From positions 1-64,000 of the forward strand of contig JAJTIC010000052.1 in NCBI GenBank assembly GCA_021300175.1: DNA of 64,000 nt, in the 5' to 3' direction. Shown piece by piece: positions 1 through 64,000 of this stretch. How positions within the stretch are numbered: the first letter of the stretch is position 1; each line of letters starts with the position of its first letter. The notes beneath the pieces are model-generated. The model did not search any database and was not told the DNA's origin. It was given only the letters and a program-made list of their open reading frames with translations. The DNA comes from Pseudomonadota bacterium. Its GTDB lineage: Bacteria; Bdellovibrionota; Bdellovibrionia; Bdellovibrionales; Bdellovibrionaceae. The translations under genes and the position numbers were made by a program.

Positions 1-750
1 CCTCACCTTCGTTTTTTTGTGTTCTTTACGCTGTTTTTTGCAGTGATCTTTGCTGCCATGGGGGCAGATGGTTCCTATGGTACATCGATACAGAGCTTTT
101 TTGTATGGGTACCAACCATCTTGGTAGCTATGCTGGCTCTTTTGTTTAGTCATGTCATTTTACACAATAGGCTTAAGGTCAACTTTTGGTTTTTGTCGAC
201 GCTCGAAGGTATGCTGGGTGCTCTCTTTTTTGCCCCCTTCGCATACTTTCTTGATGTTTTTTTAGGCGCAGATCAAGGTCCTTTGCTTTCTATCAAAGGG
301 ATTATTGAAGAGTATGGAAATGTTCTACCGTCCGTAGTGATTTGTTGGCTGTTGATGAAGTCGCCGAGATATTTCGGGCTTGTGTTACCTAGCAAGATCG
401 ATCGCAAACTAGCTGCAAGTCCATTTGTGATTGATCAGGCAAATGCTTCTTGCGAGATCGGGGAGGCCTTTTTGGAAATTCTTCCCCCGGAGCTTGGTAC
501 GGATGTGATTTTTATAAAAGCTGAGAAACAGTATATCATGGTGACAACCACTCTTGGCAGTCGATTAGTGAATTACGGCTTAGGACAAGCTATCAACTCT
601 TTTGCTGAAGAATACGGTTATCGAATTCATCGTTCGATTTGGGTGTCGAAAAAACATATCCGGAGAATTGACAAGAAATTGAGAACGGTGACCATGTCAA
701 ATGACGCCACACTTCCCATAAGTCGGAGATTATTAAGTGCGATGTCTTAA
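1..750 (+). CDS. Membrane-anchored LytTR-family transcriptional regulator (5' partial)
   Basis: The reading frame is open from base 1, and a GTG at 19 is only the first internal start, so the true start is probably left of the window. The visible protein has about four hydrophobic segments in its first ~120 residues, then a hydrophilic C-terminal ~100 residues with the LytTR pattern (VIFIKAEKQYIMV, then GYRIHRSIWVSKKHI and a basic end). LytTR domains bind DNA as beta-strand dimers. The fusion to membrane helices suggests a one-component regulator that senses something at the inner membrane. Signal and targets are unknown. The neighbouring porin gene starts 107 bp downstream and could be a target, but no site was identified. 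Confidence 0.75.
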   Translation, partial: PHLRFFVFFTLFFAVIFAAMGADGSYGTSIQSFFVWVPTILVAMLALLFSHVILHNRLKVNFWFLSTLEGMLGALFFAPFAYFLDVFLGADQGPLLSIKGIIEEYGNVLPSVVICWLLMKSPRYFGLVLPSKIDRKLAASPFVIDQANASCEIGEAFLEILPPELGTDVIFIKAEKQYIMVTTTLGSRLVNYGLGQAINSFAEEYGYRIHRSIWVSKKHIRRIDKKLRTVTMSNDATLPISRRLLSAMS

Positions 751-857
751 AGGGTGCTACCGTTGGTTCAGAGGATCGACCTTTTGTTCAAAAAAAGGCC
801 CGATTTGCTCAAGGCTGTGCTAGTTTTTACGAAAGTAATCAGACAAAGGAGTGCACG

Positions 858-1682
858 ATGAAAACAATCAAATTAACAGCATTAGTTTTTTCTGCGGCGA
901 TCAGTATATCGCTAAACGTCCAGGCAAAAGATTGTGATCCAGACATGCCATCACTGTTGAATTTTGCCTGTAAAAAAGGATGGGCCTTGCCATTGGGAGC
1001 CGGGGTGGAGTATGGGGGTAAAGCAGATGCATCTAAAAATTATGAGACCGGGGTCGAGCCGGTGGCGATGCTGCATTTTTCCACGGAATCAACTCAAATT
1101 TTTATCGAAGGAGTTGAGAACGGGATTCGGTATTTTGCATCTGATGACTTTCTGTTTAGTTTAGCTGGAAGATACGAATATGGTCGCAAAGAAAGCGATG
1201 ATCCTGAATTTCTTAAAGGTCTTGGGGATATTAAAGATAAGTGGATGGGTGTCGTGGAGGCACGGTACGCATTGATTGGTGACTACGATGTTTGGATCGG
1301 TGGGAGATCTATGGTGGGCGATAAGGACTTGGGAGAGCTTCATATTGCCGTGGTTGGCTTGGGAGTTCCCCGTCTGTCTAAAAAAGTAGATTTTGAACTT
1401 CTTTTGTGGTCCACATGGGCTAATTCAGCTTTCTTGAACAGAGATTTTGGAGTCACTGCAGCCCAATCGGTTGCCTCTGGCTACGAAGAGTACTCTGCTA
1501 AATCAGGCCATCGAGCGCTTGGTGCTGGCTTGTTCACGAGAATTGATTTTTCGGACAACTGGAAGGCGCTCAGCGAAATTAATTATGAAAGCTACAATTC
1601 CCGGCTCGATAAAAGTCCAATCATAAAAAAGGGAAGAAATAGTGAGTATGAGGCAAACCTCTCATTTGTGTACATCTTCTAA
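858..1682 (+). CDS. MipA/OmpV-family outer-membrane protein
   Basis: The 274-residue protein starts with a signal peptide ending near VQA-KD. The mature part alternates short polar and aromatic strands, as in an outer-membrane beta-barrel, and ends in phenylalanine (FVYIF), the usual C-terminal signature for BAM-dependent insertion. The late segment FGVTAAQSVASGYEEY followed by a glycine-rich strand matches the MipA/OmpV pattern. Family members act as small porins or scaffold murein enzymes. The start is supported by AAAGGAGTGCACG before the ATG. It stands alone between a LytTR gene and a 374-bp gap. Substrate is unknown. Confidence 0.75.
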   Translation: MKTIKLTALVFSAAISISLNVQAKDCDPDMPSLLNFACKKGWALPLGAGVEYGGKADASKNYETGVEPVAMLHFSTESTQIFIEGVENGIRYFASDDFLFSLAGRYEYGRKESDDPEFLKGLGDIKDKWMGVVEARYALIGDYDVWIGGRSMVGDKDLGELHIAVVGLGVPRLSKKVDFELLLWSTWANSAFLNRDFGVTAAQSVASGYEEYSAKSGHRALGAGLFTRIDFSDNWKALSEINYESYNSRLDKSPIIKKGRNSEYEANLSFVYIF

Positions 1683-1761
1683 GGCAGGCCGACGGCATTG
1701 AAGGGGTGAGCCCCCAAAGTCGTTGCGAGCAAACTCGATACCGAAGAGAAATTAAAATTTT

Positions 1762-1800
1762 CCAAGAGCTCTGATCTCAAATTGAGATGAGAGCTCTTGG
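1762..1800. terminator. 39-nt near-perfect palindrome, possible terminator
   Basis: Arms CCAAGAGCTCT (1762-1772) and AGAGCTCTTGG (1790-1800) flank inner arms ATCTCAA and TTGAGAT with a single-base centre and one G/G mismatch between the two stem blocks. It lies in the 374-bp gap 1683-2056. Read on the minus strand it is followed by a T-rich stretch (AAAATTTTAATTT), as in a factor-independent terminator; on the plus strand no clear T run follows. It could end transcription of the preceding porin gene, end a small minus-strand gene, or be a dimeric-regulator site. The rest of the gap shows only the small candidate gene listed next. Confidence 0.5.
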
Positions 1801-1817
1801 GTCTCAGATCTCAATTT

Positions 1818-2009
1818 TCAGAGCCACAATTCCGATAACAAATCATGGGGAAATGGCTTCTCGCCGGCATTCGGCTGTTCTCTTTCTTGGAGTTTCTGTT
1901 TCTCGAGAGATCGGTCAGGGGTGACATCGAAGGCCGTTTCTTTGATCTTATAAAAACAAGAGCGAAGACTTGCGAAGTTTTTGCATCGAATCTTCACACG
2001 GAGGCCCAA
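1818..2009 (-). CDS. Possible small protein (63 aa), unverified
   Basis: This minus-strand frame (TTG start, no convincing ribosome-binding site) would encode a hydrophilic 63-residue protein with a basic start (LRVKIRCKNFASLRSCFY) and no family I recognise. In its favour, codon choice looks natural and the palindrome just beyond its stop has a T-rich tail in this orientation. Against it, an overlapping plus-strand frame at 1845-2060 is equally open and ends in an ATGA overlap with gltS, so either or neither may be translated. Confidence 0.3.
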   Translation of the reverse strand: MGLRVKIRCKNFASLRSCFYKIKETAFDVTPDRSLEKQKLQEREQPNAGEKPFPHDLLSELWL

Positions 2010-2056
2010 TTGGATTCAGATATTAGAAGTGAGAGTGAGATGATCACGAGTTCGCC

Positions 2057-3256
2057 ATGAAGTTTTCAAGTGTGGAGCTCTTTGCATTTTGTGCTCTTGC
2101 GCTGTTCTTCGCAGAATGGCTCGAGTTAAAATTTTCTTGGGTGAAAAAGTACTGTCTACCCAAGCCAGTGCTGGCAGGTCTTGGTTTGGCGGTGCTGGTT
2201 TTTTCCGCAGAAAAGATCACGGGTCTTAATCTTGAGTTTGATTTTTCTCCGCAAACCCCGCTCATGATTGCTTTTTTTGCGACTCTTGGCTTTGCAGCCT
2301 CTTGGAAACAGCTCAAAGCAGGCGGGCGGGCGGTGATTCATTTTTTGATTCTTTGTATTGGGCTTCTGTTGATTCAGAATCTGGTGGGAATTGGAGTTGC
2401 TCTGGCCTTGGGCGAGTCTCCGCTTTTTGGGGTGATGGTGTCTTCGGTATCCCTTGTGGGTGGTCCAGGGACCTCCCTCGCTTTTGCTCCGCTGTTTGAA
2501 GAGAGTGGATTGGCAGGTGCCGCGAGCATCGGATTAGCTTCTGCCATGGGAGGAATCTTTCTCGCAGGTCTTTGGGGTGGTCCCGTCTCAGCTTTTTTAA
2601 TTCGCAGGAATCAACTCAAGAGCGGAGAGGGGTTCAAGAGTCAGGTCCAAGCATTCGAGCCCGAAAATCCGTGGATAAGATTTACGGAAATTGCCTTCTC
2701 TTGGAATCTTTTTAAGTCCCTTGGAATTTTGTTTTTAGTGATGATGGTGGGAGGATGGATTTCTCAAGGTTTCATCGTTCTGGGAGTCACTCTTCCGGGG
2801 TACATTGGAGCCATGATCGCAGCCAGTTTTGTGAGAAATTTGGATGATTACAAAGGGATAGTTAAAATCGATATCAACTTTCTTGAGGTTCTAGGTTCCT
2901 TGGCTCTGAGCTTTTTTATCGTGATGAGTTTGCTGGCCATTGATTGGTCCAAGCTCGCGGGCCTTGCTGGACCACTGGTTGTTTCACTTTTTCTCCAGGC
3001 GGTCGTAATTATGTTCATTTCAGTTTTTGTTATTTTCCCGCTCATGGGTAAAGATTATGACTCGGCGGTCATGGCCGGGGGTACGGTGGGATTTATGCTC
3101 GGGACCACGGCCAACGCCATGGCTAATATGCAAGCAGTCACAAAGCAATTTGGAGTCACTCGGCGGGCCTTCTTAGTAGTCCCTTTGGTAGGTGCTTGCT
3201 TTATCGATTTTGTGAACGCAGCGGTGATTTCGATTCTTGTGAATTATCTCAAGTGA
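2057..3256 (+). CDS. gltS: Sodium/glutamate symporter GltS
   Basis: The 399-residue protein is hydrophobic throughout, with about ten membrane helices and the family hallmark VGGPGTSLAFAP near residue 135, followed by GLASAMGGIFLAGLWGGP. The second half repeats the architecture (GGTVGFMLGTTANAMANMQ), consistent with the inverted-repeat fold of GltS carriers, which import glutamate with Na+ across the inner membrane. Length matches the family (about 400). The ATG overlaps a stop of a short upstream frame; a weak ACGAG lies before it. glnS follows 17 bp downstream, so glutamate uptake and glutaminyl-tRNA charging may be co-transcribed. Confidence 0.88.
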   Translation: MKFSSVELFAFCALALFFAEWLELKFSWVKKYCLPKPVLAGLGLAVLVFSAEKITGLNLEFDFSPQTPLMIAFFATLGFAASWKQLKAGGRAVIHFLILCIGLLLIQNLVGIGVALALGESPLFGVMVSSVSLVGGPGTSLAFAPLFEESGLAGAASIGLASAMGGIFLAGLWGGPVSAFLIRRNQLKSGEGFKSQVQAFEPENPWIRFTEIAFSWNLFKSLGILFLVMMVGGWISQGFIVLGVTLPGYIGAMIAASFVRNLDDYKGIVKIDINFLEVLGSLALSFFIVMSLLAIDWSKLAGLAGPLVVSLFLQAVVIMFISVFVIFPLMGKDYDSAVMAGGTVGFMLGTTANAMANMQAVTKQFGVTRRAFLVVPLVGACFIDFVNAAVISILVNYLK

Positions 3257-3273
3257 TGTCATTCTAAACGTCT

Positions 3274-4959
3274 ATGTCGCATCCATCGAAAAATCAGAAC
3301 GCTAAAGGTCCAGCGCCAGAAGGTGCAAACTTTCTTAAAGCCCTCATCGAGAAAGATCTTGCATCCAATAAACATGGCGGAAAAGTCATCACTCGATTTC
3401 CTCCGGAACCCAACGGTTATCTTCATATAGGGCATGCCAAGTCTATTTGTTTGAACTTCGGTTTGGCGCAAGAGTACGGGGGGCGTTGTCATTTACGCTT
3501 TGATGACACAAACCCTGAAGCCGAGGATGTCGAATACGTCGAAAGTATCAAAGCCGATGTGAGGTGGCTGGGTTTTGACTGGAAAGAGCATCTTTATTTT
3601 GCTTCGGACTATTTTGAACAAATTTATCAGTGGGCTGAAGACTTGATCCGCGAAGGGAAAGCTTATGTCTGTTCTTTGAACGAAGAGCAGCTTCGTGAAT
3701 ACCGAGGGGATTTTAATACTCCAGGGAAAGACAGTCCTTATCGCAATCGCAGCGTGGAGGAAAATTTAGACCTTTTCCGCCGTATGCGGGCGGGGGAGTT
3801 TGATGAAGGAGCTCATGTTCTGCGGGCAAAGATCGACATGAAGTCTCCGAACATGAATATGAGAGACCCTCTTTTGTACCGAATTCGCAAAGCCCATCAC
3901 CACAAAACCGGGGACCAGTGGGTCATTTATCCGATGTATGACTATGTCCATCCACTGTCGGATGCCATTGAGCACATCACGCACTCGATCTGTACTTTAG
4001 AGTTTCAAGATCATCGACCCTTTTATGATTGGTGCATTGAGAACTGCAAAGTTCCAGCTCAACCACGACAGTATGAGTTCGCAAGACTGAATATGACCTA
4101 TCTTGTGATGAGTAAGCGCAAGCTTTTGCAGCTGGTTAAAGAAAAACTAGTCAGCGGATGGGATGATCCACGAATGCCCACCATCTCAGGGATTCGTCGT
4201 CGGGGGTACACTCCTCAATCATTGAAGAATTTTGCAAAACGAATTGGTGTCGCAAAAGCAGAAAGTCTGATCGATATCGAAATCCTTGAAGCTTGTGTGA
4301 AAGAAGATCTCGATCAAGTCGCCCACCGGGCCATGGCGGTATTGAAGCCCTTGAAAGTCTTCATCACAAATTGGGATGAGACTCAAGTGCAAGTGATCGA
4401 GTCTCAAGTTCATCCGAAGAAACCAGAGATGGGAGTTCGCAAGTTTCCAATGACTCGAGAAATATATATCGAAAGCACAGACTTTAAAGAGCAAGAAGAT
4501 CCTGATTTCTTTCGTTTCAAGCCAGGCGGTGAAGTCCGTTTAAGAAATGCCTATGTCATTCGCTGTGAAAAAGTGGTCAAGAATTCATCGGGCGAAGTGA
4601 CAGAGCTTCATTGCGTGTATTTGCCTGAAACTTTTGCCGGGAAACCGCCCGAGGGTGGACGTAAAGTGAAAGGAATTATTCACTGGGTCTCAGCAAATGA
4701 CTGTGTCGAAGCAGAAGTGCGCTTGTATGGGCGTCTTTTCAGTGTGCCAGATCCGGAAAATGTCCCAGAAGGAAAAGATTTTAAAGTGAATTTGAATCCT
4801 GACTCACTCATGGTGGTGAAGAACGCTAAACTTGAGAAGACTCTCAAGACTGCAAGCCTAGAAAATCGCTATCAGTTCGAGCGATTGGGTTACTTTTGTT
4901 TGGATTCTAAGGATTCAAAGCCTGGATCTTTGGTCTTTAATATGGTTGTCGAGCTCTAA
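3274..4959 (+). CDS. glnS: Glutamine--tRNA ligase
   Basis: This class I synthetase charges tRNA-Gln with glutamine. The 561-residue length fits GlnS (E. coli about 554). The ATP-site motif YLHIGHAKS lies near residue 50 after RFPPEPNG, which discriminates GlnRS/GluRS catalytic cores, and the KMSKS-type loop reads VMSKRKL near residue 277. GlnS-type features such as RDPLLYRIRKAHHH and the C-terminal beta-barrel anticodon-binding half are present. A functional GlnS means tRNA-Gln need not be made by transamidation alone. It overlaps the next gene by one base (TAATG) and probably forms an operon with gltS upstream. Confidence 0.96.
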   Translation: MSHPSKNQNAKGPAPEGANFLKALIEKDLASNKHGGKVITRFPPEPNGYLHIGHAKSICLNFGLAQEYGGRCHLRFDDTNPEAEDVEYVESIKADVRWLGFDWKEHLYFASDYFEQIYQWAEDLIREGKAYVCSLNEEQLREYRGDFNTPGKDSPYRNRSVEENLDLFRRMRAGEFDEGAHVLRAKIDMKSPNMNMRDPLLYRIRKAHHHKTGDQWVIYPMYDYVHPLSDAIEHITHSICTLEFQDHRPFYDWCIENCKVPAQPRQYEFARLNMTYLVMSKRKLLQLVKEKLVSGWDDPRMPTISGIRRRGYTPQSLKNFAKRIGVAKAESLIDIEILEACVKEDLDQVAHRAMAVLKPLKVFITNWDETQVQVIESQVHPKKPEMGVRKFPMTREIYIESTDFKEQEDPDFFRFKPGGEVRLRNAYVIRCEKVVKNSSGEVTELHCVYLPETFAGKPPEGGRKVKGIIHWVSANDCVEAEVRLYGRLFSVPDPENVPEGKDFKVNLNPDSLMVVKNAKLEKTLKTASLENRYQFERLGYFCLDSKDSKPGSLVFNMVVEL

Positions 4960-5489
4960 TGGTCGAACTGGTTGAATTTTCCGGCGAGAGTTCAATCCAC
5001 AAAGTGTCAGCTCAATTAGAGCTGACACCGAACCATCTTCATTTGTTTTATTTCTGGAAAGCTCATGATCTGAATCTCACATCCAATCAAGGTGATTGGC
5101 AGAGTTCGCAGTTTCAAAAGTCTCGGAAACATGAGCTCTGGAAACACACGTGTTTTGAAGCTTTTTTGCGCCCCTCCGGCCTGAATCAATATTTTGAAGT
5201 GAATATTTCGCCAGGACTCGGTTGGAATGTTTATGAATTTGAAAGTTACCGAGCTCCACAGCCCCCCAGGGAAAGTGAAGCGCTTGTACCTGAAAAGATT
5301 CTTTGGAAGGACTGTGTCTTAGAAGCCCATTTTCGACATTCGTGGACCACGGGAATTTCTCTAGAAGCAAGTCTTTGTTCGATTTTGAAAATTTCTGATC
5401 AAACATTTTATTTTTCTCAGAAGCATGAGGGTCAAAAGCCCGATTTTCATCAGCCAGAGAGTTTTTCTTTGAAAAGGAAAATTTTATGA
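4959..5489 (+). CDS. DOMON-like domain protein
   Basis: The 176-residue protein has no signal peptide. It carries the pattern HELWKHTCFEAFLRP, then YFEVNISPGLGWNVYEFESYR, typical of the small DOMON-like (carbohydrate-binding type 9-like) family found in cyanobacteria and proteobacteria. DOMON folds are beta-sandwiches that bind heme or sugars, but ligands of this subgroup are not established. The start shares one base with the glnS stop, and its end overlaps the next gene by 4 bp (ATGA), so it is translationally coupled to a muramidase-family gene. A role in cell-wall sugar handling is therefore possible, as inference only. Confidence 0.7.
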   Translation: MVELVEFSGESSIHKVSAQLELTPNHLHLFYFWKAHDLNLTSNQGDWQSSQFQKSRKHELWKHTCFEAFLRPSGLNQYFEVNISPGLGWNVYEFESYRAPQPPRESEALVPEKILWKDCVLEAHFRHSWTTGISLEASLCSILKISDQTFYFSQKHEGQKPDFHQPESFSLKRKIL

Positions 5490-6685
5490 AGTTAGGGATC
5501 GAAGTTTTTCTGTTGGATAAAAAAAAGATTCAATCACTGAAAGGGCAGCGAGTAGGACTTGTTTGTCATCCAGCGAGTGTGGATGAAAATCTTACTCATA
5601 CTCTTGATTTGCTCATTCAAGCCAAAGTGAATGTGACTTGCGCGTTCGGTCCTCAGCATGGTGTCAAAGGCGATAAGCAGTACAACATGATTGAAAGTGA
5701 GGATGAAATAGATCCTCAGTACCAAATCCCCATTTTTTCTTTGTATGGGAAAGTGCGAAGACCCACTCCGGAAATGATGAAACACTTTGATGTGCTGATT
5801 TTTGACCTCCAGGACGTGGGCTGTCGGATCTATACTTTTGCCACCACTCTCTTGTACGTGATGGAAGAGTGCGCTCGGCTGGGGAAAAAAGTGATCGTCA
5901 TGGATCGTCCTAATCCCGCAGGCAGGCCTGTCGAGGGTTTTGCTCTTGAAAGTGGATGGGAGTCCTTTGTGGGGGCAGCACCCATCCCCATGCGCCATGG
6001 CCTCACTTTAGGGGAGCTTGCGCTTTACTACAAAGATAAGTTTAATCTCGATCTTGATCTGCAAGTCATCAAGATGAAGGGCTACAAAATCAACGATAAG
6101 AAAGATCATGGCTGGCCAAAAAGCCGTCCCTGGCTCAATCCTTCACCCAACGCAGCCACAGTGAATATGGTTCGATCCTATCCAGGGACCGTCCTCCTGG
6201 AAGGGACTCACTTGAGTGAAGGTCGGGGAACGACCCGCCCCTTAGAGTTGATCGGTGCTCCTGATATCAACTTCGGAGAAATTCTGAAGGAAGCCCAAAA
6301 AAGGGCCCCCAAATGGTTCAAAGGAGCTCCGCTCAGGGAGCTTTTTTTTGAGCCTACTTTTTACAAACATCAAGGGAAACTCTGCTACGGGGTCATGTTT
6401 CACACGGATGCTGCAGGTTATTCTCATAAAGACTTTAAGCCCTTCCGTTTGGTGGCTCTGTTTCTCAAAATCATTCTCGAAAAAAATCCCAGATATGAGC
6501 TGTTTCGGAATTTTGCTTACGAATATGTCTTCGATAAGCTCGCTTTTGATGTGATCAATGGGGGGCCTCGTCTTCGAGATTGGATTGTCGATGCCAAAGC
6601 GACACCCAGTGATTTGGACCGAGCACTCGTTAAAGACGAATCTGCATGGCAAAAACAACGTAAAAAGTATTTTCTTTATGTCTAA
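5486..6685 (+). CDS. namZ: DUF1343 / NamZ-type exo-beta-N-acetylmuramidase
   Basis: The 399-residue protein matches DUF1343 (glycoside hydrolase family 171), typified by Bacillus NamZ, which removes terminal MurNAc from peptidoglycan fragments. Visible family features are VGLVCHPASVD at the N-terminus, FGPQHGV near residue 54, IFDLQDVGCRIYTFATTL, MDRPNPAGR, LEGTHLSEGRGTTRP and a C-terminal substrate-binding half. There is no signal peptide or lipobox, so it should act in the cytoplasm on imported muropeptides, unlike secreted NamZ. The start overlaps the DOMON-like gene by 4 bp. It would fit recycling of own or prey cell wall. The gene symbol is by family, not proven orthology. Confidence 0.82.
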   Translation: MKLGIEVFLLDKKKIQSLKGQRVGLVCHPASVDENLTHTLDLLIQAKVNVTCAFGPQHGVKGDKQYNMIESEDEIDPQYQIPIFSLYGKVRRPTPEMMKHFDVLIFDLQDVGCRIYTFATTLLYVMEECARLGKKVIVMDRPNPAGRPVEGFALESGWESFVGAAPIPMRHGLTLGELALYYKDKFNLDLDLQVIKMKGYKINDKKDHGWPKSRPWLNPSPNAATVNMVRSYPGTVLLEGTHLSEGRGTTRPLELIGAPDINFGEILKEAQKRAPKWFKGAPLRELFFEPTFYKHQGKLCYGVMFHTDAAGYSHKDFKPFRLVALFLKIILEKNPRYELFRNFAYEYVFDKLAFDVINGGPRLRDWIVDAKATPSDLDRALVKDESAWQKQRKKYFLYV

Positions 6686-6770
6686 AGATTTGACGTGCTT
6701 GTAATATGAGTCTTAGGAAAACATTGAGTTCACAAATTGTCCACAGTTGAGTTAGAACCCTTTGGATTTA

Positions 6771-6787
6771 AATGACACAAAGTCATT
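6771..6787. promoter_or_regulatory. Palindrome AATGAC-N5-GTCATT upstream of lipoprotein gene
   Basis: Perfect 6-bp arms separated by ACAAA end 19 bp before the ATG at 6806. A near-identical core (TGACAAAAAGTCA) lies before prfC at 13391. The spacing suits a regulator half-site pair or a short mRNA hairpin. No known operator is recognised. Confidence 0.3.
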
Positions 6788-6805
6788 CATCAAAAAGGGG
6801 TTTCT

Positions 6806-7831
6806 ATGAAACAGAAGGTTCTTATGAGTTCGCCAAAGATGGCGTTGGTCCTTATTGCGTCTCTTGCCTTGGGGCTCAGTGCCTGCAGTAAAGATGATAA
6901 ATCAACTCCCAAAGAGTCGATTCTCAAACAATCCACAAAGCCAGGATATCTTCCTGATGGCACTAAAGTCGCTGAACTCAGTGACGAAGAAATGAAACAA
7001 GTTCTTTCAAGTGTTGAAGGTGCCGGTCAAGTGGCTACAGCACTGACCGCGGCTATGGAAGCTCGAGGTGGAGACAATGGAAATGGTGGTTTGCCAGGTC
7101 TGCCGGGTGGACCTCGAAGAATGTCTTTGAACATTTCTGGTGAAAATTTGACGAAAGCCATCGAAGGTCAACTTCAAGCGATCACTAATATCAGAGCCGG
7201 AGAGGGATATTCTGAAGAGTTGAAGAAAGAGCTTCTAGCAAAGTGTACTTTCAATATCGGAGAAGCAAAAACTGAAGTTTCAGACGCTTCACGCTCAGGA
7301 AACAACATCAGCGGAAACATTCGAGTCACCCAAAGATCAGAAGTTACGGGTCGAGATTGTCTAGTGACTGATTCAAGTTCAATGGAGGCCAAAGCAGGTT
7401 TCTCGGGGACATTGAATAGCCAAGATGAAATGGTTGCGATGTCTGCCAATGGTACTGCTCAGGTATCTAAGCGCACCCAAGCAAAACCGTCAGTCGCTCA
7501 AAAGACAGGTTTTGTTGGAATGAACCTCACAGCAAAAGTTGATGGTGGAATTCAAGCCTCGAGTGGGCTTGCACGAATTTCAGGCGAACTTGATGGTCGT
7601 GCAAATATCGACACTCTGGGTATGGGCGTGGTTTCAGGAGCGGTGCTTGCGGATATGAACCTGGCTGGAGGTGAAAGCTCATCCACAGGAACTTTGAGAG
7701 CTGCCTTGATTTTAACAGCGCAAGGCAAGACAGTGCTAATTCAGATCTTTGCGAATATCCAAGGAGAAAATAATTCTCAGGTGGAAGTTTTCGTGAACGG
7801 TAAAAAAGTGGATCCTGAGACTTTGAAATAA
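6806..7831 (+). CDS. Hypothetical lipoprotein
   Basis: The 341-residue protein has a lipoprotein signal peptide with lipobox LSAC near residue 27, followed by charged residues, so it is probably lipidated and anchored in a membrane. After a linker with a short glycine-rich GNGGLPGLPGGP stretch near residue 93, the rest is rich in Ser, Gly, Ala and Asn with alternating strand-like segments, and ends at VNGKKVDPETLK. Two cysteines (KCTFNIGEA and RDCLVTD) could form a disulfide. The ATG is preceded by AAAAAGGGGTTTCT. I do not recognise a family. The next gene starts about 60 bp downstream in the same direction. Confidence 0.75.
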   Translation: MKQKVLMSSPKMALVLIASLALGLSACSKDDKSTPKESILKQSTKPGYLPDGTKVAELSDEEMKQVLSSVEGAGQVATALTAAMEARGGDNGNGGLPGLPGGPRRMSLNISGENLTKAIEGQLQAITNIRAGEGYSEELKKELLAKCTFNIGEAKTEVSDASRSGNNISGNIRVTQRSEVTGRDCLVTDSSSMEAKAGFSGTLNSQDEMVAMSANGTAQVSKRTQAKPSVAQKTGFVGMNLTAKVDGGIQASSGLARISGELDGRANIDTLGMGVVSGAVLADMNLAGGESSSTGTLRAALILTAQGKTVLIQIFANIQGENNSQVEVFVNGKKVDPETLK

Positions 7832-7890
7832 CCGGATCTTTCACAAAAACACGATTGTCTGGCCAAGGCTTTCCTCATATCCTGAATGGG

Positions 7891-8670
7891 ATGAGACAAA
7901 GACCTTGGCCTCTTGTTATTTTGGCTGTTGTGCATATTCTTTCCCCCCTGGGGAATCTGTTTTTGAATTCGCTTTTTTCGCCCATGGGTTTTGGCAGATA
8001 CGTTTCTGTTTTTTTTCAGCCTCATAATTTGGCGAATCAATGGCCTCATTTGTTTTTGCCAGTGATTGCTGGAATTGCTATTTATCGTTGCCGGCCCTGG
8101 TCTTTCTTTATTTATATTTTTGCAATGCTAGCCCTCTTGGTGATCAGTTATTTTGGTTACCAGCAGCGAGTGGCTGAAGTGGGGCTGTGGTCCTTTGGTT
8201 TAATTTTTGTGGTGAACGTGGGAGTGGTGGGCTATTTTTTAGTCCCCACAGTGAGGAAAATTTATTTTGATCCGCGTTTAAGGTGGTGGGAAGCAGACAC
8301 AAGGTATGAAGCCAGTCATCCCGTCAAATTCAAAGGCCCCCTAGGCCAGGAAAAACAGGGGATTTTAGGAAACATTTCTGTCTCGGGATTATTTATCAAA
8401 AGTGCTGAGATTCCTGAGGATCAATCGTTGGTCCAAGTGCAGTTCACTGAAGCTAACCAAGTTTATACTTTTCAAGGTCAAGTTGTGCTTCACCAAAGAG
8501 TGAATGCTTTGGGTTTTGGAATTCACTTTCTTTCCAACGCCGCAAATAAGCGCCAAGCTCAAGACTTAGTGAGAAAACTTCATCAGCAGGGTAAGATTAT
8601 CAGGGGTCGATTGCCTCAAGAAGAGGATCAATTTGTCATTTGGGTGAAGTCTTTGTTTTTACGAAAATGA
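7891..8670 (+). CDS. Membrane PilZ-domain protein
   Basis: Residues 1-150 contain about four hydrophobic helices. The C-terminal ~110 residues resemble a PilZ domain: RYEASHPVKFKGP, then GNISVSGLFI (the N-x-S-x-x-G motif) and a closing ALGFGIHFLS strand. PilZ domains bind cyclic di-GMP. Here the usual second arginine of the RxxxR motif is replaced (R-Y-E-A-S), so ligand binding is uncertain. I chose the ATG at 7891 over an in-frame TTG at 7855 because it directly precedes the first hydrophobic run; neither has a strong ribosome-binding site. It may link second-messenger level to an envelope process. Confidence 0.7.
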   Translation: MRQRPWPLVILAVVHILSPLGNLFLNSLFSPMGFGRYVSVFFQPHNLANQWPHLFLPVIAGIAIYRCRPWSFFIYIFAMLALLVISYFGYQQRVAEVGLWSFGLIFVVNVGVVGYFLVPTVRKIYFDPRLRWWEADTRYEASHPVKFKGPLGQEKQGILGNISVSGLFIKSAEIPEDQSLVQVQFTEANQVYTFQGQVVLHQRVNALGFGIHFLSNAANKRQAQDLVRKLHQQGKIIRGRLPQEEDQFVIWVKSLFLRK

Positions 8671-8821
8671 TAAAGTTTTTTTCATTTTTTTGAATTTCTA
8701 AAATAGTGTCAAAAGAAGCTTCAAGGTTCCGTCATATCACTTTTCACTAGATGATTTTTTATGAGACATTTCAATAGGTTATAAGGATAAATCAAAGCTC
8801 CTATGGAATCCTGAGTGTGTT

Positions 8822-8837
8822 GAAAACGGAGGTTTTC
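8822..8837 (+). promoter_or_regulatory. Shine-Dalgarno in the loop of a hairpin
   Basis: GAAAAC and GTTTTC arms enclose GGAG immediately before the ATG at 8839, so the ribosome-binding site would sit in the tetraloop of a 6-bp hairpin. The 168-bp gap 8671-8838 is otherwise AT-rich with no clear promoter. Whether the hairpin forms is untested. Confidence 0.35.
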
Positions 8838-8838
8838 C

Positions 8839-11592
8839 ATGAACACACAAAGGCTGACATCGAGATTGTGGTTGATTGGTCTAGGAGTGTTAACAGTAGC
8901 CGCTTGTTCTCCTGCTGGGGTGACTGAATCAGCTTCCTCAGTTTCAGGGCTTTCTGCGTCCCTCGATTGTCAGGGGGGAACAGTGAGCGTCTCAGAAAGA
9001 GACTTGGCTGTGATAGGAAAATTAGGTGTTCAAGTGGGTGATTCTGTCACTTACTCTTTGCCCGAATCAGCAGGCTGTGTGGCAAGTAAAGTGGAGTGGG
9101 TGACCTCCCAGTCCAAAGCCTTATTAGAAGATTCTTCACTGGTGACTGAATTTGAAAAGCCAGGTCAGTACGTTGTGGGAGCACAGCTCACAACAAAATC
9201 TGGTCAAGTTCAGTGGTTGGGTGCGGCGACGACAGTGGTGGTTGCTGATGAAATGAAAATCAGTGCTCCTCAAATTGGTTTCGAAATGGTGGAAACAAAT
9301 TTCCAAGTGGTGATCCCGCAAGGAATGAATATCCAAAATGTGGCTTGGAATTTTGGCGATGGCTCGAACGGCAGTGGCACGGCTACGATGAAAGTCTATA
9401 GTTCTCAAGGCTCTTTTCTGGTGACAGCTGTGGTGACAGATGTTGGTGGACGAACTGTGACTTTGCAGCAGCCAATTCAAATCCTTCCTTTGGCGGATGA
9501 GCTCTTTTGCGCTGGGGATCTTGCCATCTCGGCACCTTCTGAGGTTTCGGCTGGAGATCCAGGAACTTATACGGTCGTGATCCCAAGTTGTTTGAACAAT
9601 TACAGCCCTCAAGTCAGTTGGAGAATGGGCGATGGCACACGGCTTTCCGGAAACTCCGTCGATCATACCTATGCGGCCAGCGGTGAACGTGTGATCCAAG
9701 TCAGCATTCGATTGTCCCATCCTTTAGTCACTACCTTGAATCTCACTCACGCAGTCACTGTGATTTCTTCAGATGTTGATCTTAATAAATGTTTGCAACT
9801 CGGTGAGCAGAGAGAACGTTTTTCTGAAAATACAGAGGAAATGGTCGCTTGCGGGCAGAACGGTCAAAGAAAGGACACATACCGAAACCGAATCGTCGAA
9901 AAGTGTGACTTGGTGGGTGAGTATTTAGATTGGACTTTGGTGAGCTCAGCTCGAGAGCTGGTGTCTCAAGGAACATGTGAAAATCAGTCTTGCCAGTTGA
10001 CGCTTTCTTCTGGCGAAGTGCGTACTCTTCAAAACGGAGAGTCCCTCACTCTGTATTCCGAGAAAACGCCCGTAGGAAGCTGTTCTGAAAATTCACAAGT
10101 GCGAACTTGCAATAACGGAGTTGTTTCAGGAACAGATTTCTTTAAAGAGCTCAATTGCAACTCAGGTTGCGGTGACTTTGGTCGCCATGGAACACAGGTG
10201 ATTGGGATCGTGATCGGTCAAACTCAAGTCCAGAAGCAATGTCAGTTTGGTGAACAAGGGATCTTTGACACATTTACACAGATTGCAGACCGAGTCTGTG
10301 ATAATGGAAGTGTGACTGAAAGCAATGCACGTCAAGGAACTCTGACTTTGAGTGGTTCATGCCCCGTTTACAACTGGGTAGGGACGGACAACTACACGGC
10401 TTGTACAGCGGATTGTGGTGGCGAACAAGCAAGACTCTTTGAATGCCGAAATGACAAAAATGAATTGGTGGATGAAGTTCGTTGTGCATCGCAAAAGCCT
10501 GTAGAGACAAGAATTTGCGATGGGAACCCTCAAGCTGTCCGAAAAACAGAAGTGAAAGTGACAGAAGAGGACGGAGGACAAAGTGCCACTTGTCCGTCAA
10601 ACCAAATCGGTGTGATCATGAAGTACCGAGAAGTGACCACGACAGTTCAGTACGCTTGTCTGAATCATCAAGTCGGCGTTGAAAGTGAAGATGTTTCTTA
10701 TGGTCCTTGGATTGAAGAAAAATACTGTCGAGATTTTGTTGCCCGACGATGTTCCCATGACTCACTGTCGATCCAGCAAGCACAAGGTCGCTATGAATGG
10801 ATGGTGAAGTGTCAGGATCAAGTCCCTATGATCAAAGAATTCTTGACTGAATTCGAAGATGTGAAAGTGGCGAACAAAGACAGAAATGGAAATACAAGCA
10901 CTTGGACTCTGAATGGAAAAGGTAGAAAACTGTACCCCACTTTCATGAACAGAGCCACAACGCCTGAGAAAGTTTGGAAAGCGCCTGTTTCAAAAACAGC
11001 TTCATGTGAAGTCCCAAATACGGTCTATGTCGCAGCCGTGTGCGTGGCCTCTTGTGCAACGCCCGAACAAGAAATCATCGCTCAAGCCAAAGCAAACCAG
11101 AAGCTTGGAAAAGTTTCTTTCATCGAAGCTTTGACCCAGAATTACGGCTTCGTAGGAACTTTAGCTTCCAATCGCAGTATGGCCGAGAAACAGATCAAGA
11201 AAACTAAAGTGGACCAGTGGGTTACAGAGCTTGTGGATTCAGAGCACCAGATCCTGAACTTCAAGATGAAATCAGGCGGAACCCTCAGAATCACTCCCAA
11301 CCATCCACTCGTTAGCGCTGAAGGCTTTATGAAAATGGCTGAAGAATTCAGAGTCGGTGATTCTTTAGTGAAATTAGGCGGTCAATTGGATGAGATCACA
11401 CAGATTGTTCCAGAAATCTATTTCGGGAAAGTCTACAACGTCTTCGTGAAGTCCAATGCTCTTCACCACAATATTGTGGTGACCAATGGATACTTGAACG
11501 GAACCGCGTTCTATCAAAATGAAGGGGCCAAGAACTTGAATAAAGCCCTGTTTAGAAAGAAAATCATCAAGGGCGCATTTCCCCAAAGATAA
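8839..11592 (+). CDS. Large surface lipoprotein with PKD, TSP1-like and C-terminal Hint modules
   Basis: The 917-residue protein begins with a lipoprotein signal (TVAACSPAG, Cys near residue 23). Two PKD-type Ig-like domains follow (WNFGDG near 170; WRMGDG near 260), then a cysteine-rich stretch. Around 512-560 is a thrombospondin type 1-like module: W, then CTADCGGEQARLFEC, RC, and ETRIC. From about 735 to 895 is a Hint (hedgehog/intein) fold: candidate Cys735/Cys739, block B TPNHPLVSAEGF (His822), FRVGDSLVKL, and a final HHNIVVTNGYLNGT. Hint domains can self-cleave the polypeptide at a cysteine. An adhesive, self-processing surface protein is a reasonable inference. The next gene starts 13 bp downstream. 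Confidence 0.78.
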   Translation: MNTQRLTSRLWLIGLGVLTVAACSPAGVTESASSVSGLSASLDCQGGTVSVSERDLAVIGKLGVQVGDSVTYSLPESAGCVASKVEWVTSQSKALLEDSSLVTEFEKPGQYVVGAQLTTKSGQVQWLGAATTVVVADEMKISAPQIGFEMVETNFQVVIPQGMNIQNVAWNFGDGSNGSGTATMKVYSSQGSFLVTAVVTDVGGRTVTLQQPIQILPLADELFCAGDLAISAPSEVSAGDPGTYTVVIPSCLNNYSPQVSWRMGDGTRLSGNSVDHTYAASGERVIQVSIRLSHPLVTTLNLTHAVTVISSDVDLNKCLQLGEQRERFSENTEEMVACGQNGQRKDTYRNRIVEKCDLVGEYLDWTLVSSARELVSQGTCENQSCQLTLSSGEVRTLQNGESLTLYSEKTPVGSCSENSQVRTCNNGVVSGTDFFKELNCNSGCGDFGRHGTQVIGIVIGQTQVQKQCQFGEQGIFDTFTQIADRVCDNGSVTESNARQGTLTLSGSCPVYNWVGTDNYTACTADCGGEQARLFECRNDKNELVDEVRCASQKPVETRICDGNPQAVRKTEVKVTEEDGGQSATCPSNQIGVIMKYREVTTTVQYACLNHQVGVESEDVSYGPWIEEKYCRDFVARRCSHDSLSIQQAQGRYEWMVKCQDQVPMIKEFLTEFEDVKVANKDRNGNTSTWTLNGKGRKLYPTFMNRATTPEKVWKAPVSKTASCEVPNTVYVAAVCVASCATPEQEIIAQAKANQKLGKVSFIEALTQNYGFVGTLASNRSMAEKQIKKTKVDQWVTELVDSEHQILNFKMKSGGTLRITPNHPLVSAEGFMKMAEEFRVGDSLVKLGGQLDEITQIVPEIYFGKVYNVFVKSNALHHNIVVTNGYLNGTAFYQNEGAKNLNKALFRKKIIKGAFPQR

Positions 11593-11605
11593 CTGGGAGT
11601 GAGAC

Positions 11606-12331
11606 ATGAATCGCGGTCAAACCCAAAAAATAACTCTGAGCCTAGCAATCCTGATCGGATTGTTAGGCCTTTTTTCACTCTTTCGTTTTTTTGAGACCCA
11701 ATCAGAAAATCCTATTTCCGAAGAAGTGTTGCGAGAGTCTTTGGCCCAGGTGCCAGGAGTGAAAGTCTCTACAGGCTCCCAGGCAGGGGTGGCTGCAGTT
11801 TCAACAACCACACAAAAGTCCCAGCAATTTCTGCCAGAAAAAAATTTTCAAGATCCCGCAAGAGATCAGTTCCTAGTGAGCTATATCCAGAGCAAAAGCC
11901 AAGTTTTTTTGAGCGAAGAGAATAAGAATCGGCGTGAACAAGCCTATCGGGATTCTGCCCTCTTTGACTCTCTCACTCGTCTTCTTCGAGCAGCCGAGAG
12001 CTCAGAAAATGTCCTCGCCCAGCAGAATTCAGCCAGCGAGTTTCTACAAGACGCTATGGAGCAAGGTTCAGAACTTGCTTTCGCGACAGTGCTGGATGTG
12101 GTGCAGTCGGGAGTGATCGAAAACACAGAGGTATCGATGGCCACCCGAGAGCATTTGGGTGGAATTGCTGGTGAGTTGATGTTTCACTATGTCGCTCATG
12201 AGCCCGAAGCTATCGGAAAGTTGGAGCAAAGTCTTCCGGGCCCTGTGAGTCGAGCCATTTTCAAAAATGTCATGAGTGTTCGCGAAGCCAATCTCTCAGA
12301 GTCCCTCCAAGAACTTTCAAAAGGACGATAA
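11606..12331 (+). CDS. Hypothetical protein with N-terminal membrane anchor
   Basis: The 241-residue protein has one hydrophobic segment at about residues 9-27 (TLSLAILIGLLGLFSLF) with basic residues before it, so it is probably an inner-membrane protein with a periplasmic body or a protein with an uncleaved signal. The rest is largely helical and acidic, with no cysteines and no motif I recognise. It begins 13 bp after the Hint-domain lipoprotein and is preceded by GGGAGTGAGAC, so the two are almost surely one transcript and may be functional partners. Its stop lies one base from the convergent trhO stop. Confidence 0.7.
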   Translation: MNRGQTQKITLSLAILIGLLGLFSLFRFFETQSENPISEEVLRESLAQVPGVKVSTGSQAGVAAVSTTTQKSQQFLPEKNFQDPARDQFLVSYIQSKSQVFLSEENKNRREQAYRDSALFDSLTRLLRAAESSENVLAQQNSASEFLQDAMEQGSELAFATVLDVVQSGVIENTEVSMATREHLGGIAGELMFHYVAHEPEAIGKLEQSLPGPVSRAIFKNVMSVREANLSESLQELSKGR

Positions 12332-12332
12332 T

Positions 12333-13289
12333 TTACTTACGCAGGTTCTCTATGACTCGAACTTGGTGTTTTCCCTTACGACCCGGATGGAGTTCTAACT
12401 GGTAAGCGCAGTTCTTTGAACAAGTGTCTTTTTTCCAATCGATCTTTAAACACTGTTCACACACGCAGGCTTCGGTGTCACAGCGCTGGCATTGAATTTT
12501 GGTTTTGGCCGGTTGGCCGCAATGAGGGCAAAGTTTGTAGGTCTGTGAAGGTTGCAGGTTCTGGTCCACGGCCACTCGGTTGTCGAAGACAAAGCATTCG
12601 CCCTGCCACTGGTCATTGGGGTGTTTTTGAATGTAGTTGAGGATTCCTCCTTCAAGCTGCCAAACATTGTCATAACCACGGCGTTGTAATTCATAGATCC
12701 CTTTTTCGCAGCGAATACCGCCCGTACAAAAGATCAGCATTTTTTTATCTTTCGGAATTTGTTGTTGGTCGACCCACTCAGGAAACTCAGTGAATTGCTC
12801 AATTTTGGGAGCGAGCGCTCCTTTGAAAGTTCCAATCTCTGATTCGTACCAGTTTCTAGTATCAATCACGACAAAATCCTTCTCCTCTTTCAAGACTTTG
12901 TTCCACTCTTCGGGGCTTAAATGATGATTTTCTTCTAAGTTCGGAACCAAGTCGGGAGCGCCAATTGTCACAATTTCATTTCTGATTTTAACTTTGAAGC
13001 GATGAAAAGGCCTGACAGAACTGACCGAGTCCTTAAAAAAAATTCCAGAACTTTGAAAGTAATCTTGCATCCACTCTTTCCAAACTTTGAGAGCGGATTC
13101 GGAAGTCGATGTGCAAGTGGTGTTAAATCCATCCGGACCTAAAATCAAAAGTCCCTCAATATTTAGATCTTGAGCTTTGGATTCGAGACTCGATTTCACA
13201 CCTTCCAAGTCCGCTTTGTTTTGATTTTTAAGGACAGTAAACTTGTAGAAAGTGGTCACAAACCACATCTGAGGGGATTCTTTGCTCAT
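12333..13289 (-). CDS. trhO: tRNA uridine(34) hydroxylase, rhodanese family
   Basis: TrhO (YceA) hydroxylates U34 of tRNAs read with uridine in the wobble position, the first step toward 5-(carboxy)methoxyuridine. The 318-residue protein has the N-terminal acylphosphatase-like half, a central rhodanese domain with the catalytic loop CTGGIRCEK, and the cysteine-rich C-terminus (CPHCGQPAK, CQRCDTEACVCEQC). Length and order fit the family. The ATG is preceded by AAGGAG with 6-nt spacing. It is transcribed away from prfC across a 153-bp divergent region. Confidence 0.93.
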   Translation of the reverse strand: MSKESPQMWFVTTFYKFTVLKNQNKADLEGVKSSLESKAQDLNIEGLLILGPDGFNTTCTSTSESALKVWKEWMQDYFQSSGIFFKDSVSSVRPFHRFKVKIRNEIVTIGAPDLVPNLEENHHLSPEEWNKVLKEEKDFVVIDTRNWYESEIGTFKGALAPKIEQFTEFPEWVDQQQIPKDKKMLIFCTGGIRCEKGIYELQRRGYDNVWQLEGGILNYIQKHPNDQWQGECFVFDNRVAVDQNLQPSQTYKLCPHCGQPAKTKIQCQRCDTEACVCEQCLKIDWKKDTCSKNCAYQLELHPGRKGKHQVRVIENLRK

Positions 13290-13390
13290 TTTTAGCTCCT
13301 TCGGGGTTCAAGCCCGATGCTGTTCCTGTGGGTTTAAAAGGCTTCTGACGGACTTGTCAAGCGGTGCAGATCAGCAAAGCTTTCTTCAAA

Positions 13391-13405
13391 GTGACAAAAA
13401 GTCAC
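13391..13405. promoter_or_regulatory. Palindrome GTGAC-N5-GTCAC before prfC
   Basis: Perfect 5-bp arms around AAAAA lie 37 bp before the prfC start, in the trhO/prfC divergent region. The core matches the palindrome at 6771 in 12 of 13 positions. GTGACA could also serve as a -35 element to the CATATT at 13414 (17-nt spacer), so a bound regulator would block the promoter. It resembles a CRP site but the half-site spacing is one base too long. Confidence 0.35.
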
Positions 13406-13413
13406 ATTTCCTC

Positions 13414-13436
13414 CATATTTAGCCGTTTTAAAGAGG
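13414..13436 (+). promoter_or_regulatory. Putative -10 and ribosome-binding region of prfC
   Basis: CATATT (13414-13419) is followed by TAGCC and, 12 nt after the shared 10-mer ATATTTAGCC, ends in AAGAGG, six bases before the ATG. The same 10-mer and the same distance to AAGAGG occur before guaB, which suggests a common promoter type with a short leader. Confidence 0.4.
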
Positions 13437-13442
13437 AAAAAT

Positions 13443-15053
13443 ATGCTTCTCACAGGACCCGCAGCTCATGAAATTAATCGTCGTCGCACGTTTGCGATCA
13501 TCTCGCACCCCGATGCGGGTAAGACGACACTCACTGAAAAGCTCTTGTATCATGGAGGAGTCATTCATGAGACAGGAGAAGTGAAAGGAAAGTCCGGCAC
13601 CAAAGCGGTGACTTCAGATTGGATGGAGCTGGAACGTCAGAAGGGAATTTCAATCACTTCCTCTGTGATGACTTTTGACTATGACAAACTTCGCATCAAT
13701 CTTTTGGATACTCCAGGCCACAAGGACTTCTCGGAAGATACTTACCGAGTTTTAATGGCCGTCGATTCAGCATGCATGTTGATCGACGTGGCCAAAGGGG
13801 TCGAAGAACGAACAAAAAAGCTTTATGATGTTTGCCGATATCGGAGCATTCCCATTTTTACTTTCGTCAATAAGCTGGATCGTGAAGGGAAAGCCCCGCT
13901 CGAGTTGATTGATGAAGTAGAAACCACTCTCCGCATGCAGTGCTATCCGGTCACTTGGCCCATTGGGATTGGGGATCGTTTTAAAGGAATTTATAACCGT
14001 ATCACCAAAGAAGTGATGCTCTATGATCAGCGGCGCGAAGGCGACGAAGTGGAAACTTTTCCCTTTGAGCCACAGTCGGCTTGGCGAGAGAAGATTCGCC
14101 CCGAAGTCTATGAGCAGCTCATGGAAGAACTAGATCTTATTGAAAATGCGCTTCCGCCCTTTGAGCCTGAAGAGTTCTTGAGTGGAAAAATCAGTCCGGT
14201 GACTTTTGGTTCAGCAAAGCAGAATTTTGGTGTGGACACATTTTTGCACTTTTTCTGCAAGTACGCCCCCGGGGCTCAAGCAAGAACCACCAAAGCCACA
14301 GAAAAAGTACCTGCCAGAACCATGGATCCTTTAGACTCTAATTTTTCAGGGTTCGTTTTTAAAATTCAAGCGAACATGGATAAACGGCACCGCGACCGCG
14401 TCGCTTTTATTCGTATTTGCTCAGGTAAGTTCGAGCGGGGCATGAAAGTGAAGCACTCTCGCCACGATAAAGAAATACGTTTGGCCTACTCGAACCAATT
14501 TGTCGCCAGTGAGCGGGCGACAGTGGATGAAGCTTTTGCTGGTGATATTGTCGGAGTGAATGATACAGGGAATTTTGCCATTGGAGATTCTGTCTGCTCT
14601 GAAGGAAAAGTCCAATTTGAAGATATTCCTAAATTTGCGCCCGAACTTTTTGCCCGTATTACTGTGACAGACGCGATGAAGAGAAAAAAAATGCAAGAAG
14701 CTCTTCAGCATTTATCCGAAGAAGGCGCGATTCAACTTTTTGTTGAGCCTGCGATTGGCATGCAAGATCCTATCATTGGTGTGGTTGGAGAACTTCAGTT
14801 CGAAGTTCTTATTCATCGCATGCAAGATGAGTACAACTTGCCTGTCAGACTGAACCGCTTGCCATACACCGTGGCTCGCTGGCCTCGCACTGCCGATGGA
14901 AAACCCCAAGATTCTCTTAAAGGGGGATTCACCATTTACCGAGATATGATTGATCAGCCAGTGATTTTGATGAATCAAGAGTGGGACCTCAAGTGGGCAG
15001 AGAAAGAAAATCCTGATGTGACCTTTGCAACTTCTATTGCGAGAGCGAGATAA
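13443..15053 (+). CDS. prfC: Peptide chain release factor 3
   Basis: RF3 is a translational GTPase that recycles RF1/RF2 from the ribosome after peptide release. The 536-residue protein shows the P-loop SHPDAGKTTLTEKLL near residue 22, the switch I region TSDWMELERQKGISI, G3 DTPGHKDF, G4 NKLD, and the RF3-specific EINRRRTFAIIS start. The EF-Tu-like domain 2 and the C-terminal domain (VVGELQFEVLIHRM) follow. Length fits the family (about 530). A purine-rich AAGAGG precedes the ATG. An ABC exporter pair begins 3 bp after its stop. Confidence 0.96.
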   Translation: MLLTGPAAHEINRRRTFAIISHPDAGKTTLTEKLLYHGGVIHETGEVKGKSGTKAVTSDWMELERQKGISITSSVMTFDYDKLRINLLDTPGHKDFSEDTYRVLMAVDSACMLIDVAKGVEERTKKLYDVCRYRSIPIFTFVNKLDREGKAPLELIDEVETTLRMQCYPVTWPIGIGDRFKGIYNRITKEVMLYDQRREGDEVETFPFEPQSAWREKIRPEVYEQLMEELDLIENALPPFEPEEFLSGKISPVTFGSAKQNFGVDTFLHFFCKYAPGAQARTTKATEKVPARTMDPLDSNFSGFVFKIQANMDKRHRDRVAFIRICSGKFERGMKVKHSRHDKEIRLAYSNQFVASERATVDEAFAGDIVGVNDTGNFAIGDSVCSEGKVQFEDIPKFAPELFARITVTDAMKRKKMQEALQHLSEEGAIQLFVEPAIGMQDPIIGVVGELQFEVLIHRMQDEYNLPVRLNRLPYTVARWPRTADGKPQDSLKGGFTIYRDMIDQPVILMNQEWDLKWAEKENPDVTFATSIARAR

Positions 15054-15056
15054 AAG

Positions 15057-15959
15057 ATGATCGTTCAGCCTAAGGCTCAGCCGCTCAGTGTGAACGCAGT
15101 GACCAAAGTCTATTCTGGCAAAGATGGAAAAAGCCAAACGGCTGTGAATCAAGTGAGCTTTGAAATTCGCCCCGGGGAGATTTTTGGGCTTTTGGGTCCC
15201 AATGGCGCGGGAAAAACCACCACGATTTCCATGATCACTACTTTAGAAACGCCGACGTCGGGGTCTGTCCAGATCTTTGGGATCGACAATCAGAAGCATC
15301 CGATTGAGGCTAAAAAGCTCTTTGGAGTGGTTCCTCAAGAGATAGTCACTCAAGGATTTTTCAATGTGATGGAGATCTTGAGTTTTCATTCGGGCTATTA
15401 CGGGATTCTCAAAAACCAAGAGCGCATTGAATATCTTTTGCACAAACTCGCTTTGTGGGATCATCGTCATAAACTGGTGAAGCAGCTTTCAGGCGGGATG
15501 AAAAGACGGCTGATGATAGCCAAAGCTCTTGTGCATTCGCCAAAACTTTTGATTTTGGATGAGCCTACAGCTGGCGTTGATATTGAGCTTCGCAATTCGC
15601 TCTGGAAATTCGTTGAAGAGCTCAAAGCCGAAGGAGTGAGTCTCTTGCTCACCACTCACTATCTCGCCGAAGCGGAAGCTCTTTGCGACCGGGTGGGGAT
15701 TATCCACAAAGGTCAGCTGGTGAAAGTTGGGATCACACAGTCTGTGATCCAAGAATTCACACAAAAATCAGTGGAAATTCAAGTGCGCGATTCTGCGAAA
15801 CATAAGATTTCCAATCCTCACTATATTCTCACAGCCCAAGAAAGTGTGGGGGATCTCCTCACGAAACTAAACCTTGAATCAGCAGATATTCTCGATCTTC
15901 GAGTGAAAGAGGGATCTTTGGAAGAAGCTTTTATGAAAGTGATCGGAGGGCAGCCATGA
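15057..15959 (+). CDS. ABC exporter ATP-binding protein
   Basis: The 300-residue protein is a cytoplasmic ABC ATPase: Walker A GPNGAGKTT near residue 47, signature LSGGMKRR, Walker B LLILDEPTAGVD, and switch His in LLTTHYLAEAEALCDR. The GVD after Walker B and the C-terminal ~80-residue extension (SVEIQVRDSA...) are typical of CcmA/DrrA-like ATPases that pair with ABC-2 permeases to export drugs, lipids or polysaccharides. It overlaps the permease gene by 4 bp (ATGA), so the two form a transporter. The substrate cannot be read from sequence. Confidence 0.92.
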   Translation: MIVQPKAQPLSVNAVTKVYSGKDGKSQTAVNQVSFEIRPGEIFGLLGPNGAGKTTTISMITTLETPTSGSVQIFGIDNQKHPIEAKKLFGVVPQEIVTQGFFNVMEILSFHSGYYGILKNQERIEYLLHKLALWDHRHKLVKQLSGGMKRRLMIAKALVHSPKLLILDEPTAGVDIELRNSLWKFVEELKAEGVSLLLTTHYLAEAEALCDRVGIIHKGQLVKVGITQSVIQEFTQKSVEIQVRDSAKHKISNPHYILTAQESVGDLLTKLNLESADILDLRVKEGSLEEAFMKVIGGQP

Positions 15960-16729
15960 TTCCATTTTTCACTCTGCTCCGCCGTGAAGTGGCCAGATTC
16001 TTAAAAGTTGCCGTTCAAACTGTGATCACACCTTTTGTTTCGAGTGGTCTTTATATTTTAGTTTTTGGAGTCTCTCTAGGCGCTAATATCCAACTTGAAA
16101 GTGGCGTGAGCTATTTGGCTTTTTTAATCCCAGGGCTCATGATGCTCGGAATTTTGAACAATGCCTTTCAGAATTCTTCGTCAAGCATTGTGAACGCCAA
16201 ATTCACGGGTGAGCTGGAGGATCTTCGAGTCGTCCCAGTGAGCCGCAGCCAATTGATCTGGGCCTTGAGTTTTGGTTCGGTGGTGCGCGGCTCTGTGGTC
16301 GGGTTGATTACTTATTTTGTTGGTGGTGTTTTTCTGTACCTGCAAGAAGGAGTTTGGCTCAGCATCGCCCATCCTCTGGAGCTGATTTTCTTTGTGGTCG
16401 TTTCAGGACTCATTTTTGGAAAGTTAGGAATCTTTGCCGCTTTTTATGCTAAAACTTTTGATCAATTAAGTGCTGTCAGTGCTTTTGTGATTTTGCCACT
16501 CACTTACTTGGGCGGGGTGTTTATATCTATTCAGCACTTAAGCCCTTTTTGGCAACAAGTGGCGAGTCTCAATCCTTTGTTGTATCTCATCAATGGACTT
16601 CGTCATGCGATTTTAGGTGAAAGTGATGTTCAAGTCTTGCCAGCCATCCTGTTAAGTCTTATTGGATTGGTCCTCTTTCATATTCTTGCCCGGATCAGCT
16701 GTGCCCGGGGAAGTTTTCATAGGTGGTGA
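15956..16729 (+). CDS. ABC-2 type exporter permease
   Basis: The 257-residue protein has about six membrane helices and the ABC-2 permease layout: amphipathic N-terminus RREVARFLKVAVQTVITP, a first helix ending in GVSLG, and the family motif LTYLGGVFISIQHL before the last loop, then NPLLYLINGLRHAILG. It pairs with the upstream ATPase through a 4-bp overlap and would form a homodimeric export channel in the inner membrane. The stop is 3 bp from the ffh start, so the transporter is probably co-transcribed with ffh. Confidence 0.9.
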   Translation: MIPFFTLLRREVARFLKVAVQTVITPFVSSGLYILVFGVSLGANIQLESGVSYLAFLIPGLMMLGILNNAFQNSSSSIVNAKFTGELEDLRVVPVSRSQLIWALSFGSVVRGSVVGLITYFVGGVFLYLQEGVWLSIAHPLELIFFVVVSGLIFGKLGIFAAFYAKTFDQLSAVSAFVILPLTYLGGVFISIQHLSPFWQQVASLNPLLYLINGLRHAILGESDVQVLPAILLSLIGLVLFHILARISCARGSFHRW

Positions 16730-16732
16730 TGT

Positions 16733-18064
16733 ATGTTTGATCAGCTTTCAGAGAAAATTCTAGGCAGCATCAAGAAAATCAAAGGTCAGCACAAAATCAC
16801 TGATAGCAACATTGAAGATGTGCTGAAAGAAATTCGCATGTCGTTGTTGGAAGCCGATGTGAATTTTCGCGTGGTAAAAACTTTCATCGACCGAGTCAAA
16901 ACAAAAGCCGTGGGCGAGAAAGTCATCGAGGGAGTCAATCCTGGCCAGCAGTTTGTTAAAATTGTTCACGACGAATTAGTGCAGGTTCTTGGCGGCGGAG
17001 CTGTGGACATAAACTGCCGCGAAAATCCTTCCGTGATTTTTATGGTGGGCCTGCAAGGGGCTGGAAAAACCACTTCAACGGCTAAACTCGCTCTCTTTGT
17101 TCGACAAAAACTGGGTAAAAAACCAGGCCTTGTTCCTGCTGATGTTTACCGACCCGCAGCGATTGAGCAGCTGCAAACTTTGGGAAAGCAAAATAATTTA
17201 CCTGTATTTCCTTCCGAGCTATCTCAGAAGCCTGAGCAAATTCTTGAAGCTGCAAAAAAATGGGCCAAAGAAAATATGGTGGAAGTGGTCCTGGTGGACA
17301 CGGCTGGCCGACTTCAGATCGATGATTCTTTGATGGGCGAACTCTCCCGCTTGAAGCAAATCTGGCAGCCTCAAGAAATTCTTCTCGTGGCAGATGCGAT
17401 GCTGGGTCAACAGTCGGTGAATGTAGCCGAAGGATTTCATAAACTCTTGGGTTTAACTGGACTCATCCTCACCAAAGTGGACGGGGATGCTCGTGGGGGC
17501 GCCGCTCTTTCAATTCGTGAAGTGACTGGGATTCCCATCAAGTTTTTAGGTGTGGGTGAAAAAGTTGCGAATCTCGAAGTCTTCCACCCCGATCGACTCG
17601 CCTCGCGCATTTTAGATATGGGTGATGTTCTCAGTCTTGTCGAAAAAGCTCAGGACATGATCGATCAAAAATCAGCTCAAGAGTCTGCAAAGAAGCTGAT
17701 GAAAAATCAGTTCACACTGGATGATTTCTTGTCTCAGATTCAAATGATGAAAAAGATGGGCGGAATTGAAGGGATTTTGAAATTTTTACCGGGTGCCGGG
17801 CAGCTGCAAAAGCAGCTCGCAGGGATGACCCCGCCGGATAAAGAAATAAAGAAAATTGAAGCCATTATTTATTCAATGACCCTTCAAGAGCGCCAAAACC
17901 CCAATGTTCTAAACGCATCGCGCCGAGAGCGTATTGCCAAAGGATCTGGAACCCAGGTTTCTGATATTAACCGCTTCATCAATCAGTTTGAGCAGTCTAA
18001 AAAGATGATGAGCTCTATGATGAAAATGGGAATGGGGCGTGGGGGAATGAAGTTTCCGTTTTGA
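16733..18064 (+). CDS. ffh: Signal recognition particle protein Ffh
   Basis: Ffh binds signal sequences and 4.5S RNA and delivers nascent membrane proteins to FtsY. The 443-residue protein has the helical N domain, the G domain with P-loop GLQGAGKTTSTAKLA near residue 105, DTAGRLQIDDSLM, TKVDGDARGGAALS, and the methionine-rich M domain ending in KKMMSSMMKMGMGRGGM. Length fits (about 450). Start ATG is preceded by AGGTGG. It heads the ribosomal/tRNA-modification run that follows (rpsP, khpA, rimM, trmD, rplS), an order common in bacteria. Confidence 0.96.
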   Translation: MFDQLSEKILGSIKKIKGQHKITDSNIEDVLKEIRMSLLEADVNFRVVKTFIDRVKTKAVGEKVIEGVNPGQQFVKIVHDELVQVLGGGAVDINCRENPSVIFMVGLQGAGKTTSTAKLALFVRQKLGKKPGLVPADVYRPAAIEQLQTLGKQNNLPVFPSELSQKPEQILEAAKKWAKENMVEVVLVDTAGRLQIDDSLMGELSRLKQIWQPQEILLVADAMLGQQSVNVAEGFHKLLGLTGLILTKVDGDARGGAALSIREVTGIPIKFLGVGEKVANLEVFHPDRLASRILDMGDVLSLVEKAQDMIDQKSAQESAKKLMKNQFTLDDFLSQIQMMKKMGGIEGILKFLPGAGQLQKQLAGMTPPDKEIKKIEAIIYSMTLQERQNPNVLNASRRERIAKGSGTQVSDINRFINQFEQSKKMMSSMMKMGMGRGGMKFPF

Positions 18065-18077
18065 TGTTGCAACATCA
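18062..18077. repeat. Perfect 16-bp palindrome at the ffh stop
   Basis: TGATGTTGCAACATCA begins with the ffh stop codon and is an exact inverted repeat. No T run follows, so a terminator is unlikely; it may be a regulator site before rpsP or an RNA processing hairpin. Confidence 0.35.
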
Positions 18078-18143
18078 GTGAAAACCAAGTAAATATTTCG
18101 GGTTCATTTGATCAGGCACAAGCCTTTTGAAAGGATTTTTACT

Positions 18144-18395
18144 GTGGCAGTTACGATTCGCTTAGCACGTATGGGCACTAAGAACTCTCCGAAATATCGT
18201 ATCACCGTTGCGGATCACCGCAGATTTGTGAAACATAAATTCCTCGATGTTTTGGGCTATTACAACCCAACTCCTTCGGGAAAAGATAAAAAGGTTGAGT
18301 TGGATTTGGCTCGTGCAAAAGAGTGGATTGCTAAGGGTGCTCAGCCGACAGATACTGTGAAGTATGTGATTAAATTGGCTGAAACCGGCAAATAA
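18144..18395 (+). CDS. rpsP: 30S ribosomal protein S16
   Basis: The 83-residue protein matches S16: VTIRLARMGTKNSPKYRI at the start, then FLDVLGYYNP and the C-terminal WIAKGAQPTDTVKYVI. S16 binds 16S rRNA and aids 30S assembly. I chose the GTG at 18144 because AAGGA lies 8 bases upstream and the family begins at this point; an in-frame ATG at 18108 would add 12 residues not found in S16. A clear terminator follows the gene, partly separating it from khpA. Confidence 0.95.
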   Translation: MAVTIRLARMGTKNSPKYRITVADHRRFVKHKFLDVLGYYNPTPSGKDKKVELDLARAKEWIAKGAQPTDTVKYVIKLAETGK

Positions 18396-18443
18396 GTGGT
18401 TTTCTTAACACACTCTTAATTGGCATAAGACATATAGTTTGAT

Positions 18444-18483
18444 AAATAAACTCACAGATTAAAGTCCGTGAGTTTATTTTTTT
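18444..18483 (+). terminator. Factor-independent terminator after rpsP
   Basis: Arms AAATAAACTCAC (18444-18455) and GTGAGTTTATTT (18468-18479) with a 12-nt loop run into seven T residues (18477-18483). It would end or attenuate the ffh-rpsP transcript before khpA. Confidence 0.8.
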
Positions 18484-18520
18484 AGGCTCCCGGTGATGTT
18501 GGTCTTTGGTGGAGGTGGAT

Positions 18521-18766
18521 GTGGATACAGCAAGCTTGAAAGAACTTGTTGAGTTTATGGCAAAATCCTTGGTGGATGAGCCAGATCAAGTGGAAGTCAA
18601 TGAAGTCGCGGGAGAGCAGACGACTATTGTTGAACTCAAAGTTGCAAAGAATGACCTCGGTAAAGTGATTGGAAAACAGGGGCGCACCGCTCGTTCCATG
18701 AGAACGATCTTGAATGCTGCTTCGACAAAGCTGCAGAAGCGTTCCGTTCTTGAAATTGTTGAGTAA
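18521..18766 (+). CDS. khpA: KH-domain RNA-binding protein KhpA
   Basis: The 81-residue protein is a single KH domain of the KhpA/YlqC type, with [19 protein letters not shown] at the start and the GxxG loop [15 protein letters not shown]. KhpA proteins bind RNA, often with KhpB, and influence cell-wall growth and translation. I place the start at the GTG at 18521 because GGAGG lies five bases upstream and this matches the family N-terminus; in-frame TTG/GTG codons at 18506-18509 overlap that site. Position between rpsP and rimM is typical. Confidence 0.88.
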
Positions 18767-18773
18767 GAAGAGT

Positions 18774-18797
18774 AGTTCACCCTTCCGAAGGTGAACT
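18774..18797 (+). promoter_or_regulatory. Hairpin over the rimM ribosome-binding site
   Basis: AGTTCACC (18774-18781) pairs with GGTGAACT (18790-18797), leaving loop CTTCCGAA. The right arm overlaps the likely Shine-Dalgarno (GAAGG) and ends one base before the rimM ATG, so the structure could lower rimM translation unless opened by ribosomes finishing khpA. Confidence 0.4.
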
Positions 18798-18798
18798 C

Positions 18799-19341
18799 AT
18801 GAAAGACTCACGTCAAAACAGCGTTTTAGAATTCAGAGACGTTGCTAAAATCAAAGATGCTCACGGCCTCAAAGGTGAGTTATATGTTGTTTTCTTTACT
18901 GAAGAATCGGACTGGATCGACACAGTCACAGAGTTCCGCATCCAGAATCTCAAAAGAAACTTCACTGTAAAATCCTTCAAAGCTCATAAAGATGGCTACA
19001 TCTTGAAGTTCCAAGGTGTGGACGATCGCAATCAATCAGAGGCTCTGAAAGGGCAGCTCCTCGCAGTGCCGGAAGACACTTTTGAGAGTCGCGAAGGAGA
19101 AACAATTTTCCTCGAGGAAATTCTGGGATTTGAAGTGATCGATCAAAATTTAGGTTCGCTCGGAGAGATCATAGGTTTTGGGGATAACGGAGCTCATGAT
19201 CTCTTGTTGGTTGAAATCAAAGACCGACCTTTTGAAATTCCCTTTGTGGAAGAGTTCGTTCTGGAGATCGATTATGATTCTCAAAAAATTCACATGAACC
19301 TGCCAGAGGGGCTTATTGAAAGTCAGTATGACTCAAATTAA
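18799..19341 (+). CDS. rimM: Ribosome maturation factor RimM
   Basis: RimM helps mature the 30S head and binds S19. The 180-residue protein shows the family start VAKIKDAHGLKGELYVVFF, the linker LKGQLLAVPEDT, and the PRC-barrel half (FLEEILGFEVIDQNLGSLG, HDLLLVEI, IPFVEEFVLEID). Length is usual (about 170-180). The trmD start codon lies 14 nt inside its 3' end. A hairpin covers its ribosome-binding region. Context (rpsP, trmD, rplS) is the standard one. Confidence 0.93.
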   Translation: MKDSRQNSVLEFRDVAKIKDAHGLKGELYVVFFTEESDWIDTVTEFRIQNLKRNFTVKSFKAHKDGYILKFQGVDDRNQSEALKGQLLAVPEDTFESREGETIFLEEILGFEVIDQNLGSLGEIIGFGDNGAHDLLLVEIKDRPFEIPFVEEFVLEIDYDSQKIHMNLPEGLIESQYDSN

Positions 19342-20128
19342 CGTGATCACCCTCTTTCCAGAAATGATTGAAAATGCGACTCAGTATGGGCTCCTCGGAC
19401 AGTGTTTGAGAAATCAACTTCTGTCAGTGACGACACTGAATCCTCGGACATTCACGAGCGATGTTCATAAGACCGTCGATGATCGACCGTTTGGTGGTGG
19501 CGATGGAATGGTGATGCTGGCGGAGCCCCTCAAAAAAGCTGTTCTTGATCTCAGAGCCAAAGACCAATTAGGTCGCTTAGTCTATCTTTCACCGCAAGGT
19601 AGGGCCTGGAATAATCAAAGAGCTGAGGAGTTCTCGAAAGAAAGAAAAATCACTCTCGTTTGTGGACGCTACGGGGGCGTGGATCAGCGCTGGATCAACT
19701 GGTCCGGGGCTGAAGAAGTGTCTATCGGAGATTATGTGCTCAATGGCGGAGAACTCGGTGCGCTCGTGATGATTGAGAGTCTTTCTCGATTTTTACCGGG
19801 AGCTTTGGGTCATGACCAGTCAGCACACCATGATAGCTTCCATTTGGGGGTTCTTGAAGAGCCTCAGTTTACTCGGCCCAGAGATTTTGAAGGAGAAGTG
19901 GCCCCTGAAATTCTGTTTGGAGGGCATCATGCTAAAATTCAAGATTGGAAGGCCAGCGTGCGCTTACTTGTGACCCTCGCAAAGCGACCTGATTTGATGA
20001 CTTCACAAGTAACTCCAGAACAAAAAAGAAAGGCCGCTGGAATTTTTTTGCTGATGACCTCAGCAGAGAAGGCCGTGTTGGGCCTTTCTCACTTGAGTGA
20101 AGAAGAGGTTCTGAAGTGGAAAGCTTAG
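19328..20128 (+). CDS. trmD: tRNA (guanine-N1-)-methyltransferase TrmD
   Basis: TrmD methylates G37 of tRNAs, preventing +1 frameshifting. The 266-residue protein has the SPOUT knot signatures GGGDGMVML, YLSPQGRAW, SIGDYVLNGGE, and the catalytic arginine and aspartate regions SRFLPGALG and HHDSF. I chose the ATG at 19328 over an upstream TTG (19316) because the family begins MTQINVITLFPEM. The start overlaps rimM by 14 nt. Residue 116 in CGRYGGVDQRW is Gly where most homologs have Glu (CGRYEG); other residues look intact, so activity is still likely. Confidence 0.94.
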   Translation: MTQINVITLFPEMIENATQYGLLGQCLRNQLLSVTTLNPRTFTSDVHKTVDDRPFGGGDGMVMLAEPLKKAVLDLRAKDQLGRLVYLSPQGRAWNNQRAEEFSKERKITLVCGRYGGVDQRWINWSGAEEVSIGDYVLNGGELGALVMIESLSRFLPGALGHDQSAHHDSFHLGVLEEPQFTRPRDFEGEVAPEILFGGHHAKIQDWKASVRLLVTLAKRPDLMTSQVTPEQKRKAAGIFLLMTSAEKAVLGLSHLSEEEVLKWKA

Positions 20129-20694
20129 TGCCCAAAATAGCTTTGGGATTGGTTCATTTTCCTATCCTTGATAGCCAAAAAAAAATTGTGGCCACCAACA
20201 TCACCAATTTTGATATTCATGATATTGCGAGAGCTTCCACCGTCTATGGTGTGGAAAAGTACTTTATTATCCACCCTCAAAGAGAGCAGCTGATGTTTGT
20301 AGACCGAATTTTAGATCATTGGCGGGTGGGCACGGGGGCTAAGTACAATCCTTACCGGCGAACAGCTTTAAAGAATGTCATCCCCGCTGAAAACGTGGCA
20401 CAGGCACTTCATCTGTGGGCATCGCCGACTAAACCCTTGGTTATTGCGACCCATGCTCGCCCCGTTCCGGGGGTAAAATCTTGGTCAATTCCAGAGCTCA
20501 GAGCTACGATGCGAGAACCGGGGCAAAGCCTGCTCTTGCTGTTTGGAACGGGTTTTGGGTTGACTGAGGAGTTTATGCTAACATGTGATGGGGTTTTAGA
20601 GCCCTTGAAGGGGGCTCCGCCCAATGATTTTAGGCATTTATCTGTGCGATCTGCCGTAAGTATCTATCTTGACCGACTCATGGGTCCATGGTAA
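20116..20694 (+). CDS. SPOUT-family RNA methyltransferase (PF09936 type)
   Basis: The 192-residue protein resembles the SAM-dependent RNA methyltransferases often encoded beside trmD (typified by Thermotoga TM1570). Visible features are GLVHFPILDSQKKIVATNIT, FDIHDIARASTVYGV, and the knot region LLLLFGTGFGLTEEF with final FRHLSVRSAVSIYLDRL. The RNA target is not established for this group. The start is a GTG overlapping trmD by 13 nt; a second GTG at 20128 (sharing a base with the trmD stop) is an alternative. It lies 30 bp before rplS. Confidence 0.82.
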   Translation: MESLVPKIALGLVHFPILDSQKKIVATNITNFDIHDIARASTVYGVEKYFIIHPQREQLMFVDRILDHWRVGTGAKYNPYRRTALKNVIPAENVAQALHLWASPTKPLVIATHARPVPGVKSWSIPELRATMREPGQSLLLLFGTGFGLTEEFMLTCDGVLEPLKGAPPNDFRHLSVRSAVSIYLDRLMGPW

Positions 20695-20724
20695 CTGTCT
20701 TTCTTCTTAAAAAGGACGAGAACT

Positions 20725-21150
20725 ATGGCAAAAGCGAAAAGCGTAAAAAAAGCAAAACCAGCCGTTGAAACGAACCTGGTTCGTCGAGTCACCCAGAAAG
20801 CTTCTAATAAGGCGATTTCTGAATTTCGCACGGGCGACACTGTGAACGTCTTCGTTAAAGTAAAGGAAGGCGAAAAAGAGAGAACACAGGTCTACAAAGG
20901 GATCGTCACTAAGCTTCAAGGTTCTGGAGCTTCTCGTTCCTTCACAGTTCGTAAGATTTCTGCGGGTGTGGGAGTTGAAAGAACCTTCCCATTCAATAGC
21001 CCTGCTGTTGAAAAAGTAGAAACACTGACGACTGGTAAAGTTCGTCGTTCGCGTCTGTACTTCTTGCGTGGCCTTGAAGGTAAAGCTGCAAAAATCAGTT
21101 CTGAGCTGGTTTCTCAGGCTTCGAATTCCACAGAAGCTGCTGCAGAATAA
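20725..21150 (+). CDS. rplS: 50S ribosomal protein L19
   Basis: L19 sits at the 30S-50S interface. The 141-residue protein shows the family core [70 protein letters not shown]. It carries a basic N-terminal extension ([13 protein letters not shown]) and a short Ser/Ala/Glu-rich C-terminal tail beyond the usual ~115 residues. AAAAAGGACG precedes the ATG. A strong terminator follows and abuts the next gene. Confidence 0.95.
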
Positions 21151-21173
21151 CTTTTGATGACATTCCAAGTTTG

Positions 21174-21204
21174 AAAAAAAGCTCTCCTTGTGAGAGCTTT
21201 TTTT
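21174..21204 (+). terminator. Factor-independent terminator after rplS, abutting rnhB
   Basis: Seven A residues and GCTCTC (21174-21186) pair with GAGAGC and seven T residues (21192-21204) around loop CTTGT. The T run ends directly at the ATG of rnhB, so transcripts that escape termination would carry the rnhB start inside the hairpin flank. Confidence 0.85.
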
Positions 21205-21831
21205 ATGTCTAAAAATCTTGAATACGTTGATTACACAAAATTTTCGCCAGCTCCTGTGGCCGGACTTGATGAAGTCGGCAGAGGCTGTCTCGCTGGACCT
21301 GTGGTGGCTGCGGCCGTTGTCATCAGAGATGCTTCAGTTCTTGTGGGACTGACTGATTCAAAGCTTCTGTCCGAGAAGCGCAGGAATGAGCTATCAATGA
21401 TCATTTTAGAAACACAAGTGACAGGCATTGCTGAAGCAAGTGTGGCTGAGATTGAGGAGCTCAACATTCTGCAAGCGAGTTTGCTGGCCATGTCCAGAGC
21501 TGCCGATAGAATCGAAGAGAAGCTTGGGCAAAAATGCGGTCATTTGCTGATTGATGGGACTTTTAGAATCCCACAGAGGAGCGGAGCACAGACCTGCCTC
21601 ATCAAAGGAGATTTGCGCTGTCTTCCCATATCTGCAGCCAGCATCATTGCGAAAGTTTATCGCGATGACCTCATGAAGCAACTGGGTTCTGAGTTTCCTC
21701 AATACAAGTTTGAAAAACACAAAGGTTACGCGAGTGAAGTTCATAGATCGGCGATTCAAAGCTTCGGACCCAGTCCCCATCACCGGAAAACTTTCGGTGG
21801 GGTCAAAGAGTACTTGCTCCAGAGGTCGTGA
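21205..21831 (+). CDS. rnhB: Ribonuclease HII
   Basis: RNase HII removes ribonucleotides and RNA from RNA-DNA hybrids. The 208-residue protein has the catalytic motif GLDEVGRGCLAGP (Asp and Glu), then LTDSKLLSEKRR, LIDG, and the late KVYRDDLM aspartate and HKGYAS. I chose the ATG at 21205; an in-frame GTG at 21190 lies inside the rplS terminator stem. The only ribosome-binding candidate is the GAGAG of that stem, eight or more bases upstream. Its 3' end overlaps yraN by about 35 nt. Confidence 0.93.
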   Translation: MSKNLEYVDYTKFSPAPVAGLDEVGRGCLAGPVVAAAVVIRDASVLVGLTDSKLLSEKRRNELSMIILETQVTGIAEASVAEIEELNILQASLLAMSRAADRIEEKLGQKCGHLLIDGTFRIPQRSGAQTCLIKGDLRCLPISAASIIAKVYRDDLMKQLGSEFPQYKFEKHKGYASEVHRSAIQSFGPSPHHRKTFGGVKEYLLQRS

Positions 21832-22132
21832 AGAAGAAGCTTTTGCGCTGAGGTATTTAGTCTCTCGTGGCTATCAATGGATCGCTCAAAACAAGAAGTA
21901 TTTTGGAATTGAGGTGGATTTGATCCTGCGAGATCCAGACGGCAGCTTGGTCCTAGTCGAAGTGAAATCCATGCCGATTGAAAATTTTGAATCTCATAGA
22001 CTGTCAAAATTCCAGCGAGCCAGATATCAGAAAGTCATCAGTTACTTGAGCGAAGTGGAGCCCACCTTCGGGCTTTTGGTATTTGTTAACCTTGCATCTG
22101 AAAAAATCATGACTCATCTTATGTTTGAATGA
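21797..22132 (+). CDS. yraN: UPF0102 family protein YraN
   Basis: The protein (about 111 residues from the GTG at 21797) has the YraN pattern: G-R-E-E-E-A-F-A-L-R-Y-L, then IAQNKKYFGIEVDLILRD and LVLVEVKSM, an endonuclease-like (E/D, ExK) arrangement. The role of the family is unsettled; a nuclease function in DNA repair or uptake is suspected. An upstream TTG at 21710 would give 140 residues but overlaps rnhB by 122 nt and adds sequence absent from the family. The rnhB-yraN pairing is widespread. Its stop abuts the convergent lptD stop. Confidence 0.82.
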   Translation: MGSKSTCSRGREEEAFALRYLVSRGYQWIAQNKKYFGIEVDLILRDPDGSLVLVEVKSMPIENFESHRLSKFQRARYQKVISYLSEVEPTFGLLVFVNLASEKIMTHLMFE

Positions 22133-24559
22133 TCAGAAGCCTAGATTTTCGGGAAGAGCGGGCTTGGTTTCTCCATCCCAGATGAACCCAAAGTTGAATT
22201 TAAACTTCGGGTCACCACCCGTGACTTGATACTGATTTAGATTGATGTACCAACAATCGCCAGGGAATTTCACCTGAGCTCCGTAACCCCACGAGGCAAC
22301 ATAACTTTTGCCTTCGCCAGGATTTGCATCGTAAGTGGCTTTTCCAATAAAATCGAGATAGCGAATACCTTTTTTCAGAGTGACGGTGTAAGTTTCTGTT
22401 CGTGTGCTTCGATCCACTTCCGATTGTCCAGGGGTTACATTGAAGCTTAAGATCTGCCAAAGTTCGATGTAATCTTTTTTTTGATCAATTAAGCGTACGC
22501 GTGTTGAAGTGTTTGAAGCTCGTTGATAGGGGAAGTAGCTGGCTCTTTGGTAAACTTCAATTTGATCGAGATAGACTTTGAGTTCAGAGAGCAAGTTCGA
22601 CCAGGGCTGAGCTTGAGCGGAGAAGCGTTCTGCTTGATAAGCGTCGTAAGATTGAGCTATCCGCCAAGTGAGAAACTGTCGATAAGCCGGTGCTACACCA
22701 AACCATCGTTTATCAGTAAATTTATTCGTTAGGGAGAAAGTGACAAGTTTGCGATCACTCACGCGATCGTCGTAATCAAACTGTAAGTTGTAGGGACCAT
22801 TAAGATCGGAGTCTGAGACATTTTCACCACCGAAAAAAGGGCTGTCAGATTCTTGGGACAGTCCAAAGAAGGGATGCTTGGGATGATAGATCCAGGGAAT
22901 TGAAGTCACTGTGAGCTCGGGTTGAATTTCGTGCTTCATTCTTTCTGATTTCGGAGAACTGAGATCTCCATAAACTTTGGAAAACTGAGTTCTTGCTGCA
23001 ATCTGAGCGCGCAAGTACTGACGCATATTTGACCTATCTTCACCAACGGGGAAAGTGTACTGAGTGGCTCGGTAAGTGAGCTTTGGAAGAATATCGATAT
23101 AGCCAATTTTGAAAGGGTGATAGAGAGTGGGTTTGAAATCAAATCTTTGGCCCGTTCGAATCAGGTCTTTGGAAGGATCGTAAGATCCATCTCTCTGAGC
23201 AAAACATTCTGGGAATTTTTCCCAATCCTTCGTGGAGCATTGGGGGATGGATCCACCGGGCTGTAAGTAACGTTCATTATTGGGATTATTAGGATCTGGA
23301 AGCACATTGAGATCATCATAAGCAAAGTTACTTCTCGCAAAATTCACATAGTTCATGTCTAGGGACCAAAGAAAATCTGTTTCTTCAATTTTAGTCTGGG
23401 TTTGTGAGAATTTCAGCTCGGGGAGTCTGTGTACGGAAAAACTATTTCCGGATAAAGGATCCGACTGGAGAAGGTTTTTGTAAAAAGAAGTGTCGATCAT
23501 GAACTGCTGATTCAAAGTGTTCTTAGTGAGTGACGTCCGAGATTCCATCGCAGGATCCCCATCAAGAATCTGAAGTTCTTCAGGGAAATCCTTATTGTAT
23601 TGAAGATCGCTTGCATTGGCGAGATTCGCCCTATGAACGAATCCTTCGGGTAGCTCGTAATAATGGTCATAACGCAGAAACCAGCGATTCACAATGTCAC
23701 TACGACTTTGTTGTGGTCGAAAAACATTGAGTCTATTCTCGTTCGCAAAAACTTTATCTTGCAGAAAACCCATATCGAGTTCGCCGCTCGAATTTTCATT
23801 GAGGACATAGCGGTAGTTCATGAGCCCTTTAGGGCCCCGGCGCTCATAGTTCTTGAGTGCCCAGGTGGAGTCTTGAGATCTCGACATGACCCAGTAAAAG
23901 CTTTGAGAGATCGCGAGACCACCTGATCCTGATTGTTCAAAGCTTGGGGTCAGGAGACCACTTTGGCGATCAGACTTCAGGGGAACAATGAGATAGGGAA
24001 GCCAAAAAACGGGAACGCCACCGAATTTGAGAAGTGAATTCTTAATGTAGGCATATCCTCCCAGTTCAGCGCGGATGCTTTGACCCGAGAAGGACCAAGC
24101 TTCCGGGCAAGTGGTGCAGGTCGTGTATTTCGCGTTGTCAGAGATATAATCGGTGGCAGAAGTCTTTTTAATCAGATTTCCTTCAAAAATCACTTGTCCA
24201 CTTTGAACATAGCCATCAAAAATGACTCCCGTTTCTGTTTCATAATCTAAGATCACTCTTTGGCCGCCAATATTCGCCCTTTCAGTGACGACTATGACAT
24301 TGCCAATCGCATCTACAGATTTACTCCGAAGATTGATCTTTGCGCGATCAGCTGAAAGCTGTTGATTTTGAAAAACAATCTTTACATCTCCGTCTAGCTC
24401 GACAATGTCAGTTTCTGAATCTCTAGAGAAAGATTTTGCATTAACAATGATTCCTTGAATCCGAGCAAAGTTTGATGGTGCATTCGTCTGAGCCTTGGCA
24501 CTGAGTCCTGAGCACAAGAGAAAAATTAAACTGAGAAGATAAATCCCTGAAGCTTGCAT
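22133..24559 (-). CDS. lptD: LPS-assembly protein LptD
   Basis: LptD is the outer-membrane barrel that inserts lipopolysaccharide with LptE. The 808-residue protein has a signal peptide (ending near AKAQT), an N-terminal OstA/LptA-like jellyroll (IVELDGDVKIVFQNQQLSAD, DAIGNVIV), the conserved linker KFGGVPVFWLPYLIVPLKSDR, SGLLTPSF, and a long aromatic-rich barrel. Two cysteine clusters (TTCTTCPEAW near residue 144 and CSTKDWEKFPEC) and a late Cys in FPGDCWYINL could supply the disulfides that LptD needs. It starts one base after the cyclase stop, so the two are co-transcribed. Confidence 0.93.
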   Translation of the reverse strand: MQASGIYLLSLIFLLCSGLSAKAQTNAPSNFARIQGIIVNAKSFSRDSETDIVELDGDVKIVFQNQQLSADRAKINLRSKSVDAIGNVIVVTERANIGGQRVILDYETETGVIFDGYVQSGQVIFEGNLIKKTSATDYISDNAKYTTCTTCPEAWSFSGQSIRAELGGYAYIKNSLLKFGGVPVFWLPYLIVPLKSDRQSGLLTPSFEQSGSGGLAISQSFYWVMSRSQDSTWALKNYERRGPKGLMNYRYVLNENSSGELDMGFLQDKVFANENRLNVFRPQQSRSDIVNRWFLRYDHYYELPEGFVHRANLANASDLQYNKDFPEELQILDGDPAMESRTSLTKNTLNQQFMIDTSFYKNLLQSDPLSGNSFSVHRLPELKFSQTQTKIEETDFLWSLDMNYVNFARSNFAYDDLNVLPDPNNPNNERYLQPGGSIPQCSTKDWEKFPECFAQRDGSYDPSKDLIRTGQRFDFKPTLYHPFKIGYIDILPKLTYRATQYTFPVGEDRSNMRQYLRAQIAARTQFSKVYGDLSSPKSERMKHEIQPELTVTSIPWIYHPKHPFFGLSQESDSPFFGGENVSDSDLNGPYNLQFDYDDRVSDRKLVTFSLTNKFTDKRWFGVAPAYRQFLTWRIAQSYDAYQAERFSAQAQPWSNLLSELKVYLDQIEVYQRASYFPYQRASNTSTRVRLIDQKKDYIELWQILSFNVTPGQSEVDRSTRTETYTVTLKKGIRYLDFIGKATYDANPGEGKSYVASWGYGAQVKFPGDCWYINLNQYQVTGGDPKFKFNFGFIWDGETKPALPENLGF

Positions 24560-24560
24560 T

Positions 24561-27362
24561 TTATTTTGTTTTCATCACATACACTCCGTCCCAGTCAGTT
24601 GGTGGAGGGTTCTTGAGATAATCTTCACATCTTTCTATATAGATCTCAGAAGGCAGATCCTTTGGTTTTAAATCTAAAGCAGAGCGGAAAAACTGCAAAG
24701 CAGTCAAGAAATCTTTTTGTCGGTAAGATTGATAGCCCTGATTGAAAAGCTGTAAGAAAGATGACCGCGCCGAAAATTCATTTTTTTCACCGAGGAGTTC
24801 ATAAATTTTGACCGGTTGAAGTTTCCCTTTCACGCGAACCCAATCAAGTTCCCTGCAGATAAAGTCGTTTTTGATTTGCTCATAAGTGAATTCAGAGATA
24901 ACAACTTTGACACCATACTCTTTGGTGATACCTTCAAGTCTGGAGGCGAGATTCACTCCGTCACCCATCACAGTGTAACTGCGAACGATATCAGAGCCCA
25001 TATTTCCAACACTCACGTCAGCCGTGTTAATTCCAATCCCGATTTCAATAGGAATATTTCTCCCGGGATATTTGGTTTCGATTTGTTTTCGAATAGTTTC
25101 AAGTCTGTTCAGGCTTGCGAGGGCACATTTGCAAGCATATATTGCATGATCTGGATACTCAATGGGAGCTCCGAAGAATGCCATGACTGCATCTCCGATA
25201 TACTTGTCCAGAGTTCCTTTATTGGCAAAAACAATTTGTGTCATCGGCGTGAGATAAAGATTGAGAACATCCGAGAGCTCTGTTGGTTGAAGCTTCTCTG
25301 AAATAGTTGTGAAATTTCGTAGATCCGAGAAGAAAACAGTCATGTATTGCTTCTTGCCACCGAGTTCGATGTTTTCTGGATCTTTCAAGATCTCATCGAC
25401 GATTGCAGGTGAGACGTATTTTGCGAAAGTGGATTTCAGTTCCCTCTTTTTACGCTCTTCAGTCAGATATTTGTAAAAGAATAGAAACAGGAACAAGCCA
25501 AAGATCAGTAGACCAGGTAGGACAGTCGTTGCAACGAGGCCTTTTTGGAACAGAAGTTGATCCAAAAAGAAAAGGCAGGCTAATGAAGAAATCGTCAGCA
25601 AAAACCCAGGGATTGCTGTCGTCAAGCTCACGCCAGCGGACAGTGTAACTCCGACGCCAAAGATAATCCAGGGCATCCACTTTTCTTCAGAAGGATGCTT
25701 AGAAATAAAATTTTTTTCAAAAAGATTAGCGAGAGCATTTAAGTGAGTTTCCGGGCCTGGATAGTTGGGATCAAAGGGGGTGACTCGGAGGTCATACACT
25801 CCCACAGCGGTAGCGCCGAATATGAACGAACGACCGCCAATAAATTCTGCCTTATTGACCTCATAGGTTTGGTAACCCCAGGATCTCGCCTTTTCATTAA
25901 AAACATACTTTGTGATTTCTGCAGTCTCTTTGCCATTGAAGAGCTCTTTGGCTGATAAGTACGGATACATATTGCGAGGTCCCGCATAGTTAATTTTCAT
26001 CATGCCTGCCTCATCGACAGGAATTTGTGTGATGATTTCTTCGGGATCTTTAGAGGGATCCACGACTTCAAATTTCTTTATAATTTTTTGATTGGGATAT
26101 TTAGGGTCAACGTTGATTTCGATATTGGCACGATAACCAGTGGCAGTGAGATAGGTTTGTAGTGCCAGCGAAGGGATGTAGCTCGTCCCAAATCGGTTCC
26201 CAGTTCGATAGAAGAGTGAAGTTCTCCGAATGGTTCCATCACTATCCTGAGTGGCATTGAAAACAGAGGTGTAGTCGGCTCCGGATTGCAGTTGATCGGT
26301 ATTGATTGTCCATCGTGGTTTTTGTTGAATGGGTAAAGGGAGGACAAGAGATTTGAAACGAGCAATGGCTTCATCGATGGGAAGTCCAATGAGATCTTTA
26401 GATTTAGCGAAAACACCAGGGAGAGTTTGTTTAAAAAAATCGAGGTTAGGATCTTTCTCTGTCAGCCACAAATCGCAGTAATGCATATTAGCTTCTTGCA
26501 AGAGAAAATTGAGCTTTCTCTGCTCGAATTCATTCAGATCATTGATGTTCTTCATAAAATCACGCTGCAGATAATTTGCTTTGTTCGCCTCTTCGAGTCC
26601 TAAGAAAAACTCCTCAAAAGGCTTACTAAACTCGAGCTCGACAAAGGGGTCTGCTTCATCGTTAACAATGAATGAAAGATTTGTGGGTTTTACAAATTTG
26701 TCTGCGTTATCTCTGCGGAAAGCTTCATTTCTGCAATAGTCCTGGTAGGGTTGAGTGTTGGGAGTCTCTTCTTCGTTAAAAGCCCCAAGGATGACAATAT
26801 CTTTGTGTTCTGTAATCGCACGAGCAAGAGCAGCGTCAGGATGTCCTTGTTTCAAAATGTCGCTCAGCTGTTGTTTCAAGGCTGTCGGGGCTTGTGGATA
26901 CTGGTGCAAAAGTTGAGAAGCCATTGAGACCGTCTGGTCGTTTTGGGGTTCTGAAAAAATAATATCGAAGCCAATACCTTTAGCGCCATAGCGTGCCATC
27001 TCATGGATCACATAAGCCATTTTTTCACGAGACCATGGCCATCTTTCGATCTGTTCGAGAGCGCGATCATCGATTGTGAGGAGCGCCACTTCGTCAGAGA
27101 TGGGCTGAAAGCCTCTCACTTTGAATCTCAAGTCAGAGACTTTGTAATCCAAAAATTGAAGAGTGTTAAAAACAAACTGCTTTAGAGGATGACGCTTCAG
27201 TCGATCTTCCTCTATTTGACCTGCAAGATCATAAAAGATGGAGGTAGACCATAAAAAAAGTAGAGTCACCATCACGCCAGTGGTGACTGGATGCCGAACC
27301 CATTCGACAAGTGCTGACAGCCGGCGACGGCGTTTTTTCTGTGTTGAATTGGAGCCACTCAT
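24561..27362 (-). CDS. CHASE2-domain adenylate cyclase with C-terminal TPR
   Basis: The 933-residue protein has an N-terminal helix, an extracytoplasmic CHASE2 sensor (ALLTIDDRALEQIERWPWSR, GAKGIGFDIIFSEPQND; to about residue 545), about three membrane helices (557-631), then a class III cyclase domain. Metal-binding aspartates are in FFSDLRNFT (near 677) and KYIGDAVMAFFG (near 723). The Lys of DKYIGD and Asp of VMGDGVNLASRLE suggest ATP rather than GTP as substrate, with the transition-state Arg in ASRLE. A short TPR-like end follows. It should make cAMP in response to a periplasmic signal. It directly precedes lptD. Confidence 0.9.
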   Translation of the reverse strand: MSGSNSTQKKRRRRLSALVEWVRHPVTTGVMVTLLFLWSTSIFYDLAGQIEEDRLKRHPLKQFVFNTLQFLDYKVSDLRFKVRGFQPISDEVALLTIDDRALEQIERWPWSREKMAYVIHEMARYGAKGIGFDIIFSEPQNDQTVSMASQLLHQYPQAPTALKQQLSDILKQGHPDAALARAITEHKDIVILGAFNEEETPNTQPYQDYCRNEAFRRDNADKFVKPTNLSFIVNDEADPFVELEFSKPFEEFFLGLEEANKANYLQRDFMKNINDLNEFEQRKLNFLLQEANMHYCDLWLTEKDPNLDFFKQTLPGVFAKSKDLIGLPIDEAIARFKSLVLPLPIQQKPRWTINTDQLQSGADYTSVFNATQDSDGTIRRTSLFYRTGNRFGTSYIPSLALQTYLTATGYRANIEINVDPKYPNQKIIKKFEVVDPSKDPEEIITQIPVDEAGMMKINYAGPRNMYPYLSAKELFNGKETAEITKYVFNEKARSWGYQTYEVNKAEFIGGRSFIFGATAVGVYDLRVTPFDPNYPGPETHLNALANLFEKNFISKHPSEEKWMPWIIFGVGVTLSAGVSLTTAIPGFLLTISSLACLFFLDQLLFQKGLVATTVLPGLLIFGLFLFLFFYKYLTEERKKRELKSTFAKYVSPAIVDEILKDPENIELGGKKQYMTVFFSDLRNFTTISEKLQPTELSDVLNLYLTPMTQIVFANKGTLDKYIGDAVMAFFGAPIEYPDHAIYACKCALASLNRLETIRKQIETKYPGRNIPIEIGIGINTADVSVGNMGSDIVRSYTVMGDGVNLASRLEGITKEYGVKVVISEFTYEQIKNDFICRELDWVRVKGKLQPVKIYELLGEKNEFSARSSFLQLFNQGYQSYRQKDFLTALQFFRSALDLKPKDLPSEIYIERCEDYLKNPPPTDWDGVYVMKTK

Positions 27363-27473
27363 GATCGGTCTTATTAGATCACGACTCAGGTCGCAGATAA
27401 ACTAAAAATCTGGCCATTTGGTACTCTCATCAGATTTCTATTTTAACCGATCAGCTTCAGTCGGGAGGAATGG

Positions 27474-27794
27474 ATGCTGTCAAAGATTCAAAACCGAGGC
27501 GAAGTCACAGTTATTCACTTTAAGGGAGCTCTCAATCTCGAGTCTGCTCAAAAATTCAAACAAGTTTGTGAGCAGTACTTGATTGGTAAAAAGATCATTT
27601 TCAACATGAGTGATGCGAACTTCGTCGGATCCACTGGAATTCAGTCGTTCCTCGAAGCAGTGACCTACCTATCATCAGGAACAGGGCTGAAAATCGCTGG
27701 TCCGAAGTCAGAATTCCGAAGAATCTTGGCTCATCTGGAATCTCCTCAACTGCAAATTTTTGAGACTGAAGAGAGTGCTCTGGCGTCCTTTTAG
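27474..27794 (+). CDS. STAS-domain protein (anti-sigma factor antagonist-like)
   Basis: The 106-residue protein is a single STAS domain: VTVIHFKGALNLESAQKF, then IIFNMSDANFVGSTGIQSF, where the Ser of GSTG is the usual phosphorylation site of SpoIIAA-type antagonists, and LKIAGPKSEFRRILA. Such proteins bind anti-sigma factors or switch kinases when unphosphorylated. No kinase or sigma factor is adjacent. SD-like GGGAGG precedes the ATG. It is divergent from the cyclase gene. Confidence 0.85.
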   Translation: MLSKIQNRGEVTVIHFKGALNLESAQKFKQVCEQYLIGKKIIFNMSDANFVGSTGIQSFLEAVTYLSSGTGLKIAGPKSEFRRILAHLESPQLQIFETEESALASF

Positions 27795-27826
27795 CAAGCT
27801 CAAGCTTCTTTCAGAGTGCCCAACTT

Positions 27827-28879
27827 TTAGAGTTGAGCAGCGATCTTTCTTGATTCGCCCAGTTGCTTACTGAGCTCAAAGTTTAGTTTTTCTAACGTTT
27901 GCAGTTGTAAGGTGAGTTTTTCATTCTCTTCGTTTTTCTGAAGCCAAAGATGTCTTAAGCTATGGAGCTGATCTTCGGCTTGAGTTAACTGCTGATATCT
28001 GCTCTCAAGTAGCTCCTGTTTTTCTTGAGCCTGACTTTCTAAATCTTTGATTCTCATGCTATTTTCAAAATTCTGTTTTTGCTGTAAGGAGGCTTCGTTC
28101 CGAGTTTGGGCAAGTTCGTTTCGCAGTTCTTGTTCAAAAATTTCTTTGTTTCTCTGATAGGCAATAACCATGTTTTCCAGCTCGTCTTGTCGGAGCAGGG
28201 CGCGGTCCAAGCGGTCTGCTTTTTCCTCGGCGCGCACGAGGCTCTCTTGGAGTGAGATGACTTCAGACTTGAGAAAGTGACGCTCTTCTTCGAATTCAGA
28301 AATTAGTTTCACTTGGGACTGATTTAATTTTTCAGTTTCGAGAAAAGCGAGATCACGTTCCTTTTGAAGTTGGTCATTCAACTGAGATATGGTTTGATCG
28401 CGCTGATCAAGATCCCTCTGCATGAGAGCTATTTGGTCCACAAGACTCTGAGCATAGGTCTTGAGTTCCTGAATGTAAGGTTTGATTTGTGTTTTTACTT
28501 TTTCTTGATAGCGTTCAAGGCGTTTGAGTTTTTCTCTCTGAGAATCAAGATCAGGAAATCTTTGATGAATCTTTTCAATTTCAGCTTGGAGAGATTCATT
28601 TTTTTGTTTCCAAAGGAATTCTTTTTCTCTCCAGACAAGCATTTGGTCCTGCAAAGCTGAGTGTTCACTTCTCAATTGAGAAGTGTTTTCCACGAGCTCA
28701 TAATTTGCCTGCTCGATTTGGTGCATTCGTTGAATGAGCACCTTCAGCCTTGCTGAGAGGTCCTCATTCTGTGCAGCAATTGCTTCGTAGCTGAGGCTTC
28801 GCCCGAAGCGAGCTTCCTTTAGGTCCGAATTTGCGAGTTTCATTTCTTTTATCAGATCAGGGAAGAGATCTATATCCAT
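27827..28879 (-). CDS. Coiled-coil protein of unknown function
   Basis: About 350 residues, almost wholly charged alpha-helix with heptad-like spacing and many Glu, Gln, Lys and Leu, from residue 30 to the end (e.g. LERYQEKVKTQIKPYIQEL). There is no signal peptide, membrane segment or recognisable enzyme domain. I chose the ATG at 28879 because AAGGA lies 7 bases upstream; an in-frame start at 28939 would add 20 residues. It faces the STAS gene convergently and is divergent from a membrane protein gene. A structural or scaffolding role is possible. Confidence 0.75.
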   Translation of the reverse strand: MDIDLFPDLIKEMKLANSDLKEARFGRSLSYEAIAAQNEDLSARLKVLIQRMHQIEQANYELVENTSQLRSEHSALQDQMLVWREKEFLWKQKNESLQAEIEKIHQRFPDLDSQREKLKRLERYQEKVKTQIKPYIQELKTYAQSLVDQIALMQRDLDQRDQTISQLNDQLQKERDLAFLETEKLNQSQVKLISEFEEERHFLKSEVISLQESLVRAEEKADRLDRALLRQDELENMVIAYQRNKEIFEQELRNELAQTRNEASLQQKQNFENSMRIKDLESQAQEKQELLESRYQQLTQAEDQLHSLRHLWLQKNEENEKLTLQLQTLEKLNFELSKQLGESRKIAAQL

Positions 28880-28958
28880 TGTACCATCCTTGGTATTAGG
28901 CCTTAGGTCTATTGTTGCAAACTGAGACAAAGGGATCAACAGGCGCTCACAAAAGCTA

Positions 28959-29020
28959 GGCGAAAGTCGAGTTCCTTGCGGGGCCGGGAGAGATGCCTTT
29001 AACCAAACTCGACTTTTGCC
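28959..29020. repeat. 15-bp inverted repeat in divergent intergenic region
   Basis: GGCGAAAGTCGAGTT (28959-28973) and AACTCGACTTTTGCC (29006-29020) pair over 15 positions with one mismatch that is a G-U pair in RNA. The 32-nt centre is GC-rich. It ends 13 nt before the ATG at 29034, so it could be a 5' UTR hairpin or an operator. The divergent region 28880-29033 contains nothing else I can name. Confidence 0.5.
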
Positions 29021-29033
29021 GATAGGCTCTGCG

Positions 29034-29579
29034 ATGGGTGTTCCAGCATTAAAAAAATCTCAGTCTCAAGGTCTTCAGGTCGACCGTAAAGATATGGGTC
29101 GAGCGGATACTTTGCGATTCAACGTGATTAGTTTTGTCGTTGAGGAAAACTATGATCGCGCTGTCAAAGAGCTTGAAGATTATATCAATCGTGATTCCCA
29201 GTATCCTAGATTCAAAGAACGAGTTGAACGCTACGTGGGGCACTGTATAGATCTGGTGAATGCGATTCGAGCAAAGAGAAAGTTCCCAGGGATGAACCAC
29301 CTCACTATGGCAAAGCAGCAAGAGATCAACGAAAAATACCGTGCTCACTTCAACGAGCTTCAGTTCGTTTTACGAAAAATTGAGCAAGTGCAAGTGACAG
29401 TGAAGCTCGACGATGTGAGATCCACTGTCTGGGTGGTTCGTGCTCTGGCTCAATCTGTCGGAGTGATTTTTCTGGTGAGTCTCATGATTGAAATGGGCGA
29501 AGGGCTTTTCATTACAAGCATTATCGTAATTGATAATTTTTTCATTGAGCTCACGCAGTGGATCTTTCAAAAATTTTAA
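29034..29579 (+). CDS. Hypothetical protein with C-terminal membrane segment
   Basis: The 181-residue protein is basic and helical for about 120 residues (ELEDYINRDSQYPRFKERV; FPGMNHLTMAKQQEINEKY), then has one or two hydrophobic stretches near the C-terminus (VIFLVSLMIEMGEGLFITSI). It looks like a tail-anchored membrane protein. No family is recognised. The ATG at 29034 is favoured over a TTG at 29016, which lies in the inverted repeat. Its stop abuts the convergent VKOR-DsbA gene. Confidence 0.65.
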   Translation: MGVPALKKSQSQGLQVDRKDMGRADTLRFNVISFVVEENYDRAVKELEDYINRDSQYPRFKERVERYVGHCIDLVNAIRAKRKFPGMNHLTMAKQQEINEKYRAHFNELQFVLRKIEQVQVTVKLDDVRSTVWVVRALAQSVGVIFLVSLMIEMGEGLFITSIIVIDNFFIELTQWIFQKF

Positions 29580-30773
29580 TTACTGAGTGAGCTCCGCATG
29601 GACAGCGCTCAAGACTGGGAGGATTTGCCCCCTTTCCAGAAGGCGACTATTCACAAAAATTGTCGGTGTTCCTTGAATCTGAGCCTCGCCACCTTCTTTG
29701 GCCATTCGGACTATTTTTTCAGTTGTTTTGTCAGCTTCACTGCAGGCTTTGAGTTCTTGAGTTTGGAGACCGATTAACTTCGCTACTTGCTCGGTGACTT
29801 GATGTCGGTCAAAAGGAGTGAACCAGCGCTCTTGATTTTCAAAAAGCCATTTCGCCACTTCGATCCCTTTTTTCTGCGAGTCTTCTGCGCAGATCGCAAG
29901 ACTTGCCAGGAAGCAGGAGCTTCCGTCGCCCTTTCTTTCGATCACAGGGTTGCAGGTACCATCTAAAGGGAAAGGCTTTAAGATCAAGCGAGCTTGAGGG
30001 TGAGCAGAAACAAACGAATGAAGAGTGGGTGCCGCTGTTCGGCAGTGGGTGCAGCGGAAATCGGCAAATTCCACGATGGTCATTTTGTGGCCGCTCACTT
30101 GAGTTTGATGGAGAATGCCTTCGCTTTCATTGAAGCTTCTGGGTGTTGCTGTGGACCAGTAAGCCATGGATTCACTAATGATTCGCTGAAACTCCTCGTA
30201 ACCGTAGGAATCTAAATACATTTTATTGCCAAGCCACGCGCCACCGGGAACAAGTAAAGCCATGATAAGAACCCATCTCTGAGTTGTCGCCAGGAGGGGG
30301 AGGTCACCCTTAATTTCAAAAAGAGTGGGTCTTGCTATTTTGTAAAGGAAAAATAAATTAGCGAAAGACAGCAGATAAGCTCCCATGCAGTACAAGCAGT
30401 AAGTTCCAATAAGAAAGCTAGAGATAGTTCCCATCACCACGGAAACGCCAGCGCTGAAAATAGAAAAAAGGAAACTGTAACGCCAGACTCTCTCTTTATT
30501 CTCTGTCAATCCTAAAGAGGGGAGAAATATCAACAACAGTAAAACAGCGTGGAAGGCAACCGCAAGAGTGGCAAGCGGGATCCCAAAAATGGAAGAGTAC
30601 TTCGAAGTCGCTACAGTGTCACAGTTAAAAGTGGCAGAGATGTTACAGCTGCTGGGTCCTTGGGCAATTCCCAGTTTTAACTGATAATGTTGGAAGGCCA
30701 AGTAACTCTGAAGGCACAGAGTGAGAAAAGTAGTGAGCAGGGCCGCATAGTAAAATTTTTTTGTATTTGTCAT
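29580..30773 (-). CDS. VKOR-DsbA fusion (disulfide bond formation)
   Basis: The 397-residue protein joins a vitamin K epoxide reductase-like membrane domain to a thioredoxin-fold domain. The VKOR half has about five helices, a luminal cysteine pair (SSCNISATFNC) and the CxxC active site YCLYCMGAY. The C-terminal half has the redox motif CTHC in FADFRCTHCRTAAP and the cis-proline loop QGTPTIFVN. Together they would make and pass on disulfides in the periplasm, replacing DsbA plus DsbB. This suits the many cysteine-rich exported proteins in the window. The ATG at 30773 is favoured; a longer frame to 30875 overlaps the divergent gene. Confidence 0.85.
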   Translation of the reverse strand: MTNTKKFYYAALLTTFLTLCLQSYLAFQHYQLKLGIAQGPSSCNISATFNCDTVATSKYSSIFGIPLATLAVAFHAVLLLLIFLPSLGLTENKERVWRYSFLFSIFSAGVSVVMGTISSFLIGTYCLYCMGAYLLSFANLFFLYKIARPTLFEIKGDLPLLATTQRWVLIMALLVPGGAWLGNKMYLDSYGYEEFQRIISESMAYWSTATPRSFNESEGILHQTQVSGHKMTIVEFADFRCTHCRTAAPTLHSFVSAHPQARLILKPFPLDGTCNPVIERKGDGSSCFLASLAICAEDSQKKGIEVAKWLFENQERWFTPFDRHQVTEQVAKLIGLQTQELKACSEADKTTEKIVRMAKEGGEAQIQGTPTIFVNSRLLERGQILPVLSAVHAELTQ

Positions 30774-30837
30774 GCCTTCATTAGAACCCAAAAAGAGATT
30801 TGAAATCAACCATTTGTCATGCCAAGATTTTAAATTC

Positions 30838-32448
30838 ATGGCGTTATCCCCTGTTGAGCGACAATCTATTCGCATCCGTAAATCTCTTTATCAGCAGGTG
30901 ATGAATCATGTGACTCAACTTCTTGGCGGAGAGTCCAAGGGCGTTTCCAAGTATCGTCGGCAGTTTGAAAATGAGTTCCGCAAAAGATGGAAAGTGGCTG
31001 AGCTCAAAGAGATCATGGCCGAGATTGAGGAAGCGCAAGTGGTTTATCTTGCAGATTTTCATGCTCTCCAGCAGTCACAAAAAGCTCACATGAGGATTTT
31101 AAGGCTCTTGCGGCCCCATCGTCAGAGATATTTGCTTCTTGAGTGCTTTGAGGCAAGGCATCAAAAGTCTTTGGATCTTTATATGGCAGGAAAAATTTCT
31201 GAGCGAGATTTGCTCAAAGCTGTGGAGTGGAAGAAGAATTGGGGATTTCCTTGGGAGCATTACCGGCCTTTATTGCGGTGGGCTTATAAAAGTAAAGTCC
31301 GTGTTTTTGGAATCAATCTAGCTTCGGGAGAGCGAACAGCCAAGTCTCTCCATAGAAGAGATCAATTTGCTGCGACCAAAGTGTCTGAAATTTTAAGTCG
31401 TTTTCCTGAAGCTCAGGCAGTCGTCATTTTTGGAGACTGGCACTTAGCTCCAGCGCATTTGCCACGAGAAGTACGAAAGAGGTTCCCCACTGGTAAAGAC
31501 GTCATTGTGTATCAGAATTCTGAGAGGCTTTATTTCAGCTTGCTAGAAAAAAATTTGGATCATTCAGTCGATATCGTAAAACTGCAAAAGGGGGTGTACT
31601 GCTTGCAAAATGTACCGCCCTGGGTGAAGTGGCAAAATTTCCTTATTTATTTGGAAAGCAATTCTGATCTTCTGCTCGATGAAGAGGACTTGGATTGGAC
31701 TGACGATGTGGCCAAATACGTCTCTTTGCTAGCTTCTGATCTGGGGCTAAGGGTGCCTGTAGACTCATTCTCGGTCTACTCCAGCGGTGATGATCGTTTG
31801 TTTGAAATTCTGGGTGAGCTGCCGGAAGCTCAAGAGCAGAAGTGGTTCCGAGGACTTGTGGAAGAGGAAGTGAGCTTCTATTTGCCGGAACTCAAAGTAG
31901 CCTATTTAGGGCGTCCAACGGTGAATCAAGCGGCAGCTCTTGCGATGTCCATTTGCTTCTGTGAATTGAGCAGAATAAAAAGTTATCCCTGGAGAATGCC
32001 CTCGGATTTTCATAAGCTCATTTGGTGGGAAGCTATTCAGTATTTTGGTTCCAAACTTTTAAATCCCAAAAGAAAAACCGATTCCCTCAGTGATTTGAGG
32101 GCTGGATTACAAGCAAAAAGTCCTGCAGATAGAGGGAGGGAAGCCCTCCAGTTGGCTCTGGCGCAAAAAATGAAGGACCTTTTGTACTTGAGCGGAATGG
32201 GTGAGCCTCGCTCTCTACCGCGACCGAGGAAAGCTTTCTCATACCGGGAAGCTGCACGATTATTGGGTGGGTTAATGGGGGAGAAAATGTACTTTGCTTA
32301 TCGGAAGCGGTGGTTGACGCTGAAGACTTTGACTTCATTGTTGAGAAAGACCACGGATTCGGAGAACTTCGAGCCGACTTACCTTGAAATTCTCGAGATT
32401 CTTGAAAACTGGCCAGAGCCGTTCAAGTCAAAAAGAGACAAGCTTTGA
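30838..32448 (+). CDS. ChaN-like heme-binding-type protein with C-terminal extension
   Basis: About 536 residues. The first ~240 match the ChaN/Tiki-related PF04187 fold: VVYLADFHALQQSQKAHM, YLLLECFEARHQ, VEWKKNWGFPWEHYRPLL, VRVFGINLASGER, and VVIFGDWHLAPAHLP. Family members bind heme in iron uptake or are erythromycin-esterase-like. There is no signal peptide, so this one is probably cytoplasmic. The C-terminal half (about 290 residues) is of unknown type and includes an Arg/Lys-rich helical region. I chose the ATG at 30838, close to the first conserved segment. The gene ends 4 bp from the convergent HU gene. Confidence 0.72.
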   Translation: MALSPVERQSIRIRKSLYQQVMNHVTQLLGGESKGVSKYRRQFENEFRKRWKVAELKEIMAEIEEAQVVYLADFHALQQSQKAHMRILRLLRPHRQRYLLLECFEARHQKSLDLYMAGKISERDLLKAVEWKKNWGFPWEHYRPLLRWAYKSKVRVFGINLASGERTAKSLHRRDQFAATKVSEILSRFPEAQAVVIFGDWHLAPAHLPREVRKRFPTGKDVIVYQNSERLYFSLLEKNLDHSVDIVKLQKGVYCLQNVPPWVKWQNFLIYLESNSDLLLDEEDLDWTDDVAKYVSLLASDLGLRVPVDSFSVYSSGDDRLFEILGELPEAQEQKWFRGLVEEEVSFYLPELKVAYLGRPTVNQAAALAMSICFCELSRIKSYPWRMPSDFHKLIWWEAIQYFGSKLLNPKRKTDSLSDLRAGLQAKSPADRGREALQLALAQKMKDLLYLSGMGEPRSLPRPRKAFSYREAARLLGGLMGEKMYFAYRKRWLTLKTLTSLLRKTTDSENFEPTYLEILEILENWPEPFKSKRDKL

Positions 32449-32452
32449 AGTC

Positions 32453-32725
32453 TTAGTTCATCAGTTCTTTAAACTCTTTCCCCGGTTTAAACCGAGGAAC
32501 TTTGACGCCGGGAATTTCGACAGGAGCTCCCGTTTTTGGGTTTCGTCCTTTTCTGGATTTGCGGCTGCTCCGAGAAAACGAGCCGAATCCGACAAGTTTA
32601 ACTTCTTCCCCCTTGGCCACGGCTTTCTGGATCACTTCTAAGGTTGCATCTAGAAAGTTTTCTGCTTGGGATTTGGTGATATCTGCACGAAGAGCCAGTT
32701 TCTCGATCAGTTGAGCTTTGTTCAT
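32453..32725 (-). CDS. HU-family DNA-binding protein
   Basis: The 90-residue protein is a canonical HU: MNKAQLIEKLALRADITKSQAENFL, then VKLVGFGSFSRSSRKSRKGRNP and the DNA-arm RNPKTGAPVEIP, with the KVPRFKPGKEF end. HU dimers bend and compact DNA. Strong AGAGGGG precedes the ATG. It is transcribed away from the TPR gene across a 204-bp gap, and faces the ChaN-like gene convergently. Which HU paralog this is cannot be said. Confidence 0.95.
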   Translation of the reverse strand: MNKAQLIEKLALRADITKSQAENFLDATLEVIQKAVAKGEEVKLVGFGSFSRSSRKSRKGRNPKTGAPVEIPGVKVPRFKPGKEFKELMN

Positions 32726-32881
32726 TAGTCCCCTCTAAAAGCAAGAGGCGGAAACATAAAAAAAGTGCTGGGAGTCGTCAAACAAAAAGTCATACTTTCC
32801 GCAGGAAATGAACAAAAGTTCGACAAAAAAAGAGAGAGCCAATAAGTCTATGCAAAAAATTAACAATGAAGCGGTGGACTA

Positions 32882-32915
32882 GACCCTTGACAGCTAAACT
32901 TGGGGTCAGTCTAGA
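32882..32915 (+). promoter_or_regulatory. Putative promoter with flanking inverted repeat
   Basis: TTGACA (32887-32892) is a consensus -35 element; 17 nt later TCTAGA (32910) is a weak -10. GACCC (32882) and GGGTC (32903) form an inverted repeat around the -35. The following ATG at 32930 has no ribosome-binding site, so the transcript may be nearly leaderless. The 204-bp divergent gap also serves HU on the other strand. Confidence 0.4.
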
Positions 32916-32929
32916 CCGATAAAAACAGT

Positions 32930-33613
32930 ATGAAGTCTCGGTGGAATTTTCTCTTTTTAATTTTTTGCTTGGTGCTGTTGACGGGCTTGCTCTTTAGTTA
33001 CTCAGAAATGAGGGAGTATTTTAGCCCTGTCAGGGACTACCAGGAAAAGCTCACTCAAGCTAGAGAAGAAATTGAAAGACAGAAGCTCAGGGTTGCCATT
33101 CTTCATAATGAGTTTTTCGACTTTCAACAGCAGGTCGCAAAAGTTCTGCCGGAGAAGGTACCTACAGGAAATGAGCGTAGCTCGTTCCAGTTGAGAAAAC
33201 TTGCAAGTGTTTCGAAAGCCCATGATGTTGCTCTAGATTCTTCGGGAGTCTATCTTGAAAGAGCCAAAGCACTTTTTAGAGAGCAAAACTACCGAGCCGC
33301 AGTTCAAGAGTTTGAGGCTATGGTGAGGGACTTTGGAGCATCTCCGTCAGCTGTGGAAGCGCATTTTTTCTTGGCCGAAAGCCTCTTTTTGCTTGGGGAA
33401 TATCAGACTTGTTTGGATGTCATTGAAAAAATGATGTCCCATTATCCAGAGAGTGAGCTCACTGGGTTTATCATGCTCCGGCAAGGTCAAATTCTGGCCA
33501 GTCGCAATCGAGTCTCAGAAGCTCGTGAAGTTTTCTCAATGGTTCGCCGAAGTTTTGCTTCTTATGCAGATCTTTCCCGACAAGCCGAGACTTTATCTCA
33601 AGCGGTGAAGTGA
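32930..33613 (+). CDS. TPR/YbgF-like periplasmic protein
   Basis: The 227-residue protein has an N-terminal hydrophobic segment (FLFLIFCLVLLTGLLFSYS), a coiled stretch to about residue 65, and then TPR-like repeats (YLERAKALFREQNYRAAVQEF; AHFFLAESLFLLGEYQTCL; IMLRQGQILASRNRVSEA). The coiled coil plus three TPRs resembles CpoB/YbgF, which ties peptidoglycan synthesis to Tol-Pal, but no tol genes are near. It overlaps the next gene by one base (TGATG), so they are coupled. Confidence 0.7.
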   Translation: MKSRWNFLFLIFCLVLLTGLLFSYSEMREYFSPVRDYQEKLTQAREEIERQKLRVAILHNEFFDFQQQVAKVLPEKVPTGNERSSFQLRKLASVSKAHDVALDSSGVYLERAKALFREQNYRAAVQEFEAMVRDFGASPSAVEAHFFLAESLFLLGEYQTCLDVIEKMMSHYPESELTGFIMLRQGQILASRNRVSEAREVFSMVRRSFASYADLSRQAETLSQAVK

Positions 33614-34362
33614 TGGATTCGAAGCTGTTCTCCTCAATGTCCATATTTATGATTGTTGTTTGGGGGAGTTTGGCATCAGCGAGTCTGGTAGATGAGCCAA
33701 AGAATTGCTGGAACGAAAACGTCAAAGGTTGCGCGGTCAAGGTGCTTCATCAAAAGGTGACCATTTCGAGAAAAGGTTGGGAAGTAACGGCAAGTCCTAA
33801 TGCTACTTTTCAGTGGGATCGTAGAGGTGTTTTGAAATTCCTCTCAGGCGATTTTCTCATCAAAGCTCAAGATCATGTCGTGATTGATCTCCTCGGCACA
33901 GATGTAGAGTTACGCGGGGCATTTTTGGTTTCAAGAGTCAGTGTTGAAAAACTTATTCTGCGGAACATCTCGGGGCAAGTCGAGTTTCCTAACCAGAGTT
34001 TTTTAAAGTCTGAGGCTTTGCCCATTGGATTTCAAAACTGGTATGGCAGGAGCAGTGGAAAATCTTTGAATCGTGGAGTTGTGGCGCCCTGGGATATAGA
34101 AAGTGCGCTGCCCATTTGGATCAATCTTATGGGCGGAAGTCGAGCCTCTAAAGAGGCTCAAATCAGAGATTTTCAGAAAGTCTGGAAGGAAGCTGTGATA
34201 AAAGCAGGTGAGTTCTATCAGGAAGTCTCAGTGCGAAAAATCGCTGCAGAGGAAGCTCAAAAAGAGGCACTCCTTCATCGGCATCAGCAAAGAGTGAAGG
34301 AGCAAGAGAAGATTCTACAGCTTTACCGTTCACGTGTTCTCGATGGCGAATACGATCAATAA
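33613..34362 (+). CDS. Hypothetical exported protein
   Basis: The 249-residue protein has a signal peptide (hydrophobic MSIFMIVVWGSLASAS, cleavage near ASA-SL), a beta-rich middle (VTISRKGWEVTASPNATFQW; VVIDLLGTDVELRGAFLVS) and a basic coiled-coil end (EEAQKEALLHRHQQRVKEQ). The middle recalls FecR-type domains but is not clearly one. The ATG at 33613 shares a base with the previous stop. It and the TPR protein probably act together in the periplasm. Confidence 0.65.
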   Translation: MDSKLFSSMSIFMIVVWGSLASASLVDEPKNCWNENVKGCAVKVLHQKVTISRKGWEVTASPNATFQWDRRGVLKFLSGDFLIKAQDHVVIDLLGTDVELRGAFLVSRVSVEKLILRNISGQVEFPNQSFLKSEALPIGFQNWYGRSSGKSLNRGVVAPWDIESALPIWINLMGGSRASKEAQIRDFQKVWKEAVIKAGEFYQEVSVRKIAAEEAQKEALLHRHQQRVKEQEKILQLYRSRVLDGEYDQ

Positions 34363-34466
34363 AACACCAAGCCCTTGGGCTTGATTTCAGAGAAGTCTTT
34401 CGACTGAAAACTGGCTGTGGTAGTCTTTAAGAAGGCCCAGGATGGGTATTTATAAGGGAGGACAGG

Positions 34467-36143
34467 ATGTCTTCATCAATTTCTGCGTCGGATCGTAACC
34501 GGCACACAGAAGAGCTGAAAAATGCTCGCGAAGAGTATCAGTCTCGTGAAGCAGAGCAAGCTAAAAAACAGAAGAGAGATCTGGTTCGTATGCAACAGAA
34601 GCATGACGAAGAAATCGAGCAACTGACTGAAGCGTATAAATCTCAACTGGGATCTTTAAAGAATGCTTCTTCTGAGCAGTTGAAAAGACGTGAAGAAAAT
34701 TATCAGGCACAAATACAAAAACTTCGCTCAATGCACACAGAGCAGCTTCGTCGGAAGGTCATGGAGCAAGAAGAAATGAAGCGGGCTACGGCGGAGGCAT
34801 ATGAATCTGAAATTGCCAAGAATAAACAAATCAATGAGCAACAGAAGAATCTCTTAAAATCCAACTTTGATAACTCCCTAGCTGATCGTGATCGGACCGT
34901 CAGAGATTTAGGTGAAAGAAATAGAGATACCATTGCGAAGTCGATGCAAGATCAGCGAAGAAGACTTAATGAAAAACACTCCGATGAGATGAATGCACTT
35001 TTAGAGGATCGTGATACGCGACTAGGTACTTCTGAACGAAACTCAAAGCTCACTCGGAATACACTTGAGAATAGAATCAAAGAGCAAGATCGACTCAATC
35101 GCCAAAATTTAGACCGCGTTAATTCAAATTGGGAGTCTATTTATAATGAAAGTCAGAAGAGCCATGGTGCTGTGATGACCAGTAGAGACGAGATGTTGAA
35201 AGGGGAACGTCGTCGGATGGCAGATCGGTTCGAAAAAGCGACTAATGAAAAACTCGAAGAGCTCCAGAATGCTTACAATTATCTGAAGGATCAAACGGCA
35301 GAGAGGCTTGACCGCGAGGTCAGAGTTGCGACAGTCAGCTCACGACAATCTCAGAACGATCGCATCATCGATATGATCACCAATCGGCGTATTAGAAATA
35401 TTGAAAGGGACAATTTGGTTGAGGCGTACGAAAAGCGCATGGATGTTGTCAATAAACAACGGGACCAGACTCAAGCTGAGGCCATGGAGGTGGCTCATGA
35501 GCGAGTGGACAAAATTCTTGAGAAGACAGATAAGTTAATTTCTGACGTCAATCAAGACAATCGCCTGAAGCAGAACGTGAAAGATATGCAGCACCGTCAA
35601 GATCGGGACCAGTTGGTGACTCGAGCGAAAGCCAGCGAAGATCATTTAAGGAACAAGTCACAAGAGCGTATCGATAAGGTGATGACTGTGACTAACAAAG
35701 CTCAAATTAATCAAGAGAAGCTTCATAGAAACAATTTAGATCAATTGCGCACAGACTATCAGGAGAATCTTGTCTCCCAAAGAGAGGCGCATCTGGATTC
35801 ATTAAAGGATACTTACAGTCGTATGGATGATAGGCTTAAGAATACGGAAGTGAAGTATGAAACAAAGCTGAGGGAAGCCTTGAATAATTACGACTCGAAG
35901 TTAGAGAAAATGGAAGAACAAAGACGCTCAGATTTAAAACGACAAAAAGATACCTATGAGGCAAGAATAAGTCAGCTCCAGAAAGCTCACCAGGCAGATC
36001 AGACTGGTCAGAATCAGAAGTTCGAAATGAAAATGAGTCAGCTTGAAGAAGTTCATCAGAAGGACATCGAGCGTCTCGAGCGCCGGCATCATGAGCAAAT
36101 GAGTTCACTCGCTTCTCGTGTGAACGTATCGAAGCGAACTTAG
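34467..36143 (+). CDS. Long coiled-coil protein, possible cytoskeletal filament (Ccp-like)
   Basis: The 558-residue protein is almost entirely charged coiled coil (Lys, Arg, Glu, Gln, Asn dominate), with few prolines, no signal peptide and no enzyme motif. Repeated short blocks such as RDQLVTRAKASEDHLRNKSQ keep a heptad pattern. Size and composition recall the intermediate-filament-like Ccp of Bdellovibrio bacteriovorus, which supports cell shape; orthology is inference and untested. GGGAGGACAGG precedes the ATG. The pyruvate kinase gene starts two bases after its stop. Confidence 0.75.
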   Translation: MSSSISASDRNRHTEELKNAREEYQSREAEQAKKQKRDLVRMQQKHDEEIEQLTEAYKSQLGSLKNASSEQLKRREENYQAQIQKLRSMHTEQLRRKVMEQEEMKRATAEAYESEIAKNKQINEQQKNLLKSNFDNSLADRDRTVRDLGERNRDTIAKSMQDQRRRLNEKHSDEMNALLEDRDTRLGTSERNSKLTRNTLENRIKEQDRLNRQNLDRVNSNWESIYNESQKSHGAVMTSRDEMLKGERRRMADRFEKATNEKLEELQNAYNYLKDQTAERLDREVRVATVSSRQSQNDRIIDMITNRRIRNIERDNLVEAYEKRMDVVNKQRDQTQAEAMEVAHERVDKILEKTDKLISDVNQDNRLKQNVKDMQHRQDRDQLVTRAKASEDHLRNKSQERIDKVMTVTNKAQINQEKLHRNNLDQLRTDYQENLVSQREAHLDSLKDTYSRMDDRLKNTEVKYETKLREALNNYDSKLEKMEEQRRSDLKRQKDTYEARISQLQKAHQADQTGQNQKFEMKMSQLEEVHQKDIERLERRHHEQMSSLASRVNVSKRT

Positions 36144-36144
36144 T

Positions 36145-37629
36145 ATGTTAGCTGATCGGCGTGTTAAAATTGTTGCAACGATTGGCCCATCAACTCAGGC
36201 TGAAGAATCTCTGGAGAGAGCTATTCGCTCGGGAATGAATGTCGCGCGATTGAACTTTAGTCACGGATCACATGAGGATCACCTTAAAGTCATTCAGCGG
36301 ATCAGAAAGCTTTCGCAGAAACTGAAGGCTCCCATCACTGTTCTGCAGGATCTTCAAGGTCCTAAAATTCGCGTCGGTAAATTTGAGAGTGGGAAGATTG
36401 AGCTCAAAGTCGGAGAGCAAGTCACAATCACTATGAAATCAGTGATGGGGCGCCCTGGATTAATTCCCTCTGATTTTCTTGAGCTTGCGCAGTCGGTAAA
36501 ACCTGGAGTGAAGATCTTGCTGGATGATGGTCTTTTGGAGCTCAAAGTTCTTTCTGTGAGTGGTGATGAGGTGCTCGCTGAAGTGATTTACGGGGGCTTT
36601 CTCAAGGATCGTAAGGGAATGAACTTGCCAGGTGTCACTTTGCATGTGGACTGTTTGACCGCGAAAGATCTAGAAGATCTTGAATTCGGACTTGCCAACA
36701 ATGTGGACTACGTGGCTCTCAGTTTTGTGAGGCATGCTAAAGACATCCGAAAGCTTAGAGAGTTGATTGAAGCTAAGAATCCAGGAACTAAAATTTGCGC
36801 TAAGATCGAGATGATTGAAGCCATCGACAATCTTGAAGAAATTGTGAGGCTCTCAGATGCGGTGATGGTCGCTCGCGGAGATCTTGCTGTCGAAGTTGGA
36901 CAATCGCGCCTGCCGGAAATCCAGAAACGAATCATCAAACTTTGCAATCAATTGAACAAGCCAGTGATCACAGCGACTCAAATGCTCGAAAGTATGGTCG
37001 AGAATCCTCGTCCCACTCGGGCAGAAATCACCGACGTGGCCAACGCGGTGTTGGATGGCTCCGATGCACTGATGCTTTCGGCAGAGTCAGCCAGTGGGAA
37101 GTATCCATTTAAATGCATCCAAACCATGAATGAAATTATTCGTGAGGTTGAGCAGAATACAGATCGCTATTATAAAATCTCGCTGGAGAACGAATTCTTA
37201 AGTGTTGCTGGAGCTATTGCTGCCAGTGCTTCATTGAGCGCTTTGAAGCTAGATGCTAAAGTGATTGTGTGTTTATCGACGACCGGAAGAACCGCAAATA
37301 TTATTTCTGGATTTCGTCCGCGCTCGCGCATTGTTGCCGTGACTGACAATATTTCAGCATTAAACAAGTTAGAGTTAGTTTGGGGGATTCAAACATTGCT
37401 CATTGGTGGATATAGTACTCTTGAAGATGTGACCAGCCAAGTCGAGCGCATGCTGATCCAGTATGGCCTTGCAAAAACTGGAGATAAAGTCGTTATGACC
37501 CTGGGTCAGCCAATTTTAGACGGTGCAAAGACGAACAATATCTACATTTTCACTTTAGGTGGCGAAGGATTTGAGCGTCTGGCAGATAGTGAGATCCCTC
37601 TCCGCTGTCAGAAAGAATCTTCCATCTAA
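36145..37629 (+). CDS. pyk: Pyruvate kinase
   Basis: The 494-residue enzyme converts phosphoenolpyruvate and ADP to pyruvate and ATP. Family motifs are VKIVATIGPS, MNVARLNFSHGSHEDH, ILLDDGLLELKV, the K+/Mg2+ site KICAKIEMIEAIDNLEEI, VMVARGDLAVEVG, and ITATQMLESMVENPRPTRAEITDVANA-type signature region; the C-terminal regulatory domain follows. Length fits. It starts two bases after the coiled-coil gene and overlaps the convergent lipoprotein gene by 4 bp. Confidence 0.95.
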   Translation: MLADRRVKIVATIGPSTQAEESLERAIRSGMNVARLNFSHGSHEDHLKVIQRIRKLSQKLKAPITVLQDLQGPKIRVGKFESGKIELKVGEQVTITMKSVMGRPGLIPSDFLELAQSVKPGVKILLDDGLLELKVLSVSGDEVLAEVIYGGFLKDRKGMNLPGVTLHVDCLTAKDLEDLEFGLANNVDYVALSFVRHAKDIRKLRELIEAKNPGTKICAKIEMIEAIDNLEEIVRLSDAVMVARGDLAVEVGQSRLPEIQKRIIKLCNQLNKPVITATQMLESMVENPRPTRAEITDVANAVLDGSDALMLSAESASGKYPFKCIQTMNEIIREVEQNTDRYYKISLENEFLSVAGAIAASASLSALKLDAKVIVCLSTTGRTANIISGFRPRSRIVAVTDNISALNKLELVWGIQTLLIGGYSTLEDVTSQVERMLIQYGLAKTGDKVVMTLGQPILDGAKTNNIYIFTLGGEGFERLADSEIPLRCQKESSI

Positions 37630-38459
37630 CGCAAAAGTTGCAGGGCCAGCTCTTGGCACTTTTCTTTGAAGTGATTTTTTTGTTTTGGAGTCATTATCCG
37701 AAAAACTTTTTCGAGCAATTCAATCAAAGCTTGCTCTCTTGATTTCCAAGCCTCCTCATTTTTTTTGAGCTGGTATCTTTGGGGATTTTCAAGAAATAGC
37801 AGAGCTGCTTCTTTAAAGCTCTTAGGGGAGAACGAGCCCATGGTTTTTTCAAATTCAGCAAGACTATGGATTCGATTTTGAACTCTCAAGTCCCTCCTCT
37901 GTGGGAATAGACTTGTAAATTCATCTACTAATTTTTCTTGCTCTGGGGTGAGGCTTCCGATGAAAAATTCCAAGTTGTCAGTTGTGCGACTCTTCTTTGT
38001 ATCGCTGAGAATTTCTTGGTTTCTTTCTTCAAAATTGGTTTTAAAAGCTTTCCAATTCCTTTCAGTGAGAATTTCTGAAAAAGCCACCATTTGACGAGCA
38101 ACTAAAGGGTAAAATTGAACACCGATGGATCTAAATCGTTCTGCTTTCAATTTTAAAAAGGCGTTTGCTTGTGCAGCATCCAGAGAATCGATTTCTTTCG
38201 AGAGATTTCTTAGCTCATCTGAAACAAGAGGTAAAAATTCCTTTTTGAGATCGTCAGTGAGCTTTGTGCTGAGGTCTTCAGCTTTGTCTTTTTGATTCCC
38301 TGAGAGATCAAACTGATCTTTGATTTCAAGCGCCACAAAAGTGTCAGCGTACTTAAGGGCTAGATCAGTTCGAGAACATCCCGTCATCATTGGAAGAAGG
38401 ATGATGAGCAATAAAGGAACTAACGGGCGATTTTTTTGAGCGTGTAAATAATTGACCAA
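37626..38459 (-). CDS. DUF6279-like lipoprotein
   Basis: The 277-residue protein has a lipoprotein signal with lipobox MTGC near residue 28, then a helical body with DLALKYADTFVALEIKDQFDL, the pattern of DUF6279 lipoproteins, and LTPEQEKLVDEFTSLF. Function unknown. The start is a TTG with AAGGTGG seven bases upstream, lying 40 nt inside the 3' end of the cyclic-nucleotide-binding gene, so the two are coupled. Family assignment is by pattern only. Confidence 0.65.
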   Translation of the reverse strand: MVNYLHAQKNRPLVPLLLIILLPMMTGCSRTDLALKYADTFVALEIKDQFDLSGNQKDKAEDLSTKLTDDLKKEFLPLVSDELRNLSKEIDSLDAAQANAFLKLKAERFRSIGVQFYPLVARQMVAFSEILTERNWKAFKTNFEERNQEILSDTKKSRTTDNLEFFIGSLTPEQEKLVDEFTSLFPQRRDLRVQNRIHSLAEFEKTMGSFSPKSFKEAALLFLENPQRYQLKKNEEAWKSREQALIELLEKVFRIMTPKQKNHFKEKCQELALQLLR

Positions 38460-39406
38460 AAGGGTACCACCTTTTCAAGTTCTGCGATCTTTATCAATGA
38501 GTAGACACCTGATTCTTCTATCACGTGATCACCCATGAGATTGAGTTCTACTAACGGTAAAGTTTCTTCCACTTTGATAAGGTATCCAAGCTCTCTCATG
38601 GATTCATTCTGCAGCTCTGTGAGCTTTAGTTTCACCAGGCCTTTTTCATCGGGTGTTGATTTTTTGCAAAAGTGAATCACGCCTTGCAAAATTTTAAGGG
38701 ACTCTTCTTTCACTGTGACGCGGTCTTTTTCTTTTTTGAAAAGCCAATCATTTAACCATTCCACAAAATGGTAAAGAAGCTCTGGGTTGTAGAGGACAAT
38801 TTTTTGTCGACCTTCACCGATGTCTTCAACTTTCAAGAGTCCTTGTTCCATCAGGGAATTCATCAATTTTTGCATTTTGTGAGTGGGTTCTTGAAAAACC
38901 TGAATGGTGTAATTTCGAAGAACGCCTCCAGGGAGAACTAAACCCTTATCTTCTTCAGACTGTTTTCCATATTTAGTACCGACAAGGTTGAGAATGGAAA
39001 CGAGTTTTGTGATAGTGTGAGGGGGAAACAATTCGCCTTCTTGGTCACTTTTTTCGAGCTGTTTGATTTTCTGATTAGCATTCCGCAAGCTCTCATTGAC
39101 CGTTCTGATGATGGCTTTTGACCATTCAGGAAACTGAGCAAATTGGGCGTGAAGAGACTTGTAGGGGAGGACGATCACTTCAGATTCCTTCACTGCTCTC
39201 ACGCCGGCAGATCTGGGCTTTCCATCAAAGAAAGCCATTTCACCAACCATCTGTCCGGGACCAAGTTCTGCCAGAACGATTTCAGAACTTGCTTTTGTTT
39301 TTACAACAGCAAGCTTACCTGCCTTGATGACATACAAAGCATCAGGAGGGTCACCTTCTCGGAAAAGGTAGTGATCTTTTTCGACTTTTTTGGTTCCGTC
39401 AGACAT
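38420..39406 (-). CDS. Cyclic-nucleotide-binding domain protein
   Basis: The 328-residue protein starts with a Crp-type cyclic-nucleotide-binding domain: LFREGDPPDALYVIKAGKLAVVK, then the phosphate-binding-cassette-like GQMVGEMAFFDGKPRSAGVRA with its Arg. The C-terminal ~200 residues are helical with winged-helix-like segments (TIQVFQEPTHKMQKLMNSL; GLLKVEDIGEGRQKIVL), not an obvious Crp HTH. It may be a cAMP effector for the CHASE2 cyclase at 24.5-27.4 kb. Overlaps the lipoprotein gene by 40 nt. Confidence 0.82.
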   Translation of the reverse strand: MSDGTKKVEKDHYLFREGDPPDALYVIKAGKLAVVKTKASSEIVLAELGPGQMVGEMAFFDGKPRSAGVRAVKESEVIVLPYKSLHAQFAQFPEWSKAIIRTVNESLRNANQKIKQLEKSDQEGELFPPHTITKLVSILNLVGTKYGKQSEEDKGLVLPGGVLRNYTIQVFQEPTHKMQKLMNSLMEQGLLKVEDIGEGRQKIVLYNPELLYHFVEWLNDWLFKKEKDRVTVKEESLKILQGVIHFCKKSTPDEKGLVKLKLTELQNESMRELGYLIKVEETLPLVELNLMGDHVIEESGVYSLIKIAELEKVVPFWSIIYTLKKIAR

Positions 39407-39478
39407 GGCCTTAGTTTAACAGCTCCGCTTTGCGTGTCATGAAACGATTCTCTAACACAAACCTAGGTCTAGCTCTAC

Positions 39479-40138
39479 TTACTTCACTGGTAAGACACGG
39501 ATTTGGCTCCCCAAGCGCAGTCGACCTTCTGTGAACTTCTCTATTTGTTCCACCGTGACATCTTCTGCTCTTTCCAAAAGGAGAAATCCCTCAGGAGTAA
39601 GATCAAAGACACCCAAATCGCTGACCACTTTGTGGATACAGTTTTTACCGGTCAGAGGTAAAGTGCACTTTTTTCGGAGCTTGCTGTTTCCCTCTTTATC
39701 TGTATGTTGCATGGCCACGATCACTCGCTGAGCACCAGCTACAAGATCCATGGCGCCACCCATGCCCTTAACCATTTTCCCGGGGACCATCCAATTGGCA
39801 ATGCTGCCAGTTTCATCCACTTCCATCGCGCCGAGAACTGTCAAATCCACATGTCCACCCCGAATCATGGCAAAAGACTCTGCCGATGAAAAGAAGCTTG
39901 CACCCGGAACGGCAGTGACAGTCTGTTTGCCAGCATTGATCAGATCCGGATCAATTTGATTTTCAAAGGGAAAAGGTCCCATTCCAAGCAAACCGTTTTC
40001 ACTTTGAAACATGACGAATTTATCTTGAGGAATGAAGTTAGCGACCAGTGTTGGGATTCCAATTCCTAAATTCACAGTGAATCCGTCTTCGACTTCTTCA
40101 GCGATTCTCTTTGCGATCTGATCTCTATTGAGGGGCAT
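39479..40138 (-). CDS. scoB: 3-oxoacid CoA-transferase subunit B
   Basis: The 219-residue B subunit carries the catalytic glutamate in QSENGLLGMGPF, near residue 47, and GGHVDLTVLGAMEVD, VKGMGGAMDLVAGA. With subunit A it moves CoA from succinyl-CoA to acetoacetate. The ATG is preceded by GGAGGA; its start shares a base with the scoA stop (TAATG). The operon order on the minus strand is thiolase, scoA, scoB, consistent with use of ketone bodies or storage-derived acetoacetate. Confidence 0.9.
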   Translation of the reverse strand: MPLNRDQIAKRIAEEVEDGFTVNLGIGIPTLVANFIPQDKFVMFQSENGLLGMGPFPFENQIDPDLINAGKQTVTAVPGASFFSSAESFAMIRGGHVDLTVLGAMEVDETGSIANWMVPGKMVKGMGGAMDLVAGAQRVIVAMQHTDKEGNSKLRKKCTLPLTGKNCIHKVVSDLGVFDLTPEGFLLLERAEDVTVEQIEKFTEGRLRLGSQIRVLPVK

Positions 40139-40854
40139 TACTGTCCTCCTGCGCGAACGGTTCTTTGTTCAATGCGTTTCTGATAGTTGAAGCCTTGAAA
40201 AATCCTCTGGACATAAACACCCGGTACATGAATCTGATCAGGATCGAGTTCACCAATTTCGACAAGTTCTTCGACTTCTGCCACTGTGATTTTACCAGCG
40301 GTGGCCACCATCGGATTGAAATTACGAGAAGTTTTTCTGAAAATTAGATTTCCAAACTTATCGCCTTTCCAAGCTTTCACAAATGCAAAATCACCCTTAA
40401 TCGCTTTTTCAAGAACATATTCCCGCCCTTCAAAAGATTTGGTTTCTTTACCTTCAGCGACCAGAGTGCCCACACCTGTTGGAGTGTAGAAAGCTGGAAT
40501 CCCAGCTCCGCCGGCACGAATTCTTTCTGCCAAAGTGCCCTGGGGGCAAAGCTCCACTTCCAGTTCTTTTGATAGAAATTGTTTTTCAAAAGTTGCGTTT
40601 TCGCCCACATAAGAAGAAATCATTTTCTTGATCTGACGAGTGTGAAGAAGGAGTCCCAGTCCCCAATCATCCACCCCTGCGTTGTTAGAAACACACGTCA
40701 GATTCTTTACGCCAGAATCTCTGAGTGCGAGAATGGCATTTTCAGGAATTCCACAAAGACCAAAGCCCCCGAGGATCATTGTCATCCCATCGGCGACACC
40801 GGCGATGCCTTCTTTGGCGTTGGCATAGACTTTGGGATTTTTTTGCGGGCTCAC
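40138..40854 (-). CDS. scoA: 3-oxoacid CoA-transferase subunit A
   Basis: The 238-residue A subunit has the CoA-binding glycine loop [11 protein letters not shown] near residue 30, [16 protein letters not shown], and [17 protein letters not shown]. It partners ScoB. The GTG start overlaps the thiolase stop by 4 bp (GTGA) and its stop shares a base with the scoB start, showing tight translational coupling across the three genes. Confidence 0.9.
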
Positions 40855-42026
40855 AGTGCCTCCACAATCAGAGCTACAGCTTCACCGCCACCAATACACA
40901 AAGTCGCAAGGCCATATTTTTTTGAGTGAATTTTGAGCGCATACAAAAGAGTCGTCAGGATTCTAGCGCCACTCGCGCCAATAGGGTGGCCAATCGCAAT
41001 GGCACCGCCGTGAATATTCACTTTGTTGGCTGGAATGTTCAGTTCTTTCATCGCCGCCATCGTCACGTTGGCAAAAGCTTCATTGATTTCCCACAAGGCA
41101 ATTGGATCCACCGAGAGTCCTGCTCTTGTCAGGGCCGATTTAATCGCACCTACGGGAGCGGTGGTGAACCACTTTGGATCTTGCGCAAAAGTCGCAGAGG
41201 CCACAACCCTTGCCAGAGGCTGAAGGCCCTTGGACTGCGCCACTTTTTCGCTCATCAGGACAAGAGCTGCCGCGCCATCATTGATTTTGGAAGCATTGGC
41301 CGCAGTGATTGTGCCTGATTTGTCGAAAGCAGGTTTCAATGACGGGACTTTGTCAAAGTTTGTTTTAAAAGGATCTTCATCTTGAGTGATCATGACGGAA
41401 CCTTTTTTATCTTGAATTTCTACAGGCACAATTTCTGCTTTAAAGACGCCCGTTTGGTTGGCTGTTTGGGCCTTTTTATAAGATTCGATGGCGAACTGAT
41501 CCTGCTGCTCGCGAGTGAATTGATACTCTTTCACACATAATTCGGCCGCATTCCCCATGTGCCAGTTGTTGTAAGGATCCCAAAGGCCATCTTTGATCAT
41601 GGAATCAGTCATTTGTGCTCCGCCCATCCGGTAACCAGAGCGAGAGTTTTCCAGAAGATGGGGGGCCAATGTCATTGATTCCTGGCCGCCAGCCACCGCG
41701 ATTTGAATGTGGCCTAGGGCGATCGAGTCAGCAGCGAGCATCACGGCTTTGAGGCCAGAACCGCAGACTTTATTGATCGTCAAACACTGGGTCGCTGTGG
41801 AAAGACCGGCGTAAATCGCAGCTTGACGTGAGGGAGCTTGCCCGACCCCCGCAGTGAGAACCTCCCCCATGATGCATTCTTGCACTTCATCAGGTTTTAA
41901 CTGAGCTCTTTGGAGAGCTTCTTTGATAGCGATGGCACCTAATTTTGGTGCGGCTAGTTGAGAGAGAGAGCCTTGAAAACTTCCGACTGGGGTTCTTGCC
42001 GCTGAAGCAATGACAACTTTTTCCAT
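40851..42026 (-). CDS. atoB: Acetyl-CoA acetyltransferase (thiolase)
   Basis: The 391-residue thiolase interconverts two acetyl-CoA and acetoacetyl-CoA. Catalytic features are the nucleophile in [13 protein letters not shown] near residue 89, [10 protein letters not shown], and the late [10 protein letters not shown] cysteine. The ATG at 42026 is chosen because AAGGAG lies six bases upstream; the ATG two codons earlier leaves no spacing. It heads the thiolase-scoA-scoB operon, and is divergent from the DUF4097 gene. Confidence 0.93.
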
Positions 42027-42087
42027 AACCATCTCCTTGAATGTCTTCGGAGCCTAAGGCACACTCTTTTTCACAAGGAGTCAACCC

Positions 42088-43071
42088 GTGAAACTCAGAG
42101 CCATTTTTACAGCATCTTTGGTCGTGTTTGGTGAATCGGCTGCTCGTGCTCAGAATGCAGTTTCTTTGGAGCTTCCCATTTCGGGTATTGAAAGGATTGA
42201 ACTCCAGATCCCCGAAGCTTCTTTACAATTAGTGGGTAGTCCTGGGAGCCGAGGTTTGCGCCTTATCAGCGCTGCGGATCTGAGTGAACTCTTGAAAATT
42301 GAAAAAAAAAATAGCACTTTGATTTTGTCGATGAAGACTGAAAAATCAGGTCTTTTTACAGCAGGGTCTTCCAAAAAAATCAGTTTTGAGATCAACGGAA
42401 GTCCACTAAAAACGGAAGTTTTTCTCGGGGAAGGTGCACTTGCTGTGCAAAAATGGTCTCAGGAGCTCTCGGTCACAGCGCAGAAAGCTAAAGTTTTGAT
42501 TCAAAATTCCTCAGCCAGTTCGAGTCTGGTCAGTTTGCATCGCGGAGACCTTCAAGTCATAGATTCAACGGGAACTCTAGCTGTGGATTCTTATTCAGCT
42601 AATGTTTCTGTAAAGCAGCACATGGGAGATCTCAGAATTGAAAACTTCTCGGGTGAGACCTTTCTCGAAAAAGTGAAAGGTAACATGAACATTCAGCAAG
42701 CGGGAAATCAGATGAAAGTGGTTGGAAGTTCAGGAACAATTTCTTTTGACCTGCTGAAAGGGCAAGCTTCGGTTCAAAGCTTTATTGGGCGAGTGGATGG
42801 TCAGTCGATGGAAGGTGCAGTGAGTCTCATTTATGCGCCGGAAACCGAGATGAATGTGAAAACTAAATCCGGGAGAGTCACTGTTCAAATTCCTGCAGGT
42901 CAGGGTCCGTATTTGAGTTTGACCGCGAATGATGGTGAGATTTTGGTTCCTGCTTCCATCAAAGTGAGTCGAGAAGCTGCTCAGAAAACAGTGAGATCCC
43001 GCTTTAGCGGTGGAAATGCTAAAGGAACCATCACGGTCCGAGCTGAAGAAGGTTCTATCCAAGTACGGTAA
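42088..43071 (+). CDS. DUF4097-like exported beta-repeat protein
   Basis: The 327-residue protein has a signal peptide (ending near ARAQN) and a body of repeated short beta strands typical of DUF4097 adhesin-like beta-helices (e.g. GDLQVIDSTGTLAVDSYSA, GDLRIENFSGETFLEKVKG, GEILVPASIKV). Such proteins are periplasmic or surface-exposed; function is unknown. GTG start with AAGGAG upstream. It stands alone, divergent from the thiolase operon. Confidence 0.72.
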   Translation: MKLRAIFTASLVVFGESAARAQNAVSLELPISGIERIELQIPEASLQLVGSPGSRGLRLISAADLSELLKIEKKNSTLILSMKTEKSGLFTAGSSKKISFEINGSPLKTEVFLGEGALAVQKWSQELSVTAQKAKVLIQNSSASSSLVSLHRGDLQVIDSTGTLAVDSYSANVSVKQHMGDLRIENFSGETFLEKVKGNMNIQQAGNQMKVVGSSGTISFDLLKGQASVQSFIGRVDGQSMEGAVSLIYAPETEMNVKTKSGRVTVQIPAGQGPYLSLTANDGEILVPASIKVSREAAQKTVRSRFSGGNAKGTITVRAEEGSIQVR

Positions 43072-43114
43072 GCACTTGACAGTGGGCTAAAATTCGTTCA
43101 ACGATGCCTCACCT

Positions 43115-43966
43115 ATGGCAAAAGCAAAAAGCAAAACGGCACCCAAAAAAGAAACGAAAAAAGAATCAAAGTCAGTGGCTAAGTCATCGAAATCGCCTGC
43201 AAAAATTGCGGCGAAGAAGGCAAAGGATACAGCCAAAACTTCGGCGAAGAAAGCTTCTGCGTCAAAACCCACATTTAAAGATTTGGCAAAGTCTGTCGTG
43301 AAAATGGCGACAAAAGCGGCAAAGTCTGTAGTCAAAGTGGAAGCTGCTCCTGTGAAGCCAGAGCCAAAATCGGGGAAAGTTGAGAAAGCTCCTAGAAAAG
43401 AAAAGGCCGCCAAAAAAGGTAAGAAGAAAGATGTTGAGTTCGAAGATGAGGATCTTCTTGCCGGAGATGAGGATCTTGGGGCTGAAGAGATCCCTGATCT
43501 TTCTGAGTTTGATGAAGTAGAAGTGATTGAAGAAGAAGAGACGGAAATCGAAATTACTGTTTCTTCAGAAATGAAAAAAGATTCTGATGAAGAAGTGATT
43601 TTGACCGATGCTGAAGGTCGAAGGCTTTGCCGCGTTCGGGATTGTGACCAAGCAGCCACCGTGGAGGGTTATTGCCGTTACCACTATTTGTTGCTTTGGA
43701 AGAAAATTCAAGTTCGCCGCAAAATTTTGCAAGACGGAAAGCTCGAAAGGTACGTGGAAGAACTCACTTCGAGATATCCAGATAAATTCTTAGAAATGAT
43801 CAAAAAAGACCTTCGTACGGAGAAAGACTTTTTGGCAGCCATTGCAGAGTTGGAAATCGATGAAAGTGGTCTTGAAAGTGAATTTGAAGATGATTCTCAG
43901 AGCTTTGCCGACGAAATTCGCGGCATGGGTGAGTCTGCAGGAATGGGTGAAGAAGAAGAGTACTAA
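43115..43966 (+). CDS. Basic-acidic protein with CX4CX9CX2H zinc-like motif
   Basis: The 283-residue protein has three zones. Residues 1-110 are Lys/Ala/Ser-rich and histone H1-like (AKKAKDTAKTSAKKASAS). Residues 110-165 are very acidic. Near 170-195 is CRVRDCDQAATVEGYCRYHY, whose three Cys and one His could bind zinc, followed by WKKIQVRRKIL and a helical, acidic C-terminus. Such a layout suggests a nucleic-acid-associated or chromatin-like protein, as inference. The ribosome-binding site is weak. Opposite it on the minus strand lies a Ser-rich open frame that is a by-product of the Lys-rich codons. Confidence 0.72.
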   Translation: MAKAKSKTAPKKETKKESKSVAKSSKSPAKIAAKKAKDTAKTSAKKASASKPTFKDLAKSVVKMATKAAKSVVKVEAAPVKPEPKSGKVEKAPRKEKAAKKGKKKDVEFEDEDLLAGDEDLGAEEIPDLSEFDEVEVIEEEETEIEITVSSEMKKDSDEEVILTDAEGRRLCRVRDCDQAATVEGYCRYHYLLLWKKIQVRRKILQDGKLERYVEELTSRYPDKFLEMIKKDLRTEKDFLAAIAELEIDESGLESEFEDDSQSFADEIRGMGESAGMGEEEEY

Positions 43967-43983
43967 GACTCTTCTTCTCGCTT

Positions 43984-44541
43984 TTAGTGCATCTCTTCTT
44001 TCTTTTTTTTCTTCCCTTTACCTGAAAACATCGAGGGTTCATTGATCTCTCCAGGCTCTTGTTCGTAGAGATCGTCAGATTCCTCTTCTTCGTTCACAAG
44101 GCTGGATTGATCCATACCTAAAATGCGATCGGCTTCTTTTTCTAAGTCGGAATTCTCAGTCGAGAATTGGAGCCAGATTTTTCGACCTTCAAATTCGTAC
44201 TCTTGCCAGCTGAGGGGAAATTCGATGCCTTCTTCACCTGCTTGGAAAAAGTCGCTCATCATGCTGGCTACGGCATCGATACAGTTGGCCATGTTATCCA
44301 TGGCATCGTTACCCTCAGCTTTGTAAGTGGCTGAAGCTTCGAAGTTATTTTGAACAATACGCCCTTTTTCAAGAAAGCCAACGCGAAGCACAATCTCTTC
44401 GGGATAAATGCGCCCATCAACGATCAGCTTGGATTGACCCAGTTTTTCAGAAAACTCTTGTCGGAAAACATCTTCGATTTGAGTTCTGTACTCTTCAGGG
44501 AAAGCAGTCCATTTTTTTGAAGTTTTCAGACGAGGTTTCAT
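43984..44541 (-). CDS. Hypothetical protein
   Basis: The 185-residue soluble protein has a basic start (MKPRLKTSKKW), then a mixed alpha/beta middle (SKLIVDGRIYPEEIVLRVGF; MDNMANCIDAVASMMSDFF), an acidic linker and a Lys-rich tail (KGKKKKKEEMH). I do not recognise a family. It converges with the basic-acidic protein gene (17-bp gap) and is divergent from miaB. AGGATCC precedes the ATG. Confidence 0.65.
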   Translation of the reverse strand: MKPRLKTSKKWTAFPEEYRTQIEDVFRQEFSEKLGQSKLIVDGRIYPEEIVLRVGFLEKGRIVQNNFEASATYKAEGNDAMDNMANCIDAVASMMSDFFQAGEEGIEFPLSWQEYEFEGRKIWLQFSTENSDLEKEADRILGMDQSSLVNEEEESDDLYEQEPGEINEPSMFSGKGKKKKKEEMH

Positions 44542-44625
44542 TGAGGATCCTTTGGCTTTGAATTGACACTTTTTCAGCCCTTCTCTATAACCCAGCTAGC
44601 TTTTTGACACAATAAGGAAAATCCG

Positions 44626-45966
44626 GTGCAAACATCTGAAAAGAATGGCGTTTATATCTCTACTTACGGCTGTCAGATGAACGAGAACGACAGCGAGCGG
44701 ATGTACAGCTTGCTCGAAATGGCAAATTTCACTCCGGTCACATCGGCGGATCAAGCTGATTTAATCATCATCAACTCTTGTTCAATCCGCGAGAAGCCAG
44801 TTCACAAAGTCTACTCCGAAGTCGGGACTTATCGAAAACTCAAAGAGCAAAAGCCCCATTTAAAAATTGGAGTGGGGGGCTGCGTGGGCCAACAAGAAAA
44901 AGACAACCTCATGAAGAGTGCGCCCATGATTGATTTTGTTTTCGGCACTGACACGATCGATCAGCTGCCAGAGCTTGTGTTCAGGGCGATCGAAAGCAAA
45001 GAGCGGCAAGTGAACGCCAAATTCGAACACCGAGCGCCTTATCATGTCGAGACGTTGGTGAGAAATCCGGGTGTTTCCACCTTTGTGAATATCACAAAGG
45101 GCTGCGATAACTTTTGCACTTTCTGGGTGATGCCTTACACTCGTGGCCGCGAAAAATCTCGCCCCATGGTTCATGTCTTGGAAGATGCAAAAAAATTAGT
45201 CAAACGAGGAGTGAAAGAAATCACTCTGTTGGGTCAAAACGTGAACTCTTACAAATCAGACTGCGGAGCCGACTTTGCAGATCTCATCGAAAAAGTCGCT
45301 CAAGAGTCGGGGGTTCAGCGTTTGCGCTATACAACATCTCATCCGAAGGATTTTAACCAAAAGCTCGTGGATGTGATGTACCGAAATCAACCGGTGGTTT
45401 GTGAGTACATCCATTTGCCATTCCAGGCGGGGAATTCTCAGATCCTCGAGCGGATGAACCGAGGTTATACACGGGAGCAGTATTTAGAAAGAATTTCGAT
45501 GATCAAAAAATCGATCCCGAACGTTGTACTGTCAACAGATATCATTGTAGGCTTTCCTGGTGAAACAGAAGCTGAATTCGAGGACACCATTTCTTTGGTT
45601 CAAGAAGTGGGTTTTGAAACTATTTTTGCTTTTATGTATTCGCCAAGACCATTCACCAAAGCCGCTAAATTTGAGGATCAGGTTCCCGAGCCCGTCAAGT
45701 CAGAGCGCTTACAAAGATTATTTGCAGCCCATGATGAAATGGCGATGAAATTAGTGAAGCGTTATGAAGGTCAGATTCTCGAAGTTTTGATTGAAAAATA
45801 CGATGAGAAACGAAAGACCGTCTCAGGCAGATCCACTCAGAACAAACTTCTGCATTTGGCTGGGGACGCCTCGATGATTGGAAAGACACTACCAGTGAGA
45901 GTTCTTCAAGCATTTCCGAACACGCTGCGCGGGGAGATCTTATCAACTCAGGATTTGCACGCATGA
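44626..45966 (+). CDS. miaB: tRNA-2-methylthio-N6-dimethylallyladenosine synthase MiaB (cluster Cys replaced)
   Basis: MiaB adds the methylthio group at A37 using two [4Fe-4S] clusters. The 446-residue protein has the N-terminal cluster cysteines (YGCQMNEND, INSCSIRE, GGCVGQQ), the radical-SAM region, and a TRAM end. The SAM-cluster motif should be CxxxCxxC; here it reads GCDNFCTFWVMPYTRG, so the third cysteine (residue 167) is Trp. Bases at 45124-45126 are TGG. Both flanks stay in frame, so it is a substitution, not a frameshift. The enzyme may be inactive or the base may be wrong. GTG start with AAGGA seven bases upstream. Confidence 0.9.
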   Translation: MQTSEKNGVYISTYGCQMNENDSERMYSLLEMANFTPVTSADQADLIIINSCSIREKPVHKVYSEVGTYRKLKEQKPHLKIGVGGCVGQQEKDNLMKSAPMIDFVFGTDTIDQLPELVFRAIESKERQVNAKFEHRAPYHVETLVRNPGVSTFVNITKGCDNFCTFWVMPYTRGREKSRPMVHVLEDAKKLVKRGVKEITLLGQNVNSYKSDCGADFADLIEKVAQESGVQRLRYTTSHPKDFNQKLVDVMYRNQPVVCEYIHLPFQAGNSQILERMNRGYTREQYLERISMIKKSIPNVVLSTDIIVGFPGETEAEFEDTISLVQEVGFETIFAFMYSPRPFTKAAKFEDQVPEPVKSERLQRLFAAHDEMAMKLVKRYEGQILEVLIEKYDEKRKTVSGRSTQNKLLHLAGDASMIGKTLPVRVLQAFPNTLRGEILSTQDLHA

Positions 45967-46514
45967 GATCTGATTTTGAAAATGATTTCGCATTTAAGTT
46001 TTCTGCTGAGCACTTTGAAGAAAATGCTTTCCGTGAAGAAGATTTGATTCAGCTGAAGCCCATGGGGATCAGTATGAATGCTGACGCTGACCGGCCAACT
46101 CTAATTCTTAAAAACGAAGAAAAGAACCTGACTTTGCCAGTTCCGCTAACAGCACTGGAGGCAGGAGTCACTCTCACTCAGTCTAACCAGAGCATTGCTC
46201 CAATCAGTCCGCATAAATTCACGCAGTGGGTTCTTGAAAGCTTAAACATACAGGTTTCTCGATGTGTCTTTGTGGAAATTAAAGGCTCCTTGCAGTATCT
46301 GCGTTTGTATTTCGAAGGTCATCCTCAGTATGGCAGCTACAAAATGCGAGCTGATGAAGCAATGTCCGCGGTGCTTCACTTGGGCGTCCAAATCTATGCC
46401 ACTCAAGAGTTCATGCAGAAGTCAAAAGTGCTGAAAGCAAATTTGGAAACTCTGACTCAAGGGTTGCAGCTGGCACAAGTGCTCGATCAAAAAAACCGAG
46501 GGTATATTCAATGA
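45963..46514 (+). CDS. Bifunctional nuclease (DUF151/BFN) family protein
   Basis: The 183-residue protein resembles the BFN/DUF151 family, with a conserved strand-rich core (LIQLKPMGISMNADADRP; ISPHKFTQWVLESLNIQVSR; LRLYFEGHPQYGSYKMRAD) that in plants shows nuclease activity; the bacterial role is unsettled. miaB followed by a BFN gene is a common pairing in this part of Proteobacteria-like bacteria. It overlaps miaB and the next gene by 4 bp each (ATGA), indicating an operon. Confidence 0.68.
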   Translation: MRSDFENDFAFKFSAEHFEENAFREEDLIQLKPMGISMNADADRPTLILKNEEKNLTLPVPLTALEAGVTLTQSNQSIAPISPHKFTQWVLESLNIQVSRCVFVEIKGSLQYLRLYFEGHPQYGSYKMRADEAMSAVLHLGVQIYATQEFMQKSKVLKANLETLTQGLQLAQVLDQKNRGYIQ

Positions 46515-47035
46515 GGTCACAGCTTATCCCTGTCCGCGGTTTTAAACCGGCCGTCGACGCTTCCGCGTTTGTCGCGGCTCAAGCTGTTATTGTTGGCGAT
46601 GTTCAGATTGGCGAGAAATCTTCGGTTTGGTTTAATGTGGTGATTCGGGGGGATGTGGCTCCGATTCGTATCGGCCGAGAAGTGAATATCCAAGACGGGT
46701 CTGTGATTCATGGAACTTATGAGACTCAGGCCGGAGTCTGCCTCGAAGACCGGGTTACCATTGGTCACCAGGTGATGCTTCATGGGTGTCATATTGGTCG
46801 TGGAAGTCTTATCGGAATGGGATCTATCGTGATGGATCATTGTAAAATTGGGGAGCACTGCCTGATTGGAGCTGGAAGTCTTCTAGTGGAAGGCACAGAG
46901 ATCCCGCCGCGGTCCTTAGTGGTCGGAAGGCCCGCGAAAGTGAAGCGATCTTTGACGGATGAAGAAGTCGCTCTCCTCGAGAAATCGGCGGATAATTATT
47001 TACTCTATTCTTCCTGGTATCAGCCGCAGCCTTAA
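46511..47035 (+). CDS. Gamma carbonic anhydrase family protein
   Basis: The 174-residue protein is a left-handed beta-helix hexapeptide-repeat protein of the YrdA/CaiE type. Metal-ligand histidines appear in SVIHGTYE and TIGHQVMLHGC, with repeats such as IGRGSLIGMGSIVMDHC and IGEHCLIGAGSLL. Such proteins trimerise and bind zinc or iron; carbonic anhydrase activity varies. It overlaps the BFN gene by 4 bp, and a short gap leads to guaB. Confidence 0.87.
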   Translation: MRSQLIPVRGFKPAVDASAFVAAQAVIVGDVQIGEKSSVWFNVVIRGDVAPIRIGREVNIQDGSVIHGTYETQAGVCLEDRVTIGHQVMLHGCHIGRGSLIGMGSIVMDHCKIGEHCLIGAGSLLVEGTEIPPRSLVVGRPAKVKRSLTDEEVALLEKSADNYLLYSSWYQPQP

Positions 47036-47095
47036 GACGTGCGTCATGAAGGTTTCTTTCTGCTAAAGCAGTCCACTTTCGGAGGGTTTTTTTGC

Positions 47096-48592
<1,497 letters not shown>

Positions 48593-48597
48593 ACGGG

Positions 48598-50136
48598 ATG
48601 TCTGAATCAAGATTTCTGATTCTAGATTTTGGTTCTCAGCTGACTCAGTTGATTGCTCGTCGTCTGCGAGAGATCGGTGTCTTTTCTGAGATCCATCCCT
48701 TTGACTACAGTTTAGAGAAGATTCAGGCGTTTAGGCCAAAAGGAATTATTTTGAGCGGAGGACCGAGTTCGGTTTACGAGAAAGAGTCACCTCAAAGAAA
48801 TGTGAGTGAGTTGTTAAGAGTAGCTCCTCTTTTGGGGATTTGTTACGGCATGCAATTGATTGCGAAGGAGCTTGGAGGTGAAGTCACCCCTTCCTCCACT
48901 CGTGAGTACGGAGCCAACGTCGTGCGTTGGGACGAGTCCTTTGGAAGTCTTCCCCAGCTTCAAAAAGTTTGGATGAGTCATGGTGATGTTGTGAAAAATC
49001 CTCCGCCAGGCTTTGTGATTAACGCTCGCAGTGAATCTGGTCATGCCGCCGCGATGAAATCGAACCGGGTTTGGGCGGTGCAATTTCATCCTGAAGTGGC
49101 TCACACCGAGCAAGGCTCTGAAATTTTGAAATCCTTTGTGCTCGACCTCTGCCAAGCCGAAACAGATTGGAATCCTCCTCATATTGTCAAAGAGCTGATT
49201 GAAAAAGCGCAAACTCAAGTTCCTCCCAGTGAGCATGTGCTGTGTGCGCTTTCAGGAGGAGTGGATTCATCAGTGGTCGCAGCCTTGCTCACAAAAGCTT
49301 TAGGGAAAGATCGAGTCCACTGTGTGTTTGTGAATAATGGGCTGCTCAGAAAAAATGAGTACGATTCAGTCCTTGAGAATTACAAGCAACTGGATCTCAA
49401 TATCCGCGGTGTCGATGCTCAAGCAGATTTCTTAAAGGCTCTGAAGGGATTGACGGATCCTGAGGCCAAGAGAAAAGCGATCGGAAAAACCTTTATCGAT
49501 GTGTTTGAAAAAGTGACTTCTGAGGATTTGAAGAAACATAATATTTGTTGGTTGGCTCAAGGGACGTTGTATCCGGATGTGATTGAAAGCTTTTCTTCGA
49601 AAGGCGGCCCGAGTCAGACGATCAAATCTCACCACAATGTGGGTGGCTTACCTGAAAAAATGAAACTGAAGCTGATCGAACCTGTCCGCGAACTTTTCAA
49701 AGATGAAGTTCGTAAAATCGGAAAAGAGTTGGGTCTTAGTGATCAGCTTTTGGGGAGACATCCGTTTCCAGGTCCTGGACTCAGTATTCGAATCATCGGT
49801 GAAGTGAATGAAACGAGTTTGAAACTGGTTCGCGAAGCTGATGCTATTTTTATCAATCATCTTCGAGATCATGGTTTGTACGACAAAATTTGGCAGGCTT
49901 TTTGTGTGCTTCTTCCTGTGCGAACGGTGGGAGTCCAAGGAGATGGCAGAACCTATGAGCAGGTTCTTGCTCTCAGAGCGATCACAAGTCAAGACGGGAT
50001 GACTGCAGACTGGTTTCCTTTTGAGTTTGAGTTCTTAAGAGACGTTTCAAATCAGATCACCAACCAAGTGCGAGGGATATCAAGAGTCGTTTATGATGTG
50101 ACAAGCAAACCTCCAGCGACCATTGAGTGGGAGTAA
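48598..50136 (+). CDS. guaA: GMP synthase (glutamine-hydrolysing)
   Basis: GuaA converts XMP to GMP using glutamine. The 512-residue protein has the class I amidotransferase half with Cys82 in LLGICYGMQLIA and the catalytic His in VQFHPEVAHT, then the ATP-pyrophosphatase half with LSGGVDSSVVAALL near 218, and the dimer domain HPFPGPGLSIRIIGE. Length fits. It is 5 bp after guaB, and dnaE starts 5 bp after its stop, so the three share a transcript. Confidence 0.95.
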   Translation: MSESRFLILDFGSQLTQLIARRLREIGVFSEIHPFDYSLEKIQAFRPKGIILSGGPSSVYEKESPQRNVSELLRVAPLLGICYGMQLIAKELGGEVTPSSTREYGANVVRWDESFGSLPQLQKVWMSHGDVVKNPPPGFVINARSESGHAAAMKSNRVWAVQFHPEVAHTEQGSEILKSFVLDLCQAETDWNPPHIVKELIEKAQTQVPPSEHVLCALSGGVDSSVVAALLTKALGKDRVHCVFVNNGLLRKNEYDSVLENYKQLDLNIRGVDAQADFLKALKGLTDPEAKRKAIGKTFIDVFEKVTSEDLKKHNICWLAQGTLYPDVIESFSSKGGPSQTIKSHHNVGGLPEKMKLKLIEPVRELFKDEVRKIGKELGLSDQLLGRHPFPGPGLSIRIIGEVNETSLKLVREADAIFINHLRDHGLYDKIWQAFCVLLPVRTVGVQGDGRTYEQVLALRAITSQDGMTADWFPFEFEFLRDVSNQITNQVRGISRVVYDVTSKPPATIEWE

Positions 50137-50141
50137 TCAGT

Positions 50142-53100
50142 ATGAGTTTTGTTCACTTGCATGTTCATTCTGAATATTCACTGCTGGAAAGTTCTGTCCG
50201 GCTCAAATCCCTGGTGAAGAAATCAGCCGAGTACGGTCAGCCGGCCGTTGCGCTCACCGACAATGGAAACATGTTCGGAGCCATTGAATTTTATTTTGCA
50301 GCCAAAGATATAGGGCTTAATCCGATTCTTGGAATTGATGCTTACATAGCCCCACAAGGGCGTTTTCATAAAACTCAGGATCGCAATGAAGTGAATAAAC
50401 CCAACACTCGGCTGGTCTTACTTGCACAGAATTTCAAAGGGTATCAAAGCCTGTGTGAGATTTCGACCATCGGCTACCGGGAAGGGTTCTATTACAAACC
50501 AAGAATCGATTACGAAGTTCTTGAAAAGCACAACGAAAACCTCTTGTGTTTGAGTGGTGGAATTAAAGGGGAAGTGGCGCACAGTTTTCTGACAGAGGGG
50601 CCTGAAAAAGCTCTCGAGAAGATTCGTCAGCTCAAAGCCTTATTTCAAGACCGATTCTATTTGGAAATTAATCGCACGGGGCTTCCGGAATGGAAGGAAC
50701 TTGGGGCGTTTCTGATAGAAGCTTCCAAAATCACAGGTGTCCCCTTGGTCGCAGCGAATGATGTCCATTACTTGCATCAAGATGATCAGATTGCTCAAGA
50801 AGTTCTGATCTGTATTGGAACGAATAAAACACTTCAAGATGAAAGTCGTTACCGTCTCGGAAGTGATCAGTTCTATCTCAAATCCACAGAGCAAATGAAG
50901 TCCTTGTTTGCGGATATTCCTGAAGCCATTGAAAACACTTTGCAAGTGAATGAGCGTTGCCAAGTGAAATTCAAACTGAAAGATGACAATGGAAAGGCGA
51001 TTTACCATTTACCCAGCTTCCCAACGCAAGAAGGGCGAAGTTTACGAGAAGAAATTGAAGCTCAATCAACAGCTGGTCTTCAGGAACGTTTTCAGGAAGC
51101 AGCAGCTCGGGGAGAGGAAATCTCTGAAGCAAATAAGGAGAAGTATCGTCAGCGGTTAGCTTATGAGCTTTCTGTGATCGATCGTATGGGTTTCAACGGC
51201 TATTTTTTGATCGTTGCGGACTTTATTAATTGGGCCAAGAAAAATGGTATTCCTGTGGGACCTGGTCGGGGATCTGGAGCAGGAAGTCTTGTGGCTTTTT
51301 CACTCAAGATCACAGATCTTGATCCGGTTCCATACAGTCTCCTGTTCGAACGTTTCTTAAATCCTGAGCGTATCAGCATGCCGGATTTTGATATCGACTT
51401 CTGCCAGGATCGTCGTCAAGAAGTCATTCAATATGTCACCCAAAAGTATGGTGAAGGCTCAGTCTCTCAGATTATCACTTACGGAAAGCTCGCTCCAAAA
51501 GCTGCAATTAAAGATGTGGGTCGCGTTTTAGGAATGTCCTTTGCGGATGTGGATCAAGTTTCAAAGCTGGTCCCTGAAAAACCGGGAATGACTTTCGAGA
51601 AAGCTTTTGCTGAAGAACCAAGGCTCAAAGAAGCCATGGAAATGAATCCGCAAGTGAATACACTTTTGGATTTGGCGCAAAGAGTGGAAGGTCTCGTTCG
51701 CCATGCGGGGATTCATGCGGCGGGGGTGATCATCGCCGATGGGAAACTTCTTGATCATGCACCCTTGTACAAAGGGGCCGATGGCGAAAACGTGGTTCAG
51801 TACGATATGAAACACGCTGAAAAAATGGGTCTAATCAAGTTCGACTTTTTGGGGCTTAAAACTCTCACTCATATTTTTCATGCCCTGAGATTGATTAAAG
51901 CGAACCGAGGAAAAGAAATCACGACACAAGATATCTCTCTTCATGATCCGGGGATCTATGAAATTATGTCCCGAGGAGATACAGCGGGGATTTTCCAGTT
52001 CGAAGGGGAAGGGATCACTCAAGCCATTCGCATGATTCGTCCGACGAGTTTTGCAGATATCACGGCGATCAATGCTTTGTATCGACCTGGTCCCATGGCA
52101 GAAATCCCAAACTTTGCAAAGCGAAAGCACGGAGAAGCGCCTGTCGAATACATTTTTGAACAAATGCGAGATTCTTTGGCGGAGACATACGGGATCATGG
52201 TTTATCAAGAGCAAGTCATGGCAATCGCTTCGCAAATTGCTGGCTATAGCCTGGGTGAAGCCGACATGCTTCGCCGAGCTATGGGTAAAAAAATCAAAGA
52301 AGAAATGGATAAGCACCGGGAACGTTTCCTCAAAGGTGCAAAAGAAAAAGGCTTTGATGAAAAGAAATCCGGTGAGCTCTTTGACTTAATGGCGAAGTTT
52401 GCCGATTACGGATTCAACAAATCACACGCAGCTGCTTATTGTGTGATCGCAGCACAAACAGCTTGGCTTAAGAATTACTATCCCGCTGAATTTTTTGCAG
52501 CACTGCTGAGTACGGAGATTTCCGACACAGACAAAGTTGTCAAATATGTGAAAGACGCTCAAAAACGGGGAATCAAAGTTCTCCCCCCGCATGTGAACTA
52601 TTCTGATTATCTCTTTAACGTGGTCGGAGAAGAAATTTACTTTGGTTTAGGCGCCATCAAAGGTGTGGGAGAAAATGCGATCACAGCGATTTTTGAAGCT
52701 AGAAATTCACTCCCGAGCAAGAAGTTCTCCTCGTTGAGTGAATTCTTTGAGACCGTCGACACAAAGAAGCTCAATAAAAAAGTAGTGGAATGTCTCATCA
52801 AAGCGGGAGCCATCGATCGCTTCGGTTATCATCGAGCTCAGTTGATGAATGGCTATCCACAATTCTTGGACCGCGCGGAGGAATCTCGAAAGGACAAAGA
52901 AATGGGGCAAGTGTCCCTTTTCGACCTCGGTGAATCTACAGAGAAAGAAGTGAAACTCGAAGCTGCTAAGCTTTGGTCTCGGACTTTGTCTTTGGCCAAC
53001 GAAAAAGAAGTGTTGGGCTTCTACTTGAGCGATCATCCGCTGAGGGGTTTTGAAAATTTGGCAGCTGTTTGGACGACAGCTCAAGTTCAAGCGCTGTCAA

Positions 53101-53699
53101 AGATCGCTGAAGAACATAAAGCGAAACAAGTGAAAGACAATGCGCCCAAGAAATACGATCCAAGAAACCGAGACCAGGGCAAGAAGCGAGTTGTCTTAAG
53201 TGGACTTCTTGTGGAGTCAAGAGAAGTCATCACCAAGAAGGGAACTCGGATGGCCTTTGCAAAGCTCGAAGATCTTTCAGGAGCTGTTGAGCTTGTTGTT
53301 TTTCCTGACACCTATGCGAAAGTGAGTGATTTTCTTAAAGAAGAAAGGCCTGTTTTGATTGGCGGTCTTCTCGAAAGTGAGGAAGGTGCTCTCAAAGTCA
53401 TCGTCGATAGTATTATTCTCTTGGAAGATGTCTTGAAAAAGACGAAGCGGGTCAGTGTTCATTTAGATCAAGTTCAAGAGGAAAGCTACGGGATGCTGGT
53501 TTCTTTACTTTCTGAATTTCCAGGTTCTACACAGCTTGATTTTGTGCTGTCACTGAAAGAGCTGGGAACTGAAGTCCATATCGAAAGCTCAGTGAAATCA
53601 GTGCAGATCTCGAATGAGTTGTTAGAAAGTATTCATGCCCACTTTGGCGGCACGCAATTTGTAAAAGTGCATATGAGCGAAGGGAGTGCTCAAATATGA
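50142..53699 (+). CDS. dnaE: DNA polymerase III subunit alpha
   Basis: The replicative polymerase, 1185 residues from the ATG at 50142 (GGGAG upstream; an in-frame earlier start overlaps guaA). It begins with a PHP domain (FVHLHVHSEYSLLESSVR), where the usual His of TDHGN is Asn (LTDNGNMFGA), hinting at a degenerate PHP active site. The palm shows the catalytic aspartates in MPDFDIDFCQDRR near residue 425, the fingers follow, then a helix-hairpin-helix region and OB fold (VVLSGLLVESREVITKKG). Its last base overlaps the following gene's ATGA. Confidence 0.95.
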   Translation: MSFVHLHVHSEYSLLESSVRLKSLVKKSAEYGQPAVALTDNGNMFGAIEFYFAAKDIGLNPILGIDAYIAPQGRFHKTQDRNEVNKPNTRLVLLAQNFKGYQSLCEISTIGYREGFYYKPRIDYEVLEKHNENLLCLSGGIKGEVAHSFLTEGPEKALEKIRQLKALFQDRFYLEINRTGLPEWKELGAFLIEASKITGVPLVAANDVHYLHQDDQIAQEVLICIGTNKTLQDESRYRLGSDQFYLKSTEQMKSLFADIPEAIENTLQVNERCQVKFKLKDDNGKAIYHLPSFPTQEGRSLREEIEAQSTAGLQERFQEAAARGEEISEANKEKYRQRLAYELSVIDRMGFNGYFLIVADFINWAKKNGIPVGPGRGSGAGSLVAFSLKITDLDPVPYSLLFERFLNPERISMPDFDIDFCQDRRQEVIQYVTQKYGEGSVSQIITYGKLAPKAAIKDVGRVLGMSFADVDQVSKLVPEKPGMTFEKAFAEEPRLKEAMEMNPQVNTLLDLAQRVEGLVRHAGIHAAGVIIADGKLLDHAPLYKGADGENVVQYDMKHAEKMGLIKFDFLGLKTLTHIFHALRLIKANRGKEITTQDISLHDPGIYEIMSRGDTAGIFQFEGEGITQAIRMIRPTSFADITAINALYRPGPMAEIPNFAKRKHGEAPVEYIFEQMRDSLAETYGIMVYQEQVMAIASQIAGYSLGEADMLRRAMGKKIKEEMDKHRERFLKGAKEKGFDEKKSGELFDLMAKFADYGFNKSHAAAYCVIAAQTAWLKNYYPAEFFAALLSTEISDTDKVVKYVKDAQKRGIKVLPPHVNYSDYLFNVVGEEIYFGLGAIKGVGENAITAIFEARNSLPSKKFSSLSEFFETVDTKKLNKKVVECLIKAGAIDRFGYHRAQLMNGYPQFLDRAEESRKDKEMGQVSLFDLGESTEKEVKLEAAKLWSRTLSLANEKEVLGFYLSDHPLRGFENLAAVWTTAQVQALSKIAEEHKAKQVKDNAPKKYDPRNRDQGKKRVVLSGLLVESREVITKKGTRMAFAKLEDLSGAVELVVFPDTYAKVSDFLKEERPVLIGGLLESEEGALKVIVDSIILLEDVLKKTKRVSVHLDQVQEESYGMLVSLLSEFPGSTQLDFVLSLKELGTEVHIESSVKSVQISNELLESIHAHFGGTQFVKVHMSEGSAQI

Positions 53700-54880
53700 A
53701 AAGAGTCTTTCGAGGATTGGTCCCAATTTTATTTGTTTTGACGCCCAGTTTGTCCTTTGGCAAGACGCTTGTGGATCGAGTGGTTGAAAATCAAACCACA
53801 GAGAAAAATCCTCTCGCTGCAAAGAATGAATTAACGTCCGATGCAATGACTAAAGTGAGTGAAGAGCTCATAAAAGAAATCATCGGTGAAGCTAAATATG
53901 CTCGGAATCGAAATTTGATTGTAACAAAAATTATTCGTAATTCGGCAAGATACATTCCTTTTTCAAAATCAGGGGAGCTGCAAAGTTTGTCCGACGGAGG
54001 GTGGAAGCTGACGACCAATTTACGAGTCAGTGTTGATGACTTGCAGACCATGCTGCTTGAACAGGGTCTCTTTTATGAGCAGGATTCGACCCCCATTGTG
54101 TTGCCACTGATCCAATGGACAGACAAGATTGCAGGACGAAGTTTGAACTGGAGATCAGGGGGAAGCGAAACGTCGTCAAATTTTCTTTTGAAGCAGGCGA
54201 CGGATTTTGAAAATGTTCTTAAAAATGCTTTCCAAAAAAATAACTTCTATCTTTTGCGGCCACAGAATACGGGTCTTGATAAATTTCTTCCGACCAGCTA
54301 TCAGGCTGGATTTCTCAGTATTGATTTAGAAACAGATTTAGCGCAAAAGTTTGGCAGCCAGTTAGTTGTAAGGGGAATTATTGAGTTGGAAACTTCTCAA
54401 CGTTCTTCGATTTCAGGAACGGCTCAAGTCTCTTTTCGTTTGACAGCTGTACAAGCTTTGAACAATCGCACTATTGCTGAGATCGTAAGGGTCTTCGATG
54501 TGGAAAGAGGATCCACAGAAGTTTTGATTGAAAGAAAGTTGAAAGAAGTCAGTGATATGGTGGCGCAAGATCTTTCGAATCAGGTCTTAGAGGCTTGGCA
54601 GAAAGGAACTTTGAATGCGAGCTTGTATAGGTTATCCGTGAGAGGGCGTTTGCCGTTGCAAAACCAAGAGCTTTTTAAAGAAGTGTTGAAATCCAAAGTG
54701 CGAGAAATTAAGTCAGTTCGAGAACGTTGGATCACCGCTGACGAAGTTGTTTTTGAAATTGACTCGAGTATTTCCCCTCAAGAAATTGCTAAGAGGTTGA
54801 GTGATTTTGCTGTTGGTTCTTTCAGGTACAGAGTCGTTTCTAGTTCGGAAGCTGAGCTGGCTGTTGCTGCAGAGAGGTAG
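53696..54880 (+). CDS. Exported protein, possibly flagellar (FlgT-region related)
   Basis: The 394-residue protein has a signal peptide (ending near SFGKT). The body (ELIKEIIGEAKYARNRNLIV; LSDGGWKLTTNLRVSVDDL) is mixed alpha/beta with no motif I can name, and ends in RYRVVSSSEAELAVAAER. It overlaps dnaE by 4 bp and precedes a FlgT-like lipoprotein by 2 bp, so it may contribute to the same H-ring or flagellar-sheath structure. Family assignment is inference from context. Confidence 0.6.
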   Translation: MKRVFRGLVPILFVLTPSLSFGKTLVDRVVENQTTEKNPLAAKNELTSDAMTKVSEELIKEIIGEAKYARNRNLIVTKIIRNSARYIPFSKSGELQSLSDGGWKLTTNLRVSVDDLQTMLLEQGLFYEQDSTPIVLPLIQWTDKIAGRSLNWRSGGSETSSNFLLKQATDFENVLKNAFQKNNFYLLRPQNTGLDKFLPTSYQAGFLSIDLETDLAQKFGSQLVVRGIIELETSQRSSISGTAQVSFRLTAVQALNNRTIAEIVRVFDVERGSTEVLIERKLKEVSDMVAQDLSNQVLEAWQKGTLNASLYRLSVRGRLPLQNQELFKEVLKSKVREIKSVRERWITADEVVFEIDSSISPQEIAKRLSDFAVGSFRYRVVSSSEAELAVAAER

Positions 54881-54882
54881 TT

Positions 54883-55809
54883 ATGAAGTATATTTTAATG
54901 CTTTTAGTGTTTGGTCTTGCATCTTGCCAGTTAGTGGATCGTCGAGAGGGCTCAGGTCCACAAAAGTCCATCACGACTCGGAATGAATTAAAAGAAGCTG
55001 AGGACTCTCAGCCTCGGAAGAGATTGATGATTCTGCCCTTCTTGGACTCGAATTCCGAAAGAGTGGCGAATTGGAGAGAAGACGCTCGAGCTGAATTTAT
55101 TTCTGAGCTGAATAAGTCGGGGTCATTGATTGTGATCGACTCTCAGGACCTGAAGCTTGATGTTTCAAAGTACGTCGTTTCCAACCAGTACAATTTTTCT
55201 GATCTGGCGAAAGCAGCCCAACCCCTTGGTGTTGCCGCTTTGCTGGAAGGTCAGCTCTTGGATCTCAAAGTGAAGAGACAGGCGGATCCTGTAGGGGTCT
55301 TTAGACAATTGAAGACGACCTTTGAAGCGAAAGTTCGATTGAGAATCGCTAACGTTCGCAGCGGTAAAGAGCTTTTCAACACCGTAAAAACAGTTACTGT
55401 GGAAGAGGCCAATATGAGGGTGGCTGAAAATGTGAATACAGATCGTTTCTTTGCAGCAAACCCCGATGTGATGGAAAACCTGGTAAAAGAAGCGTTCTTG
55501 GACTTTACTCCCCAGATTACAAGTACGATGGACAAGCTCAGCTGGGAAGGTCGGATTGCAATGATTCAAGGGGAACGAATCTTCCTCAATGTCGGTAAAG
55601 TTTCGGGGCTTCAAGTGGGAGATATCTTGAAGGTCTCTGAGGACGGAGAGGATATCTATGATCCTCAAACTGGGAATTACATCGGACGTGTTCCGGGGCG
55701 TCTGAAAGGTACTTTGGAAGTGATTTCCTATTTTGGACAAGACGGATCAATTGCCGTCATTCATTCGGGCTCGGGCTTTAAGGAGAACGATAAAATTGAG
55801 CTCTATTAG
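54883..55809 (+). CDS. FlgT-like lipoprotein (flagellar H-ring type)
   Basis: The 308-residue protein has a lipobox (LASC near residue 15). Its middle (MILPFLDSNSERVANWRED; PLGVAALLEGQLLDLKV) is CsgG/FlgT-M-like, and its C-terminus matches FlgT_C: GRIAMIQGERIFLNVGKVSGLQVGD with DPQTGNYIGRVPG and a closing KENDKIELY. FlgT builds the H-ring of sodium- or sheath-associated flagella. AGAGGTAGTT precedes the ATG. LipB begins 14 nt inside its end. Role in this organism is inferred. Confidence 0.7.
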   Translation: MKYILMLLVFGLASCQLVDRREGSGPQKSITTRNELKEAEDSQPRKRLMILPFLDSNSERVANWREDARAEFISELNKSGSLIVIDSQDLKLDVSKYVVSNQYNFSDLAKAAQPLGVAALLEGQLLDLKVKRQADPVGVFRQLKTTFEAKVRLRIANVRSGKELFNTVKTVTVEEANMRVAENVNTDRFFAANPDVMENLVKEAFLDFTPQITSTMDKLSWEGRIAMIQGERIFLNVGKVSGLQVGDILKVSEDGEDIYDPQTGNYIGRVPGRLKGTLEVISYFGQDGSIAVIHSGSGFKENDKIELY

Positions 55810-56503
55810 TCACAGGGGGGCATCAACAATTCGCTATCAATGGAAGGGCCTTGTGTCCTTCGGAGATGGTTTAGCGTGCCAGGAAAGAGCTGTCGAATTT
55901 GTTCGATCTAGTGAAGGCTCAAAAGGACTTGTTTTGGGTCTTGAACATCCAGCCGTGATTACGTTAGGGAAACGGGGAACCTCTGAAGATGTTTACCAGA
56001 GGGATTCTCGTGTCCCTGTGGTTCAAGTAGACCGTGGGGGACAAGCCACCCTCCATCATCCCGGGCAGTTGGTGATTTATCCCATCTTAAACTTTCAGAA
56101 CATGGGCTTTCAGCCAAGAACTTGGGTGGAGTTTCTTCTTCGTGTCACCCAGGGAACTCTTGAAAAACTGGGGGTGGCGACTGAACACTCTGATGGTGCC
56201 GGATTAGAGACCAAGAGGGGAAAAATTGCATTTTTGGGAGTTCGTTTGCGGCAAGGGATGAGCACCCATGGGCTATCTATCAATTGCTGCAATGATCTTC
56301 AACAGTTTCAATGGATTCGCCCCTGTGGGGTCCAAGGTCGAGCCTTAGACAAACTTGAAAACTGGGCCATTAAGCACAGTCCTGAGGACGTGTTTAAACT
56401 TTGGGTTGAAGAGTTCAGCCTCTTGACGAGAGCCTCAGATTTAGGGATAACCAGGGGCCATTCAAAGTCGTCTCTTGGCGTAGTTGGTAGCGCGTTCCCT
56501 TGA
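55796..56503 (+). CDS. lipB: Octanoyltransferase LipB (3' end overlaps a tRNA gene)
   Basis: LipB transfers octanoyl groups from ACP to lipoyl domains. The 235-residue protein has VVQVDRGGQATLHHPGQLV, the catalytic Lys143 in GKIAFLGVR, THGLSINC, and the active Cys177 in RPCGVQG. The TTG start at 55796 is chosen because AAGGAG lies ten bases upstream; a longer frame from 55733 overlaps the previous gene by 77 nt. The reading frame runs 35 nt into tRNA-Val and its stop lies in the anticodon loop, so tRNA processing would remove the stop codon from that mRNA. Confidence 0.88.
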   Translation: MSSISHRGASTIRYQWKGLVSFGDGLACQERAVEFVRSSEGSKGLVLGLEHPAVITLGKRGTSEDVYQRDSRVPVVQVDRGGQATLHHPGQLVIYPILNFQNMGFQPRTWVEFLLRVTQGTLEKLGVATEHSDGAGLETKRGKIAFLGVRLRQGMSTHGLSINCCNDLQQFQWIRPCGVQGRALDKLENWAIKHSPEDVFKLWVEEFSLLTRASDLGITRGHSKSSLGVVGSAFP

Positions 56504-56544
56504 CATGGGAAAGGTCACTGGTTCGAGTCCAGTAGAGACGACCA
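56469..56544 (+). tRNA. tRNA-Val (anticodon GAC)
   Basis: Acceptor arms CGTCTCT (56469-56475) and AGAGACG (56534-56540) pair fully; a D arm GCGT..GCGC with AGTTGGTA loop, anticodon stem TTCCC/GGGAA with loop TTGACAT (GAC at 56502-56504), variable AGGTC, and T arm ACTGG/CCAGT with TTCGAGT complete a 76-nt cloverleaf. The discriminator A and an encoded CCA (56542-56544) are present. It reads GUC, and GUU by wobble. Its 5' part lies inside the lipB reading frame. The gap 56545-56720 holds no clear terminator. Confidence 0.95.
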
Positions 56545-56720
56545 ATTCTGATTCTTCGATTCTACGGTTCTACTCACTCGACGGTGGGTAACGCAAAAAA
56601 AATCAAAAAGCACAAGCACTTCACAATTGAATTTAGGGCCGGTAGTTGTTTTTGTTTCTATATCCAAAAGCTCTGTTTTTTACAAGACTTGCAAAGCGAT
56701 TGAACCCTTGTTCGAGGATC

Positions 56721-57218
56721 CTATTTTTGACTGTGTCTCTGAATGGAAGTCGGCCCAGCAAAGCGGGGGCTATCCATGTGGGCAAAGAAGTCTTCACAAG
56801 CGGGACTTCTTTGTTGGAGGCGTTGGAATTTCAAAGAGCGGTCAAAAGCCGCAGTAATACATTTTTTCACTTGGGGACCAATCAGAGCCGAGGGGCGATG
56901 GGCATATTCTGGCCTAATTTTTTGAATGCAGCGCTCACGGTAGTAGACAAAAGCAGCCTCACAGGTCTCTTGGGTGACCTTATAACAAGAGAGCGTGAGA
57001 GATTGGTTGGCGCAAAAATCTGAAACTTTGGAGGACTTTTCTTGGGTCATATACTGGTTGAAGGCCAAGAAAGTAAACAAGCTCAGGGTGATTGAGAATC
57101 CCACCCAAGTGTCATAGGTCTTCTTTAGGCCGAGAAACTCCGCAAGAGGATGGCCCGCAATAAAGTAGAAACCGACCACGAGTAAGGTTAGAACCAGAAA
57201 CACATCAGAGAGTCCCAT
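56721..57218 (-). CDS. Hypothetical membrane protein
   Basis: The 165-residue protein has two hydrophobic segments in its first 60 residues (VFLVLTLLVVGFYFIAGHPL; WVGFSITLSLFTFLAFNQY), then a soluble part with five cysteines (DFCANQSLTLSCYKVTQETC, ERCIQ, KKCITAA). It looks like an inner-membrane protein with a periplasmic cysteine-rich domain. No family is recognised. It is the last gene of the minus-strand run that extends right to the window edge. A competing plus-strand frame over the same DNA looks less protein-like. Confidence 0.6.
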   Translation of the reverse strand: MGLSDVFLVLTLLVVGFYFIAGHPLAEFLGLKKTYDTWVGFSITLSLFTFLAFNQYMTQEKSSKVSDFCANQSLTLSCYKVTQETCEAAFVYYRERCIQKIRPEYAHRPSALIGPQVKKCITAAFDRSLKFQRLQQRSPACEDFFAHMDSPRFAGPTSIQRHSQK

Positions 57219-57289
57219 GACATGATCATACCACGAGAGCCTTGTCTCATTTTGAGAATTTCGGTAAATGTTCTGTGGATTATGTCTAA

Positions 57290-57820
57290 CTATTTCTTGT
57301 GGGGAACTAGAACGAGTTGGTCAGACTTGTATCCAACGGCCTGCAAGGCAGAGACAGCTTTTTGAACCGTGGCCTCTGGGTTTTCCGGTGATCTAGCCAT
57401 AATCCAAAGATAACTTTGATCAGGAACGCCGATCGCGGTCCAAGAGTAGTCCTCAGCAAGGCCGACGATGAGATAATCGAATTTCAGCGGCCATAGAGGA
57501 GATACCTTCCAGTGAGCTTTGGTTTTTTGATTATGAATCCATCCCTTCTGGGGAATGGATTTCACTTTTCCATCAAAGCTGCCTTTGTTGTAAGTAAAAC
57601 CAATATCGATTCTTTCTTCCTTTTCATTCCAAGTATACACTTCCACAGCATTATGAACTTCTTTTTCAAGAGGTGTAAATCGACCTGCTAGGACATACCA
57701 ATCACCCATAAATTTTTTCAGATCAACTTGAGCCACTGTTTTCATAGATTCATCCTTTGAAGAAAAGCTAGAACAGCCAAAGAGAACTAAAGACATCAGG
57801 GATACTAAAATTGACTTCAT
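57290..57820 (-). CDS. Lipocalin-family lipoprotein (Blc-like)
   Basis: The 176-residue protein has a lipobox (LFGC near residue 16), the lipocalin motif MGDWYVLAGRFTPLE, a strand with IDIGFTYNKGSFDGK, and YLWIMARSPE, the Blc/VlmA signature. Bacterial lipocalins bind fatty acids or lysophospholipids at the outer membrane. The ATG at 57820 has AGGA eight bases upstream; an ATG three codons earlier has no spacing. Downstream in the minus-strand run of exported proteins. Confidence 0.85.
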   Translation of the reverse strand: MKSILVSLMSLVLFGCSSFSSKDESMKTVAQVDLKKFMGDWYVLAGRFTPLEKEVHNAVEVYTWNEKEERIDIGFTYNKGSFDGKVKSIPQKGWIHNQKTKAHWKVSPLWPLKFDYLIVGLAEDYSWTAIGVPDQSYLWIMARSPENPEATVQKAVSALQAVGYKSDQLVLVPHKK

Positions 57821-57837
57821 AATGCTCATCCTATCAA

Positions 57838-58359
57838 CTAAGGGATCGGTTTAAAATGCTTAAAATAATCATCTGCTGAAAAACTCACTTTTTGACCTTC
57901 AGCTTGAGTGTGTGTGAGGTAATACACGCGTTCTCTGTATTTTATCAGCAAAACGGTCTGAATCACAAAAGTTTTTTTTCCATCCTGCTGGATTCGATAA
58001 GTTCCTTTTGCTATCGAATTGTCGCCACTTGGAATCTTCTGCAAGTTTTTTCTTCCATGGCTACCGTCAATTTTATTTAAGATATCGGTCGCCGTGAGTG
58101 ACTGGGGCTTGAGAGTCATGACCATCACATGGGTGTTTTGATCCGGAGACTTTGCTTCGAAGGAAATCATAGACTGCTTCGAGGTTGTTTCCGTCTTAAT
58201 CCATGAGGCAGGAATGCTCAGTGAATAATTGTCCTTCGCAACAGTGATTTGCTGAAGCTGCTGAGCAGAGTCTTTAAATTTCAAAGACTCTGCCACACTT
58301 GGCTGAAGCACAAGAAATCCAACAAAGCATCCAAGAAGAAATCTTGAGAGTATGAGCAT
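57838..58359 (-). CDS. Hypothetical exported protein (PsbP/DcrB-like fold suspected)
   Basis: The 173-residue protein has a signal peptide (ending near SVAES), then KDNYSLSIPASWIKTE and strand-turn segments (HVMVMTLKPQSLTA; VQTVLLIKYRERVYYLTH-type region) that resemble the PsbP/DcrB fold of small periplasmic proteins. No catalytic motif. It follows the cysteine-peptidase-like gene by 20 bp and precedes the lipocalin by 17 bp, in one run. Confidence 0.6.
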   Translation of the reverse strand: MLILSRFLLGCFVGFLVLQPSVAESLKFKDSAQQLQQITVAKDNYSLSIPASWIKTETTSKQSMISFEAKSPDQNTHVMVMTLKPQSLTATDILNKIDGSHGRKNLQKIPSGDNSIAKGTYRIQQDGKKTFVIQTVLLIKYRERVYYLTHTQAEGQKVSFSADDYFKHFKPIP

Positions 58360-58379
58360 CTAGATTAGGATAGACGGCT

Positions 58380-59543
58380 CTAGTACTGAGGGCAAGGACT
58401 GCCATTGGGTGCTTGGAGGCCCCATCTCTCGCGGGTATTATCATTGGGATCACTCGAAGCCTGACCAAGGACGAGTTTCTTCAGGAAAAACAGTGGATTC
58501 ACAGTTTCTTCTTCGTTGATAGGGATCTCAGAGCACTGAGAGACAGCAAAGTTCGACTCCAAAAGATCTATGTGCTGAGCATTCAGGCGTTCATCAGAGG
58601 TAATGAGTGAAAGAGTATTTTCTAAGGTGCGAATGATCCTTCGATCTCTTCCAGGAGATGAGAACCAATCGCTTTCAGCTTCTGTTAGGCAGCGGCGAAT
58701 TTTATTTTTGTATTGGCTCGCATGGATAATGACTTGAGCTCGGAACTGCATCAGTGAGCAAAGATCCTGAACACTTCTTGAAACTTGGGAATCCGTGCTT
58801 TCATTTCTCATTGAAAGTTTCGTTTTTTGAGCTTTCCACCACTCACGAATGGATTTTTGGTCATTGGATCCTAAGTTCTCATACTGCTCTAAAGAGAATC
58901 CGGTTCTTTGATGAGCAGGTAGCTTTCTTTCTTGGGGCCAGATCCACCGTCGAAATCCCGAAGCCGTACTTTCTGGCTTCACTGTTTGAGTGGAGCTTTC
59001 CATCAGCGTGCGGCTTTTGGGAGGAACCGTTGATTCTAAAAAATGAACGTTCCCATATTCATCAATCGTTTTGATAAGCTGAGCGTGGCCCATTGGATTT
59101 CGTCTCTGCAAAAAGAAAGTTCCGGGAATCAAGAGAGTTCTACTTATTGCGACAGGATCTGAGTCAGCCGTCAGACTGTGTGTTGACGTCACCTGCAGTA
59201 CATAATTCAAGAATGCCCTGAATCGTTGCGAGCTGGGAAGGTGGTCAAACATAGAAGTTTGATATGAAATCCATCGGCTGTTTGAGGTCGGATCACTGAT
59301 GACAAAGGGGAGCTTAGATTTAAAACTATAGATTAAGCGGCTCGCGTAGATCAAATCGGCGCAGTCAATGGCGACTCCAGCAAACTCACCTTGAACAAAA
59401 AAGTCCCTCTGGAAATCTTTTTCAATCCACTCGGCGAACGCCCGTTCTTCGCTCTGTGACCATTCTTTATCTGATACCCAGACGGCACCCATAGCCGGTG
59501 TGCCCAAACAAATGATGAGAACTGTGAGCCATCTGCGCAACAT
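58380..59543 (-). CDS. Predicted exported cysteine-peptidase-like protein
   Basis: The 387-residue protein has a signal peptide (ending near AMGAV). Its N-terminal ~160 residues contain GVAIDCADLIYASRLIYSF and, about 110 residues later, GHAQLIKTIDEYGNVHFLE; the Cys in a D-C-A-D-L context plus a later His on a beta strand is the NlpC/P60 or papain-like arrangement. The C-terminal ~200 residues are helical with scattered cysteines. Peptidoglycan hydrolysis is a reasonable inference but not shown. It starts 5 bp after the previous gene. Confidence 0.55.
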   Translation of the reverse strand: MLRRWLTVLIICLGTPAMGAVWVSDKEWSQSEERAFAEWIEKDFQRDFFVQGEFAGVAIDCADLIYASRLIYSFKSKLPFVISDPTSNSRWISYQTSMFDHLPSSQRFRAFLNYVLQVTSTHSLTADSDPVAISRTLLIPGTFFLQRRNPMGHAQLIKTIDEYGNVHFLESTVPPKSRTLMESSTQTVKPESTASGFRRWIWPQERKLPAHQRTGFSLEQYENLGSNDQKSIREWWKAQKTKLSMRNESTDSQVSRSVQDLCSLMQFRAQVIIHASQYKNKIRRCLTEAESDWFSSPGRDRRIIRTLENTLSLITSDERLNAQHIDLLESNFAVSQCSEIPINEEETVNPLFFLKKLVLGQASSDPNDNTRERWGLQAPNGSPCPQY

Positions 59544-59548
59544 AAAAC

Positions 59549-60307
59549 TTAAAGTTTTTGAATATCAATAAAGATTTCAGATTGATGAAGGCCTATGCCT
59601 TGCACCCGCTCTGCAGTATCGTTGGATTCAGTCAGAGCGATTCGAACTCGACAAAATCGCGGCGCTGTTTGATTCGAAGAGTTTAGAGTGCTTGTGATGC
59701 GAAGCTTACCTGAAGTTAGACTCTGTGCCTCGAAAACATTGAGAGAATCAATTTCGAGGGAAGCCGTCGCCAGTTCATTTTCTTTCCGGGGCTGTCTCTG
59801 GCTACCCATATGTCTGAGGTCACACTCGACTCTGACTTGTCCTCTCAGTTTTGAACTGGTGAGGTAGCTGGGATTTCCAAGTTCGGCCAAGCTCAACTCT
59901 AAATCGAATCCATAGACACCTTCAGAAATGTCCCGCCCATTATCTTGCTCTTGTTTAGGTCCTCGGTAGCAAACATCGATGAAGTATTGGGCGCCAAATT
60001 TTTCTGAGGAGAACTTAAATTGAGCATCAATGAGGCGAGTTTGAAACTGAAGTTCAGAGTTTGTGGCCACTTGTACGAGAGGTTGGCCAGGTTCGTGACT
60101 CAATTGGTTCTCGAAAAACCGCTCTTGTGAATTTGGAGGAGCATTGAGATTTTCTTGTGTAAAGGACAGCATATTTAGGCCAAAAATCGTCTCAGAAGCA
60201 GGTTGAGTGAGGCCCGCATTACAAATAAAAAGTTCTTCACCAGAAAGAGGAGAGCTGAGCTCTGCCGTCGCATTTAAACTCAAAAGAAGGGCTATCAGAG
60301 ATATCAT
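59549..60307 (-). CDS. Exported four-cysteine paralog A (CYRGP family)
   Basis: The 252-residue protein has a signal peptide (ending near NATAE). It shares with the gene at 61940 the cysteine-bearing motifs ICNAGLTQPAS, YFIDVCYRGP, VECDLRHMGS and APRFCRVRI in the same order, so the two are paralogs. The body is beta-rich. No known family. It overlaps the upstream gene by 4 bp (ATGA), so it is translationally coupled. Confidence 0.68.
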   Translation of the reverse strand: MISLIALLLSLNATAELSSPLSGEELFICNAGLTQPASETIFGLNMLSFTQENLNAPPNSQERFFENQLSHEPGQPLVQVATNSELQFQTRLIDAQFKFSSEKFGAQYFIDVCYRGPKQEQDNGRDISEGVYGFDLELSLAELGNPSYLTSSKLRGQVRVECDLRHMGSQRQPRKENELATASLEIDSLNVFEAQSLTSGKLRITSTLNSSNQTAPRFCRVRIALTESNDTAERVQGIGLHQSEIFIDIQKL

Positions 60308-61920
60308 TCACACACCAATCCAGGGAGAGCGGTTAGATTTTTCCGATAAGATCCCTGTACTGGGGACTCTTTCACAGTTGTTATATTCACAAGATTTAAA
60401 GATTGATCTCCGTCGTTGGTGCCTTGAATAGTAAATCTTGTTTTTAAGGTCAGGTACTTCGCTGTGCTGTTGGCTCTTTGACAATTTTTTGTGTCGAGCG
60501 AACAGATGTTGTTGTAGAAAGGGGGGAAGATCAAATTACTTCCTAACTGCGCGATCACTTGCCGTACCTTTTCCAACTCTTGTTCGATCTCAACTTTACC
60601 TAAAGAAGGCAACTGAGGAACTTGAGGAAGTCCTACAAGGTTTCTCAAAGAGTTCAGTGGATTGATCACGTCTAGACCGGCGGTTCCATTCATGAGTGTC
60701 AGATCCACGAGGATCTGCTCGTAGCCCTTGATCAGCATCATGTAGTCATCAAAGGGATTGAAAAACTGGATTTGCAGCTCGTAGGTTTTTCCTTGCTTCA
60801 GTTCAAGGCCTTCAGACGTTTTTCGACCAAATTTGAAAATACCCTGCCAAGAAGATTTAAGGAAGGGTTCACTAGGATTTCCTGAGTACCAGGAGTCCAA
60901 AACTTGGCGACCGCTCGAGGAAATCTCTGCAAGCTCGACTTCGCCGGCGATGGGCTGTTGATAGTCGCCAGGCCCCACACACAAACTATTTCTACAATTT
61001 CTTGTGGCCCTTGAATCCACAAGTAAAGAAAGATCAAAGAAGGTTTTCTTGTCATCGCCAAAGGATCCATCCAGGATTCTGATAGGTCCCATATGGATGT
61101 CAGTAGCAAATGTATCTGGAAAAGCAGGTTGCTCAGGTCCAAAATCTTTGGTGACAGAAACTTGCTGAGAAGATGGCATCAAGGAGAGCCGGACTTTACT
61201 TGAACCGATCATGTTTTCTGTTACCAAGGATGTTTCATCATCGACGACAAAGGCTTGAAGTAAAGCCTCGATGTCATTGGGTTGAATCTTTTTCTTCTCA
61301 AGGTAGGCAGAATTTAAGCAATCGGGTTTGATTCCAACTCCAACGACCAGTCTCATATCGGGCTGAATGCGAACGTAACAGAAGTCACCCTCTGCGATCA
61401 CTTTCCCGTTAGGAAGCTTCTGCATTTTGCAAAACTTTTGATGGTCTGAGAAGTGAATGGGCTTGTTATCCAAATGTGTCAGCTCAAGAAAGGTGCAGCT
61501 TCGTAAGAGTTTGAACTGGCGCTCAAAGCTGTCTTTCCTTTCGTCAAATGACATCACAGTTTTAAAGGGACTATTTGAAATTTTACAGCTATCAGGTCGG
61601 AAGCTTCCATCAAAACTCACGTCGGAGGCATCAGAAGTTAAACTCGGGATGCGCAATCCGAGACCAAGGCCAAGAACCTTACCACCAGCTCCTTTGCAAT
61701 TAGAGATCACTGTGGGGGGTAAACGATCCGCTTGCGGTCCGAACGCACCACTGAGGGAATTTTCTGGTGACATAAAAAAGTTGAACTTTAAACCCCGAGC
61801 CATTTGGCAAGTGGGCCCAAACGCTTGTGCTTGGGCCTGTGACCATGTGCTAAGAATCAATGCTGAGAAAGCCAAGATTGTCCGAATGAACTTTGAATGC
61901 GCTCCAATTGTGATTCTCAT
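60304..61920 (-). CDS. Hypothetical exported protein, cysteine-rich
   Basis: The 538-residue protein has a signal peptide (ending near AQAQA-F). It carries ten or more cysteines (GPTCQMARG, ISNCKGAGG, PDSCKISN, NCRNSLCVGPGDY, NNICSLDTKNC) and long beta-rich segments. No family recognised. I chose the ATG at 61920 because GGAG lies six bases upstream; an ATG at 61935 is five codons earlier. It overlaps the next gene by 4 bp and follows the paralog gene by 19 bp. Confidence 0.66.
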   Translation of the reverse strand: MRITIGAHSKFIRTILAFSALILSTWSQAQAQAFGPTCQMARGLKFNFFMSPENSLSGAFGPQADRLPPTVISNCKGAGGKVLGLGLGLRIPSLTSDASDVSFDGSFRPDSCKISNSPFKTVMSFDERKDSFERQFKLLRSCTFLELTHLDNKPIHFSDHQKFCKMQKLPNGKVIAEGDFCYVRIQPDMRLVVGVGIKPDCLNSAYLEKKKIQPNDIEALLQAFVVDDETSLVTENMIGSSKVRLSLMPSSQQVSVTKDFGPEQPAFPDTFATDIHMGPIRILDGSFGDDKKTFFDLSLLVDSRATRNCRNSLCVGPGDYQQPIAGEVELAEISSSGRQVLDSWYSGNPSEPFLKSSWQGIFKFGRKTSEGLELKQGKTYELQIQFFNPFDDYMMLIKGYEQILVDLTLMNGTAGLDVINPLNSLRNLVGLPQVPQLPSLGKVEIEQELEKVRQVIAQLGSNLIFPPFYNNICSLDTKNCQRANSTAKYLTLKTRFTIQGTNDGDQSLNLVNITTVKESPVQGSYRKNLTALPGLVCE

Positions 61921-61939
61921 GGCTTTCTCCTGCATTAGC

Positions 61940-62989
61940 TTAGTTTAAACTTTCAGAAACAGCGTCTTCATTGATTTCTGTGTAAGTGCACATTTCAGCG
62001 CCGTGACGTTGCCACTTTCTTAAATTTGGCAAAGTCGCCAAGTAGTCCGTCTCTGAAAATACGTACCGAATCTTACAAAAACGAGGTGCCTTTGAAGAGT
62101 TACTTACAATCCAAGGATTCAGGAGATCAGCAACTGACGCGTTGACTGACTTTGCTGATGAAGACCAGAAAGAGCCTGACCCTTCAGTAGCTCCATTGGG
62201 AAGTTGATTTGAGCCCAGAGTGAACCCAGCTTCATTGTCGGCTGTGTTGTAGGCATTTGAATTGTTTCGAGCCATTTTGAAAGATCCAACGCCTTGGAAG
62301 TCACATGTCACAAAAGCTTGAACAGTCAAACCCGAAAGTTCTGTGTACTTCTTGCCATCAACAGTTCCTGGAATTACCAAGCCGTCACGATTGTTCTCGC
62401 CACCATTTGGCCCATTGGACAAAAAGTCAGTTGCGAAGGATTGGGCTTTCAAAGAAAAATTTGATGCAACATTATCTTCGAAGTATTCAATTTGTGGTCC
62501 ACGATAACAGATGTCTACGAAATAGCGTGCAGAATACAATTCTGAACCTAAATTGAAAGACAAGTCTGTGATCCTCTTTCCCCAAGATGCTGAATCAGTC
62601 AAAGCTTGAGACCAACTTCCCGCAGATGCTGCGCGGAAAGAAGAGTCTTTCACTTGACCAGTGACTGAAGTATCTCCGTTATCTTTCCAGTCTTGAGAAG
62701 TGACTTTACCGTAATTCATTAAATAATCACCGCCCCCTGTGCTTGAGCAAAGGCAAGATGAATCACACTTAGCACCTGTCGTAGAGCAGTCGTCGGGGGT
62801 GCAAGTCTGATTTGTACCTTGATAGTAGCAAACACGTTTGTTGGATGCCTGAGCCATAATTCCTGCATTACAAGCATAAATGTTTGGTCCAGATGAGAAT
62901 ACTTTAAATTTGTATCTCAAGCTAATTGCGTTCGCAGTCATTGACATCCCCATGATAGCCAATGCCGCTAAAAATGTTTTCATTTTCAT
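61940..62989 (-). CDS. Exported four-cysteine paralog B (CYRGP family) with Cys-rich insert
   Basis: The 349-residue protein has a signal peptide (ending near TANAI). It has the paralog motifs YACNAGIMAQAS, YFVDICYRGP, VTCDFQGVGS and APRFCKIRY, plus an extra cysteine-dense stretch (KRVCYYQGTNQTCTPDDC, then CDSSCLCS) after the first. It overlaps the upstream gene by 4 bp. GGAG lies seven bases before the ATG. Secreted or periplasmic; function unknown. Confidence 0.68.
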   Translation of the reverse strand: MKMKTFLAALAIMGMSMTANAISLRYKFKVFSSGPNIYACNAGIMAQASNKRVCYYQGTNQTCTPDDCSTTGAKCDSSCLCSSTGGGDYLMNYGKVTSQDWKDNGDTSVTGQVKDSSFRAASAGSWSQALTDSASWGKRITDLSFNLGSELYSARYFVDICYRGPQIEYFEDNVASNFSLKAQSFATDFLSNGPNGGENNRDGLVIPGTVDGKKYTELSGLTVQAFVTCDFQGVGSFKMARNNSNAYNTADNEAGFTLGSNQLPNGATEGSGSFWSSSAKSVNASVADLLNPWIVSNSSKAPRFCKIRYVFSETDYLATLPNLRKWQRHGAEMCTYTEINEDAVSESLN

Positions 62990-63654
62990 CGTTTTTCTCC
63001 TATTTGTCCTCGTTGTGAGGGTTTGTTAATTGCTAATTGATAACTAAGTTTGGTTTTTGAGTCTGGTATTTCTGAGAGCTCAGTGGATAGCTTCGAGCTG
63101 AGCGGTGTGTCCTTGCGAGGCTCCACTTTGTAAGTGGTCGTCTGGAGTGGATTTTCGGAAGTGCAAAAAACATAATCAAAATGGGCAGGGATATTTCTAC
63201 CATCAAGACCGACAATGAACTGCGCTTCGGTACTCCCTGCAGGACAGAAATTCATAAAGTTTTTTTGAAGTTCAGGAGAATTCCAAGGCCGATAATAGTT
63301 GTAAATGCTGCGCGGGTTTAAAATCACATAACGTTCATTCTTTAAGAATTGAATGATTTCTTGTTGATCTAAAGCCTGAGGGATGACGGTGTAATATTGA
63401 TCAGCTCTGGAAAAAAGAGTTCGTAAAAACTGAGAGCTGGATCCTGCACAGCTTGTGCAGTCGTTCTCGACTCTAGCGCAAATCAAAGGATCGCCACAGA
63501 GATCTCTGCAGAAGTTCTGATCGTCTAAATCACACAGATATGAGTGCTCTTGGGAATAGGATCCATCTGAAGATTTGGAGTTTCGTGAAGACATCGTCCA
63601 CGCATTTGAGCTGCATGCTATAAAAAGAGTAAGAGCAAAGGTCATCAGTCTCAT
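62986..63654 (-). CDS. Hypothetical exported protein, cysteine-rich
   Basis: The 222-residue protein has a hydrophobic start (LMTFALTLFIACSSNAW), either a signal peptide or a lipobox (IAC). A dense cysteine cluster follows (YLCDLDDQNFCRDLCGD, ICARVENDCTSCAGS), then FLRTLFSRADQYYTVIPQAL and late cysteines. No family recognised. It overlaps both neighbours by 4 bp (ATGA), part of the same operon. Confidence 0.65.
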   Translation of the reverse strand: MRLMTFALTLFIACSSNAWTMSSRNSKSSDGSYSQEHSYLCDLDDQNFCRDLCGDPLICARVENDCTSCAGSSSQFLRTLFSRADQYYTVIPQALDQQEIIQFLKNERYVILNPRSIYNYYRPWNSPELQKNFMNFCPAGSTEAQFIVGLDGRNIPAHFDYVFCTSENPLQTTTYKVEPRKDTPLSSKLSTELSEIPDSKTKLSYQLAINKPSQRGQIGEKR

Positions 63655-64000
63655 TTGTTGAGCCTCCCGCGACAGCTTCTCGGTTCAAAAAGACTTTGAG
63701 GGATGACCCGAAAATTTTTAGCTTGGCGGCCTGAACAGTGAACATCAAGAGAGTATTGAAGATTGCAGCCGGGAATTTTAAAGCTTACGACTTTGTCTGC
63801 TGATCCCGAGGAAGAATCATTCTTGCGAACAAAAAGATCCTGGGGGGTGACTCCATAAGTTTCTTTTAAATACTGAGCTGTCTTTGATCCGCAAGTGTCA
63901 TAAAAGCAAGATAGCCCTAAGGACAATGGCTCCACACAGGATTCAGGAATTTTCTTGCCAAGTCGAAGATATGTTTCCGTTACTTGATTCACATCGACTG
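63651..64000 (-). CDS. Hypothetical cysteine-rich protein (5' partial at right edge)
   Basis: The frame is open to base 64000 on the minus strand, so the start lies outside; the first internal start is a GTG at 63992. About 116 residues are visible, with eight or so cysteines (IPESCVEP, LSCFYDTCGSK, IPGCNLQY, VHCSGR, PRSCRG). It overlaps the downstream gene by 4 bp. No family recognised. Confidence 0.6.
   Translation of the reverse strand, partial: VDVNQVTETYLRLGKKIPESCVEPLSLGLSCFYDTCGSKTAQYLKETYGVTPQDLFVRKNDSSSGSADKVVSFKIPGCNLQYSLDVHCSGRQAKNFRVIPQSLFEPRSCRGRLNK

Follow-up and report, generated by a model that had tools for sequence, protein, structure and literature searches.

A candidate self-processing lipoprotein of Bdellovibrionota with a C-terminal Hint domain and an adjacent membrane-anchored partner

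The natural roles of Hint domains beyond inteins and Hedgehog proteins are poorly known. A 64,000-nt stretch of Bdellovibrionaceae DNA (hereafter, the window) contains a gene for a 917-residue lipoprotein that was initially annotated, from the letters alone, as ending in a Hint fold. This raises the questions of whether the fold is real, whether its active site could cut the protein that carries it and which genes accompany it. The locus belongs to an exported Hint family spread through a phylum that has predatory members; the putative catalytic pair of the family is conserved, and its partner gene was never seen without the Hint gene. The source organism of the 917-aa protein is presumably a predator as well. 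Exported bacterial proteins with C-terminal Hint domains are already known, and what is new here is the partner gene and the operon.

Layout and domains of the lipoprotein

The features of the locus are as follows; ‘pre-Hint’ is our own name for the Cys-containing domain just before the Hint domain.

8839–11592, + strand: PKD/TSP1/pre-Hint/Hint lipoprotein gene, 917 aa, ATG start (open reading frame read from the sequence)
8839–8907, + strand: signal peptide and lipobox, residues 1–23, predicted lipidated Cys23 (sequence; Cys nearly invariant at this site in the alignment)
9316–9459, + strand: first PKD domain, residues 160–207 (best PF18911 stretch)
9511–9762, + strand: second PKD-like domain, approximately residues 225–308 (second PF18911 stretch; borders set by eye)
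9781–10353, + strand: Cys-rich region, approximately residues 315–505 (sequence and invariant Cys in the alignment)
10387–10521, + strand: TSP1 module, residues 517–561 (PF19030)
10744–11052, + strand: pre-Hint domain, residues 636–738, with Cys638, Cys658, Cys723 and Cys735 (co-conserved with Hint in long and short forms)
11053–11505, + strand: Hint domain, residues 739–889 (PDB profile search and structure comparison)
11053–11055, + strand: Cys739, the Hint Cys1 nucleophile by structural alignment (kept in 63/64)
11293–11304, + strand: block B T-P-N-H, Thr819–His822 (His in 64/64; position 819 Thr in 61/64, Ser in 3/64)
11506–11589, + strand: conserved C-terminal tail past the Hint fold, residues 890–917 (Gln893 and Asn901, 55/57 each)
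11606–12331, + strand: partner gene, 241 aa, with N-terminal membrane helix, linker and predicted alpha-solenoid domain (profile, model and neighbourhood)

Neither the partner gene nor the pre-Hint domain, which is conserved, figured in the initial annotation, whose coordinates for the 917-residue reading frame and lipoprotein-type N terminus (residues 1–22, then Cys23) hold. Its two PKD domains were recovered by a Pfam scan of the protein as two stretches of PF18911 (PKD_4; E = 9.3e-16, 58.1 bits against a cut-off of 27). Its TSP1-like module lies under the PF19030 cut-off when the whole protein is scanned (E = 5.2e-4) and above it, at 27.0 bits against 23.8, when an 80-residue stretch is scanned by itself; PF19030 matches 16/16 aligned family members (best E = 4.4e-9), and a profile of the region finds just two thrombospondin-1 chains in the PDB (E = 0.023 and 0.029). 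The protein thus carries both PKD and TSP1 domains. A weak Peptidase_S8 match (residues 446–500, E = 0.077) falls on an HGT-like stretch of a Cys-rich repeat, and we attribute this apparent subtilase to chance.

Identity to orthologues is 41–48% in 16 of the 18 other alignment rows, and 28 and 32% in the last two. By median identity over 18 relatives, the best-conserved regions are pre-Hint (61%) and Hint (59%), against 28% for residues 45–215, the PKD part. Because pre-Hint and Hint exceed the PKD part in this measure, selection would appear to hold the pre-Hint/Hint module, and not the adhesin-like part, most tightly. Elsewhere in the same genome, one locus (L002, G000:C28) shows local similarity to the PKD region and ends in a long T-T-V-P-A repeat near a contig end.

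The C-terminal domain is predicted to have a Hint fold

In Pfam, the 917-aa protein matches PT-HINT (E = 0.0038) and Intein_splicing (E = 0.0029), both under the curated cut-offs. Of the 19 sequences aligned over the Hint region, Intein_splicing matches 18, PT-HINT 15 and Hint 8 at E ≤ 0.1. A family profile run against the PDB gave 20 hits at E ≤ 1, one to a CRISPR protein and 19 to chains of inteins or bacterial intein-like (BIL) domains; these were counted by chain name or entry, with Foldseek results helping to complete some of the names. The chain MJ0781 we take to be the KlbA intein.

An AlphaFold2 model built from 14 sequences, in which residue 1 is residue 605 of the protein, is middling in quality (mean pLDDT 70, pTM 0.51), and model residues 135–137, around Cys739, have pLDDT below 50. 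Its C-terminal part gives 57 Foldseek matches at E ≤ 1e-3, the best 50 of which are all inteins, Hedgehog proteins or BILs. In VIA, the best match of the same model has a Z-score of 15.9 and an rmsd of 1.9 over 137 aligned residues, and Hedgehog Hint domains score 15.0 (6tyy) and 14.7. The PDB family profile and the structure comparison place the predicted Hint fold beyond chance, which bears out the profile-search check on which the initial annotation had staked it. The domain has three attributes of the Hint superfamily: the fold, Cys, Ser or Thr at position 1, and a block B of the form T-x-x-H.

Active-site residues

In most VIA rows, model residue 137 pairs with intein residue 3, and model residue 135, Cys739, is therefore the counterpart of intein Cys1. 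At the other end of the fold, model residue 285 (Thr889) pairs with position 440 of the Mtu RecA mini-intein (2in0), which ends in His-Asn; the intein His-Asn pair thus corresponds to Gly888–Thr889 here.

The set in which conservation was counted comprises 34 long, 23 mid-length or short and 7 divergent sequences, 64 in all, distinct in the sense that their C-terminal 150 residues differ; some of the 64 are near-copies, and the relatives share ancestry. Cys739 is kept in 63/64, Cys735 in 63/64, and His822 and Gly888 in 64/64 each; residue 819 is Thr in 61/64 and Ser in 3/64, and position 889 varies among S, T, D, E and A, with Asn in 0/64. Of the two candidate cysteines proposed initially, Cys739 stands as the probable catalytic Cys1 by structural alignment, and Cys735, at position −4, is probably structural. 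His822, from the TPNHPL block singled out at the same time, is the block-B histidine of the Hint domain. Residue conservation fits an active self-processing domain.

The same counts bear on the reading that the Hint domain is a structural leftover, which folds without cleaving and acts as a stable C-terminal cap or partner-binding domain. Pre-Hint occurs together with Hint and is conserved to much the same degree, as if the two formed one structural unit, and one relative (L043, with Gly739) retains the partner gene and most other features, so the gene can survive without Cys1. However, the near-complete retention of Cys739 (63/64) and the full retention of Thr/Ser819 with His822 (64/64) across long, mid-length, short and divergent forms is more than a scaffold needs, and we consider a leftover unlikely. 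The Gly739 variant (L043:1839-4838) is a natural one, and an Asp-rich and Gly-Gln-His-Pro repeat is inserted within its Hint domain.

For a self-processing domain, the preferred reading, the residues also indicate which reactions to expect. The family shares with inteins (RadA, KlbA, RecA, DnaE) the fold and the N-terminal half of the active site but has neither a C-terminal His-Asn nor a C-extein (+1) nucleophile. Because Gly888–Thr889 stands in place of the His-Asn pair, N-terminal cleavage or transfer would be expected, and splicing and C-terminal cleavage would not. No similarity to intein block G was found over the 64 sequences, as is the case for type B BILs, which lack this block and cleave without splicing (excerpts of PMC4031507). 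Cleavage uncoupled from splicing would accordingly be the expected chemistry by likeness to type B BILs as described in excerpts of PMC4031507 and PMC5874633. The family differs from type B BILs in its weak profile similarity to a bacterial intein-like structure, 2lwy (E = 0.048), and in the placement of its Hint domain at the very C terminus.

That position also bears on a pretoxin Hint, the kind of domain with which polymorphic toxins free their C-terminal toxin part. PT-HINT does rank with the nearest Pfam models. However, only 28 residues follow the fold in the 917-aa protein, with no toxin domain past Hint, the protein ends 157–195 residues after Cys739 in 61/64 relatives, no relative with a variable C-terminal domain was seen, and the product of the following gene is a membrane-anchored protein of exported type rather than a small cytoplasmic immunity protein. 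We regard a pretoxin as highly improbable.

Exactly five cysteines occur in the pre-Hint plus Hint stretch in 50/64 sequences, Cys739 being the fifth. The raw total of cysteines past the signal region, obtained with a rough lipobox/signal-peptide rule, is odd in 56/64 (29/33 proteins of at least 800 aa and 27/31 shorter ones). These counts support, but do not prove, a state in which the four other cysteines of the module would be paired, Cys638 with Cys658 and Cys723 with Cys735 by prediction, and Cys739 free. Redox traps, or disulphide switches, occur in inteins. A Cys735–Cys739 switch of this kind is not favoured here: the two residues are lost independently (L043 loses Cys739 and keeps Cys735; L116, the sole Cys735 loss among the 64, does the reverse), and the counts suggest that Cys735 pairs inside pre-Hint, leaving Cys739 free.

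A partner gene downstream of the Hint gene

The partner gene starts 13 bases past the stop codon of the lipoprotein gene. A profile of 13 partner sequences matches 34/368 phylum genomes, all of them among the 61 with a Hint gene; in 33 of the 34 the partner lies directly downstream of the Hint gene, and in the other (G273) one gene stands between them. In 22/32 long loci with an HMM match, the partner start codon overlaps the Hint stop codon. This near-constant side-by-side encoding suggests that the two proteins work together, and the partner is apparently obligatory for this variant of Hint lipoprotein.

A mechanical test for a small membrane protein downstream found one at most three genes away in 46/64 loci and as the first gene in 38/64; the test passes over borderline helices and over contig ends, and we judge that it miscounted one nuclease (L106). 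As its background (47/267 ORFs) includes the partners themselves, the HMM result is the one relied on. In the DNA covered at some loci, such as L104, L090, L121 and L117, no partner lies near the Hint gene. Other neighbours in the window, namely a PilZ protein, TrhO and RF3, did not recur next to the Hint gene at any other locus searched.

In the predicted partner structure (mean pLDDT 81), the helical domain, approximately residues 81–238, has most block means above 90. Its likeness is only to alpha-solenoids of the HEAT/ARM type (best VIA Z 9.2, rmsd 3.7 over 124 residues), and Foldseek gave zero matches at E ≤ 1e-3; the modelled fold points to no specific function. Lipase foldase-type chaperones share its plan of a downstream gene encoding a membrane helix, a linker and a helical domain. 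No foldase appears in the best 50 matches of either Foldseek or VIA and no match is significant; a chaperone role of that kind would be conjectural.

Other architectures

Short relatives (approximately 260–400 aa) consist of signal peptide, pre-Hint and Hint only, without PKD or TSP1. In several of their operons the Hint protein is followed by a Peptidase_S8-type lipoprotein, a small membrane-helix protein that resembles the partner, and an approximately 940-aa LRR/kelch protein. Pfam matched all ten proteins scanned, five such lipoproteins (C-terminal Peptidase_S8) and five LRR/kelch proteins. The operon was seen downstream of short or mid-length Hint genes at L134, L125, L138, L132, L123, L124, L133 and L135, and the partner itself directly follows a short Hint gene at L113 and L103. 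The Hint module thus adjoins a lipoprotein gene in some lineages and is fused to a lipoprotein in that of the 917-aa protein, an arrangement suggestive of a shared task, as far as gene order can tell.

A PDB profile search with the N-terminal 430 residues of the LRR/kelch protein, considered as a possible pore-former, gave nothing convincing. The genome of the 917-aa protein has no LRR/kelch (gene 4) homologue at E 0.01 in a search run without a positive control, and the subtilase-domain lipoprotein (gene 2) finds there only weak matches, all within query residues 474–616, its subtilase-match region.

Five divergent short Hint proteins (L085, L086, L117, L118 and L120) have a W-C-x-C-G-C start. 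Directly downstream of four of the five is a small membrane-helix protein without recognisable similarity to the partner.

Proposed mechanism

We think it reasonably probable that the 917-aa protein is an exported self-processing lipoprotein, with the adjacent membrane-anchored alpha-solenoid protein as its dedicated partner. Judged from conserved residues, the Hint domain probably cuts the lipoprotein from its own end. The lipoprotein would be exported and anchored by Cys23, and its remaining cysteines would pair while Cys739 stays free. The Hint domain, aided by Thr819 and His822, would then turn the Ser738–Cys739 peptide bond into a thioester, which water or another nucleophile would break. 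The expected products are an N-terminal part that runs to residue 738 and stays lipid-anchored, and a C-terminal fragment of approximately 179 residues (about 20 kDa). The partner would most likely aid folding, hold the lipoprotein or receive the activated part.

Alternatively, one specific nucleophile could take over the thioester, the role that cholesterol plays for Hedgehog, so that the Ser738 C terminus becomes joined to a surface molecule or partner protein; the tail or the solenoid partner would bring the acceptor. Points in favour of such a transferase are the conserved tail (Gln893 and Asn901), the tightly linked partner gene and the alignment of the model to Hedgehog Hint. No acceptor is known, however, and the tail has just about 28 residues, and we hold a transferase to be rather unlikely. 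The Hedgehog autoprocessing domain (1at0, 6tyy) resembles the family in fold, Cys1, block-B His, C-terminal position and export, but no sterol- or adduct-recognition region was recognised in the family; by model and alignment its tail is short, conserved and helical.

The boldest form of the idea is a bacterial counterpart of Hedgehog processing. The Hint module, exported and assisted by a dedicated solenoid protein anchored in the membrane, would convert the C terminus of a surface protein into an activated thioester and couple it to a specific acceptor. Bdellovibrionota would re-use the module in two ways: Bdellovibrio relatives as a fusion with a surface lipoprotein, other lineages as the product of a gene next to that of the lipoprotein. 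We offer this as speculation with rather long odds. If the thioester is indeed transferred and not hydrolysed, it would provide a bacterial route to covalent attachment of surface proteins.

Relation to described Hint proteins

C-type BILs of predatory bacteria were reportedly described by Dori-Bachash in 2009, with Hint-superfamily domains in Bdellovibrio bacteriovorus. C-type BIL proteins are large and exported. A link between C-type BILs and a PPS-1 domain is given in excerpts of PMC9185962, and it is possible that the 917-aa family overlaps these proteins. Part of Burglin 2008 (PMC2362128) describes a group of bacterial proteins, from Myxococcus, Stigmatella, Photorhabdus, Serratia, Yersinia and others, that carry a Hint-like domain at the C terminus; signal peptides occur in some of them, and two upstream Cys are conserved. 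The 917-aa family is like that group in plan, as far as this description goes, with a C-terminal Hint domain, signal peptides and conserved upstream Cys; the same excerpts mention neither the fusion to a PKD/TSP1 lipoprotein nor the solenoid partner, two features of our family. We recognised no paper on the 917-aa family in the open-access literature, and the excerpts of PMC2797640 and PMC12546842 contain nothing on it.

Distribution and phylogeny

A search with the 917-aa protein matched 28/66 genomes of the bacterial family, the weakest through PKD domains only; a Hint profile matched 42/140 genomes of the order, and a pre-Hint plus Hint profile 61/368 of the phylum, with pre-Hint travelling with Hint. 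Named Bdellovibrio records belong to the same bacterial family as the full-length relatives, which makes the source organism a relative of Bdellovibrio; one orthologue is that of Bdellovibrio bacteriovorus strain kdesi (NZ_CP102930.1; L040). In genus g4, the protein family is present in 14/24 genomes and absent from 10/24. Because of these absences, and because the short relatives lack PKD and TSP1, the adhesin envisaged initially, one that is shed or matures on meeting prey, is still guesswork.

A tree of 57 sequences groups 33 of the 34 long forms with two mid-length forms in one 35-row clade with support 96/84; the remaining long form (L083) falls outside it on a long branch. Different exported Hint proteins, also with a C-terminal Hint domain, occur at L087 (G012:C16, 1060 aa) and L088 (G002:C4, 1039 aa); this type, which may or may not correspond to the described C-type BILs, was found in 2/66 family genomes and not in that of the 917-aa protein. 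The phage records searched held no match to the Hint family. One genome (G119) carries three copies, namely a long form and, on contig C4, two mid-length Hint proteins (L081 and L082) approximately 53 kb apart. The plasmid pBdHAGR2 of Bdellovibrio sp. HAGR004 (L142; AP029178.1, 32900-36354) also carries a Hint lipoprotein and its partner, annotated as hypothetical proteins HAGR004_41540 and 41550, whose genes overlap by 4 bases.

Follow-up and report, generated by a model that had tools for sequence, protein, structure and literature searches.

A Trp codon at the third radical-SAM cysteine of MiaB, unique to one draft genome, most likely reflects a sequence error or very recent inactivation

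The miaB gene and its radical-SAM motif

The window, a stretch of 64,000 nucleotides from a draft Bdellovibrionaceae genome (GCA_021300175.1, contig JAJTIC010000052.1), carries on its forward strand a miaB gene (44626..45966) for a tRNA i6A37 methylthiotransferase of 446 amino acids. The open reading frame starts with GTG and has no internal stops. Its product scores 505.7 bits against the MiaB equivalog model TIGR01574 (curated cut-off 355.3) and has the Pfam domains UPF0004 (residues 9-107), Radical_SAM (154-324) and TRAM (378-439) in the order of MiaB proteins. The best solved relatives, the MiaB structures 7mjz and 7mjv, align over residues 6-438 and have Cys at column 167. A sequence-only reading of this DNA had described the three cysteines of the N-terminal (auxiliary) cluster as intact, and we found all of them on the forward strand: C16 (44671..44673), C52 (44779..44781) and C86 (44881..44883), each invariant in 62 family sequences.

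The radical-SAM cluster motif on the same strand, CDNFCTFW (45103..45126), reads C160-x3-C164-x2-W167, so that the third position of CX3CX2C is Trp. C160 and C164 are encoded by TGC (45103-45105 and 45115-45117) and residue 167 by TGG (45124..45126), which bears out the motif, positions and codons of the earlier reading. That reading had also called the rest of the protein intact and in frame. The frame is indeed open, but an adjoining unique change, V169M (ATG, 45130..45132, forward strand), had been overlooked. It lies 4 bases from the first, and the motif in context is KGC160DNFC164TFW167VM169PYTRGRE. The assembled protein is MiaB by descent, and by its motif it is non-canonical or erroneous.

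The CX3CX2C cysteines of MiaB hold the SAM-cleaving cluster, and the enzyme is described as unable to cleave SAM without it (PMC5372739). The literature that we searched states in general terms that both MiaB clusters matter, and it yielded no variant in which Trp replaces the third cluster cysteine. If the Trp is real, MiaB would lose this cluster or hold it in an unstable form, and the tRNA would stop at i6A37.

Distribution of Trp167 and Met169

We compared the gene with MiaB from 122 relatives, 62 from the same family and a further 60 from the wider order and class. Column 167 is Cys in all of them (TGT in 92, TGC in 30), and column 169 is Val in all of them, Met being found in the window genome alone. 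At 127 columns where all other members of the family agree, the window gene departs only in W167 and M169 (bases 45126 and 45130); if two departures were placed among these columns at random, the chance of their lying no more than 2 residues apart is about 1.3%. Several relatives (G036, G005, G008 and others) have a stop inside the aligned stretch, which is likely just the ordinary terminus of a gene that is somewhat shorter than the query.

We also scanned genomes with a DNA pattern for the Trp form, GC[DN]xxCx[FY]W with a Pro after two further residues. With Cys allowed at the third codon, the pattern recognises 122/122 MiaB genes of the class and is therefore sensitive for class MiaB; it misses some spellings of the sibling families, such as the RimO-like L002. 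Among 144 genomes of the class, the miaB gene in the window is the only match to the Trp pattern, leaving 0/143 in the others. Across some 85,000 species genomes of bacteria and archaea, a collection that may omit the window's own genome, there is a single match. It is a RimO gene (TIGR01125, 535 bits) in a Tepidibacillus metagenome-assembled genome (JAENYW010000105.1, L067, 3376-4734), on a contig whose title gives a coverage of cov_4.487. The scan of viral contigs gave no match. As judged from these comparisons, a Trp variant shared by the whole clade is refuted, since Cys167 is present in 122/122 relatives. The sequence-only reading had named relatives that all carry Trp as the case that would count against it, and the relatives do not. 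Its option of a genuinely unusual cluster is removed at the level of the lineage for the same reason, while sequence error and recent inactivation both remain.

The two changes might still form a working variant, in which C160, C164 and another ligand hold the cluster with M169 as a coupled change, and in which the protein stays active or serves in a role that needs no cluster, for instance tRNA binding. The paired and local nature of the change fits this idea, as does the strong conservation of the N-terminal cluster site, the TRAM domain and the remaining protein. However, no relative in the class shares the change, and the near miss, Met169 beside an intact Cys167, is found in 0/369 genomes of the phylum. 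Compared with MiaB of the family, no cysteine has been newly gained around W167, and those at columns 213 and 259 are also found in many relatives. We regard such a variant as improbable. More improbable still is its specific form, in which the two remaining motif cysteines support a functional radical-SAM cluster and Trp167 and Met169 stand in for the third ligand and the neighbouring residue.

State of the gene, the pathway and the assembly

The tip of the window genome makes up 6.8% of the MiaB tree, compared to 7.7-8.2% in the trees of four neighbouring genes (guaB, guaA, dnaE and the carbonic-anhydrase-like gene next door). Apart from the two changes, MiaB has thus evolved no faster than its neighbours, and it is therefore not an old pseudogene. 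Of the miaB codons that encode the same residue as in the nearest relative, 188/335 differ synonymously; dS is saturated, and dN/dS is therefore without value here. The pathway appears to be in place as well: miaA is present over the full model, and A36-A37 are kept in tRNAPhe, tRNALeu(TAA), tRNALeu(CAA), tRNATrp, tRNACys and tRNASer(GGA). An old pseudogene or an abandoned pathway would account for the missing catalytic ligand, but it is contradicted by the full-length miaA, the six tRNAs, the frame free of stops and frameshifts, the normal branch length and the many synonymous changes, and we give it hardly any credence. As MiaB is not evolving without constraint, the change is either very recent or absent from the cell.

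We found no second miaB copy in the assembly, which rejects the idea that another MiaB covers the loss. As a check for gene conversion from another copy, we looked for the 14-mer TTCTGGGTGATGCC, which is present only once in the genome. The two other long matches of the MiaB search are siblings with CX3CX2C intact, probably of the RimO and MtaB kind by their motifs. The motif is retained in RimO and MtaB as well as in most of the other radical-SAM proteins of this genome, and a genome-wide loss of Fe–S ligands is rejected. One full-length radical-SAM match (L076) is without CX3CX2C; it looks like an MnmL/YtqA-type protein with a spacing of its own.

The assembly comprises 2.45 Mb in 150 contigs, with a completeness of 93.5%. 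Outside the window, the sole tRNATyr gene found (C32:38140-38225) lies in the usual Thr-Tyr-Gly-Thr-tuf cluster, and its anticodon arm is CTGCACAC, compared to CTGTAAAT in 19/19 relatives. The loop reads TGCACAC instead of the TGTAAAT of the same 19/19 relatives, giving the anticodon GCA for GTA, a C37 and a mismatched stem. ARAGORN labels the gene as tRNACys, and a separate, normal tRNACys exists. To our knowledge, no viable cell lacks tRNATyr. The anomaly is therefore probably a base-level error in the consensus, or else a defunct copy, the functional one being absent from the assembly. It points to locally clustered wrong bases in this assembly, and it resembles the miaB case in that a few bases are off within one very conserved element. 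Two partial copies of tRNAVal(TAC) with altered 5' ends are also present (C83:1496-1551 and C90:1768-1834), which might be leftovers of mobile-element integration.

Poor base quality overall is rejected as the whole story. We counted 6 singletons at about 960 conserved columns of rpoB and 2 in EF-Tu; guaA, guaB and dnaE are normal, and the numbers of unique changes in rpoB, EF-Tu and the miaB neighbourhood are comparable to those in relatives. Errors in this assembly are therefore rare.

Interpretation and comparison with known systems

The most likely reading, to which we give a probability of about 0.6, is that the TGG and ATG codons are a local error in the consensus of the draft genome. 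Error is favoured because the bases cluster and because the tRNATyr anticodon is broken in the same assembly, leaving it with a Cys anticodon and no tRNATyr. We infer that the two base clusters share a cause. The uniqueness of both changes against 122/122 relatives, the rarity of the Trp form in the genome scans and of Met169 beside Cys, and the normal constraint on the remaining gene are all in line with a consensus error, as are the 150 contigs and incomplete state of the assembly. On the other hand, the clean state of the other conserved genes makes such errors rare, and two types of substitution would be required (T or C to G; G to A). Moreover, the odd tRNATyr gene could be a degenerate duplicate, the genuine one lying in the unassembled part. 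With a consensus error, the real miaB would carry an ordinary CX3CX2C motif, and its product would bind the radical-SAM [4Fe–4S] cluster and methylthiolate i6A37 as usual.

The next candidate, distinctly less probable than an error, is that both changes are real and recent, and that miaB is a loss-of-function allele in this strain or population. The catalytic cluster would then lack its full set of three cysteine ligands, SAM would remain uncleaved, and tRNAs would stop at i6A37 rather than ms2i6A37, with too little time for the remaining gene to decay. MiaB is not known to be essential in bacteria, and the open frame and conserved remainder are what a fresh mutation predicts; no other MiaB copy is there to cover the loss. 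However, two unique changes 4 bases apart, with none elsewhere, would be an odd start for random decay, and the same assembly contains a second base cluster that can hardly be genuine.

Consensus error or very recent inactivation, rather than a new kind of enzyme, thus most likely explains the change. A genuine Trp in an active enzyme would be an exception to the family rule by which three cysteines hold the radical-SAM cluster. For now, the finding serves mainly as a warning that in a single draft genome a very conserved motif can falsely seem to have lost an active-site residue, and the two base clusters in this assembly, in miaB and in tRNATyr, should not be taken at face value.

Compared to known MiaB proteins (TIGR01574; 7mjv-7mjz), the assembled protein is alike in its full-length match, its three domains, its three N-terminal cysteines, the first two radical-SAM cysteines, the PYTRGRE segment and the remaining core. 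It differs in having Trp for the third radical-SAM cysteine and Met for the Val two residues later. The RimO of the Tepidibacillus metagenome-assembled genome (EGCDNSCTFW) has the same third cysteine replaced with Trp, likewise one base from a Cys codon. However, it is another methylthiotransferase, from a different organism, without the companion Met and on a contig titled with about 4.5x coverage.
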